A stretch of DNA of 35,542 nt from Caldisericota bacterium (GTDB lineage Bacteria > Caldisericota > Caldisericia > Caldisericales > Caldisericaceae): the NCBI GenBank assembly GCA_034717215.1, contig JAYELD010000089.1, positions 1 through 35,542 of the forward strand, given 5' to 3'. The position numbers and the translations under genes were made by a program. Under the pieces are notes generated by a model. The model had not been told where the DNA came from. It saw only the letters and a program-made list of their open reading frames with translations, and did not search any database. Positions within the stretch are counted from its first letter, which is position 1, and every line of letters begins with the position of its first letter. Shown one piece after another: positions 1-35,542 of the stretch.

Positions 1-77
1 AAGAAACCCAGAGGTTTGCTATCCGTGAAGGCGGTAGAACAGTAGGAGCAGGTGTTATTACTGCAGTGATGGAATAA
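1..77 (+). CDS. tuf: Elongation factor Tu, C-terminal end (partial)
   Basis: The first 74 coding bases, read from base 3, give a tail ending in [21 protein letters not shown], followed by TAA. This is the highly conserved C-terminus of EF-Tu (domain 3), the GTPase that carries aminoacyl-tRNA to the ribosome. The gene starts outside the window. It is followed after 16 nt by rpmG, an order common in bacteria (tuf-rpmG-trnW-secE-nusG). Identification is firm despite the short length. Confidence 0.95.
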
Positions 78-93
78 GGAAAGGGTTGCAATA

Positions 94-246
94 ATGAGAG
101 ATATTATTCTTCTTGAGTGTACTGTATGTCGTCGAAGAAATTATTCAACGACGATAAATAAAAAGACAAACAGAGAAAAGCTTCAAGTTAAAAAATATTG
201 TAAGTATTGCAAAAAGCATACTCTTCATAAGGAGGTAAAGGCATAA
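94..246 (+). CDS. rpmG: 50S ribosomal protein L33 (zinc-ribbon type)
   Basis: This 50-residue basic protein begins [12 protein letters not shown] and has two Cys-x2-Cys pairs (CTVC near residue 10 and CKYC near residue 36), so it is the zinc-binding (C+) form of L33. L33 is a small protein of the large subunit near the E site. The start follows GGAAAGG, about 8 nt upstream. The stop lies 2 nt before tRNA-Trp, so the mRNA is almost certainly joined to the tRNA and released by RNase P. Length is normal for the family. Confidence 0.96.
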
Positions 247-248
247 AT

Positions 249-324
249 AGGTCCGTGGCTCAATTGGTAGAGCATCGGTCTCCAAAACCGAGGGTTGGGG
301 GTTCAAATCCCTTCGGACCTGCCA
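249..324 (+). tRNA. trnW: tRNA-Trp (CCA anticodon)
   Basis: A full cloverleaf is visible. The acceptor stem AGGTCCG (249-255) pairs with CGGACCT (314-320), followed by discriminator G and an encoded CCA (322-324). The anticodon stem TCGGT/ACCGA (275-279/287-291) closes the loop CTCCAAA, giving anticodon CCA at 282-284. The T-arm carries GTTCAAATC. Its location between rpmG and secE matches the usual bacterial position of trnW. The next start codon is only 6 nt after CCA. Confidence 0.97.
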
Positions 325-330
325 CTTATT

Positions 331-582
331 ATGGGTAAAAATAGAAACGCAAAAGCAAAGGCAACACAACAGATGCAAACTGTTAAAGCAAAAAGAGAGG
401 GGTTTCGAAGCTTTATTTCCGGAGTGAAGGTGGAACTTTTACACAGGGTTCTCTGGCCAAAATGGAAGGAAATGAAAACCTATAGCATTACTGTGATTGG
501 CTTTATTTTATTTTGGGCTTTATATATTGGGTTATGGGATTTCATCTTTGCTAAAGGAATGGAAGCGCTGGTAACGAAATAA
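331..582 (+). CDS. secE: Preprotein translocase subunit SecE
   Basis: SecE is the small clamp subunit of the SecYEG channel. The 83-residue product has a basic N-terminus, the conserved amphipathic stretch ending LLHRVLWPKWKEM, and one C-terminal membrane helix (about residues 51-72). Position just before nusG is diagnostic. I chose ATG 331, which lies 6 nt after the CCA end of tRNA-Trp. No Shine-Dalgarno sequence precedes it, only CTTATT. An in-frame TTG at 295 lies inside the tRNA and is rejected. A later ATG at 373 would still give a 69-residue SecE, within the family's range, so the exact start is uncertain. Confidence 0.93.
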   Translation: MGKNRNAKAKATQQMQTVKAKREGFRSFISGVKVELLHRVLWPKWKEMKTYSITVIGFILFWALYIGLWDFIFAKGMEALVTK

Positions 583-1119
583 ATGGAAGAAAGTAAAACT
601 GCGCAGTGGTATCTTGTCCATACATATTCAGGTTCTGAAAAAAAGGTTAAAAATAATCTGGAAGACCATATAAAAGCATATGGTTTAGAGGATAAAATCC
701 TTGAAGTAATCCTTCCTGTTGACTATTATAGTGTTGTTGAAAAGGGCAAGAGAAAAATAAAGCCTTTAAAGGTATTTCCTGGCTATATTGTTGTAAAAAT
801 GATACTTACTGATGAAACATGGCTTGTGGTAAAAAATATTTCTGGAGTACTTGGTTTTGTTGGAAGTGGTGGAAAACCTACGCCTCTCACAGAAAATGAA
901 ATTAAAACAATTCATACAAGGATTGGTGAAGAAGAGGCAGAAGAGAAGCTGAATTTCGATATAGGCGACAAGGTCAAAATACTTGCTGGTCCTTTTAAAG
1001 AAATGGAGGGCACTGTCGAAGAAATTAATCGGGAAAAAGGTAAGGCAAGGGTGATTCTCCAAATGTTTGGAAGAGAAATGCCTGTAGAAATAAAAACCGA
1101 TTTTATACAGAGAATTTAA
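583..1119 (+). CDS. nusG: Transcription termination/antitermination protein NusG
   Basis: NusG binds RNA polymerase through its N-terminal domain and contacts Rho or ribosomal S10 through its C-terminal KOW domain. The 178-residue product has the NGN domain near the start (WYLVHTYSGSEKKV), the conserved FPGYIVVKM segment, and a C-terminal KOW motif (GDKVKILAGPFKEMEGTVEEI). The ATG directly abuts the secE stop codon with no gap and no clear ribosome binding site, which suggests translation coupled to secE. Length is typical. Confidence 0.97.
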   Translation: MEESKTAQWYLVHTYSGSEKKVKNNLEDHIKAYGLEDKILEVILPVDYYSVVEKGKRKIKPLKVFPGYIVVKMILTDETWLVVKNISGVLGFVGSGGKPTPLTENEIKTIHTRIGEEEAEEKLNFDIGDKVKILAGPFKEMEGTVEEINREKGKARVILQMFGREMPVEIKTDFIQRI

Positions 1120-1129
1120 GAGGTGAAAT

Positions 1130-1564
1130 ATGGCTAAAAAAAAGAAAAAGGTTATGGGAATTGTAAAGCTTCAGATTGAAGCTGGGAAAGCAACTCCTGC
1201 GCCTCCTGTTGGTCCGGCATTGGGACAGAAGGGGGTCAACATTATGGAATTTTGCAAGAAGTTTAATTCTCGAACTCAAAAGCAATCTGGATTGATTATC
1301 CCTGTTGTTCTTAAGGTTTACGAGGATAGGAGCTTTGATTTTATTACTAAAACTCCTCCGGCTTCTTCTCTTATTAAGAGAACTCTTAAGATTGATTCTG
1401 GATCTGCTCAACCTAACAAGATAAAGGTTGGGACGATACGAAGAGAGCAGTTAAAAGAGATTGCAAAGATGAAATTACCTGATTTAAATACAGACGATCT
1501 GGATCAGGCAGCAAAAATTATTGAAGGCACAGCCCGCAATATGGGTGTGGATGTAATTGGATGA
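1130..1564 (+). CDS. rplK: 50S ribosomal protein L11
   Basis: L11 forms the base of the L7/L12 stalk at the GTPase-associated centre and binds 23S rRNA helices 43/44. The 144-residue product has a lysine-rich start, the [20 protein letters not shown] signature and a C-terminal RNA-binding domain with [17 protein letters not shown] ribosome binding site lies about 5 nt before ATG. It is 10 nt after nusG and 44 nt before rplA, the usual order. Confidence 0.98.
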
Positions 1565-1608
1565 TTTTTTGTGGGAGACTTTAAGTCTATTACCACAAGG
1601 AGGTAAAG

Positions 1609-2313
1609 ATGAAAAGAGGCAAGAGGTACAAAGAATTAATTAAATTGGTAGAACAAGAAAAAGCATATACAGTTGATGAAGCAATTGCTATATTACCAAA
1701 ACTAAAAAGTGCAAAATTTGATGAATCCATTGAAGCTGCATATATATTGAATGTTGATCCAAAACATGCCGATCAGAATGTAAGAGGAGTAATCAGTCTT
1801 CCAAACGGAACAGGAAAAAAAGTAAAGGTGCTTGTATTTGCAAAGGGAGAAGATGCACGAGCAGCTGAAAATGCAGGAGCTGACATAGTGGGAGCAGAAG
1901 AACTGATAGACAAAATTGTCAAGGAAAACTTTTTAGATTTTGATATTACTATTGCGACAAAAGACATGATGCGTGATATTGGAAAAGTTGCAAAAATATT
2001 AGGACCTAGAAAATTAATGCCTAATCCAAAAGCAGGAACAGTAACAGACGACGTTGCTAAAGCTGTAAAAGATTTTAAAGCAGGTAAAATAGAGTATAGA
2101 GTTGATAAAACAGGAGTAATTCACACAATTATTGGTAAAATTTCTTTTACTGCGGAACAAATTAAGGAAAATTTGCTTGCATTAAATGAAGCAATTTTAA
2201 AAGCAAGACCTGCATCTGTTAAAGGGCAATATCTTAAGAAGGCGTTTATTTCTTTGACAATGTCACCCTCGTTGCGGATTGATGTGCAGGATTTATTAAA
2301 ATTGAAAAAGTAG
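1609..2313 (+). CDS. rplA: 50S ribosomal protein L1
   Basis: L1 forms the mobile L1 stalk of the large subunit and, in many bacteria, represses its own operon. The 234-residue product contains the L1 signature around KILGPRKLMPNPKAGTVT and the GKISFTAEQIKENLLALNEA region. A strong AAGGAGG precedes ATG by 6 nt. The gene is followed by the L10 leader rather than directly by rplJ, so the L11-L1 and L10-L12 pairs can be controlled separately. Confidence 0.98.
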   Translation: MKRGKRYKELIKLVEQEKAYTVDEAIAILPKLKSAKFDESIEAAYILNVDPKHADQNVRGVISLPNGTGKKVKVLVFAKGEDARAAENAGADIVGAEELIDKIVKENFLDFDITIATKDMMRDIGKVAKILGPRKLMPNPKAGTVTDDVAKAVKDFKAGKIEYRVDKTGVIHTIIGKISFTAEQIKENLLALNEAILKARPASVKGQYLKKAFISLTMSPSLRIDVQDLLKLKK

Positions 2314-2317
2314 ATAA

Positions 2318-2440
2318 GCAACCCAAGACAGTTGGCGGGTTAAGCCCTTAAATAAATGTGCCAGCCGAGGTTTATCAAATATAGAAAAATACTATAATTG
2401 ATTTTCCCTGGTAAGTACATAAAATGCCAGGGTTTTTTGT
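2318..2440 (+). promoter_or_regulatory. L10 leader (autoregulatory mRNA element of rplJ-rplL)
   Basis: Between rplA and rplJ the bases AACCCAAGACAGTTGGCGGG (2320-2339) and GTGCCAGCCGAGG (about 2358-2370) match the conserved core of the bacterial L10 leader, with AAGACAG on one side and GCCGAGGT on the other. In that family, L10 in complex with L7/L12 binds this kink-turn RNA to lower expression. The leader is followed at once by an intrinsic terminator. Attenuation of transcription on L10 binding, as known in Bacillus, is therefore the likely mechanism. Recognition is by motif only. Confidence 0.85.
2406..2438 (+). terminator. Intrinsic terminator (attenuator) in the L10 leader
   Basis: CCCTGG (2406-2411) pairs with CCAGGG (2427-2432) and is followed by TTTTTT. 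It sits 16 nt before the rplJ start, so it must be read through for rplJ-rplL to be made. Confidence 0.85.
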
Positions 2441-2454
2441 TTAAGGAGGAATTT

Positions 2455-2997
2455 ATGAGAAAAGAGCAAAAAGTAGAAGTAGTTAAAGAAATGACAGAAA
2501 AATTAAAAGGACAGAAAAATATTCTGCTTGTCGATTTTTCTGGAATTAAAGGAAATGAATCTGCTGCATTTAGAAAGGCGCTTAAGAAGGAAGGCATTTA
2601 TTACAAAGTAATAAAAGCTTCTTTATTAAAAAGAGCTATGGAGGCGGCAGGTTTTGAAGATGTTGATGAAAATTTGTTTATTAAATCTGTCGGTGTGGCT
2701 TTATATGAATCTGATCCAGTGACATTAGTTAAGAAATTTGTTGAATTCAAAAATGAGGACGAACAACCTGTTTTTAAAGTTAAAATAGGACTCATTGACG
2801 GTAAATGGACTGTAAGAAACGATATAGAGAAAATTGCAACACTTCCTTCCAAAGAAACGCTTCTTAGTAAACTTGTTTACCTTATACAATCACCTCTTTC
2901 AAGACTGGTTGCTGTGTTACAAAAGCCCGAAAAGGATTTGGTTATTGTTTTAGGACAAATTAAAAATAAAAAAGAAGAAGCCGAAAAGGCTGCTTAA
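2455..2997 (+). CDS. rplJ: 50S ribosomal protein L10
   Basis: L10 anchors L7/L12 dimers to the ribosome and is the autoregulator of its own mRNA. The 180-residue product starts [17 protein letters not shown], contains the [10 protein letters not shown] segment typical of L10, and ends with a charged helix (about residues 140-180) that binds L12 dimers. The start is fixed by AAGGAGGAA at 2443-2451. An upstream in-frame TTG at 2398 lies in the leader and is rejected. Confidence 0.97.
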
Positions 2998-3016
2998 AAA
3001 ATTTAAGGAGGATAAC

Positions 3017-3394
3017 ATGACTAAAGAAAAACTTATTGAAGAAATTGAAAAAATGAGTGTTTTAGAGCTTTCAGAGCTTGTAGAAGCTCTCGAGGAAAAA
3101 TTCGGAGTAACTGCTGCGGTACCAATGGCAGCAATGGCAGGACCGGCTGCTGCAGCACCTGCAGAAGAAAAAACAGAATTTGATGTGGTGCTAAAAGGGT
3201 TTGATGATAAGAAGAAAATCGGTGTTATTAAAGTAGTCAGGGAAGTTATGCAGCTCGGGCTTAAAGAATCTAAAGAGTTTGTAGAATCTAGCGCAAGTGA
3301 ACCACAGGCTGTCAAAGAAGGTCTGCCAAAGAAAGACGCAGATGAGTTAAAGAAAAAACTTGAAGATGCAGGAGCAACGGTAGAGCTTAAGTAA
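3017..3394 (+). CDS. rplL: 50S ribosomal protein L7/L12
   Basis: L7/L12 forms the flexible stalk that recruits translational GTPases. The 125-residue product has the dimerising N-terminal domain ([20 protein letters not shown]), an Ala/Pro/Met hinge (about residues 34-52) and the conserved C-terminal domain with [11 protein letters not shown] and GLKEAK-like residues. AAGGAGG lies 6 nt upstream. A strong terminator follows, so rpoB-rpoC is not in this operon here. Confidence 0.98.
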
Positions 3395-3417
3395 GTATTT
3401 TTCAATTGATTTGATAT

Positions 3418-3450
3418 GGGGGATGTGTTCTGCATCCCCTGTTTTTATTT
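3418..3450 (+). terminator. Intrinsic terminator after rplL
   Basis: GGGGATG (3419-3425) pairs with CATCCCC (3433-3439) around a 7-nt loop, followed by TGTTTTTATTT. It ends the ribosomal protein operon 24 nt after the rplL stop and sits against the convergent end of ispE. Confidence 0.9.
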
Positions 3451-3455
3451 GTCTG

Positions 3456-4295
3456 CTATCTTGTTTCTGTAAGTATTGTTTTAATGCCTGTTGTTTTTAG
3501 TTTGATTTGCGCTTGTTGTGCCTTAGATAAATTGTCGAAAAGAGCAAACAAAGTTGAGCCTGATCCGGTCAAGTGAAATTTTTTGCTCGTTTTTTGCTCT
3601 AAATTTCTCAAGGTAGATGTAAAAATTTTATTGATATGTAGATGCATTTTTTCAAAATCATTATGAAGACAGTTTTCTATCTCGCTTAAATCGTACTTCT
3701 CTTTTTCTAGAATAGATATGAGTTTTTTTGTATGATTTGTTTTGTCGAACTTAAACCCGTCGATTTGCGAGTAAGAATTTTTTGTGGAAAACGAAAAAGA
3801 TGGTATCAAAAGTAGAACATACAGTTTTTTAATGGGGCTTATTGGGTACACCCTTTCCCCTTTTCCTTCTACAAGTGATGTGCCTCCAAAAAAGAAAAAA
3901 GGTACATCTGATCCGATTGTTTCTCCCATGTTTATTACTTCATCATTTTTCATGGGATGCATGAAAAGCTTGTTTAACAATAGCAGTGTTGTTGCGGCAT
4001 CAGAGCTGCCTCCGCCTAATCCAGATTTTATAGGGATGTTTTTTTTAATTTTTATTTTTGCACGCTCTCTTATTCTTGTTGTCTTGAAAAATGTTTCTGC
4101 TGATTTGTAGACTGTGCTTTTCTTTGTATCTATTGAAGGAACAAACTTGATATCCAATGTATTATTTTTTTCTATTTCTATTTCATCACACAATGAAATT
4201 TCTTGAAAGACCGATTCAATATTGTGGAATCCATCCTGGCGCTTTCCAATAATTTCTAATGTAAGATTAATCTTTGCATATGCATTTTGTTTCAT
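3456..4295 (-). CDS. ispE: 4-diphosphocytidyl-2-C-methyl-D-erythritol kinase
   Basis: IspE is a GHMP-family kinase that phosphorylates CDP-ME in the MEP isoprenoid pathway. The 279-residue product starts MKQNAYAKINLTLEI, the usual IspE N-terminus (Lys of AKIN is catalytic). It has the ATP-binding loop PIKSGLGGGSSDAA near residues 88-101 and the C-terminal LTGSGSTLFALF motif. The frame is open a further 58 codons upstream, but that stretch has no IspE similarity and I exclude it. A TATAAT on the minus strand (4302-4307) lies only 6 nt before ATG and no Shine-Dalgarno sequence is seen, so the mRNA could be leaderless. Confidence 0.95.
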   Translation of the reverse strand: MKQNAYAKINLTLEIIGKRQDGFHNIESVFQEISLCDEIEIEKNNTLDIKFVPSIDTKKSTVYKSAETFFKTTRIRERAKIKIKKNIPIKSGLGGGSSDAATTLLLLNKLFMHPMKNDEVINMGETIGSDVPFFFFGGTSLVEGKGERVYPISPIKKLYVLLLIPSFSFSTKNSYSQIDGFKFDKTNHTKKLISILEKEKYDLSEIENCLHNDFEKMHLHINKIFTSTLRNLEQKTSKKFHLTGSGSTLFALFDNLSKAQQAQIKLKTTGIKTILTETR

Positions 4296-4426
4296 AATCT
4301 TATTATATACTTTTTTGGTTATTACGAGAAGAACTTTTTCAAAATGTCTATAAAATAAATGGACATATGTGTATAATTGCGGAGAAAAAGTATATTTAAT
4401 ATGGTTTGTACAGGCAAATAGGATGA

Positions 4427-4456
4427 TTGGATTAAAATCTGCAGGTTTTTTATAAT
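4427..4456 (+). promoter_or_regulatory. Candidate upstream promoter for pheS
   Basis: TTGGAT (4427-4432), an 18-nt spacer and TATAAT (4451-4456) lie upstream of pheS. It is the farther of two tandem candidates. Confidence 0.5.
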
Positions 4457-4477
4457 TTTTATGCACCAAATTTTTAA

Positions 4478-4505
4478 TTGACTTTACTTCACTTCTGTGT
4501 AAAAT
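4478..4505 (+). promoter_or_regulatory. Candidate main promoter of the pheS operon
   Basis: TTGACT (4478-4483), a 16-nt spacer and TAAAAT (4500-4505) predict a start near 4512. That is just upstream of the pheS ribosome binding site ATGGAGG (4516-4522). I see no T-box, long leader or terminator between this promoter and pheS. Confidence 0.6.
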
Positions 4506-4528
4506 TGATAATCAAATGGAGGTTTGTT

Positions 4529-5551
4529 ATGGAAGACAAAATTAAACAAATAAAAGAAGAATTCAAAGAGAAAATAAAAAATAAATCTCTGAAAGAATTG
4601 AAAGAACTTGAAATCTATTTTCTTGGAAGAAAAGGGAAAATAGGTGTTCTTTTTCAACTTTTTAAAACTGTGCCAAAGGAACGACGAAAGCATTTTGGCG
4701 CAAAGATTAATGAACTGAAAAGTTTCATAGAAAAAGGGATATCAGCAGAAATTCAAAGAACTGAATCTATAGAGGCAAGCCACAAACTGGAGGAAGAAAA
4801 AATTGATGTAACACTGCCGGGGATAAAATTGCATACAGGGGAGCTGCATATTCTTTCTCAAACAATATCTCGTGCGGAAGATATCTTTCTTTCTATGGGA
4901 TTTGACGTAATGATTGGCCCTGAAATCGAAGAAGATTATTATAACTTTGAAGCACTAAATATTCCTGAATTTCATCCGGCCCGAGCTATGCAGGATACAT
5001 TTTATCTATCTAAGAAAATTCTTCTTAGAACGCAAACATCTCCTATCCAAGTTAGAACAATGGAAAAATACAAACCTCCAATACGAATTATTGCGATGGG
5101 GAGGTGTTATCGAAAAGATGCTCCTGATAGTTCTCATTTTCCTGTTTTTCATCAAATAGAAGGACTTGTTGTAGACAAAAAAGTTACATTTGCAAATCTT
5201 AAGGGGACACTTTCTCTTTTCGCAAAAAGAATGTTTGGAGAAGTGGTAAAAGTGAGATTCACACCCTCTTATTTCCCGTTTGTTGAACCCGGAGCAGAAA
5301 CATCGATTAGTTGTGAAATTTGTGGAGGCAAAGGCTGCTCTGTATGCCAAAATACAGGATGGCTGGAGATGGGAGGTTCTGGAATGGTCCACCCGAATGT
5401 GTTGAAAAATGTGGGTATTGACCCCGAAATTTATCAGGGTTTTGCATTTGGTTGGGGGATAGAACGTATTGCGATGGTAAAGCATAAAATACCTGATATA
5501 CGCATGTTCTACCAGAATGATTTACGATTTTTAAAGCAATTTAGAGGATAG
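4529..5551 (+). CDS. pheS: Phenylalanyl-tRNA synthetase alpha subunit
   Basis: PheS is the catalytic half of the (alpha-beta)2 enzyme that charges tRNA-Phe. The 340-residue product has an N-terminal coiled coil (about 1-90) for tRNA contact, then the class II core: RTQTSPIQVRTME, motif 2 around FHQIEGLVVD, and motif 3 GFAFGWGIERIAM near the end. A four-cysteine zinc-ribbon-like insert, CEICGGKGCSVC, precedes MVHPNVL. The start is fixed by GGAGG 7 nt upstream. An in-frame start at 4478 overlaps the promoter and is rejected. pheT follows after 11 nt. Confidence 0.98.
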   Translation: MEDKIKQIKEEFKEKIKNKSLKELKELEIYFLGRKGKIGVLFQLFKTVPKERRKHFGAKINELKSFIEKGISAEIQRTESIEASHKLEEEKIDVTLPGIKLHTGELHILSQTISRAEDIFLSMGFDVMIGPEIEEDYYNFEALNIPEFHPARAMQDTFYLSKKILLRTQTSPIQVRTMEKYKPPIRIIAMGRCYRKDAPDSSHFPVFHQIEGLVVDKKVTFANLKGTLSLFAKRMFGEVVKVRFTPSYFPFVEPGAETSISCEICGGKGCSVCQNTGWLEMGGSGMVHPNVLKNVGIDPEIYQGFAFGWGIERIAMVKHKIPDIRMFYQNDLRFLKQFRG

Positions 5552-5562
5552 AGAGGTGGTAC

Positions 5563-7968
5563 ATGCTTACATCGATAAAAATGTTGAAAAGCATTATTCA
5601 ATTTGACTATACTCCGGAAGAACTTGGAGAGAAGCTTTCAATGATGGGGCTTGAAGTGGAAGGAATCACTAAGGGCAGGCACAGATTTGATGGCATTATA
5701 ACTGGAAAAGTTAAAACAATTCACAGCATTACTGATACAAAGCTTAATAGGGCTATTATTAACGTGGGTAATGAAGATGTCCAGATTATTACTACCGCTT
5801 CAAATTTAAAAAATGGAGACATTGTACCTGTAGCATTACCGCATAGTAAAGTTGCTTCCGGTACGAATATTTTGAAAAAGGATTTTAAAGGAGTTGCGTC
5901 AAGTGGAATGCTTTGTTCTTATTTAGAACTAGGGCTTGACCCTGAAATTTTAGGCAGCAAAGAAAAGGAAGGAATTTTAATATTCCCAACCGATACACCA
6001 GTGGGAGAAAAGATTGAAGATATTTTACCAATCGATGATGATTATCTTGAAATCTCCCTTCTTCCCGATAGAGCAGATGCTTTTTGTTTGCGAGGTGTTG
6101 CACGCTGGATCGAGATTATAAAAGCAAAGGAAGAAGACAGGCGAGCAGATTTTTCTCAATTAGAAGAAGCGGTTTCTTTAAAAACGAAGGGTGTTACGAA
6201 TATTCCAATTATTATAGAGGATAAGAATCTCTGTCCTTTTTATTCTGGAAGATTTATTAAGGATGTTGTTGTCACAGATTCTTTGCTTTTATTACGGCAA
6301 AAACTTTTCATGCTGAGAATACGTCCTATAAATAGTGTTGTTGATATTACCAATTTTGTGCTGGGTTTTTATGGGCAACCTCTGCATGCGTTTGATGCAG
6401 ATATTATCAAAGGGAAAATATATATAAGGCCTGCAAAAAAAGGAGAAAAGATAAAGACACTTGACGAAATCGAGAGAAATTTATCTAACGTAAATCTTGT
6501 TATTGCAGATGAATCAGGACCCATTGCCATTGCAGGAGTAATAGGTGGATTTAAAACGGCTGTTACTGAGAAAACGAAAAACATTCTTTTGGAAAGTGCT
6601 TATTTCTCCCCACGATGTGTTGCAAGAAGCGTAAGGAGTTTGGGTATTGCTACTGATGCGTCTGCTACTTTTGGAAGGTGTGCTGACCCTATATTTCCTT
6701 CGAAAGCTTCTATTATTGCAGCTAATCTTATAGCAAAAGAGACTTGCGGGGTTCCGACAAAAGATAACGCAGTGTCATGCCCGGCGCCTAAAAATCCCGT
6801 AAATCTGAGAATAGCTCGCATTAAAAAGATATTGGGTGAAAAAGTAGAGAAGAAAAATCTCAGGAAATATTTTAGTTTTGAAGGCTTTGACTATATTGAA
6901 AAGAAAGATTATTTCATAGTAACTGCTCCTTCTTTCAGAGCGGATATTAAAGAGGAAATAGACCTTATTGAAGAAATTGTGCGAATGAAGGGGTACAACG
7001 AATTTGGAGAAGCACTAATTGTAGGGGAACTAAAAGATGCTAAACGAACTGAATATGAAAATTTTATACGAGCCTTAAAAGAGAAACTTGTTAAATTGGG
7101 ATTAGACGAAGTACAAACTATTTCTCTTGTCGGCGAATCTTCTTTTGATCTTATTGAATATACGGATAAAAAGAAATTAATAAAATTACTTAATCCTCTT
7201 TCAATAGATATGGCATTTATGCGTCCTTTGCTTCTTCCTACAATGCTTTCTGTGCTAGAACGGAACAAAAAATCTGAGAATGTAAATGTTTCTATATTTG
7301 AAGTGGGAAAAGTATTTTACAAAGAAAAGTTATTTAAAGAAACAGATGAATTGGGAATATTGCTCTCAGGTGCAAGGACTAGCAAGAACTATCTCGGAGT
7401 GCATTTTCCTTACAGTTTATTATACCTTAAGGGGCTATTTGAAGAATTGTTTTTATATTATGATATTCATGTTACTTTTGAGGCAGAAAAGTTTTCGTTC
7501 ATGCATCCATACCAGTCTGCCGGTATTTATCATAAGGGAGAGAAAATTGGCTACTTAGGCACAATAAGCATGGTTGTATTAAATAAACTTGGTTTGACAG
7601 ATGAAGTTTTTTACGGTGCAATTAACGTTGAAAAACTATTGGAGTATTATGGCAGAAAAATTAATTTTAAGACATTTTCATTATACCCTTCTGTGAAGAG
7701 GGATATTGCTATTATTGTTGATGAAGGTACTGCCGAAAAGGATGTGAAAAACGCAATTCTTTCTGTTGCTCCACGTGAGCTCCAAAAGATAACCCTTTTT
7801 GACATTTATAAAGGGTCTCCGCTACCTGAAGGAAAGAAAAATCTTGCATATTCTCTTGAATTTTCATCTGTTGATAAGACACTGAAGGGGGAGGAGATTA
7901 ACAAATTCATTAAAATTCTTGAAGAGACTCTGCAGAGAGAGGTAAAAGGAAAGCTTAGAAAAGAATGA
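5563..7968 (+). CDS. pheT: Phenylalanyl-tRNA synthetase beta subunit
   Basis: The 801-residue product is full length for bacterial PheT. Visible parts are the N-terminal domain (MLTSIKMLKS), an OB-fold tRNA-binding domain (about 40-150, including SNLKNGD and GMLCSYLELGLD), the B3/B4 editing domain (about 215-370, PINSVVDITNFVL and HAFDAD), the B5 domain (about 400-470), and a C-terminal ferredoxin-like anticodon-binding domain (last 95 residues, FSLYPSVKRDIAIIV). GAGAGGTGG precedes ATG. The stop overlaps the polX start by 4 nt, so translation is probably coupled. Confidence 0.97.
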   Translation: MLTSIKMLKSIIQFDYTPEELGEKLSMMGLEVEGITKGRHRFDGIITGKVKTIHSITDTKLNRAIINVGNEDVQIITTASNLKNGDIVPVALPHSKVASGTNILKKDFKGVASSGMLCSYLELGLDPEILGSKEKEGILIFPTDTPVGEKIEDILPIDDDYLEISLLPDRADAFCLRGVARWIEIIKAKEEDRRADFSQLEEAVSLKTKGVTNIPIIIEDKNLCPFYSGRFIKDVVVTDSLLLLRQKLFMLRIRPINSVVDITNFVLGFYGQPLHAFDADIIKGKIYIRPAKKGEKIKTLDEIERNLSNVNLVIADESGPIAIAGVIGGFKTAVTEKTKNILLESAYFSPRCVARSVRSLGIATDASATFGRCADPIFPSKASIIAANLIAKETCGVPTKDNAVSCPAPKNPVNLRIARIKKILGEKVEKKNLRKYFSFEGFDYIEKKDYFIVTAPSFRADIKEEIDLIEEIVRMKGYNEFGEALIVGELKDAKRTEYENFIRALKEKLVKLGLDEVQTISLVGESSFDLIEYTDKKKLIKLLNPLSIDMAFMRPLLLPTMLSVLERNKKSENVNVSIFEVGKVFYKEKLFKETDELGILLSGARTSKNYLGVHFPYSLLYLKGLFEELFLYYDIHVTFEAEKFSFMHPYQSAGIYHKGEKIGYLGTISMVVLNKLGLTDEVFYGAINVEKLLEYYGRKINFKTFSLYPSVKRDIAIIVDEGTAEKDVKNAILSVAPRELQKITLFDIYKGSPLPEGKKNLAYSLEFSSVDKTLKGEEINKFIKILEETLQREVKGKLRKE

Positions 7969-9635
7969 CGAATTGGAATATTGCCTGTGTTTTGTTAGAT
8001 ACAAGAGACTTACTCCTCCTTAAAGGTGAAAAATTTCTTGCATCTATTTATGAAAAGAGTGCTTACTCAGTGAGTGCGTTGGAATTTCCTTTGAGTAGTT
8101 CATATGAGATTCCTCTTTTCTTGCCTCAAAATATAAGAGAAAATATACAGGAAATTTTGAATACAGGCAATTTTACTTTAAAAGAGAACCTTGAGAAAGA
8201 AGTTCCCAAAGGAATGCAAGTTCTCTTGAGGCTTCCCGGTATGTATCCTGAAAATATAGTGAAACTTTATACAAGGGCAGATATAGATTCTGTAGCTGAT
8301 CTCTCAAAAGCAATACGTGATGGAAAAATTCGGAAAAATCGAGAATTTGGATTAAGAATGGAGGAGCAACTCAGGAAAAGTTTACTACTGTACCAGAATA
8401 ATACACGAGAATTAACTCTTTTTGACGGATATACCTATGGAAACAGTATAGTTGCTTTACTAAAAACAAAAGGTGTTAAGAGAGTTGAAATTGCTGGAAG
8501 TGTTCGCAGAGGGAAAGAGCGGGTAAATAATATTAATTTTGTTGTTTTGAGTGATGGCGAGAAAACAAAGGAAATAATTGAAAAAAGTCTCTCTTATAAA
8601 AGAATAGAGAAAGAAGTGGATGACTATATATCTTTAAAAGATAAGAGAAATATTTTGCTTAAATTTCTTATTGTGGATGAACCATATTTTTCTTCTGCTA
8701 TGATTTATTATACTGGCTCTAAGATGCACAACATCAGGATTAAAGAGATAGGGAAGGCGAAAGGATTTGAATGTGCAAAGAGAGGGTACCTTCTTGTTCC
8801 AGGAGAAGGTGAGGAAAATGTTTATGAGAAGCTTGGAATGCAATATATTCCGCCTGAAATAAGAGAAGGCGAGGAAGAGATAGATTTATCTCTTCGTTTT
8901 TCATTGCCATTTTTGATACAGGAAGAGGATATAAAGGGAGACCTTCATGTGCATACGAATTTTAGTGACGGGATGAATAGTTTAAGGGAGATAAAGGAAG
9001 AAAGTTTTTTTCATAAATACGAGTATGTCGCAATTACAGACCATTCCTCATCACTAAAAGTCGCAAATGGCTTATCTTCGAAAAGACTATTGAAACAAAT
9101 GGAGTTTGTTGATAAAATAAATAAAGAAAGAGATTTTCCAGTTTTATTAAAGGGAAGCGAAGTCGAGATAAATAAAGATGGAACGTTGGATTTTGGAGAT
9201 GAGATACTTTCCAGGTTGGACTTTGTGGTTTGTGCGCTGCATAGCGGATTTGACAGCAGTGCAACAGAAAATACTGAAAGAATTGTTAGTGCTCTTTCAA
9301 ATAAATTTGTAGATGTATTTGCTCATCCTACGGGGAAAATGATTGATGTAAGACAAGGTTATGCTGTTAGCCTATCAAAGGTATTTGAGGTAGCTGCTAA
9401 AACTGATGTAGCAATGGAGATAAACCTTTTTCCAAAAAGGATGGATCTTTCTTCGGGGTTAGTGAAACAAGCGAGGAGGATGGGTGTAAAATATTTTTCT
9501 GTTGGCACAGATGCGCATAATATAGGGCATCTTAATATGATGGGTTATGGGATTAAAATTTTACGTCGGGCATGGTTAAAAAAAGGAGATGTGGTGAATA
9601 CACTTAATTTTAAAGAATTAAAGGAATTTTTATGA
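7965..9635 (+). CDS. polX: PolX-family protein with a degenerate polymerase site and an intact PHP domain
   Basis: Bacterial PolX joins a pol beta-like polymerase (gap-filling repair) to a PHP phosphoesterase with exonuclease and AP-site activity. This 556-residue protein has an N-terminal HhH-type region, a palm region with AGSVRRGKERVNNIN (177-191) and YYTGSKMHNIR (248-258), and a C-terminal PHP domain (about 325-556). Family members read G/K-D-I-D in the palm; here both aspartates are asparagine (N189, N191). The third catalytic aspartate, 18 residues before the TGS glycine, aligns to K233. Polymerase activity is therefore probably lost. The PHP ligands look intact: HVH (328-330), ITDH, GSEVEI, ALHSG, AHPTG and TDAH (515-518). 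It overlaps pheT and mutS2 by 4 nt each. I infer a structure-guided nuclease. Confidence 0.88.
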   Translation: MTNWNIACVLLDTRDLLLLKGEKFLASIYEKSAYSVSALEFPLSSSYEIPLFLPQNIRENIQEILNTGNFTLKENLEKEVPKGMQVLLRLPGMYPENIVKLYTRADIDSVADLSKAIRDGKIRKNREFGLRMEEQLRKSLLLYQNNTRELTLFDGYTYGNSIVALLKTKGVKRVEIAGSVRRGKERVNNINFVVLSDGEKTKEIIEKSLSYKRIEKEVDDYISLKDKRNILLKFLIVDEPYFSSAMIYYTGSKMHNIRIKEIGKAKGFECAKRGYLLVPGEGEENVYEKLGMQYIPPEIREGEEEIDLSLRFSLPFLIQEEDIKGDLHVHTNFSDGMNSLREIKEESFFHKYEYVAITDHSSSLKVANGLSSKRLLKQMEFVDKINKERDFPVLLKGSEVEINKDGTLDFGDEILSRLDFVVCALHSGFDSSATENTERIVSALSNKFVDVFAHPTGKMIDVRQGYAVSLSKVFEVAAKTDVAMEINLFPKRMDLSSGLVKQARRMGVKYFSVGTDAHNIGHLNMMGYGIKILRRAWLKKGDVVNTLNFKELKEFL

Positions 9636-11980
9636 ATGAAGAAATCATAAAATCATTAGGATTTGATAAAGTAAGGAAACAACTTGAAGATCTTTGTGTT
9701 ACCGAAAGTGCTAAATTTATGGCAAGAAATTTGCTGCCATATGATAATATTGAATTGGCTGAAAGAGCCATACATGAAACAACTCAAGGGAGAGATTTTT
9801 ATAAGCAGGAAGGTGCTTTGCCTTTCTTAGAATTTGTTGGCATTTACCCTATTATTGATAGGATAAAAGTGCTTTCACCCATATCTGGGGAAGAATTGCT
9901 ACAAACAGCATCGGTGCTTGAAACAATTGGTGAAATCAAAAAGATGCTTTATTCATGTAAAGATGATTTCCCGCTTCTTTCTCATTATTCTAATTCGCTT
10001 AAAAAATTTACTGGGATTGTTTCTAAAATTAGATTAGCTATCGGACCTGATGGAAAAATTGTAGACAGCGCTTCTCCTCTTATCTCTATCTTAAGAAGAG
10101 AGATTTATACTACCCATATGAAGATTCAAACTATTTTGCAAAGAATTATTTATTCAAAACAGTACGAAAATATTGTGCAGGACCAAATTATCACAACAAG
10201 AAATGGCAGGTACGTTATACCTATTAAGCAATCGGGAAAGACAAATTTCTCTTGTGTTGTCCAGGATGAATCTAGCAGCAGACTTACACTTTTTGTGGAA
10301 CCTTTATCTGTTGTTGAATTGAATAATAAATTGCGAGAGATCTCATTAAAAGAAAAGCAAGAAGAAGAGCGGATTATTATTGAGATAGAAAAGGAAACTC
10401 TTGCTCGGATGGATGATTTACTCTCGTCGTTAAATGTCATAGAAAAGCTTGATTTTATATTTGCAAAAGGTAAACTTTCTATATTTATGGATGGAAATGA
10501 AGTGACGCTTACTGATAGGAAAAAAATACGAATTGTACAGGGCAGGCATCCATTTATTCAAAAAAATAGTGTTGTGCCTATTGATGTAGAAATAGGCGAT
10601 AGCAGCGGGTACCATATGTTAATTATTACAGGCCCCAATACTGGAGGGAAGACAGTTACATTAAAAACTACAGGGCTGTTTGTTCTGATGGCAGAGTCTG
10701 GATTACATTTGCCTGCGTATTCAAATTCAGAGATAGGATTCTATAAAGATGTGTTCGCTGATATTGGTGACGAGCAGAGCATTCAGCAGAGTTTATCTAC
10801 GTTTTCCTCTCATATTAAAAGAATCATCAATATACTTTTGAATGCAAACAAAGACAGTCTTGTGCTTTTAGATGAACTGGGTGCTGGAACAGACCCAGAA
10901 GAAGGGTCTGCACTTGGCTATGCTATACTTAAGGACTTGTATAATAGAAACATAATAACACTTGCATCGACACATCACAGCAAACTCAAAGAGTTCCCTT
11001 ACGAATTTACTTTTGCACGAAATGCATCTGTTGGTTTTGATGTTGAGACTTTACAGCCGACTTATAAACTGTATATTGGCGTCCCAGGGGGCAGCCATGC
11101 GCTCATTATTGCCGAAAAGCTTGGCATGCCAGAAAAAGTGCTCAGTGATTCAAGGAGAGAACTTTCTGAAGAACATGCTATGGCACAGGAAATGCTCTCT
11201 AAAATTTCATTAGACCGGGAAAAAATTGATAAATCAAAAGTAGATATAGAGAACAATCAAAAAGAGGTAGAAACGTTGAAGGAAATTTATACAAAGAAAC
11301 TTGAGGATCTAGAGAACAGGAAAAAAGAAGAGATAAAAAAAGCGCATAACGAGGCACAAAAAATTGTTGAAGATACACAGTCTAGAATGGACAACATCAT
11401 GAACAATCTCGAAAATTACATAAAGAGCCAAAAAGCGGTCCAGGAAGTAAAAAAGCAAGTTAAAGAAAAAGGAGAAGAAATAGAGGAGAAATTAGAGCAA
11501 GCTAATAGAGATGGAGATGTGCGCGTTAAAATGGCAGATATTGGGGAAGGTGATATGGTTTATCTACCTTCTTTTAAAAAACATGGGCTTATCTTACAAA
11601 AGTTAGAAGATAAGGGCAAAATAGTAGTTCAAGTAGGTGGTATTAGAGCAACTGTTTCTCTTGACGCTATTGAGAAAGCTAAATCGCTTTATGAGGAAAG
11701 TAAGCGTCAGAATGTAGAAGGCTTATTTGAAGAAGAAGTTTCGATGAAATTGGATTTGCATGGCTGCAGGGTAGAAGAAGCTATAGGAACACTTGACAAA
11801 TACCTTGACTCTGCTTACCTTGTTGGTCTTCCTTTTGTATATATTGTGCATGGAAAAGGTACTGGTGCATTGCGTAACGCTGTTGTTGAGTATCTTAGAA
11901 AACATCCTCATGTGTTAAATTTCTACACCGGAAAGCCAGAAGAAGGTGGGATCGGCGCAACGATTGTGTATCTTAAATAG
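9632..11980 (+). CDS. mutS2: Endonuclease MutS2
   Basis: MutS2 is a MutS-family ATPase without the mismatch-recognition domain. It acts on branched DNA and, in some bacteria, on collided ribosomes. The 782-residue product has the core/lever region (1-300), Walker A GPNTGGKT (334-341), Walker B LLDELGAGTDPEEG (Asp414, Glu415), the STHHSKLKEF segment, a long charged coiled coil (about 520-630) and a C-terminal Smr nuclease domain with LDLHG (707-711) and HGKGTGAL (from 740). All key motifs look intact, unlike its two neighbours. Start and stop are tightly coupled to polX (ATGA overlap), and dnaQ/dinG follows after 12 nt. Confidence 0.96.
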   Translation: MNEEIIKSLGFDKVRKQLEDLCVTESAKFMARNLLPYDNIELAERAIHETTQGRDFYKQEGALPFLEFVGIYPIIDRIKVLSPISGEELLQTASVLETIGEIKKMLYSCKDDFPLLSHYSNSLKKFTGIVSKIRLAIGPDGKIVDSASPLISILRREIYTTHMKIQTILQRIIYSKQYENIVQDQIITTRNGRYVIPIKQSGKTNFSCVVQDESSSRLTLFVEPLSVVELNNKLREISLKEKQEEERIIIEIEKETLARMDDLLSSLNVIEKLDFIFAKGKLSIFMDGNEVTLTDRKKIRIVQGRHPFIQKNSVVPIDVEIGDSSGYHMLIITGPNTGGKTVTLKTTGLFVLMAESGLHLPAYSNSEIGFYKDVFADIGDEQSIQQSLSTFSSHIKRIINILLNANKDSLVLLDELGAGTDPEEGSALGYAILKDLYNRNIITLASTHHSKLKEFPYEFTFARNASVGFDVETLQPTYKLYIGVPGGSHALIIAEKLGMPEKVLSDSRRELSEEHAMAQEMLSKISLDREKIDKSKVDIENNQKEVETLKEIYTKKLEDLENRKKEEIKKAHNEAQKIVEDTQSRMDNIMNNLENYIKSQKAVQEVKKQVKEKGEEIEEKLEQANRDGDVRVKMADIGEGDMVYLPSFKKHGLILQKLEDKGKIVVQVGGIRATVSLDAIEKAKSLYEESKRQNVEGLFEEEVSMKLDLHGCRVEEAIGTLDKYLDSAYLVGLPFVYIVHGKGTGALRNAVVEYLRKHPHVLNFYTGKPEEGGIGATIVYLK

Positions 11981-11992
11981 AAAGGAGCTTTG

Positions 11993-14221
11993 GTGACTGG
12001 AGACGGGCTCGTTCTTGTTTTTTTTGATCTTGAAACTACAGGGCTAAATATTGAAAGAGACGAAGTAATAGAAGTAGGAGCTATAAAAGTCAGAAATAAC
12101 CAAGTTATTGAGAAGCTCAATACTTTTGTTAGACCCTCGTGTAATATTCCCCAGCTTATTACAAATCTTACCGGTATTACCTTTGAAGATGTTGAAAAAG
12201 CACCTGATGTAGAGGATGTGAAAAAGCGGCTCAAGGATTTCATTGGGAATTATCCGCTTATTGCTCATAATGTATCTTTTGATAGGGCATTTTTAGAAAA
12301 GTTATTGGGTGAAAAGATTGAAAATGAATTTTTTGATACACTTGAGCTTTCCAGGTTTTTTTTCCCCTCGCTTACATCGCACAGCTTGCAAAATCTTGTG
12401 AAGACGCTGTCCATTGAAAAAGATGAAGCACATAGAGCTCTTTCAGATGCAATGATGATGTATCTCCTGTTCCAGCGAATTGTAAGCAAACTAGAAAAAA
12501 CTGATCCATATCTTTTGCATAAATTAAAGGAAATATCACAAGGTATAAGAAACTATGAATTAATATTTGGTGAAAATTGGGAAAAGAAAAAGGAAAAAGA
12601 AATTGGTTTTAAATGGGAGAAAAAAATTATGCCTCCCGAAGCAGAATACCTACCTGTTTGTTCGGGGGAAGAGATAGGTATTATCGATAAATATTTTACT
12701 GGTATTTCTTTCATTCAAGCATCGTTGGATGATGAGTTGTTGCAGCAGTTTGTTCATGTTTCTTGCAAAAAGCCATTGATCGTTTCGACTTATGATGATT
12801 CCTCAAGGTCAACCGTAATGTCCGTTTTTAGAAAATCCGGGGTGAACGTGGCAAGCCTTGATGATATGAATAAATTTGTGTGTCCTGCTAAAATTGATTA
12901 TCTTCTGAAAAATACAGATCTTATTCCTTCATACTTTAAAATGTATTTTGCTGCACTTATTTTTTATTTTTATGATACTAAAGATTTTTTTCTTTATAAT
13001 GCTCCGGTTTATATTCAAAAAAATGCTTTGCTTCGTCTCATTTCTTTTTGTGACAAGAGTTGGGATACTTGTGAATATAGGCAGGTATGTCCCCTTGTTG
13101 ATGCCGTAAATGGAGCTTCAACTGCTTCTGTCATTATAACAAACCATTCTTTCTTTTTTAACAAACAAAATTATGAGCACTCTTTTTTGGATAGAAACGT
13201 TATTTTCCTGAATGCTTTCAGATTGCCGAAAGTATTTTCTTCTTTTGCAACACGCTTTTCTTTAAATGATTTAAAATTCTTTGCATCTTATTATCAATTT
13301 TCTAAGGAAAAGATAAATATCATTTTGGGTGTTTTTGAGCATATTGCTGGTCTCTCAGCGAAAGAAGAAATTCCTCCAGATCTTATCAAAACGCTTAAAG
13401 AAGTATTTTCAGGCATTAACATTAAACCGCTTGAGGTTTTTTTTGACGGAAGTTTTTTCTGGAGCGAAAAGAGAAGAGGGACGCTGGTTATCTGTTCTAC
13501 TTACAGTGATGCAAATATATTTTTTGAAAAACTTCAGGACATTGCAAAGTCTATTGTTTTTGTGTCACCCGAATTTGGCATCGCTGGGAGGCATAATCTT
13601 ATTTCTGAATTTTCAGGATTAAGGGGTAGTATTGTCAAACTTCCCACCACTCAAGAACAGGATAAAAAAGTTTTTTCTGTAGTACCACTGTTTTTATCTT
13701 TATCTAATCGAGATTTTTTCATAGATGAATTTACTGATTTTTTTGGAAAAGTGCACAAAAAGGGAGAAAAGAGTTTAATCCTATTTTCATCGCTAGATAT
13801 GTTGCGCAAAGCTTATTTTTCTCTAAAGAGAAATGGATTTGATGCGAAAGCACGAGGGGTCGACCTGCATGAAGAAGATGGCGAAATACAGATGATGTTG
13901 TATGATGTTACTCCCGCTTGCTCCGGGTGGAGCGAGATCTATTTTGTAAAAACGCCTACTTTTTTTTCACATGAACCTTTAGGTAGAGAAGAATACCTCA
14001 ATATTTCTTTTTTTACACTGAAAAACATTGCGATTGAACTCTTAAAAGATAGCGCATACTGTGTTTTATTTTATATTGATGGAAAGTTTAGGAATAAAAA
14101 TTTTAGAGAAAAAGCCGATGCTATATTTGTTTCTTTTCCATTCTATGCAGAACAAAAAAATGCTTTACCTTCAATAATTGATAATTGGAAGAAAAGAAAT
14201 AGGATTAAACCGAATCTTTGA
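11993..14221 (+). CDS. DnaQ-type exonuclease fused to a degenerate DinG-like helicase
   Basis: The N-terminal 165 residues form a complete DEDDh 3'-5' exonuclease: D12 and E14 in FDLETTGL, D97 in AHNVSFD, and H147/D152 in HRALSDA. The remaining 570 residues align by eye with DinG/XPD-type helicases but lack the motor. The Walker A position reads FIQASLDDELL instead of a GTGTGKT loop. The DEAH position reads VIFLNAF (403-409). The C-terminal helicase motifs are unrecognisable. Four cysteines (C297, C353, C360, C366), followed by IITNHSFFF, occupy the Fe-S cluster positions. GTG 11993 is chosen because AAGGAG (11982-11987) is 5 nt upstream; the in-frame TTG 11990 is too close. Probably an exonuclease with a non-motor DNA-binding or Fe-S scaffold. 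Confidence 0.85.
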   Translation: MTGDGLVLVFFDLETTGLNIERDEVIEVGAIKVRNNQVIEKLNTFVRPSCNIPQLITNLTGITFEDVEKAPDVEDVKKRLKDFIGNYPLIAHNVSFDRAFLEKLLGEKIENEFFDTLELSRFFFPSLTSHSLQNLVKTLSIEKDEAHRALSDAMMMYLLFQRIVSKLEKTDPYLLHKLKEISQGIRNYELIFGENWEKKKEKEIGFKWEKKIMPPEAEYLPVCSGEEIGIIDKYFTGISFIQASLDDELLQQFVHVSCKKPLIVSTYDDSSRSTVMSVFRKSGVNVASLDDMNKFVCPAKIDYLLKNTDLIPSYFKMYFAALIFYFYDTKDFFLYNAPVYIQKNALLRLISFCDKSWDTCEYRQVCPLVDAVNGASTASVIITNHSFFFNKQNYEHSFLDRNVIFLNAFRLPKVFSSFATRFSLNDLKFFASYYQFSKEKINIILGVFEHIAGLSAKEEIPPDLIKTLKEVFSGINIKPLEVFFDGSFFWSEKRRGTLVICSTYSDANIFFEKLQDIAKSIVFVSPEFGIAGRHNLISEFSGLRGSIVKLPTTQEQDKKVFSVVPLFLSLSNRDFFIDEFTDFFGKVHKKGEKSLILFSSLDMLRKAYFSLKRNGFDAKARGVDLHEEDGEIQMMLYDVTPACSGWSEIYFVKTPTFFSHEPLGREEYLNISFFTLKNIAIELLKDSAYCVLFYIDGKFRNKNFREKADAIFVSFPFYAEQKNALPSIIDNWKKRNRIKPNL

Positions 14222-14246
14222 CAAAATGCAGTATATTGCCTATAAT
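14218..14246 (+). promoter_or_regulatory. Consensus promoter of tRNA-Arg
   Basis: TTGACA (14218-14223), a 17-nt spacer and TATAAT (14241-14246) match the sigma-70 consensus exactly. The -35 box overlaps the stop codon of the preceding gene (14219-14221). The predicted start, near 14253, is 1-2 nt before the mature tRNA 5' end. Confidence 0.9.
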
Positions 14247-14254
14247 AAGCATAG

Positions 14255-14331
14255 GCGCCCATAGCTCAATTGGATAGAGTGACGGTCTACGGAACCGTAG
14301 GTTGCAGGTTCAAATCTTGCTGGGCGCACCA
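14255..14331 (+). tRNA. trnR: tRNA-Arg (ACG anticodon)
   Basis: The acceptor stem GCGCCCA (14255-14261) pairs with TGGGCGC (14321-14327), followed by A and an encoded CCA. The anticodon stem ACGGT/ACCGT closes the loop CTACGGA, giving ACG, which would need A34-to-inosine editing by TadA to read CGU/CGC/CGA. The T-arm contains GTTCAAATC. No terminator follows, so read-through into the small membrane genes 28 nt downstream is likely. Confidence 0.97.
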
Positions 14332-14358
14332 ATTTGAGGGGAAAAGGGAGGGAATATT

Positions 14359-14631
14359 ATGAAAAACAAAACAGAAACTTTGCGTATCTTTTATCTTTAT
14401 GGCGTGGGCATTGTTACGCTTGTTATGCTTGTTTTTGGTATCATTGCATTTACGTCCGGAGTACTTAACTTAGTATTTTTAAGAGAAGAAGCATTCGAAT
14501 GGGCTTACTCCATACGGAGCATCGTAAGGAATGCATCGCTCATTGTGGTAGGTGGGTTTATGTTCTTATATCATTGGAAAATTATTAGCAGAGAAAGACA
14601 TGTCAAAAAAGGGGTGAAAAGTGATGAATGA
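14359..14631 (+). CDS. Small membrane protein, DUF5671-like
   Basis: The 90-residue product has two hydrophobic helices (about residues 11-37 and 55-72) and a short basic tail (KIISRERHVKK). The pattern resembles DUF5671-type predicted membrane proteins, whose function is unknown; the family match is by eye. GGGAGG lies 8 nt upstream of ATG. The next gene overlaps its 3' end and encodes a similarly built protein that also ends W-x-x-x-x-x-E-R, so the two look like a tandem duplicate that may form a hetero-oligomer. Confidence 0.7.
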   Translation: MKNKTETLRIFYLYGVGIVTLVMLVFGIIAFTSGVLNLVFLREEAFEWAYSIRSIVRNASLIVVGGFMFLYHWKIISRERHVKKGVKSDE

Positions 14632-14911
14632 AGAAAAAGTTGATTTTTGGAGAAATTTATTTTTTTATATCGCTTCATTTATCGGGCTTATGATTTTTAT
14701 CTTTTCTATTGTGGGTGTTATTGGCAGTTTCTTTAGTGTAAGTTATCCCCATGTTGCTGATCCAAATATGGGCAAAGAACTGGCTAAGTCTGCTCCATAC
14801 ATCCATGTAGATGTGCGTTCTTTGATAAACAGTGGCACCGGGGCAGTTGTGGGTTTCTTTTTGTGGTTTTTCACCTGGCGTACCATTCAAAAGGAAAGGA
14901 ATATAATTTAA
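14624..14911 (+). CDS. Small membrane protein, paralogue of the preceding gene
   Basis: The 95-residue product has two membrane helices (about residues 13-37 and 68-87), an external loop of about 30 residues, and a tail WRTIQKERN that matches the previous protein's WKIISRERH. ATG 14624 is preferred to GTG 14621 because AAAGGGGTG (14608-14616) is better spaced. Its start overlaps the last codons of the first gene by 8 nt. Function is unknown; probably DUF5671-like. Confidence 0.7.
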   Translation: MNEEKVDFWRNLFFYIASFIGLMIFIFSIVGVIGSFFSVSYPHVADPNMGKELAKSAPYIHVDVRSLINSGTGAVVGFFLWFFTWRTIQKERNII

Positions 14912-14918
14912 GCGAAAA

Positions 14919-16007
14919 ATGAATATAACTGAATTTATTTCGATTCTTAATAACGTTGCTCCTTTTTTTCTTCAGGAACAATATGACAACAGTGGTGTTC
15001 AAGTTGCAGATCTTGATGACGATATTCAAAAAGTATTAATTTCGCTTGATTTAACCAGCGACATAGTGGATGAAGCAATACAAAAGAAGGCAAATGTTAT
15101 TCTTTCCCATCACCCTATTATGTTTTCTACTGTAAAAAATATTACAAAGCAAAAGAACCCCGCGCTTTTTAAGGCAATTGTAAACAATATAAACCTTATT
15201 GCGATGCATACGAACTTCGATCTTGCAGAAGATGGCCTGAATGATTATGTAGGAAAATTATTAGGTATAAAAAAAATTACATCGATTAGAAGAAGCACCG
15301 AAAAAACATATAAATTTGCAGTGTATGTGCCGGTTGATTATGCGGACAAATTGAGAAATGCTTTGTTTGATGCAGGTGCAGGTAAAATAGGGAATTACGG
15401 AGAAGCATCCTTTAACTTGCAGGGTAGCGGGACATTTACGCCTCTTGATGGAACGCATCCTTTTATTGGTAAAAAAGGAAAAAGAGAAAAAGTTAAAGAA
15501 ATAAAAATAGAAACAGTTGTCTTTGCAAGAAATATTGACAATGTATTGTTGTCAATGAAAAAGGTACATCCTTACGAAGAACCTGCATATGATATCTACG
15601 AAATTAAAAGTAACTCGCCTTCAGGCATTGGAATGATCGGAGAGGTAAAAGAGCAGTGTCTCAAAGATTTTGCAAAGTTTGTTAAAGCAAGGCTTAATGC
15701 AAAGCATGTTCGCCTCATAGGATCAAAAGATGTATCTGTAAAAAATGTTGCTTTATGTACTGGGGCAGGAACGTCGCTGTTAGACGAAGTACAAGATTTA
15801 GGTGTTGATATATACATTACGGGGGATATTGCGCATCATGCGGCGTTAAATGCACGAGAAATGGATTTAAATTTGCTTGATGTAGAGCATTTTGATACAG
15901 AAAAGTTTTTTGTGGATGCAATATATGGACGTCTCGTTGATAGCGGAATACCTAAAAAGTTTTTATTAAAGAGTAAAAAAATGCAATCTCCGTACATAGT
16001 TTTGTAA
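14919..16007 (+). CDS. Nif3-like dinuclear metal centre protein
   Basis: Nif3/YqfO proteins form hexamers with a two-metal site in each subunit; their cellular role is still debated (annotated in places as GTP cyclohydrolase 1 type 2). The 362-residue product has the metal motifs LSHHP (H64, H65) and MHTNFD (H97, D101) in the N-terminal half and GDIAHHAA plus VEHFDTEKF in the C-terminal half. A PII/CutA-like insert (about 125-235, YKFAVYVPVDYADKLRNAL and HPYEEPAYDIYE) is characteristic of the long form. It starts 7 nt after the preceding gene without a strong ribosome binding site, suggesting coupling. Confidence 0.93.
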   Translation: MNITEFISILNNVAPFFLQEQYDNSGVQVADLDDDIQKVLISLDLTSDIVDEAIQKKANVILSHHPIMFSTVKNITKQKNPALFKAIVNNINLIAMHTNFDLAEDGLNDYVGKLLGIKKITSIRRSTEKTYKFAVYVPVDYADKLRNALFDAGAGKIGNYGEASFNLQGSGTFTPLDGTHPFIGKKGKREKVKEIKIETVVFARNIDNVLLSMKKVHPYEEPAYDIYEIKSNSPSGIGMIGEVKEQCLKDFAKFVKARLNAKHVRLIGSKDVSVKNVALCTGAGTSLLDEVQDLGVDIYITGDIAHHAALNAREMDLNLLDVEHFDTEKFFVDAIYGRLVDSGIPKKFLLKSKKMQSPYIVL

Positions 16008-16013
16008 AAAACA

Positions 16014-17125
16014 CTATGATGAATTTATTTTTCTTCTCTTTCCTTTGGAGATAATAATAAATCCTACAAAAATAATCAGTCCCGCAAAGATAAATTGATA
16101 TTTTAAGCTTTTAAACAGCAGAGCAATAATTCCGGCAATAAACGGACCTGTAATGTTCCCCAGGCTTACTGAAGAAATAAGTATACCTGTTGCCGTTCCT
16201 GTTTCTTTATTATTTTCCATAATTTCATTTAACCCGCCTGCAAACATAAAGGCCCATCCAATTCCTGTAATAGCTTGCAAGGGCATAATCTGGAATGGAT
16301 ATCTGGCAAGAGAAAAAATGGAAATGCGAGAGCTAATATGAGGATTCCAAGCCCCGTGCCCCTCCATTTTATTCTATGTGCAACAAACTTAAGCGTTAAA
16401 AATTCAAATAAAGGATTTATGATTGTGATGCAACCTACCATAAAAGGTGTTGCTCCTAATTCGTACAGGAAAAGTATCCAAAATGTCCATGTCACATTTA
16501 TACCCGTGAATGTAAAGAATATTGCAAGGTATAAATTTATATTTTTTTTGATTATCTCCTTTGGAAACAGAGGTATGACAAAGGGTTTTATTTCTTCTTC
16601 TTTTAATTTTGAAACGAGAAGCAGGGAGATAAGATATAGTATGCCTACCGATACAAATATCCATCTAATGTTGACAAGAGTAGCAATTATGCTGGAGAGC
16701 CCCAGAAAAAAGGCAATGCCCAATGCGCCCCATGCGGTGTGATCATCCATTTTACCGCTGTTTTCATTTACATATGCGGCAAGTGCTCCCGGATATATAC
16801 CGATTGAGATTCCCTGCAATATCCTCAAAACAAAGAAATTTGGAAATGATGCAGAAAAAAATGAAACTGCATAGAATAGTCCGGCAGATATACATCCAAG
16901 AGAGATAATTTTTTTGCGTCCTAACTTGTCAGAGATTCTTCCAAAAACTGTTGCAGAGATAAACATTGATAATGCAAATGCAGTACCAAGGATACCTATT
17001 TCAAATCGCGTGGCTCCTAGCGTTTCTGCGAATTGAGGAATAAAAAGATCCGCCATGAGCGGTGCGCCTGAAACAATAAATTACACAATGAATCCTATTT
17101 TCAGATTTTTTCGTTTTGTTTGCAT
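16014..17125 (-). pseudogene. Major facilitator superfamily transporter, broken twice
   Basis: Read from ATG 17125, the protein begins MQTKRKNLKIGFIV, then meets TAA (17081-17083) inside the first membrane helix, and resumes FIVSGAPLMADLFIPQF. Later, GRISDKLGRKK is the classical MFS loop 2-3 motif. The frame is lost at an A6 run on the plus strand (16313-16318); the other frame then continues with ARYPFQIMPLQAITGIGWAFMF to the end. Joining the pieces gives a full 12-helix transporter of about 370 residues. Two independent lesions indicate a pseudogene. The frameshift alone could be a homopolymer error, but the stop codon could not. Substrate is unknown. It converges on the Nif3 gene, 6 nt away. 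Confidence 0.85.
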
Positions 17126-17227
17126 TCTTTATTATATTGAAAATCAATAATTCTCCTATATATTTTGAATTATTCTCATCTAATTTTACTGTCATTTGTA
17201 TTGTGCTTCTATTAAATTATTATCTGA

Positions 17228-17311
17228 AATGCTGGTAATGATAATCTTAGGACAGTAGGAGATGATATCCTTTTGGTAAAAGAAGTAGAATGTGAAAATG
17301 ACCAAAATTAA
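17228..17311 (+). other. Possible relic C-terminal coding fragment
   Basis: This frame is open for 27 codons and ends GDDILLVKEVECENDQN before TAA. It overlaps the ATG of the following relic by 14 nt, as neighbouring genes in an operon often do. No family is recognised, and with so short a stretch it may be chance. Confidence 0.2.
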
Positions 17312-17412
17312 AATTGATAAAAATAATACGCACAGGTAGAAAAACGATTGTACTTGAGGTTCGTCAAGACGCAGATCTTATTGTCTGCGTACCTGTCAAA
17401 CAACTAAAATAA
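17298..17412 (+). pseudogene. Relic of a YgjP-type (DUF45, M48-like) metallopeptidase N-terminus
   Basis: From ATG 17298 the frame reads MTKIKIDK and then needs a shift near 17320-17328. In the next frame it reads IRTGRKTIVLEVRQDADLIV, continuing to VPVKQLK and TAA. The RKTI-x-L-x-V-x-x-DA-x-L-x-V-x-VP pattern is typical of the N-terminus of YgjP-family hydrolases, which normally run about 230 residues with a C-terminal HExxH zinc site. Nothing of the rest is present. The match is from memory of the family and covers about 35 residues. Confidence 0.4.
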
Positions 17413-17500
17413 CAGTCACTTAGTGGGACTGTAGACGACAGTCTTTTTGTCGCTACGCACTTTTGTTGGTATTGCGAATGAAGTGAAAAACCTTTTTTAA
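17413..17500 (+). repeat. Hairpin-rich intergenic sequence, possible dispersed-repeat remnant
   Basis: ACAGTC and GACTGT (17412-17432) form one hairpin. GTAG-A-CGACA and TGTCG-CTAC (about 17431-17456) form a second. Then ATTGCGAATGAAGTGAA (from about 17471) resembles the GTCATTGCGAGCGAAGCGAAG dispersed repeats found in many bacterial genomes. The rest of the 446-nt gap between 17126 and 17571 holds only the two relics above and the repeat/promoter listed next. Confidence 0.35.
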
Positions 17501-17510
17501 TAATTTTTCC

Positions 17511-17552
17511 AAAATAATTTGGAAATCCTTGTAAAGGTGGATAAAATAAAAA
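17511..17552 (+). repeat. 42-bp direct repeat, copy 1 (contains a promoter)
   Basis: These 42 bases are identical to 19715-19756. Each copy contains TTGGAA, a 17-nt spacer and TAAAAT (here 17519-17524 and 17542-17547), a plausible sigma-70 promoter for the gene at 17572. Only this copy is preceded by TTTCC, completing an inverted repeat TTTCCAAA-ATAA-TTTGGAAA (17506-17525) that overlaps the -35 box and could be an operator. Confidence 0.85.
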
Positions 17553-17571
17553 AGAAAGGGGGTGAATAACT

Positions 17572-19638
17572 ATGTTTAGAAAACTAATTGTAGTTTTCAT
17601 TATACTTACCTTATCCTTGTGGCTCGTTTGGAATTCATTTTATCTAAAGGACTATTCGTTTAACGGGATTGATTTGGAGGAAGCAAAAGCTTCTTCAAGT
17701 AGAATTGTTAACTACTGGGTCAAAGTATTTCGTGGGGAGGGAAACGACGAAGCGTATGCTGTGACTCAGACATCTGACGAAAATTATGTTATAGTCGGCA
17801 GGAGCAACTCTTTCGGTCTTGAAAATCCCGACCTGGGGGACTATGATATGGTTTTAATTAAACTTTCTCCAGAAGGTTCTATCATTTGGAGTAAGCTCTT
17901 TGGAGGCACAAAATTCGATGAGGTATATGCAATACAAGAAACTTTTGATAAAGGGCTACTGCTTTTAGGTTCTACCAAATCCTTCAATGTTGGATTAAAA
18001 AATGCATTTATCATTAAGCTTGACGAAGATATGGAAATTCAGTGGGCAAAAACTTTGGGTAGTAATAAAATCAATGCGTTTGAACAAACCTCAGATAAAG
18101 GTTTTATACTTGCTGGAAGCTCAACATTTTCAACTTTAGGCGGCTCTGATGCAATCTTGATTAAGATAGATAAGGAAGGGAGAGTTAAATGGTCAAAAGT
18201 CTATGGTGGGAGTCAAAATGAAGAAATTCGCTCGGTCCATCAAACAATTGATGGGGGCTTTATAATGTCGGGTTCAACAAATTCATTTAGCTTTGGAGGA
18301 TCTGATTTTTTTATTGCAAAATTAGATCAGGCAGGAAGTACTGAGTGGGCAAGAGTCTTTGGTGGATCGAGTAATGATGTTTCAATATCGTCTTTTAGGA
18401 CTTCAGATGCAGGTTATTTGGTAGGCGGCTACACATATTCTTTCGGAATTGGAAATGTTGATGCACTTCTTATGAAACTTGATTCAAACGGTAATCCAAT
18501 CTGGATAAAGGTATTTGGGCAAGAAAATTATGATATGCCTCGTTCAATTATTCCCGTTTCGAGTGGAGGATTTGTTGTAACAGGTGGAAGAAAGCGGCCA
18601 GATTCCAACGATTTAGATATTTATGTTTCAAAATTTAATCAAGACGGCAATGCTCAGTGGACAAATATATTTAATGGGAGTAGTGATGAAGAAGCATTAT
18701 CAATAACTCAAACAACTGATGATGATTTAGTTGTAGTTGGATGGACTAAATCCTTTGGCTCCGGAGATTTAGATTTTATTGTCTTGCGGATGGATCCAGA
18801 TGGAGATGTTGAGTATTGTGGAGATTATATTAAAAAGCAAACAGTCGAAAGTAAATCAGAGATAGTGAATGGCAAAATCATTTCTCTTAGTTTCGAAGAT
18901 GTCGTAAGTAAAATTTTTTCTAAGGCCCGGAACGTTGCAAGCAGTACTATTTATATTGAAGTAAAAGATATATGTCCTGTTTTTTATGCTATTTCTGCAT
19001 CTTCTGGTTATGGTGGAAAAATTATACCGTCTGGCAAAATCGAGGTTATAAATGGCGAGGAAAGGACTTTTATAATAAAAGCTGATGAGGGTTTTAAAAT
19101 TAGCGCAATACTCATAGATGGAAATTCAATTGCAATAACAAGCGATCTGGAACAACATTATACTTTCACTAATGTACAAAAAGATCATACAATAACTGCA
19201 GAATTCGAAGAGGTGATTGAGAAAAAGATTACAATTATAATACTGCAACCAGATAATCCAATGATGACCGTGAATGGGAATCTTCAAGAAATAGACCTGG
19301 GCAGAGGCACAAAACCGGTTATTATCCCAGAATGGGGCAGGACTGTTGTTCCGATTAGAGCAATTGTTGAAGCACTTCACGGAACAATTGAATGGGATGG
19401 AGTAGAGAGAAAGGTAACTATTAGATTCAAAGATATAACAATAGAATTATGGATAGATAACCCGCAGGCAAAAGTAAATGGGATAGGTAAATGGATTGAT
19501 GAGAGTAACCATAATGTAAGACCTATTATAGTAAATGATAGGACAATGCTGCCTCTTCGCTTTATTGCAGAATCTCTCGGTTGTGAAGTTGAGTGGGATC
19601 CCAATACAAGGATAATAACGATAACGCATCAGGAATAA
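17572..19638 (+). CDS. Anchored seven-repeat beta-propeller protein with C-terminal stalk domains
   Basis: The 688-residue product has an N-terminal membrane anchor or signal (about 5-24). Seven repeats of about 52 residues follow, each starting with W-x-K-V-F-G-G (W49, W106, W158, W207, W259, W311, W363) and ending L-I-K-L-D-x-x-G, as expected for one seven-bladed propeller. Then come a bacterial repeat domain with SGYGGKIIPSG and FTNVQKDHTITAEF (about 473-546) and a copper amine oxidase N-terminal-like stalk pair (about 560-688: VVPIRAIVEAL and MLPLRFIAESLG). Such stalk domains are common in extracellular proteins of anaerobic and thermophilic bacteria. It is probably a surface protein for binding or sensing; the ligand is unknown. 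The start follows AAAGGGGGTGA. A terminator closes it. Confidence 0.9.
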   Translation: MFRKLIVVFIILTLSLWLVWNSFYLKDYSFNGIDLEEAKASSSRIVNYWVKVFRGEGNDEAYAVTQTSDENYVIVGRSNSFGLENPDLGDYDMVLIKLSPEGSIIWSKLFGGTKFDEVYAIQETFDKGLLLLGSTKSFNVGLKNAFIIKLDEDMEIQWAKTLGSNKINAFEQTSDKGFILAGSSTFSTLGGSDAILIKIDKEGRVKWSKVYGGSQNEEIRSVHQTIDGGFIMSGSTNSFSFGGSDFFIAKLDQAGSTEWARVFGGSSNDVSISSFRTSDAGYLVGGYTYSFGIGNVDALLMKLDSNGNPIWIKVFGQENYDMPRSIIPVSSGGFVVTGGRKRPDSNDLDIYVSKFNQDGNAQWTNIFNGSSDEEALSITQTTDDDLVVVGWTKSFGSGDLDFIVLRMDPDGDVEYCGDYIKKQTVESKSEIVNGKIISLSFEDVVSKIFSKARNVASSTIYIEVKDICPVFYAISASSGYGGKIIPSGKIEVINGEERTFIIKADEGFKISAILIDGNSIAITSDLEQHYTFTNVQKDHTITAEFEEVIEKKITIIILQPDNPMMTVNGNLQEIDLGRGTKPVIIPEWGRTVVPIRAIVEALHGTIEWDGVERKVTIRFKDITIELWIDNPQAKVNGIGKWIDESNHNVRPIIVNDRTMLPLRFIAESLGCEVEWDPNTRIITITHQE

Positions 19639-19643
19639 ACTTC

Positions 19644-19674
19644 AAAAAGAGGGGGGCTTGCCTCCCTCTTTTTT
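19644..19674 (+). terminator. Intrinsic terminator after the propeller gene
   Basis: AAAAAGAGGGGGGC and GCCTCCCTCTTTTTT form a strong GC hairpin flanked by A and T runs, beginning 6 nt after the stop codon at 19636-19638. Confidence 0.88.
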
Positions 19675-19714
19675 CTATGTTTTTTCATTTTCAGAAACAA
19701 TTTTCAAATCTCTT

Positions 19715-19756
19715 AAAATAATTTGGAAATCCTTGTAAAGGTGGATAAAATAAAAA
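19715..19756 (+). repeat. 42-bp direct repeat, copy 2 (promoter of radC)
   Basis: Identical to 17511-17552. TTGGAA lies at 19723-19728 and TAAAAT at 19746-19751 with a 17-nt spacer. The predicted transcription start is about 19758, which is the A of the radC ATG. The left half of the palindrome present at copy 1 is missing here. Confidence 0.85.
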
Positions 19757-19757
19757 G

Positions 19758-20441
19758 ATGAAAAAGATTAAAAACATACCAAAATTTGACAGACCTAGAG
19801 AAAAATTACAGAAGAAAGGTGCTCAAGCGCTTTCAAATCTTGAGCTGATGGCCGCTCTACTTGGGAAAGGTGTAAAGGGGAGAGGTGTATTCCGGGTAGC
19901 AAGGGATGTATTGAAGGCAGTCGAGAATAATTTTGATAACTTAACAGTTGAAAAGTTGGAAAAAATAGATGGGATAGGTTTAGCTAAGGCCTGTCAGGTA
20001 TTATCTGCTATCGAGCTTTCAAAAAGGTTGTTGATAAAAGATGGTGTAAAAATCAAAACCGCTAAAGACATTGTAAAATTAGTAGAAGAATTAAAGGAAA
20101 GAAAACAAGAATATTTTCTTACATTTACATTGGATGGTGCAGGCAATTTGATACAGAAGAGGACGGTATTCATCGGAACACTGAATCAAAGTCTTGTCCA
20201 TCCAAGGGAAGTTTTTGCAGATGCCATAACAGACAGAGCAGCAAGTATTATTTTTGTACACAACCACCCTTCAGGAAATCTTACTCCGAGCAGAGAAGAT
20301 AAGCTAATAACAGAAAGATTAATAGAAACTGGTGATATTGTTGGGATTAATGTTCTTGACCATATTATCGTAAGCAAAAATGGGCATTTTAGTTTTAAAG
20401 CAGAAGGAATTCTTGAAAAGGAAAATGACGATACGCGATGA
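19758..20441 (+). CDS. radC: RadC-family JAMM/MPN+ protein
   Basis: RadC proteins carry a JAB1/MPN zinc metalloprotease fold; their role is unsettled despite the old name 'DNA repair protein'. The 227-residue product has an N-terminal HhH-like region (PREKL to KIDGIGLAKA, about 12-75) and the JAMM site HNHPSGNLTPSREDK (about 173-187) preceded by REVF. All zinc residues are present and the length is normal. No ribosome binding site exists before ATG; the copy-2 promoter predicts a leaderless transcript. No candidate start with a Shine-Dalgarno sequence lies further upstream in frame. Confidence 0.95.
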   Translation: MKKIKNIPKFDRPREKLQKKGAQALSNLELMAALLGKGVKGRGVFRVARDVLKAVENNFDNLTVEKLEKIDGIGLAKACQVLSAIELSKRLLIKDGVKIKTAKDIVKLVEELKERKQEYFLTFTLDGAGNLIQKRTVFIGTLNQSLVHPREVFADAITDRAASIIFVHNHPSGNLTPSREDKLITERLIETGDIVGINVLDHIIVSKNGHFSFKAEGILEKENDDTR

Positions 20442-20561
20442 TTCATATTTTTTAATAAATAGAGCGGGATTTTAGTTTTAGAGAGATTTTTGAAGCGTAA
20501 GAATAACCAAGGAGACCAAATTTTAAAGTTAGATCTAAGTTGATATTGAGGGGAGGAAGAT

Positions 20562-21131
20562 ATGCTTAAAGATTTAGTAAGCAAAAATAGGAGTTATCGT
20601 AGATTTTACCAGGAAATTTCAGTAAAGCGAGAGACTTTGGGAGAGCTTGTTGATCTTGCAAGGCTTTCTCCATCTGCGCGAAATGTTCAGCCGTTGAAAT
20701 ATATTCTTTCTTGCAATCCTGAAAAAAACGCTTTAATATTTCCATTTCTTGCCTGGGCTGGATATCTTAAAGATTGGGTAGGACCAAAAGAAGGCGAGAG
20801 ACCGTCTGCGTATATTGTTATTCTTGGAGATACTGAATTGAGCAAATTCTTTGCGTGGGATTTGGGAATAGCGGCTCAGAGCATCCTTTTAGGTGCTACT
20901 GAAAAGGGACTGGGGGGATGCATGATTGCTTCGATAAATAAAGATAATTTGCGTAAAGCTCTAAATGTGCCGGTTCGATTTGAAATACTTCTTGTTATTG
21001 GTCTTGGAAAACCTAAAGAAACTGTGGTGATTGAACCTGTTGGCCCGGATGGAGACATTAAATACTGGAACGATAGGGAAGAAGTACACCATGTGCCAAA
21101 GCGTTCACTATCCGAACTTATAATTGGTTAA
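20562..21131 (+). CDS. Nitroreductase-family protein (short form)
   Basis: This is an FMN-dependent oxidoreductase of the nitroreductase superfamily, 189 residues long. It has the typical N-terminal RSYRRF and ARLSPSARNVQPLKYI flavin-binding segment (about 9-47), AWDLGIAAQSILLGATEKGLGGCMI in the middle, and the C-terminal LLVIGLGKPKE. The substrate cannot be told from sequence. GGGGAGG precedes ATG by about 7 nt. The 120 nt upstream hold no clear promoter. The next gene starts 25 nt downstream, probably in the same transcript. Confidence 0.92.
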   Translation: MLKDLVSKNRSYRRFYQEISVKRETLGELVDLARLSPSARNVQPLKYILSCNPEKNALIFPFLAWAGYLKDWVGPKEGERPSAYIVILGDTELSKFFAWDLGIAAQSILLGATEKGLGGCMIASINKDNLRKALNVPVRFEILLVIGLGKPKETVVIEPVGPDGDIKYWNDREEVHHVPKRSLSELIIG

Positions 21132-21156
21132 CCGAAATAAAAAGGAGGTAGATATA

Positions 21157-21573
21157 GTGACTTTAAAGGAAAAATTGATTGAAGTCAGCAAAAATTTTCC
21201 TGCTGAATTTAAAGAGCAGAGGGATGGGTCTCTTATTCTTCAGTTTGTTGTTGCCGAAAGGAAAGTGTTTCTCTCAAAGAAAAAACTGACATACAGGTGC
21301 AGGGCAAGAGTTAATGATGTGGAAAAAGTAGTAACATTCTTTGAAATACTGCGCGAATCAAGTGTAGGGCTTTCTGGTGGATCCGGCATGGGATTCAAAA
21401 AAGAAACCTACGGACTTAAAGGAAAGGAAAGAGAAGGTAATATAGAGGAACAATCAAGATTGTTTGGCAAGGATTATAAGTATTCTTTTGACTATAAAAA
21501 GATAAGAGAAACTATAAAGAACGAAGCTGAAAAGGCCGGTTATTCTTTTTCGGTGCATCTTTTGGAGCATTAG
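21157..21573 (+). CDS. Unrecognised 138-residue protein
   Basis: The GTG start at 21157 is chosen because AAAGGAGGT (21141-21149) precedes it by 7 nt; upstream in-frame codons overlap the end of the nitroreductase. The product is soluble, charged and without membrane segments. It has a beta-rich first half (SLILQFVVAERKVFLSKKKLTYRCRARV), a Gly/Ser-rich loop SVGLSGGSGMGFKKETYG (about 68-85) and a helical C-terminal end with KKIRETIKNEAEKAGY. I do not recognise a family. Its place between two nitroreductases suggests a link to the same process. Confidence 0.8.
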   Translation: MTLKEKLIEVSKNFPAEFKEQRDGSLILQFVVAERKVFLSKKKLTYRCRARVNDVEKVVTFFEILRESSVGLSGGSGMGFKKETYGLKGKEREGNIEEQSRLFGKDYKYSFDYKKIRETIKNEAEKAGYSFSVHLLEH

Positions 21574-21693
21574 TTTAAAAAATAAGATGAATTTTATGTG
21601 GTAATATTGCAAGAATCTTAAATTGATGGAAAAAATTTTGGCGAGCTGTTTGTCTTGTGTATTATAATTTACCGAAGGAGAGGAAAAAATACT

Positions 21694-22626
21694 ATGAATG
21701 ATGATAAAATGCCGTCCCATCGTAGAGTAAACAGCAGAGGACAACACAAAAATTACCCAAATGAAACAATGAAGTTACTTTTTAAGAGGGCAAGCTGCAG
21801 GAATTTTTCGAAGAAAAAAATTCCTTATGATGTTTTGCAATATATTCTTGAAGCGGGAATTCATTCTCCTACGGGTGGTAATTTACAACCTTATTCTATT
21901 ATAAAAGTGGAGAACAGTGAGACAAAGCAAAAATTAGCTGAGCTTTGCGGAAAGCAAAATTTTATATCTGTAGCTCCTGTAGATTTGCTATTTTGTATTG
22001 ATTGGCATCGTATTGAAAGATGGTCCAAGATTGAAGTAGCCCCATTTACTGCTACTAGTTCTTTTCGCCATTTTTGGATATCTTTTCAGGATACAATTAT
22101 TTGTGCACAAAATATTTGTACTGCAGCAGATTCATTAGGGTTAGGCTCAGTTTATGTTGGCACTGTTCTTGAATGTTTTCTCAAGATTAAGGAGCTGTTT
22201 CAGCTACCAAAGGGTGTATTTCCAGTTGTATTGCTTTCACTCGGATATCCTAAGAGCAGAGCTCTTCCTAGGCGAAAACTTGGTGTAGATGTGATTGTCC
22301 ACAATGAAAGATACTATGAAATAGCAGACCAAAAACTCGTAGATGTTTTTAACGAAAAATATTATGGTTTGAAAATGAAAATAACCGAGGAACGACTTGA
22401 AGCAATTGCAAGTGTTGCTATAGAAGTTCATGGCAAAGGGTTTGCCAAAAAGTGTATAGAGCAGATTAAAAAAAATGGATATATAAATTGGGCGCAGCGA
22501 TATTTTGCCCTTCATTATCCTGCTAATTATATGCCGAAAGGCAACGATGCCTACATGAAATTAATGGAAGAGTTTGGATTCAATTGGTTTAAGAAATATT
22601 ATCCACTTGAAGATAAAGAAAAATAA
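21694..22626 (+). CDS. Nitroreductase-family protein with C-terminal extension
   Basis: The 310-residue product has a nitroreductase domain at about residues 25-205 (FKRASCRNFSKKKIP, HSPTGGNLQPYSI, AADSLGLGSVYVGT, LLSLGYPKS), then about 105 extra residues that are mostly helical and end in NWFKKYYPLEDKEK. The extension is not part of the core fold and I do not recognise it. The start follows AAGGAGAGG (21675-21683). A TATAAT (21663-21668) lies upstream with TTGGCG 19 nt before it. It is not closely similar to the first nitroreductase, so recent duplication is unlikely. Confidence 0.88.
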   Translation: MNDDKMPSHRRVNSRGQHKNYPNETMKLLFKRASCRNFSKKKIPYDVLQYILEAGIHSPTGGNLQPYSIIKVENSETKQKLAELCGKQNFISVAPVDLLFCIDWHRIERWSKIEVAPFTATSSFRHFWISFQDTIICAQNICTAADSLGLGSVYVGTVLECFLKIKELFQLPKGVFPVVLLSLGYPKSRALPRRKLGVDVIVHNERYYEIADQKLVDVFNEKYYGLKMKITEERLEAIASVAIEVHGKGFAKKCIEQIKKNGYINWAQRYFALHYPANYMPKGNDAYMKLMEEFGFNWFKKYYPLEDKEK

Positions 22627-22748
22627 TTGCAAAAACTTCCTTATTGTTTTAGTTACTTTATTTTAATAACTGAAATTACTACATATCTTTCTTGCAATAC
22701 GGAACTTTTTTGCGAGTTGTCTGTCTAAAAGAAAAGGAGGTATTGAAT

Positions 22749-25100
22749 ATGAGAAGAAAGATAATTAGTATCTACAAAATAAGGTTTGCCATTGTAGTAC
22801 TTATTGTGGGTATGATGTTGATTAGTGGGTGTAGCAAGCAGCCAGCGTCCGATCAAGAGCCATCTGCGCTGAAGACGGAGCCTATTGATTTGTCTAATAT
22901 ACAAACAGAAAAATTAAGTTTTGCGAAACACTACTTTTTGGAGCCCCTTGATATAGTAGTGCAAGTTCCTCAGTACAATTTACCGCTTGAGACAAACAGA
23001 ATTTCAAACTTTAATAGCTTTTTATCAGAGATTGCATTAAGCAACGAAGCGCTTACAAAATTGCAAGCGAATGGTTTTGTTGTTATTGACAATCCATTTA
23101 ACCCAGGCGAAGAAGACATTATAGAGCCATATAAGAACTTAAAAGAGATAGAAATGCCTATTTTTATTACATCTGATTCTTTGCTACATCTTTACCATAT
23201 TCAGTTTGATGAAACTTTAAGACAGATAGAAGAACGAGAATTTTACGGCGATATATGGAATATCAGCAAAATTTTACTGGAAGATTCGATTGAGAAATAT
23301 AAGAACTCTACAGGAGATCTGAAGGAAGCATCGAGGAGAAGCATTGCGTATTTTGCAGTTGGTCTTGAGCTTTTAAGGCCAAAGGTAGACCAGATTAAAA
23401 AAGATAAGGAGGGTATGCAAGATGACGCATTTTTTACTCCTGAAGAAGGAAAAGAATATACTTTTACAGTTCCTGATTTCGTAAAAGGAGATGTTGAGAA
23501 GGAATTAAAATTAATAGCAAAGCACGAAGGATTCTATGAATCTCCGATTTTTGTTTACAATGAAGATTATTCGCAGTACGTGCCAAGAGGGCATTACACG
23601 CGATCAGAAAAATTGAAGAATTATTTTAAGGCATTTATGTGGTATGGAAGGATAAGTATGATACTTAAAGGAAGTCCGGATATACCTCCCGGGGAAACGG
23701 ATCAGAATGACAAAAAAGGTTTTATCTCTGCTTATGATGCTAAAATTCAAACAATGCAGGCCTGTCTTATTGCATCAATGTTTGCTGAAAATAAAGAGGT
23801 AAAAGATAAATGGGATAGGATTTATTCGGTAACAGCCTTTTATGTTGGGTTGTCGGATGATCTGGGTCCTTATGAGTATCTTGAGGCAATGAACGATGTG
23901 TTTGGCGATAAATTTGATCCAAATGAACTAAATGATGAAAATATCATGGAACTTAAAACGAAACTGGCAGAGTATAGGACTCCTGAAATTTATGGCGGAA
24001 CCGGGATGCAATATGTGAGTGCTGCTGGTGGTCCTGATGAAGTTCTGGCGAATACCCAGGGTTTCAGATTAATGGGTCAAAGATTTATCCCGGATTCTTA
24101 TATGTTTCAGAACCTTGTTTTTGGATATGTCACTAAGTATCTTGGCAATGAAGAACCTTTTACAATGGTTTTTATTGATGGTGTTGGCCCTGCCAGAGGA
24201 TTTCCAAAAGGGCTGGATGTGATGTCCTTACTTGGGTCAAAGAGGGCGATGGAAATTTTACAAGAAGGCGACGATACAAATTATGAAGGTTATGCAGAAC
24301 AGTACACAAAACTGAAAGAGGAATTTGATGGTTTTACTGCAGAGGAGTGGAATAAAAATCTTTATTGGTCCTGGCTTTATGCACTAAAACCTCTATTGCA
24401 GGAGTACGGGAATGGTTATCCGACGTTTATGCAGACAAAAGCATGGCAGGATAAAGAGCTATCTACCTGCCTCTCTTCGTGGGCAGAGTTGCGGCATGAT
24501 ACTATTCTTTATGCAAAGCAGAGCTATACTATGTTTGAAAAGTCTATTGCCCCTCTCCCACCTGAGAAGCCCGTTATTGGCTATGTTGAGCCGGTGCCGG
24601 AATTCTATAACAGGCTATTAACTTTAACAAGGATGACGAATAAAGGTTTAAGTGACATGAACGTTCTGGACAGTTCTGCGAAATACCGCCTGGAAAACCT
24701 GGAGAAGATACTTGAAAGGTTAAGAATTATATCTGCGAAGGAATTAGAGAACAAAAAATTAACCGAAGAAGATTACGAGTTTATCAAAAATTTTGACGAG
24801 GAATTAAACGGAGTTATACAGGATGTTGATGATAAAGCCAAGAAAACAACTATTGTTGCAGATGTCCATACAGATGGTAACACAGGACAGGTTCTGGAAG
24901 AAGGGAGTGGTTACGTTAAGCTAATTATTGTTGCATACAAAGTTCCCGATGGTAGGATTCTTGTTGGTGCAGGGCCGATAATGAGCTATTATGAATTTAA
25001 GCATCCAATGGAAAATAGATTGACAGATGAAGAGTGGAGGGAGATGTTAAATTCTAATCCTCCAGAAAATCCGGGATGGATTTCTAATTTTTCAGATTAA
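22749..25100 (+). CDS. DUF3160-type lipoprotein
   Basis: The 783-residue product has a signal peptide with lipobox LISGC (Cys28), so it is probably a lipid-anchored extracellular or periplasmic protein. The mature part is acidic and helical, with long conserved-looking stretches such as FITSDSLLHLYHIQFDETLR, SAAGGPDEVLANTQGFRLMGQRF and DVMSLLGSKRAMEIL, matching DUF3160 proteins as I recall them. No enzymatic function is established. The start is set by AAGGAGG 9 nt upstream; an earlier in-frame TTG at 22692 lacks a binding site. It stands alone between intergenic gaps of about 120 and 270 nt. Confidence 0.85.
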   Translation: MRRKIISIYKIRFAIVVLIVGMMLISGCSKQPASDQEPSALKTEPIDLSNIQTEKLSFAKHYFLEPLDIVVQVPQYNLPLETNRISNFNSFLSEIALSNEALTKLQANGFVVIDNPFNPGEEDIIEPYKNLKEIEMPIFITSDSLLHLYHIQFDETLRQIEEREFYGDIWNISKILLEDSIEKYKNSTGDLKEASRRSIAYFAVGLELLRPKVDQIKKDKEGMQDDAFFTPEEGKEYTFTVPDFVKGDVEKELKLIAKHEGFYESPIFVYNEDYSQYVPRGHYTRSEKLKNYFKAFMWYGRISMILKGSPDIPPGETDQNDKKGFISAYDAKIQTMQACLIASMFAENKEVKDKWDRIYSVTAFYVGLSDDLGPYEYLEAMNDVFGDKFDPNELNDENIMELKTKLAEYRTPEIYGGTGMQYVSAAGGPDEVLANTQGFRLMGQRFIPDSYMFQNLVFGYVTKYLGNEEPFTMVFIDGVGPARGFPKGLDVMSLLGSKRAMEILQEGDDTNYEGYAEQYTKLKEEFDGFTAEEWNKNLYWSWLYALKPLLQEYGNGYPTFMQTKAWQDKELSTCLSSWAELRHDTILYAKQSYTMFEKSIAPLPPEKPVIGYVEPVPEFYNRLLTLTRMTNKGLSDMNVLDSSAKYRLENLEKILERLRIISAKELENKKLTEEDYEFIKNFDEELNGVIQDVDDKAKKTTIVADVHTDGNTGQVLEEGSGYVKLIIVAYKVPDGRILVGAGPIMSYYEFKHPMENRLTDEEWREMLNSNPPENPGWISNFSD

Positions 25101-25131
25101 CAGCAAATTAACTAATAAAGCATGTTTATCG

Positions 25132-25166
25132 AGTGTCACACTGGTGCCTGGCACCAGTGTGACACT
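25132..25166 (+). repeat. 35-nt near-perfect palindrome (REP-like)
   Basis: Two 17-bp arms, AGTGTCACACTGGTGCC and its exact reverse complement, are separated by one T. The arms are GC-rich compared with the surroundings and no T-tract follows, so it is not a standard terminator. The GGTGCC-T-GGCACC core resembles REP-type elements mobilised by RAYT transposases. Only one copy is in the window. Confidence 0.75.
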
Positions 25167-25193
25167 TTAGAAACCGGTTTTTATATAAGTTTG

Positions 25194-25222
25194 TTGACAC
25201 TAAAAAAAATAGCTTGTATGAT
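25194..25222 (+). promoter_or_regulatory. Strong promoter upstream of the GNAT gene
   Basis: TTGACA (25194-25199), a 17-nt spacer and TATGAT (25217-25222) predict a start near 25229 and a leader of about 140 nt before the GNAT gene. The leader begins with a hairpin-prone TTGCAAAA/TTTTGCAA pair (about 25229-25257). Confidence 0.75.
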
Positions 25223-25368
25223 AAAACATTGCAAAACAAAACCGAAAATTTTTGCAAGAGCGAATGAAACTGCAAGTGCACAGGATATGCTCAAATATAT
25301 CGTTACATTGAGATGATGTTTTATTAGACTTTTAAGACAGATATATGTTGTGCATATGGGGGTAATAA

Positions 25369-26256
25369 ATGTATGTTCAACGATATTATGATGTAAGAGA
25401 ATTTATTCAAAATGTTGAAACTTTTCTTGAAAGAAATGAAGTAGCCAACAACTTGCTATTAGGAATTCTCTTTAGGCTTAGAAAAGAGTTAAAATTGACT
25501 GAGCAAAAATCTGAGCCATTCTTTGCCTTGGTTAAACACAGGCAAGATATTATATTTGTAATGTTAATGACTCCACCTCACAATATGATTATTTACGGGG
25601 AAGGGAATAATTTGGATGCAGCAATAGATCAGTCTATTTTATTTTTGCAAAAAGAAGAAATTTTGGTTCCAGGGGTTATCGGTCCACGCGAGATGGCAAC
25701 AAAATTTGCATTTTCATGGGCTCAAGCAACAGGCCATATGTCGATTATCAAAATGGAGCAGATGATATACAGACTGGATGAAGTTAATGAAATTGAGCTG
25801 AGTTCCGGGAGGTTAATTCTTGCGACGCAAAAAGATATTGACCTTGTGGGAAACTGGATATTCGAATTCTCCAAGGTTACCTCGGAAACAGTGAGTCTTG
25901 CTGAAGCACGAAGAAAAGCAGAATTTGCCATTAAAGAATCTTATGTATTTTTATGGGAAGACAAAATTCCCGTATCTATGGCTTTGAAAGCCAGGCCTAC
26001 AAAAAACGGAATTACCGTAAGCACTGTTTATACACCTCTGCAGTTTCAAAATAAAGGATATGCCACATCCTGTGTTGTTTCATTGAGCAAGTTATTGCTC
26101 AGCGAGGGTTACAAATTCTGCAGCCTTTATACGGATCTTTCAAATCCTATATCTAACAGCATTTACAGAAAAATAGGATATTATCCAATAGAATCTTCGA
26201 TTGTTTATAGCTTTCAAGTTTCACATACTCAAAATAAGTTCTATGACATACAATAA
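25369..26256 (+). CDS. GNAT-family N-acetyltransferase
   Basis: The 295-residue product has a C-terminal GNAT domain (about 150-280) with the acetyl-CoA loop FQNKGYATSCV (R/Q-x-x-G-x-A type), preceded by the strand GITVSTVYTP and followed by LYTDLSNPISNSIYRKIGYYP. The N-terminal 140 residues are a separate domain (FLERNEVANNLLLGIL) resembling the first half of two-domain GNAT proteins. The acceptor substrate is unknown. GGGGGT lies 6 nt before ATG. Confidence 0.88.
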   Translation: MYVQRYYDVREFIQNVETFLERNEVANNLLLGILFRLRKELKLTEQKSEPFFALVKHRQDIIFVMLMTPPHNMIIYGEGNNLDAAIDQSILFLQKEEILVPGVIGPREMATKFAFSWAQATGHMSIIKMEQMIYRLDEVNEIELSSGRLILATQKDIDLVGNWIFEFSKVTSETVSLAEARRKAEFAIKESYVFLWEDKIPVSMALKARPTKNGITVSTVYTPLQFQNKGYATSCVVSLSKLLLSEGYKFCSLYTDLSNPISNSIYRKIGYYPIESSIVYSFQVSHTQNKFYDIQ

Positions 26257-26380
26257 AGCATACTTGGTTGTGCTCAACATTTTTGTTCAACAACTTTGAA
26301 TATTGAATATATAATACAGTAGAGCGTTCTTTCCAAAATGATTACTTTGTGTACCTGGTGTAACTTAATTATTTTCTATT

Positions 26381-26407
26381 TTGACAAAGTGAATATAGTG
26401 CTATCAT
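26381..26407 (+). promoter_or_regulatory. Candidate promoter of the DUF3795 gene
   Basis: TTGACA (26381-26386) and TATCAT (26402-26407) are separated by only 15 nt, shorter than usual. The -35 box is perfect and the position fits the gene at 26442. Confidence 0.45.
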
Positions 26408-26441
26408 TAAAAAGTATAAAAAATCTTTGAAGGGAGGAGTC

Positions 26442-26795
26442 ATGGCTAAAATAATTGGTTATTGCGGGATTATTTGTAGTGAATGTCCGGCATTTGAGGC
26501 AACTCAGGCAGATAACGACAATAAAAGAGTTGAAGTTGCCAAACGGTGGTCTGAGGAATTTAAGGCAGAGATCAAACCCGAATACATTAACTGCGATGGG
26601 TGTATGTCGGAAAGTGGGCGACATTTTAACTATTGCATGGAGTGTGAAATTCGGAAATGCTGCAAGGAGCGGCAGCTTGTCAATTGTGCTTATTGCAATG
26701 AATATCCTTGTGAAACGCTAAGTGAATTTTTTGAATCGGCACCTGATGCAAAGGTGACACTTGATAACATTAAGGATGACATTAATACTATTTAG
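26442..26795 (+). CDS. DUF3795 cysteine-rich protein
   Basis: The 117-residue product carries the DUF3795 cysteine pattern: YCGIICSECPAF near the N-terminus, INCDGC, YCMECEIRKCC and CAYCNEYPC, about 13 cysteines in all. Such proteins are probably zinc or Fe-S binders in anaerobes; no activity is established. ATG 26442 follows GGGAGG by 5 nt; an in-frame TTG at 26427 lies before that site. Its neighbour, an Fe-S aldo/keto reductase, has its own promoter. Confidence 0.9.
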   Translation: MAKIIGYCGIICSECPAFEATQADNDNKRVEVAKRWSEEFKAEIKPEYINCDGCMSESGRHFNYCMECEIRKCCKERQLVNCAYCNEYPCETLSEFFESAPDAKVTLDNIKDDINTI

Positions 26796-26798
26796 TAT

Positions 26799-26827
26799 TT
26801 GGCGATAATATGGTTAACTGTTATAAT
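26799..26827 (+). promoter_or_regulatory. Promoter of the aldo/keto reductase gene
   Basis: TTGGCG (26799-26804), a 17-nt spacer and TATAAT (26822-26827) predict a start near 26834, giving a 75-nt leader. Confidence 0.6.
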
Positions 26828-26908
26828 TCTAAGAAAACCGGTTATTAACAAAACAGCTTTTAGAAGAGGTGACCGGAAAAAAATAAATTTTTAAGAAGGT
26901 AGGGAAAA

Positions 26909-28042
26909 ATGCAATATCGTAGACTTGGCAGATGTGGCGTAAAGGTGTCAGTTCTTGGTTTTGGGTGTATGCGTTTTCCAACGGTAGGGGGTGACAACGC
27001 GCAAATAGATGAACCTCAGGCCACTGAGATGTTGAGATATGCTATAGATAATGGAGTTAATTATATCGATACAGCATATCTTTATCATGGAGGGAAAAGC
27101 GAAAGTTTTGTAGGTAGAGCACTACAAAACGGATATAGAGAGAGAGCATATTTGGCAACAAAAATGCCTGTGTGGCTTGTAGAAAAGTATGAAGATTTTG
27201 ATCGCTTTTTCAATGAACAACTTGAGAGGCTTCAAACGGATCATATTGATTTTTACTTAATGCACGCTCTTAATAAAGAGCGGTGGGAAAAGATTGTTAA
27301 TTTAGATGTTATTAAGTGGATTGAGGTAGAAAAAGCAAAAGGGAGAATTAGGCATATTGGCTTTTCTTTTCATGATTCTTTTGATTCTTTTGTAAAAATC
27401 ATAGATGATTATGATAGGTGGGAGTTTTGCCAGGTGCAGTATAATTATATGAACGAGGAATTTCAGGCTGGCAATAGAGGATTAAAGTATGCATTTTCAA
27501 AAGGAGTAGGGGTAATTGTTATGGAACCTGTTCTTGGAGGTGACCTTGAAAATCCTCCTGAAATAATTAATAGCATCTGGAATGAGGCAAGAACCAAAAG
27601 AACTCCAACAGAATGGGCACTTCAATGGGTGTGGAATAAACCTGAAGTTTCTATCGTGCTTAGCGGTATGAAAAGTGTACAGCAGGTGATAGAAAATCTT
27701 GAAAGTGCTGACTTAGCACGGGTTGATAAATTTACGCAAGAGGAATTGGATATAATTGCACGTGTACGGGATAAATATCGGGAAATACAGCCGATTCTGT
27801 GCTCTGACTGTGGATACTGTATGCCATGCCCTTATGGAGTAGATATCCCTCACAATTTTATACTTTATAATATAGGGAAGATGTATAATAAGATGCCGCG
27901 TATTAAACAATGGTTTGCCTTAATGAAAGAGAACGGGAGCAGTGCTGTATCGTGTATTCAGTGCGGGCAGTGCGAAGAAAAATGCCCTCAAGATATAAAA
28001 ATTATGGAGTGGTTGGCTACCATAGCCAAAGAGCTTAAGTAA
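26909..28042 (+). CDS. Aldo/keto reductase with C-terminal 4Fe-4S ferredoxin domain
   Basis: The 377-residue product has an N-terminal aldo/keto reductase barrel (1-285) with the usual catalytic set D54, Y59, K85 and H119, and the strand RHIGFSFHDS. A C-terminal region (about 300-377) carries two cysteine clusters, CSDCGYCMPCP and CIQCGQCEEKCP, each able to hold a 4Fe-4S cluster. This fusion is common in anaerobes and suggests electron exchange with ferredoxin-like partners. AAGGTAGGG precedes ATG. It ends 6 nt from the convergent patB-like gene. Confidence 0.95.
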   Translation: MQYRRLGRCGVKVSVLGFGCMRFPTVGGDNAQIDEPQATEMLRYAIDNGVNYIDTAYLYHGGKSESFVGRALQNGYRERAYLATKMPVWLVEKYEDFDRFFNEQLERLQTDHIDFYLMHALNKERWEKIVNLDVIKWIEVEKAKGRIRHIGFSFHDSFDSFVKIIDDYDRWEFCQVQYNYMNEEFQAGNRGLKYAFSKGVGVIVMEPVLGGDLENPPEIINSIWNEARTKRTPTEWALQWVWNKPEVSIVLSGMKSVQQVIENLESADLARVDKFTQEELDIIARVRDKYREIQPILCSDCGYCMPCPYGVDIPHNFILYNIGKMYNKMPRIKQWFALMKENGSSAVSCIQCGQCEEKCPQDIKIMEWLATIAKELK

Positions 28043-28048
28043 ATGAAT

Positions 28049-29245
28049 CTATAAGTTATTTATAGCTTTTTCTATTCTTTTTAGCCCTTCTTTTAATATA
28101 CTTCTGGGACAGGCAATATTAATTCTTTCAAATCCTGATCCGCTTGGGCCAAATAGGTACCCATCGTCAAGTCCAACTTTAGCTTTTTGTCTTAAGAATG
28201 CGCTGAGTTTCTCATTGTTCATACCTAATTTTCGAAAATCCAACCATACAAGGTATGTTCCTTCAGGTTTTGCTACTTTAACCTGTGGAATTTTTTCTTC
28301 GAAATATTTCATAAGAAATTCCAGGTTCCCCCTTAAGTAATCAAGCAATTGAGAAAGCCACTCGTCGCCATTCCGATATGCCGCTTCAAGTGCTACCAGA
28401 CCTAAAGCATTTGGGTCTAATGTGATTCCTTCTTTTGCGATGTTGAATTTATTGCGCAGATCCTCATTTGGTATGATGATTGATGATGCTTCAAGTCCTG
28501 CTAAATTAAATGTTTTACTGGGAGCCATGCAGGTAATAGAATGTTGCTCAAACTCTTTTGAAATTGTTGCAAACGGTGTATGAGTTGAATTTGTAAGCAG
28601 TAGCTCGCAATGTATTTCATCAGAGATTACAATGGCGTCGTGTTTTAAGACAATTTCTCCTGCTTTTTTTAACTCTTTTTTGCTCCACACCCTGCCGACA
28701 GGGTTATGAGGATTGCAGAGTATCATCATTCTTGCACGGGGTGGCGAAGGTATCATTTCGGGACGAGGTGCAAACTTTTTTTCAAGATCTTCAAAGTTCA
28801 TTTCATAATGAGTGTTGACTAATTTTAATTGATTGTTTGAAACATTGCATCCGTTATCTTTTATTGCGTCCCAAAAAGGGTAGTAAACAGGGCCTTGAAG
28901 TATTACATCATCTCCTGGGTGTGTAAAGGCCTTGATTGCGCTGTATATTGCGGGGATAACACCTGGAGTAAATACGATCCACTCTGGTTCTATCTTCCAA
29001 TTGTATTTTTGCTCTACACGATCGACAACTGCTTTTATGAGTGAATCCCAGGGCATTGTGTAACCAAAAATTCCGTGATCAATTCTTTTTTTTAATGCAT
29101 CAATAATTGGTTTTGCAATAGGAAAATCCATGTCTGCAACCCACATAGGAAGGACAGCATCACTTCCAAATATAAGTTCTGTGGTGTCCCATTTCCAGGA
29201 ACCGGTATTTTTTCTATCAATGATTTTGTCAAAATTGTATTTCAT
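28049..29245 (-). CDS. PatB/MalY-type PLP aminotransferase (C-S lyase)
   Basis: This is a fold-type I PLP enzyme of the MalY/PatB group, which cleaves cystathionine-like C-S bonds. The 398-residue product has the group's N-terminal NTGSWKWD and LPMWVADMDFP segments, ILCNPHNPVGRVW, DEIHCEL, and the PLP lysine in APSKTFNLAGLE. The ATG at 29245 is preferred to ATG 29257 because ATGGAGGGC lies between them and serves as its ribosome binding site. A minus-strand promoter lies upstream. Metabolic context is not obvious. Confidence 0.93.
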   Translation of the reverse strand: MKYNFDKIIDRKNTGSWKWDTTELIFGSDAVLPMWVADMDFPIAKPIIDALKKRIDHGIFGYTMPWDSLIKAVVDRVEQKYNWKIEPEWIVFTPGVIPAIYSAIKAFTHPGDDVILQGPVYYPFWDAIKDNGCNVSNNQLKLVNTHYEMNFEDLEKKFAPRPEMIPSPPRARMMILCNPHNPVGRVWSKKELKKAGEIVLKHDAIVISDEIHCELLLTNSTHTPFATISKEFEQHSITCMAPSKTFNLAGLEASSIIIPNEDLRNKFNIAKEGITLDPNALGLVALEAAYRNGDEWLSQLLDYLRGNLEFLMKYFEEKIPQVKVAKPEGTYLVWLDFRKLGMNNEKLSAFLRQKAKVGLDDGYLFGPSGSGFERINIACPRSILKEGLKRIEKAINNL

Positions 29246-29293
29246 TTTGCCCTCCATACTTTTAGCAGATTGAGATTTTTTGTTATATTAATC

Positions 29294-29321
29294 ATTTTAG
29301 CATTATAGATAACTTTTTCAA
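29294..29321 (-). promoter_or_regulatory. Promoter of the PatB-type gene (minus strand)
   Basis: On the minus strand TTGAAA (29316-29321), a 16-nt spacer and TAAAAT (29294-29299) predict a start near 29287. Confidence 0.55.
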
Positions 29322-29359
29322 TTATCTCTGGGAGTAGTTTTTCTATTGCCGTTTTGTTT

Positions 29360-29365
29360 TATAAT
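29360..29365 (+). promoter_or_regulatory. -10 box of the radical SAM gene
   Basis: TATAAT at 29360-29365 would start transcription near 29372, before the chosen start codon. No good -35 box is visible. It is divergent from the PatB-type gene's promoter. Confidence 0.4.
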
Positions 29366-29422
29366 GAAACACGAGAATATATTATTGGCGGTGAAATGGA
29401 TTCGGGGAGGGGAAAATTCGAT

Positions 29423-30697
29423 ATGCTAATAGAAATTATAACAGGACGAGTTCGTCGGTATTTGCTTGGAGCAGAGCAAGAATTCGTATTCAAACACATA
29501 GACAGTATTGATCTTCCCGGGATAGACAAAATCGATTTGTATATTCATATTCCGTTTTGTAAAAATATGTGTCCTTACTGTCCTTACAATAAAGTAAAAT
29601 ACGATAAAAAATTGGTAAAACCGTATGTAAATGCTATGCTTAACGAAATTGAACAGTATTATAAGCGATTGGGAAAAATTGAAATATCTTCCATATACAT
29701 AGGTGGCGGTACTCCGACAAACCTTATTGATGAGCTGAGAGTAATCTTAAAAAAAATAAAAGAATGCTTTATTTTGACAGGCGATATTGCTATCGAAACT
29801 AATCCGGACGATATAAATGAAGAGGTGATAAATAAATTAAAAAAGTATGGTGTAACTCTTTTGAGTCTCGGGGTGCAGAGTTTTAATGATAAGTGTCTTG
29901 CTTTTCTTGGGAGAAGCTACAGAGAAAACATCTTGCCCCAAGCGGCAACACTTGCTCTCTCATCTCATTTTGAATTAGTTAACTTCGATTTGATGTTTGC
30001 CTTACCAGGACAAAACATTAGTGATGTGATTAATGATCTTAGAAAATCATTTAGTTTAGGTGTAGACCAGGTTACTCTTTATCCTTTATTTACCTTTCCA
30101 TATTCTATTGCAGGGGAATATTTGAAACTAAAAAGAATTAAAATGCCAAATATATTTACGAGAAGGAAGATGTATAGTGCAATACATCAGTTCTGTCTTG
30201 ATAGCGGCTTTCAACGTGTATCTGTCTGGGGTTTTAAAAAAGGCAATGCTCCACGTTATTCTTCTGTTACAAGAGGGTGTTATATTGGTATTGGTGCCGG
30301 AGCTGGTTCGTTTGTTTCAAATGCCTTTTACTTCAATACATTTTCTATTGAAGAATATATAAAAACACTTTCCAGCAGGAAATTGCCAGTAGCATTGAAG
30401 ATGGATGTAGGTAAGAAATTATCCAGATATTATTGGCTGTACTGGCGATTATATGATACGTATATTCCCAAAAAACATTTGAAAGAATTATTTGGTGAAG
30501 GGGACAATAAAGTTTCCCGACTTATATGGGTGTTTAAAGTTTTGGGATTGTGCAGAGAAGAAACAAATCAATTTTCTTTGACAGAGAGAGGGGCTTTTTG
30601 GCTGCATCTTATGCAGAACTATTTTGTTTTAAACTACATTAATAAGGTCTGGTCTGTTGCAATGAGGGAGGCATGGCCTGACAGGATTGAAATATAA
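29423..30697 (+). CDS. HemN/HemW-like radical SAM protein
   Basis: The 424-residue product has the radical SAM triad C46-x3-C50-x2-C53 in YIHIPFCKNMCPYC, then YIGGGTPTNL, the SLGVQSFND segment and FDLMFALPGQ, all typical of the coproporphyrinogen dehydrogenase (HemN)/HemW family. The C-terminal domain (YIGIGAGAGSF and a winged-helix-like end) is present. HemW is a heme chaperone rather than an oxidase, and which role applies here is open. ATG 29423 is chosen because GGGAGGGG lies about 10 nt upstream. ATG 29396 and TTG 29354 are alternatives, but the latter precedes the -10 box. Confidence 0.88.
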   Translation: MLIEIITGRVRRYLLGAEQEFVFKHIDSIDLPGIDKIDLYIHIPFCKNMCPYCPYNKVKYDKKLVKPYVNAMLNEIEQYYKRLGKIEISSIYIGGGTPTNLIDELRVILKKIKECFILTGDIAIETNPDDINEEVINKLKKYGVTLLSLGVQSFNDKCLAFLGRSYRENILPQAATLALSSHFELVNFDLMFALPGQNISDVINDLRKSFSLGVDQVTLYPLFTFPYSIAGEYLKLKRIKMPNIFTRRKMYSAIHQFCLDSGFQRVSVWGFKKGNAPRYSSVTRGCYIGIGAGAGSFVSNAFYFNTFSIEEYIKTLSSRKLPVALKMDVGKKLSRYYWLYWRLYDTYIPKKHLKELFGEGDNKVSRLIWVFKVLGLCREETNQFSLTERGAFWLHLMQNYFVLNYINKVWSVAMREAWPDRIEI

Positions 30698-30739
30698 AAA
30701 GACTCATCCTCCATAATTTTTACAGAATGAGTCTTTTTT
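30696..30739. terminator. Bidirectional intrinsic terminator
   Basis: AAAAAGACTCAT and ATGAGTCTTTTT (30696-30707/30727-30738) form a hairpin with A-run and T-run on either side. It can stop both the radical SAM gene (plus) and the importer operon (minus). Confidence 0.88.
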
Positions 30740-30760
30740 AGGCGTGTAGCAAATAAAAGA

Positions 30761-31675
30761 TTATTCTCTGCTGTATGGTTTTCCAACAGATGCAGGAAAT
30801 TCTATCTGTTTTTTAAATATCATCATGATAATGAGAACCGAAATAAATGGAAGCATAAGAAAGAATTGATAAGGAATGTTGGCGGATATTAATTCTAATT
30901 GGAATGCTATAACTTCAATACCTGCGAATAAAAATCCCCCTAATATTGCTCTCTGTGGTTTCCAGCTTGCAAATATTGCAATTCCTATTGCCATAAATCC
31001 TCTACCTGCCGAAATATCCGGAGAGTATGTACCCGTTATTGCGATTGGAAGGTATGCTCCTGCAACACCTATTAAAGCTGAACCAATAATTGTTGCAAGG
31101 TATCTTCTTCTTTTTACGTTTACTCCAACAACATCAGCTGCTTTTGGATTTTCTCCAATTGCCCTTGTTTCAAGACCAACTTTGGTTTTATAATAAAACC
31201 AATATGCAATAATAACTGCAAAATACATAAAGTAAACGACAACATCCTGATTTAAAATACCTGAAATAATAGGGATTTTAGACAAGAAAGGTATAATTAC
31301 AGTTGGGACATGTGGAGCTTGAGGAGCAGACAATCTTACTCCAACAATAATTTTATACAGTAAGTCAGAAAGCCCGGAACCAAAGATGACAAGAATTATG
31401 CCAAGTATAAATTGATTAACCTTAAATGTTTCGTGAACAAACGCCAGTATAAAGCCAAATGCTGCACCTATAAGGGCTCCTGTAATAAATCCTATTAGCC
31501 AACTGCCTGTAAGATAGGCAGTTACAAATCCAGTAGATGCTGAAGCAAGCAGAATACCTTCAGCAGAAACATTAAAGATTCCTGTCCTTCCTCCAAGTAT
31601 AATTCCAAGGCTTGTCAGTGTATAAACCGTTGCGTAAACAAGAGTGTGCGATATAAAAGAGGTTATAAATGTCAT
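30761..31675 (-). CDS. ABC importer permease (BMP/nucleoside type), second subunit
   Basis: The 304-residue, very hydrophobic product belongs to the BPD_transp_2 family (RbsC/YufQ-like). It has GIILGGRTGIFNVSAEG near the start, the conserved ENPKAADVVGVNVKRRRYLATIIGSALIGVAGAYL cytoplasmic loop, and about 8-9 membrane helices. With the neighbouring permease it forms the channel. Its ATG overlaps the stop of the upstream permease by one base (TAATG), so the two are translationally coupled and made in equal amounts. Confidence 0.95.
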   Translation of the reverse strand: MTFITSFISHTLVYATVYTLTSLGIILGGRTGIFNVSAEGILLASASTGFVTAYLTGSWLIGFITGALIGAAFGFILAFVHETFKVNQFILGIILVIFGSGLSDLLYKIIVGVRLSAPQAPHVPTVIIPFLSKIPIISGILNQDVVVYFMYFAVIIAYWFYYKTKVGLETRAIGENPKAADVVGVNVKRRRYLATIIGSALIGVAGAYLPIAITGTYSPDISAGRGFMAIGIAIFASWKPQRAILGGFLFAGIEVIAFQLELISANIPYQFFLMLPFISVLIIMMIFKKQIEFPASVGKPYSRE

Positions 31676-32742
31676 TATTTACCTCCTTTTGCTTCAAATT
31701 TTTTTCTTATAATAACAATGAATAAGACAATTAATGCCTGGCTAAGAAATACCATTTCTACTGGGATTTGCATAGTTCTTTGAAGTGCATCAGCACCAAC
31801 TAAAAGCACTGCCATAAAAAAGGCTGCTATTGGAACACCTGTTGGGCTTCCTGCGACTACTAAGCTGGTTAAAATTCCGAATACTCCATACTGAGCTCCA
31901 CTTGTTTTAGCAAAGCCTTCTATAAGTTTTCCATGGATATTCATTACTTCAAGTGCTCCTCCTAATCCTGCAAGGGCTCCTCCTAGAAGGAAAGTGAGCA
32001 TAATTGTTCTCTGAAAATTTATCCCATAAGTTTGCGATGAATGTAAATTATATCCTACTGAGGTAATTTCATATCCAAGTTTTGTCTTTTTTAGTAGTAT
32101 ATATACGAAAATTATTGCAAGTATAGCCAAAATGATAGAATATGGTATTCCATGAAAAAAACCAAGTGTTGCAGAACTTGACAGTGGTCTTGTAATGGGG
32201 TGCCCTTCCAGCGGGTCCTTAAACGCTGGAGAGGTGGCAATAAAATTTACGAATAGGACTGCGACGAAATTAAGCATAATAGTTGAAATAATCGGATTTA
32301 CATCGTACTTAGCTTTTAAAAAACCTGCAAACCATCCCCATAGACCTCCTGCTAAAATTCCAACAACTACCAGCAGAGGAATCATTATGAAGGCCGGCAA
32401 GCCAAAGTTTCCAATTAATAATCCTACTGCCGCGACAGCAGTTCCTCCGAAAAGCATCTGTCCCCATGCGCCTATATTAAAGAATTTAATCATAAAAGGT
32501 ATAGTAAAAGCATATGTTGTAAAAATGAGAGGGATTGTCTTTTTTATTGTCTCCTGAAATCCGAAAGCAGATTTAAAAGACGTGGTTATAAGAGTTTTTA
32601 ATGCATCTGGAACACTAAAGCCAAGGAGAGCGATAATGATGGAGATAAAGCCAAAAGCAATAAAAAGCGCTAGTCCATAGACAGACAAGCTCCTCAGGAG
32701 TTTTGTTCCGAGATCTTTTTGAATTATGTTTTTCTTTTTCAT
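31675..32742 (-). CDS. ABC importer permease (BMP/nucleoside type), first subunit
   Basis: The 355-residue membrane protein is YufP-like: an N-terminal helix (about 20-45), then FNIGAWGQMLFGGTAVAAVGLLIG, the loop YEITSVGYNLHSSQTYGINFQRTI, and FGILTSLVVAGSPTGVP. Together these define the longer permease of simple-sugar/nucleoside importers. GATAGGGGG, formed by the last codons of the ATPase gene, serves as its ribosome binding site, so translation is tied to the ATPase. Confidence 0.95.
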   Translation of the reverse strand: MKKKNIIQKDLGTKLLRSLSVYGLALFIAFGFISIIIALLGFSVPDALKTLITTSFKSAFGFQETIKKTIPLIFTTYAFTIPFMIKFFNIGAWGQMLFGGTAVAAVGLLIGNFGLPAFIMIPLLVVVGILAGGLWGWFAGFLKAKYDVNPIISTIMLNFVAVLFVNFIATSPAFKDPLEGHPITRPLSSSATLGFFHGIPYSIILAILAIIFVYILLKKTKLGYEITSVGYNLHSSQTYGINFQRTIMLTFLLGGALAGLGGALEVMNIHGKLIEGFAKTSGAQYGVFGILTSLVVAGSPTGVPIAAFFMAVLLVGADALQRTMQIPVEMVFLSQALIVLFIVIIRKKFEAKGGK

Positions 32743-32753
32743 TTTTTGTATAC

Positions 32754-34286
32754 CTAACCCCCTATCATTAACAGGCCAATTTTATATTTATCAAATTCGC
32801 TTCTTTGGAAAATGCCCCTAAGCTCTCCATTGTGCAGAACAGCTATTCTATCGCTTATTATCATCAATTCATCTAGATCTTCATTTATACAGAGAACAGC
32901 TCCGCCATTATTTCTGGTTTCAACAAGCTTATTAAATATAAATTCCACTGTTAAAACATCAAGCCCGGAAGTAGGATTATGTGTTATGAGTAAATCAGTT
33001 GGGCTAACAAATGCTCTTCCCATAATTACCTTTTGAATATTGCCACCAGATAAGCGCCTGATTGCAAGCTCTTCGCTAGGCGTAGACACATTGTAATCTT
33101 TAATTGTTTTCCTTGCTGCTTTTGTCGCTTCGTCCCAATCGATAAAAAGATTTTTTTTAAAAAATCTTTTTTCTGTATGATGGCCAAGCAGTACATTTTC
33201 TTTTATGCTTCCGTCATTAAGAATTCCTTCTTTGATTCTATCTTCCGGAGTATAAGCCACTCCTTTATTAAAAACAGAAAGTGTTGATAAACGTTTGATG
33301 CTTTCCCCGTTTACAAAGATATCTCCATTACTTAAGAGGGAAGGATCTATCATAATGCTAGCAAGTTCTTTTTCACCATTTCCAGAGACAGAGGCAACAC
33401 CAAGTATTTCTCCTCCATAGACATCAAACGAGATGTTTTTTAATCCCTTGCTTTTTTCTTTGCCTTTTACTTCAATGTTTTTTACTGTACATACGGGTTT
33501 TTTGCTTCTTTTGATGGTAGGCAACTCTACTTTAGGTAATGCACTTTCTGTAACTTTGATATCTTTTTCCATGAACATAAGCTTTACCAGTTTTTCTTTA
33601 GTCATTTGTTCTTTGTTTATTGTATCTTGAACTTTTCCTCTCCTGAGTACAGTAACTGAGTCGCAAGATTCCATTATCTCTTTTATTTTATGAGTTATAA
33701 AGATTACCGTTACTCCTTTTTTTACAAGGGTTCTTAAGGATTTAAGTAATTGTCTAAATTCACTTTCCACAAGAGATGTTGTCGGTTCATCTAAAATGAG
33801 AAGTTTTGCTCCTTTATGTAATGATCTTATAATTTCTATTTTTTGTTTTACTCCTGCTGGGAGCTTTTTTGTTTTTATATCAAGAGGAAAAGTTAATCCA
33901 AGTTCTTTCATTATTTTTTTAACTTTTTCTTGTTCTTCTTTAATTGGTAGTTTAAATTTGTCTTCTGGTGTACCGAGGATGATATTTTCAACTGCATTAA
34001 ATTCTGGAACCAATGTAGAAATTTGATGAACCATTCCTATCCCAAGCTTTATTGAATCAAAGGGTGATTTAATTTTAACTTTTTTATTATCTATGTAAAT
34101 TTCCCCTTTATCGGGAGAATAAAGGCCATATAAAATGTTCATTAGGGTTGATTTTCCAGCACCGTTTTCTCCGAGAAGACCGTGAATTTTTCCCTTTTCC
34201 GCTGTAAAGGTGACATTATCCAGTGCGACAACTTCTCCGAAAGTTTTTAGTACATTTTTTAGTTCAACGAGGTTTTTATTTTCCAT
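32754..34286 (-). CDS. ABC importer ATPase with two nucleotide-binding domains
   Basis: The 510-residue protein is a fused double ATPase of the RbsA/MglA/YufO type. Domain 1 has Walker A GLLGENGAGKST, Walker B LLILDEPTTSLV, and a signature reading KLPAGVKQK instead of LSGGQ. Domain 2 has the usual degenerate Walker A of this family (VSGNGEKE), an intact signature RLSGGNIQK and Walker B LLITHNPTSGLDV. Probably one productive ATP site forms per pair, as known in the family. AAAGGAAAC lies 3 nt before ATG. A stable hairpin separates it from the upstream lipoprotein gene. Confidence 0.95.
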   Translation of the reverse strand: MENKNLVELKNVLKTFGEVVALDNVTFTAEKGKIHGLLGENGAGKSTLMNILYGLYSPDKGEIYIDNKKVKIKSPFDSIKLGIGMVHQISTLVPEFNAVENIILGTPEDKFKLPIKEEQEKVKKIMKELGLTFPLDIKTKKLPAGVKQKIEIIRSLHKGAKLLILDEPTTSLVESEFRQLLKSLRTLVKKGVTVIFITHKIKEIMESCDSVTVLRRGKVQDTINKEQMTKEKLVKLMFMEKDIKVTESALPKVELPTIKRSKKPVCTVKNIEVKGKEKSKGLKNISFDVYGGEILGVASVSGNGEKELASIMIDPSLLSNGDIFVNGESIKRLSTLSVFNKGVAYTPEDRIKEGILNDGSIKENVLLGHHTEKRFFKKNLFIDWDEATKAARKTIKDYNVSTPSEELAIRRLSGGNIQKVIMGRAFVSPTDLLITHNPTSGLDVLTVEFIFNKLVETRNNGGAVLCINEDLDELMIISDRIAVLHNGELRGIFQRSEFDKYKIGLLMIGG

Positions 34287-34301
34287 TTCGTTTCCTTTAA
34301 T

Positions 34302-34335
34302 TTTTTAAGGGCTCCCTTTTGGGAGCCCTTAAAAA
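34302..34335 (-). other. Stable hairpin between the lipoprotein and ATPase genes
   Basis: Two 15-bp perfect arms (core AAGGGCTCCC/GGGAGCCCTT) close a 4-nt loop. On the minus strand only A-rich sequence follows the stem, apart from the stem's own TT, so it is not a clear terminator. It fits an mRNA-stabilising or processing hairpin just 15 nt after the lipoprotein stop codon. Confidence 0.75.
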
Positions 34336-34350
34336 TAAATTGATTTACTC

Positions 34351-35358
34351 TTATGGGAGAACCTCTGCGAGATTCTTTACAATATCAATTTTACCTGCTT
34401 CGACATCATCTGCTATCTGTTGTATTCTTGCCTGGATTTCTTCTGATACATTGCTGATCGGGAATTGAGCATATCTTGCTTTCCCTTTGCCATAATCTAA
34501 GTTAATGAAGCCACCTTTTTCTCCGTCCAGTATTTTACCTACAATTCCCTCTATTGGAACAGTGAAATCAAAGAGGTCTGACGTGAGATAATTATCAGGA
34601 GCTTGAACTTTCTTGTCAGTATATTTTGTAGTTATATAGACTAGTTTATCTGCTTCTTTAACAGCATTATAAAGCCCATAATTTCCAAGATTTACACCAC
34701 TTATGATTACATCAACATCTTTTGATATAAAACCTTCTGCTGCCTGTCTTGTTTTTAGTGGATCATTGAAATCTCCTACATAAAGATATTCAAGCGTAGC
34801 GTCTGAACCTACATCACGAATTCCTTGCCTTGCTGCATTGATTTCGCCACGAGTGAAGGGAAGCTCAAGCCCTCCAAGATAACCAATGTTTCCTGTCTCA
34901 GTTTTTAAACCCGCTAAAGAACCAAGTATATAAAATCCAGTGTAAAAGTTTCTATCCATATACCAGAAGTTAGCTTTCTTTTCTGCTGGTTCGTCATCAA
35001 CTTCTATAATAAAGGTGACATCTGGATAGTCATCCCCTATTTTTAGTGCTGCTCCATTAAACTGAGCTCCATGTACCCATATGATGTTGTATCCTTCATT
35101 TACATATTCTTTCATTACTCTTTCTGCATCAGGTACTGCAACTTTTTCAGAATAAGCTATTTTTATATCATACTTGTTTCCAGTTTCTTGCAGCGCTACG
35201 TATCCAATAGCGTTGTAATCTGCATCCTGAGTTGAGCCCGGGAAAAGCGCGGCTAACTTAAATTCAGGCGTTTCTGCCTCTTCTTTTGGCGCGCAACCTA
35301 CAGAAAAGCTTAAAATTCCAATCAGCACGACCAAAAGTAGTACTGTTAATTTTTTCAT
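34351..35358 (-). CDS. BMP-family substrate-binding lipoprotein
   Basis: The 335-residue product has a lipoprotein signal with lipobox SVGC (Cys22), then a periplasmic-binding fold of the basic membrane protein/PnrA type: LAALFPGSTQDADYNAIGY, WVHGAQFNGAALKIG, NIGYLGGLELPFTRGE and DVIISGVNLGNYGLYNAVKEA. PnrA proteins bind purine nucleosides. The aromatic and acidic ligand residues cannot be assigned by eye, so substrate is inferred only from the family. AAGGAGGA (35363-35370) precedes ATG by 4 nt. It is the first gene of the importer operon. Confidence 0.95.
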   Translation of the reverse strand: MKKLTVLLLVVLIGILSFSVGCAPKEEAETPEFKLAALFPGSTQDADYNAIGYVALQETGNKYDIKIAYSEKVAVPDAERVMKEYVNEGYNIIWVHGAQFNGAALKIGDDYPDVTFIIEVDDEPAEKKANFWYMDRNFYTGFYILGSLAGLKTETGNIGYLGGLELPFTRGEINAARQGIRDVGSDATLEYLYVGDFNDPLKTRQAAEGFISKDVDVIISGVNLGNYGLYNAVKEADKLVYITTKYTDKKVQAPDNYLTSDLFDFTVPIEGIVGKILDGEKGGFINLDYGKGKARYAQFPISNVSEEIQARIQQIADDVEAGKIDIVKNLAEVLP

Positions 35359-35368
35359 GTAATCCTCC

Positions 35369-35404
35369 TTAAAAGTTTGTTTTTTTTGAAAATAAAAATA
35401 TCAA
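35369..35404 (-). CDS. Possible 11-codon leader peptide
   Basis: TTG at 35404 follows a near-perfect anti-16S match, AAGGAGGTGA (35412-35421), by 7 nt and encodes MIFLFSKKTNF before TAA. The stop overlaps the ribosome binding site of the lipoprotein gene. The binding site is better than most in the window, which argues against chance. There is no evidence of translation. Confidence 0.4.
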   Translation of the reverse strand: MIFLFSKKTNF

Positions 35405-35462
35405 CTGCTCTTCACCTCCTTTTTTAAGTTATTTTTAAAAAGTAAAATCTTTTAAAAAAGTT

Positions 35463-35490
35463 TTTGAACTATGAATAAAATCAGTATAAT
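35463..35490 (+). promoter_or_regulatory. Divergent promoter for a gene right of the window
   Basis: On the plus strand TTTGAA (35463-35468), a 16-nt spacer and TATAAT (35485-35490) overlap the importer promoter's -10 box. A strong ribosome binding site, AAGGAGGT, lies at 35535-35542 at the very edge, so a plus-strand gene must start just outside. Confidence 0.5.
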
Positions 35491-35510
35491 AAAAATATGT
35501 TTTTTTTCAA
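35483..35510 (-). promoter_or_regulatory. Promoter of the importer operon (minus strand)
   Basis: On the minus strand TTGAAA (35505-35510), a 16-nt spacer and TATACT (35483-35488) predict a start near 35476 and a leader of about 118 nt. Confidence 0.65.
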
Positions 35511-35542
35511 ATTATAAAATTAAAAACTTTTATCAAGGAGGT

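Follow-up and report, generated by a model that had tools for sequence, protein, structure and literature searches.

The iron-sulfur cluster of XPD- and DinG-type helicases could have a structural, DNA-wedge or redox-sensing function. Since mutation of the cluster kills the helicase, its function is difficult to tell apart from unwinding. The XPD-family proteins DinG (EcDinG) and YoaA of Escherichia coli have four Fe-S cysteines, intact Walker motifs and an intact motif VI, and carry no exonuclease domain; in the crystal structure of EcDinG, the cluster is present in the corresponding domain (PMC6300356). The ExoDinG proteins of Staphylococcus aureus, Bacillus subtilis and Listeria (PRK08074/TIGR01407) consist of a DEDDh exonuclease followed by motor domain 1 (MD1), an Fe-S-type domain and motor domain 2 (MD2). 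These Bacilli proteins keep all motor motifs and are devoid of Fe-S cysteines, the cysteine positions being occupied by N/L/D/D in Listeria and S/T/S/D in L. fermentum. The first report on the S. aureus protein SaDinG presented it as a helicase turned nuclease; a 2025 study of its structure and activity describes it as an ATP-dependent 5'-3' helicase without a cluster that unwinds DNA at low ATP (PMC12345164). Other DinG-like proteins have naturally lost one module, the exonuclease in pExoDinG and the cluster in CasDinG, the motor being kept in both (PMC11981726).

The reverse of the Bacilli arrangement was found in a 35,542-nt contig of a metagenome-assembled Caldisericota genome (JAYELD010000089.1, hereafter the window). 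As judged from its sequence, the protein exo-psiDinG combines a DEDDh 3'-5' exonuclease whose active site is intact with a relative of DinG that has its full length but no usable motor motifs. Among the genomes of the phylum, its homologues belong to two families, f1 and f2, which are probably the Caldisericaceae and the Cryosericaceae, respectively (names inferred from named relatives). Such a motorless class is absent from the subgroup scheme of a DinG review (PMC11981726), and literature searches found none described. The initial annotation of this locus had compared it with SaDinG as a helicase turned nuclease that lacks an Fe-S cluster; the lack of a cluster stands, and the loss of helicase function does not, since SaDinG unwinds DNA (PMC12345164).

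Domain layout and motor motifs of exo-psiDinG

The exo-psiDinG gene, which has homologues in Caldiserica, extends from 11990 to 14221 on the plus strand and encodes 743 residues from a TTG codon. An alternative GTG start at 11993 would give 742 residues; an AAAGGAG site lies just upstream and the Shine-Dalgarno fit of the two starts is equal. Residues are numbered here from the TTG codon, those of the initial annotation being one lower. The interval 12700-14221 proposed there is that of the DinG-like part and falls short of the whole ORF. The DEDDh exonuclease domain (residues 10-161; 12017-12472, plus strand) is recognized by Pfam RNase_T (2e-33). Its residues D13, E15, H93, D98, H148 and D153 correspond to SaDinG D10, E12, H90, D95, H149 and D154, and are invariant in all homologues covering them, in agreement with the earlier description of five of them as intact (D12, E14, D97, H147 and D152, here D13, E15, D98, H148 and D153). 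The best NCBIfam matches of the whole protein are the ExoDinG models PRK08074 (6e-51) and TIGR01407, mostly via the exonuclease.

On profile evidence, the region that follows the exonuclease is a real DinG homologue. A profile of 15 f1 homologues was compared by hhalign with E. coli DinG and YoaA and the DinG proteins of Listeria and L. fermentum, yielding a colinear alignment of 447 columns from motif Ia through to the end (E 3.6e-11), and the f2 profile matched the same set with E 2.6e-13, each E-value referring to one pairwise comparison. The profile-profile check suggested with the initial annotation thus did find homology to DinG. NCBIfam DinG/YoaA models match the DinG part of the window protein (residues 190-743; YoaA 2.1e-6), and the YoaA model matches 11 of 15 f1 proteins (best 1.2e-10) and 6/6 f2 proteins (best 1.2e-16). 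For the window protein, single-sequence Pfam searches of the DinG part gave no match, and Helicase_C_2 was matched weakly in only two family members. Among PDB profiles, E. coli DinG (6fwr) was matched at residues 194-238 with an E-value of 0.017, which is weak alone, and the PDB search using the f2 profile gave no match. AlphaFold models built on shallow alignments of three closely related sequences (the window protein, L031 and L032) had a pLDDT of 32.6 for the full protein and 50.3 for the Fe-S fragment, too low for either to be usable.

The alignments show that motifs I, II, III, V and VI have been lost; motif Ia and the MD2 framework, the latter shared with E. coli DinG and YoaA, can still be recognized. 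The former Walker A region (motif I, residues 240-255, SFIQASLDDELLQQFV; 12707-12754, plus strand) is missing GxGKT and reads ASLDDELL at the motif position, as had been noted earlier; the region is also shortened, the spacing from the strand to motif Ia being smaller than in E. coli DinG. The P-loop position was assigned by eye and MAFFT. Because the statistically supported profile alignment begins only at motif Ia, just downstream, the absence of a P-loop is more certain than the exact place assigned to it. Motif Ia persists as KPLIVST (residues 261-267; 12770-12790, plus strand), against KTLVVST in E. coli DinG. Alignment to DinG places L407, N408, A409 and F410 (13208-13219, plus strand) at the former DEAH box (motif II), which upholds the earlier reading of LNAF; N408 stands at the position of the catalytic glutamate (E249 in EcDinG, E465 in Listeria DinG). 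Motif III reads VSPEFG. In the former MD2 (residues 561-740; 13670-14209, plus strand), the fold trace is conserved but motifs V (FWEG.D) and VI (Q..GR..R) are lost, their positions reading YDVT followed by a deletion and FFTLKNIAIE, respectively.

Neither a P-loop (GxGKT/S), nor DEAH, nor QxxGRxxR was found in the DinG part of 21/21 homologues, the few GKS/GKT matches lying outside a P-loop context. A lone DEAH string at residue 145 was rejected as motif II, being the exonuclease's own motif around H148. ATPase and helicase activities are predicted to be absent because the motor motifs are lost. Exo-psiDinG has the DEDDh exonuclease with its catalytic residues and the C-terminal MD1, Fe-S/pFeS and MD2 homology of ExoDinG; since the SF2 motor motifs I, II, V and VI are missing from 21/21 homologues, it is filed as a motorless derivative and not as a typical ExoDinG helicase. 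Of the residues relevant to single-strand binding, K654 and P656 in the P-motif strand of DinG stay basic and proline in f1. In the Fe-S/HD1 region, the position of the EcDinG ssDNA contact R117 is basic in only 10/21 homologues, and R211 is without a basic counterpart in the aligned window protein, which counts against the single-strand clamp proposed below.

The cysteine quartet of the Fe-S-type domain

Alignment and conservation delimit an Fe-S-type domain at residues 291-390 (12860-13159, plus strand), which includes the segment ITNHSFFF. Its cysteines C298, C354, C361 and C367 (codons 12881-12883, 13049-13051, 13070-13072 and 13088-13090, plus strand) have the spacing C-x55-C-x6-C-x5-C. 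They align one-to-one with EcDinG C120, C194, C199 and C205, which we take to be the cluster ligands, and with YoaA C108, C168, C173 and C179. The initial annotation had placed four cysteines (C297, C353, C360 and C366 in its numbering) at the 4Fe-4S ligand positions of DinG/XPD, followed by ITNHSFFF; the alignment to EcDinG is exact for the cysteines and pairs ITNHSFFF with VANHALV. Exo-psiDinG thus has the four ligand-position cysteines of XPD/DinG Fe-S helicases.

The quartet is kept in all readable homologues of both families (29 sequences, 28 for C298) and accounts for four of the 12 invariant columns of the DinG region in 21 sequences. Only these four of the nine cysteines of the region are conserved (hypergeometric P 1.5e-5, columns being treated as independent). 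Y326 and P339 are likewise invariant across f1 and f2. The earlier proposal that the motor was lost and the Fe-S ligands retained is therefore borne out beyond the window gene, across two families. This pattern suggests that the putative cluster is useful without a motor. We infer that the cysteines hold a [4Fe-4S] cluster which keeps the Fe-S domain folded, their presumed convergence in space resting on the alignment.

Distribution and genomic context

Among 54 genomes of the phylum, exo-psiDinG is present in every f2 genome, in some as fragments, and in 15 of 18 from f1; the three f1 genomes without it have a completeness of 55-75%. Close relatives of the window genome include Caldiserica bacterium UBA646 and B38_G4. 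The genome-wide search of the 54 genomes did not find it outside f1 and f2; for f3-f7, absence rests mainly on this search, the inspection of mutS2 flanks covering plus-oriented loci. The f1 and f2 proteins share at most 30% identity. The simplest history would be a loss of the motor before the two families split, followed by vertical inheritance. A PF13307 search detected no further DinG-family helicase that is convincing in f1, where the one match, in G014, is weak and below the cutoff; in f2 its only matches were exo-psiDinG itself. Viral contigs contained DnaQ-type exonucleases only and no DinG. In f3, exonuclease-only ORFs were considered as an end point of helicase loss and rejected; they are probably unrelated DnaQ genes because they are not in the mutS2 neighbourhood. 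A stand-alone 197-residue DEDDh-type exonuclease of this family forms a conserved pair (L120, 6820-8594; L122, 4848-6622) with a directly downstream AAA ATPase gene, which overlaps it by 4 nt and whose product resembles RarA/MgsA by eye.

In the window, exo-psiDinG is preceded on the plus strand by mutS2 (9632-11980; Smr and MSSS domains, TIGR01069 4e-243) and by the conserved upstream operon genes pheS (4478-5551), pheT (5563-7968) and polX (7965-9635). In all homologues with a long enough contig, mutS2 lies directly upstream on the same strand, at a distance of -4 to about 130 nt, the gene order being pheS-pheT-polX-mutS2-exo-psiDinG in f1 and mutS2-exo-psiDinG in f2. The two genes overlap by 4 nt in the g7 genomes and are probably co-transcribed. 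Downstream, two neighbouring small DUF5671 genes (14359-14911, plus strand) separate exo-psiDinG from nif3; several relatives have one longer ORF in this place, suggesting a split or a duplication. Further on, an MFS transporter gene (16014-17056, minus strand) is read in two overlapping ORFs (16014-16367 and 16229-17056), and is intact in the relative L046 (about 370 residues, 11607-12719), pointing to a frameshift in the window, either real or an assembly error. At 17572-19638 (plus strand) lies the gene of a 688-residue protein that is probably exported, contains beta-propeller-like repeats and has Cu_amine_oxidN1 as its C-terminal domain.

A putative single-strand clamp, its alternatives and its known counterparts

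The reading we favour, with a probability of roughly 0.6, is that exo-psiDinG is a motorless ExoDinG in which a 3'-5' DEDDh exo(ribo)nuclease is served by a former XPD/DinG helicase acting as a passive, probably Fe-S-stabilized single-strand clamp. The former helicase would neither bind nor hydrolyse ATP; its Fe-S domain, folded around a [4Fe-4S] cluster on the four cysteines, and the two ex-motor domains would form the clamp, which would feed ssDNA or RNA by its 3' end to the exonuclease and limit digestion to unpaired 3' tails. In Listeria, the ATPase-dead DinG variant E465A, altered at the position of N408, keeps a prominent 3'-5' exonuclease activity (PMC12774634), so that nuclease function without a motor is precedented at a residue lost in exo-psiDinG. 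In the SaDinG crystal, ssDNA touches both MD2 and the Exo domain (PMC12345164), and the inactivated helicase domains of AddB/RecC scan ssDNA next to a nuclease (PMC4824097). Together with K654 and P656, these precedents argue for a passive clamp. A weaker step of the proposal, put forward because the genes are adjacent and probably co-transcribed, is that exo-psiDinG and MutS2 act jointly in the quality control of nucleic acids or ribosomes. In S. aureus, dinG requires both nuclease and ATPase in vivo, and the motorless form may therefore not do the same job.

The cysteines could serve other ends than holding a clamp in shape. The oxidation state or occupancy of the cluster might toggle the exonuclease, a redox switch replacing the ATP control of S. 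aureus ExoDinG. The activity of E. coli DinG is reportedly redox-controlled via its cluster (Ren et al. 2009, as cited in PMC12345164), ATP inhibits the SaDinG nuclease, a control lost along with the P-loop in exo-psiDinG, and an invariant quartet is compatible with such a switch. Sequence features cannot, however, tell a sensor cluster from a structural one, and a switch as the main role is considered unlikely. It is quite unlikely that the cysteines bind Zn2+ or merely hold the domain together: C-x55-C-x6-C-x5-C is chemically capable of binding zinc, but its spacing and positions match the DinG/YoaA Fe-S ligands residue for residue, and the studied relatives that bear the quartet, E. coli DinG and YoaA, are regarded as Fe-S proteins.

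The motor might also be supplied in trans: exo-psiDinG would then be the nuclease subunit, and another ATPase, most simply MutS2, would drive it on substrates such as collided ribosomes, stalled mRNA or branched DNA. The strict adjacency to mutS2 in f1 and f2, down to the 4-nt overlap in g7, is in line with this, as are the splitting of stalled ribosomes by B. subtilis MutS2 (PMC10897456) and the degradation of unprocessed rRNA by Listeria DinG (PMC12774634). Nevertheless, MutS2 also occurs in families f3-f7, which are without exo-psiDinG, and operon position alone is no proof of contact, making this arrangement unlikely. That the DinG part is a decaying tail, only the exonuclease being of importance, is disfavoured as very improbable. 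It does evolve faster, with a dN/dS of 0.21-0.26 (residues 236-740) against 0.06-0.11 for the exonuclease in four congeneric genomes, i.e. about 0.25 vs about 0.08. These values are well below 1 nonetheless: the DinG part is under purifying selection, and a pseudogene was rejected on this ground. The open frames of complete homologues in both families span 678-837 residues, and the four cysteines, Y326, P339 and other residues are invariant across f1 and f2.

A broader reading, somewhat better than evenly probable in our estimate, is a lineage-wide natural loss of the motor: in the ancestor shared by f1 and f2, an ExoDinG would have lost its ATPase completely and kept a functional [4Fe-4S] domain under strict selection, a helicase-nuclease thus becoming an ATP-independent, Fe-S-dependent exonuclease. 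If true, the cluster of DinG/XPD proteins would have a function that can be parted from unwinding. Since SaDinG unwinds without a cluster, the Bacilli proteins represent a motor without a cluster and those of Caldiserica cluster ligands without a motor. The two groups amount to a double dissociation made by evolution, through which the cluster question becomes testable in a small protein of an anaerobic, partly thermophilic lineage. Unlike exo-psiDinG, pExoDinG and CasDinG lost their module from around a retained motor (PMC11981726). A DinG fusion of family f5 (L065-L069) also has intact motor motifs, with several cysteines in the Fe-S position and no DnaQ; its N-terminal domain resembles a PD-(D/E)XK nuclease by eye. 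The nearest parallel is provided by AddB/RecC, where a motif-less helicase fold beside a nuclease is reused as an ssDNA scanner (PMC4824097). These proteins differ in belonging to SF1 and not SF2, in being complexed with an active motor subunit and in their nuclease fold. After AddB/RecC, exo-psiDinG would thus be a second, SF2-type case of a dead helicase beside a nuclease.
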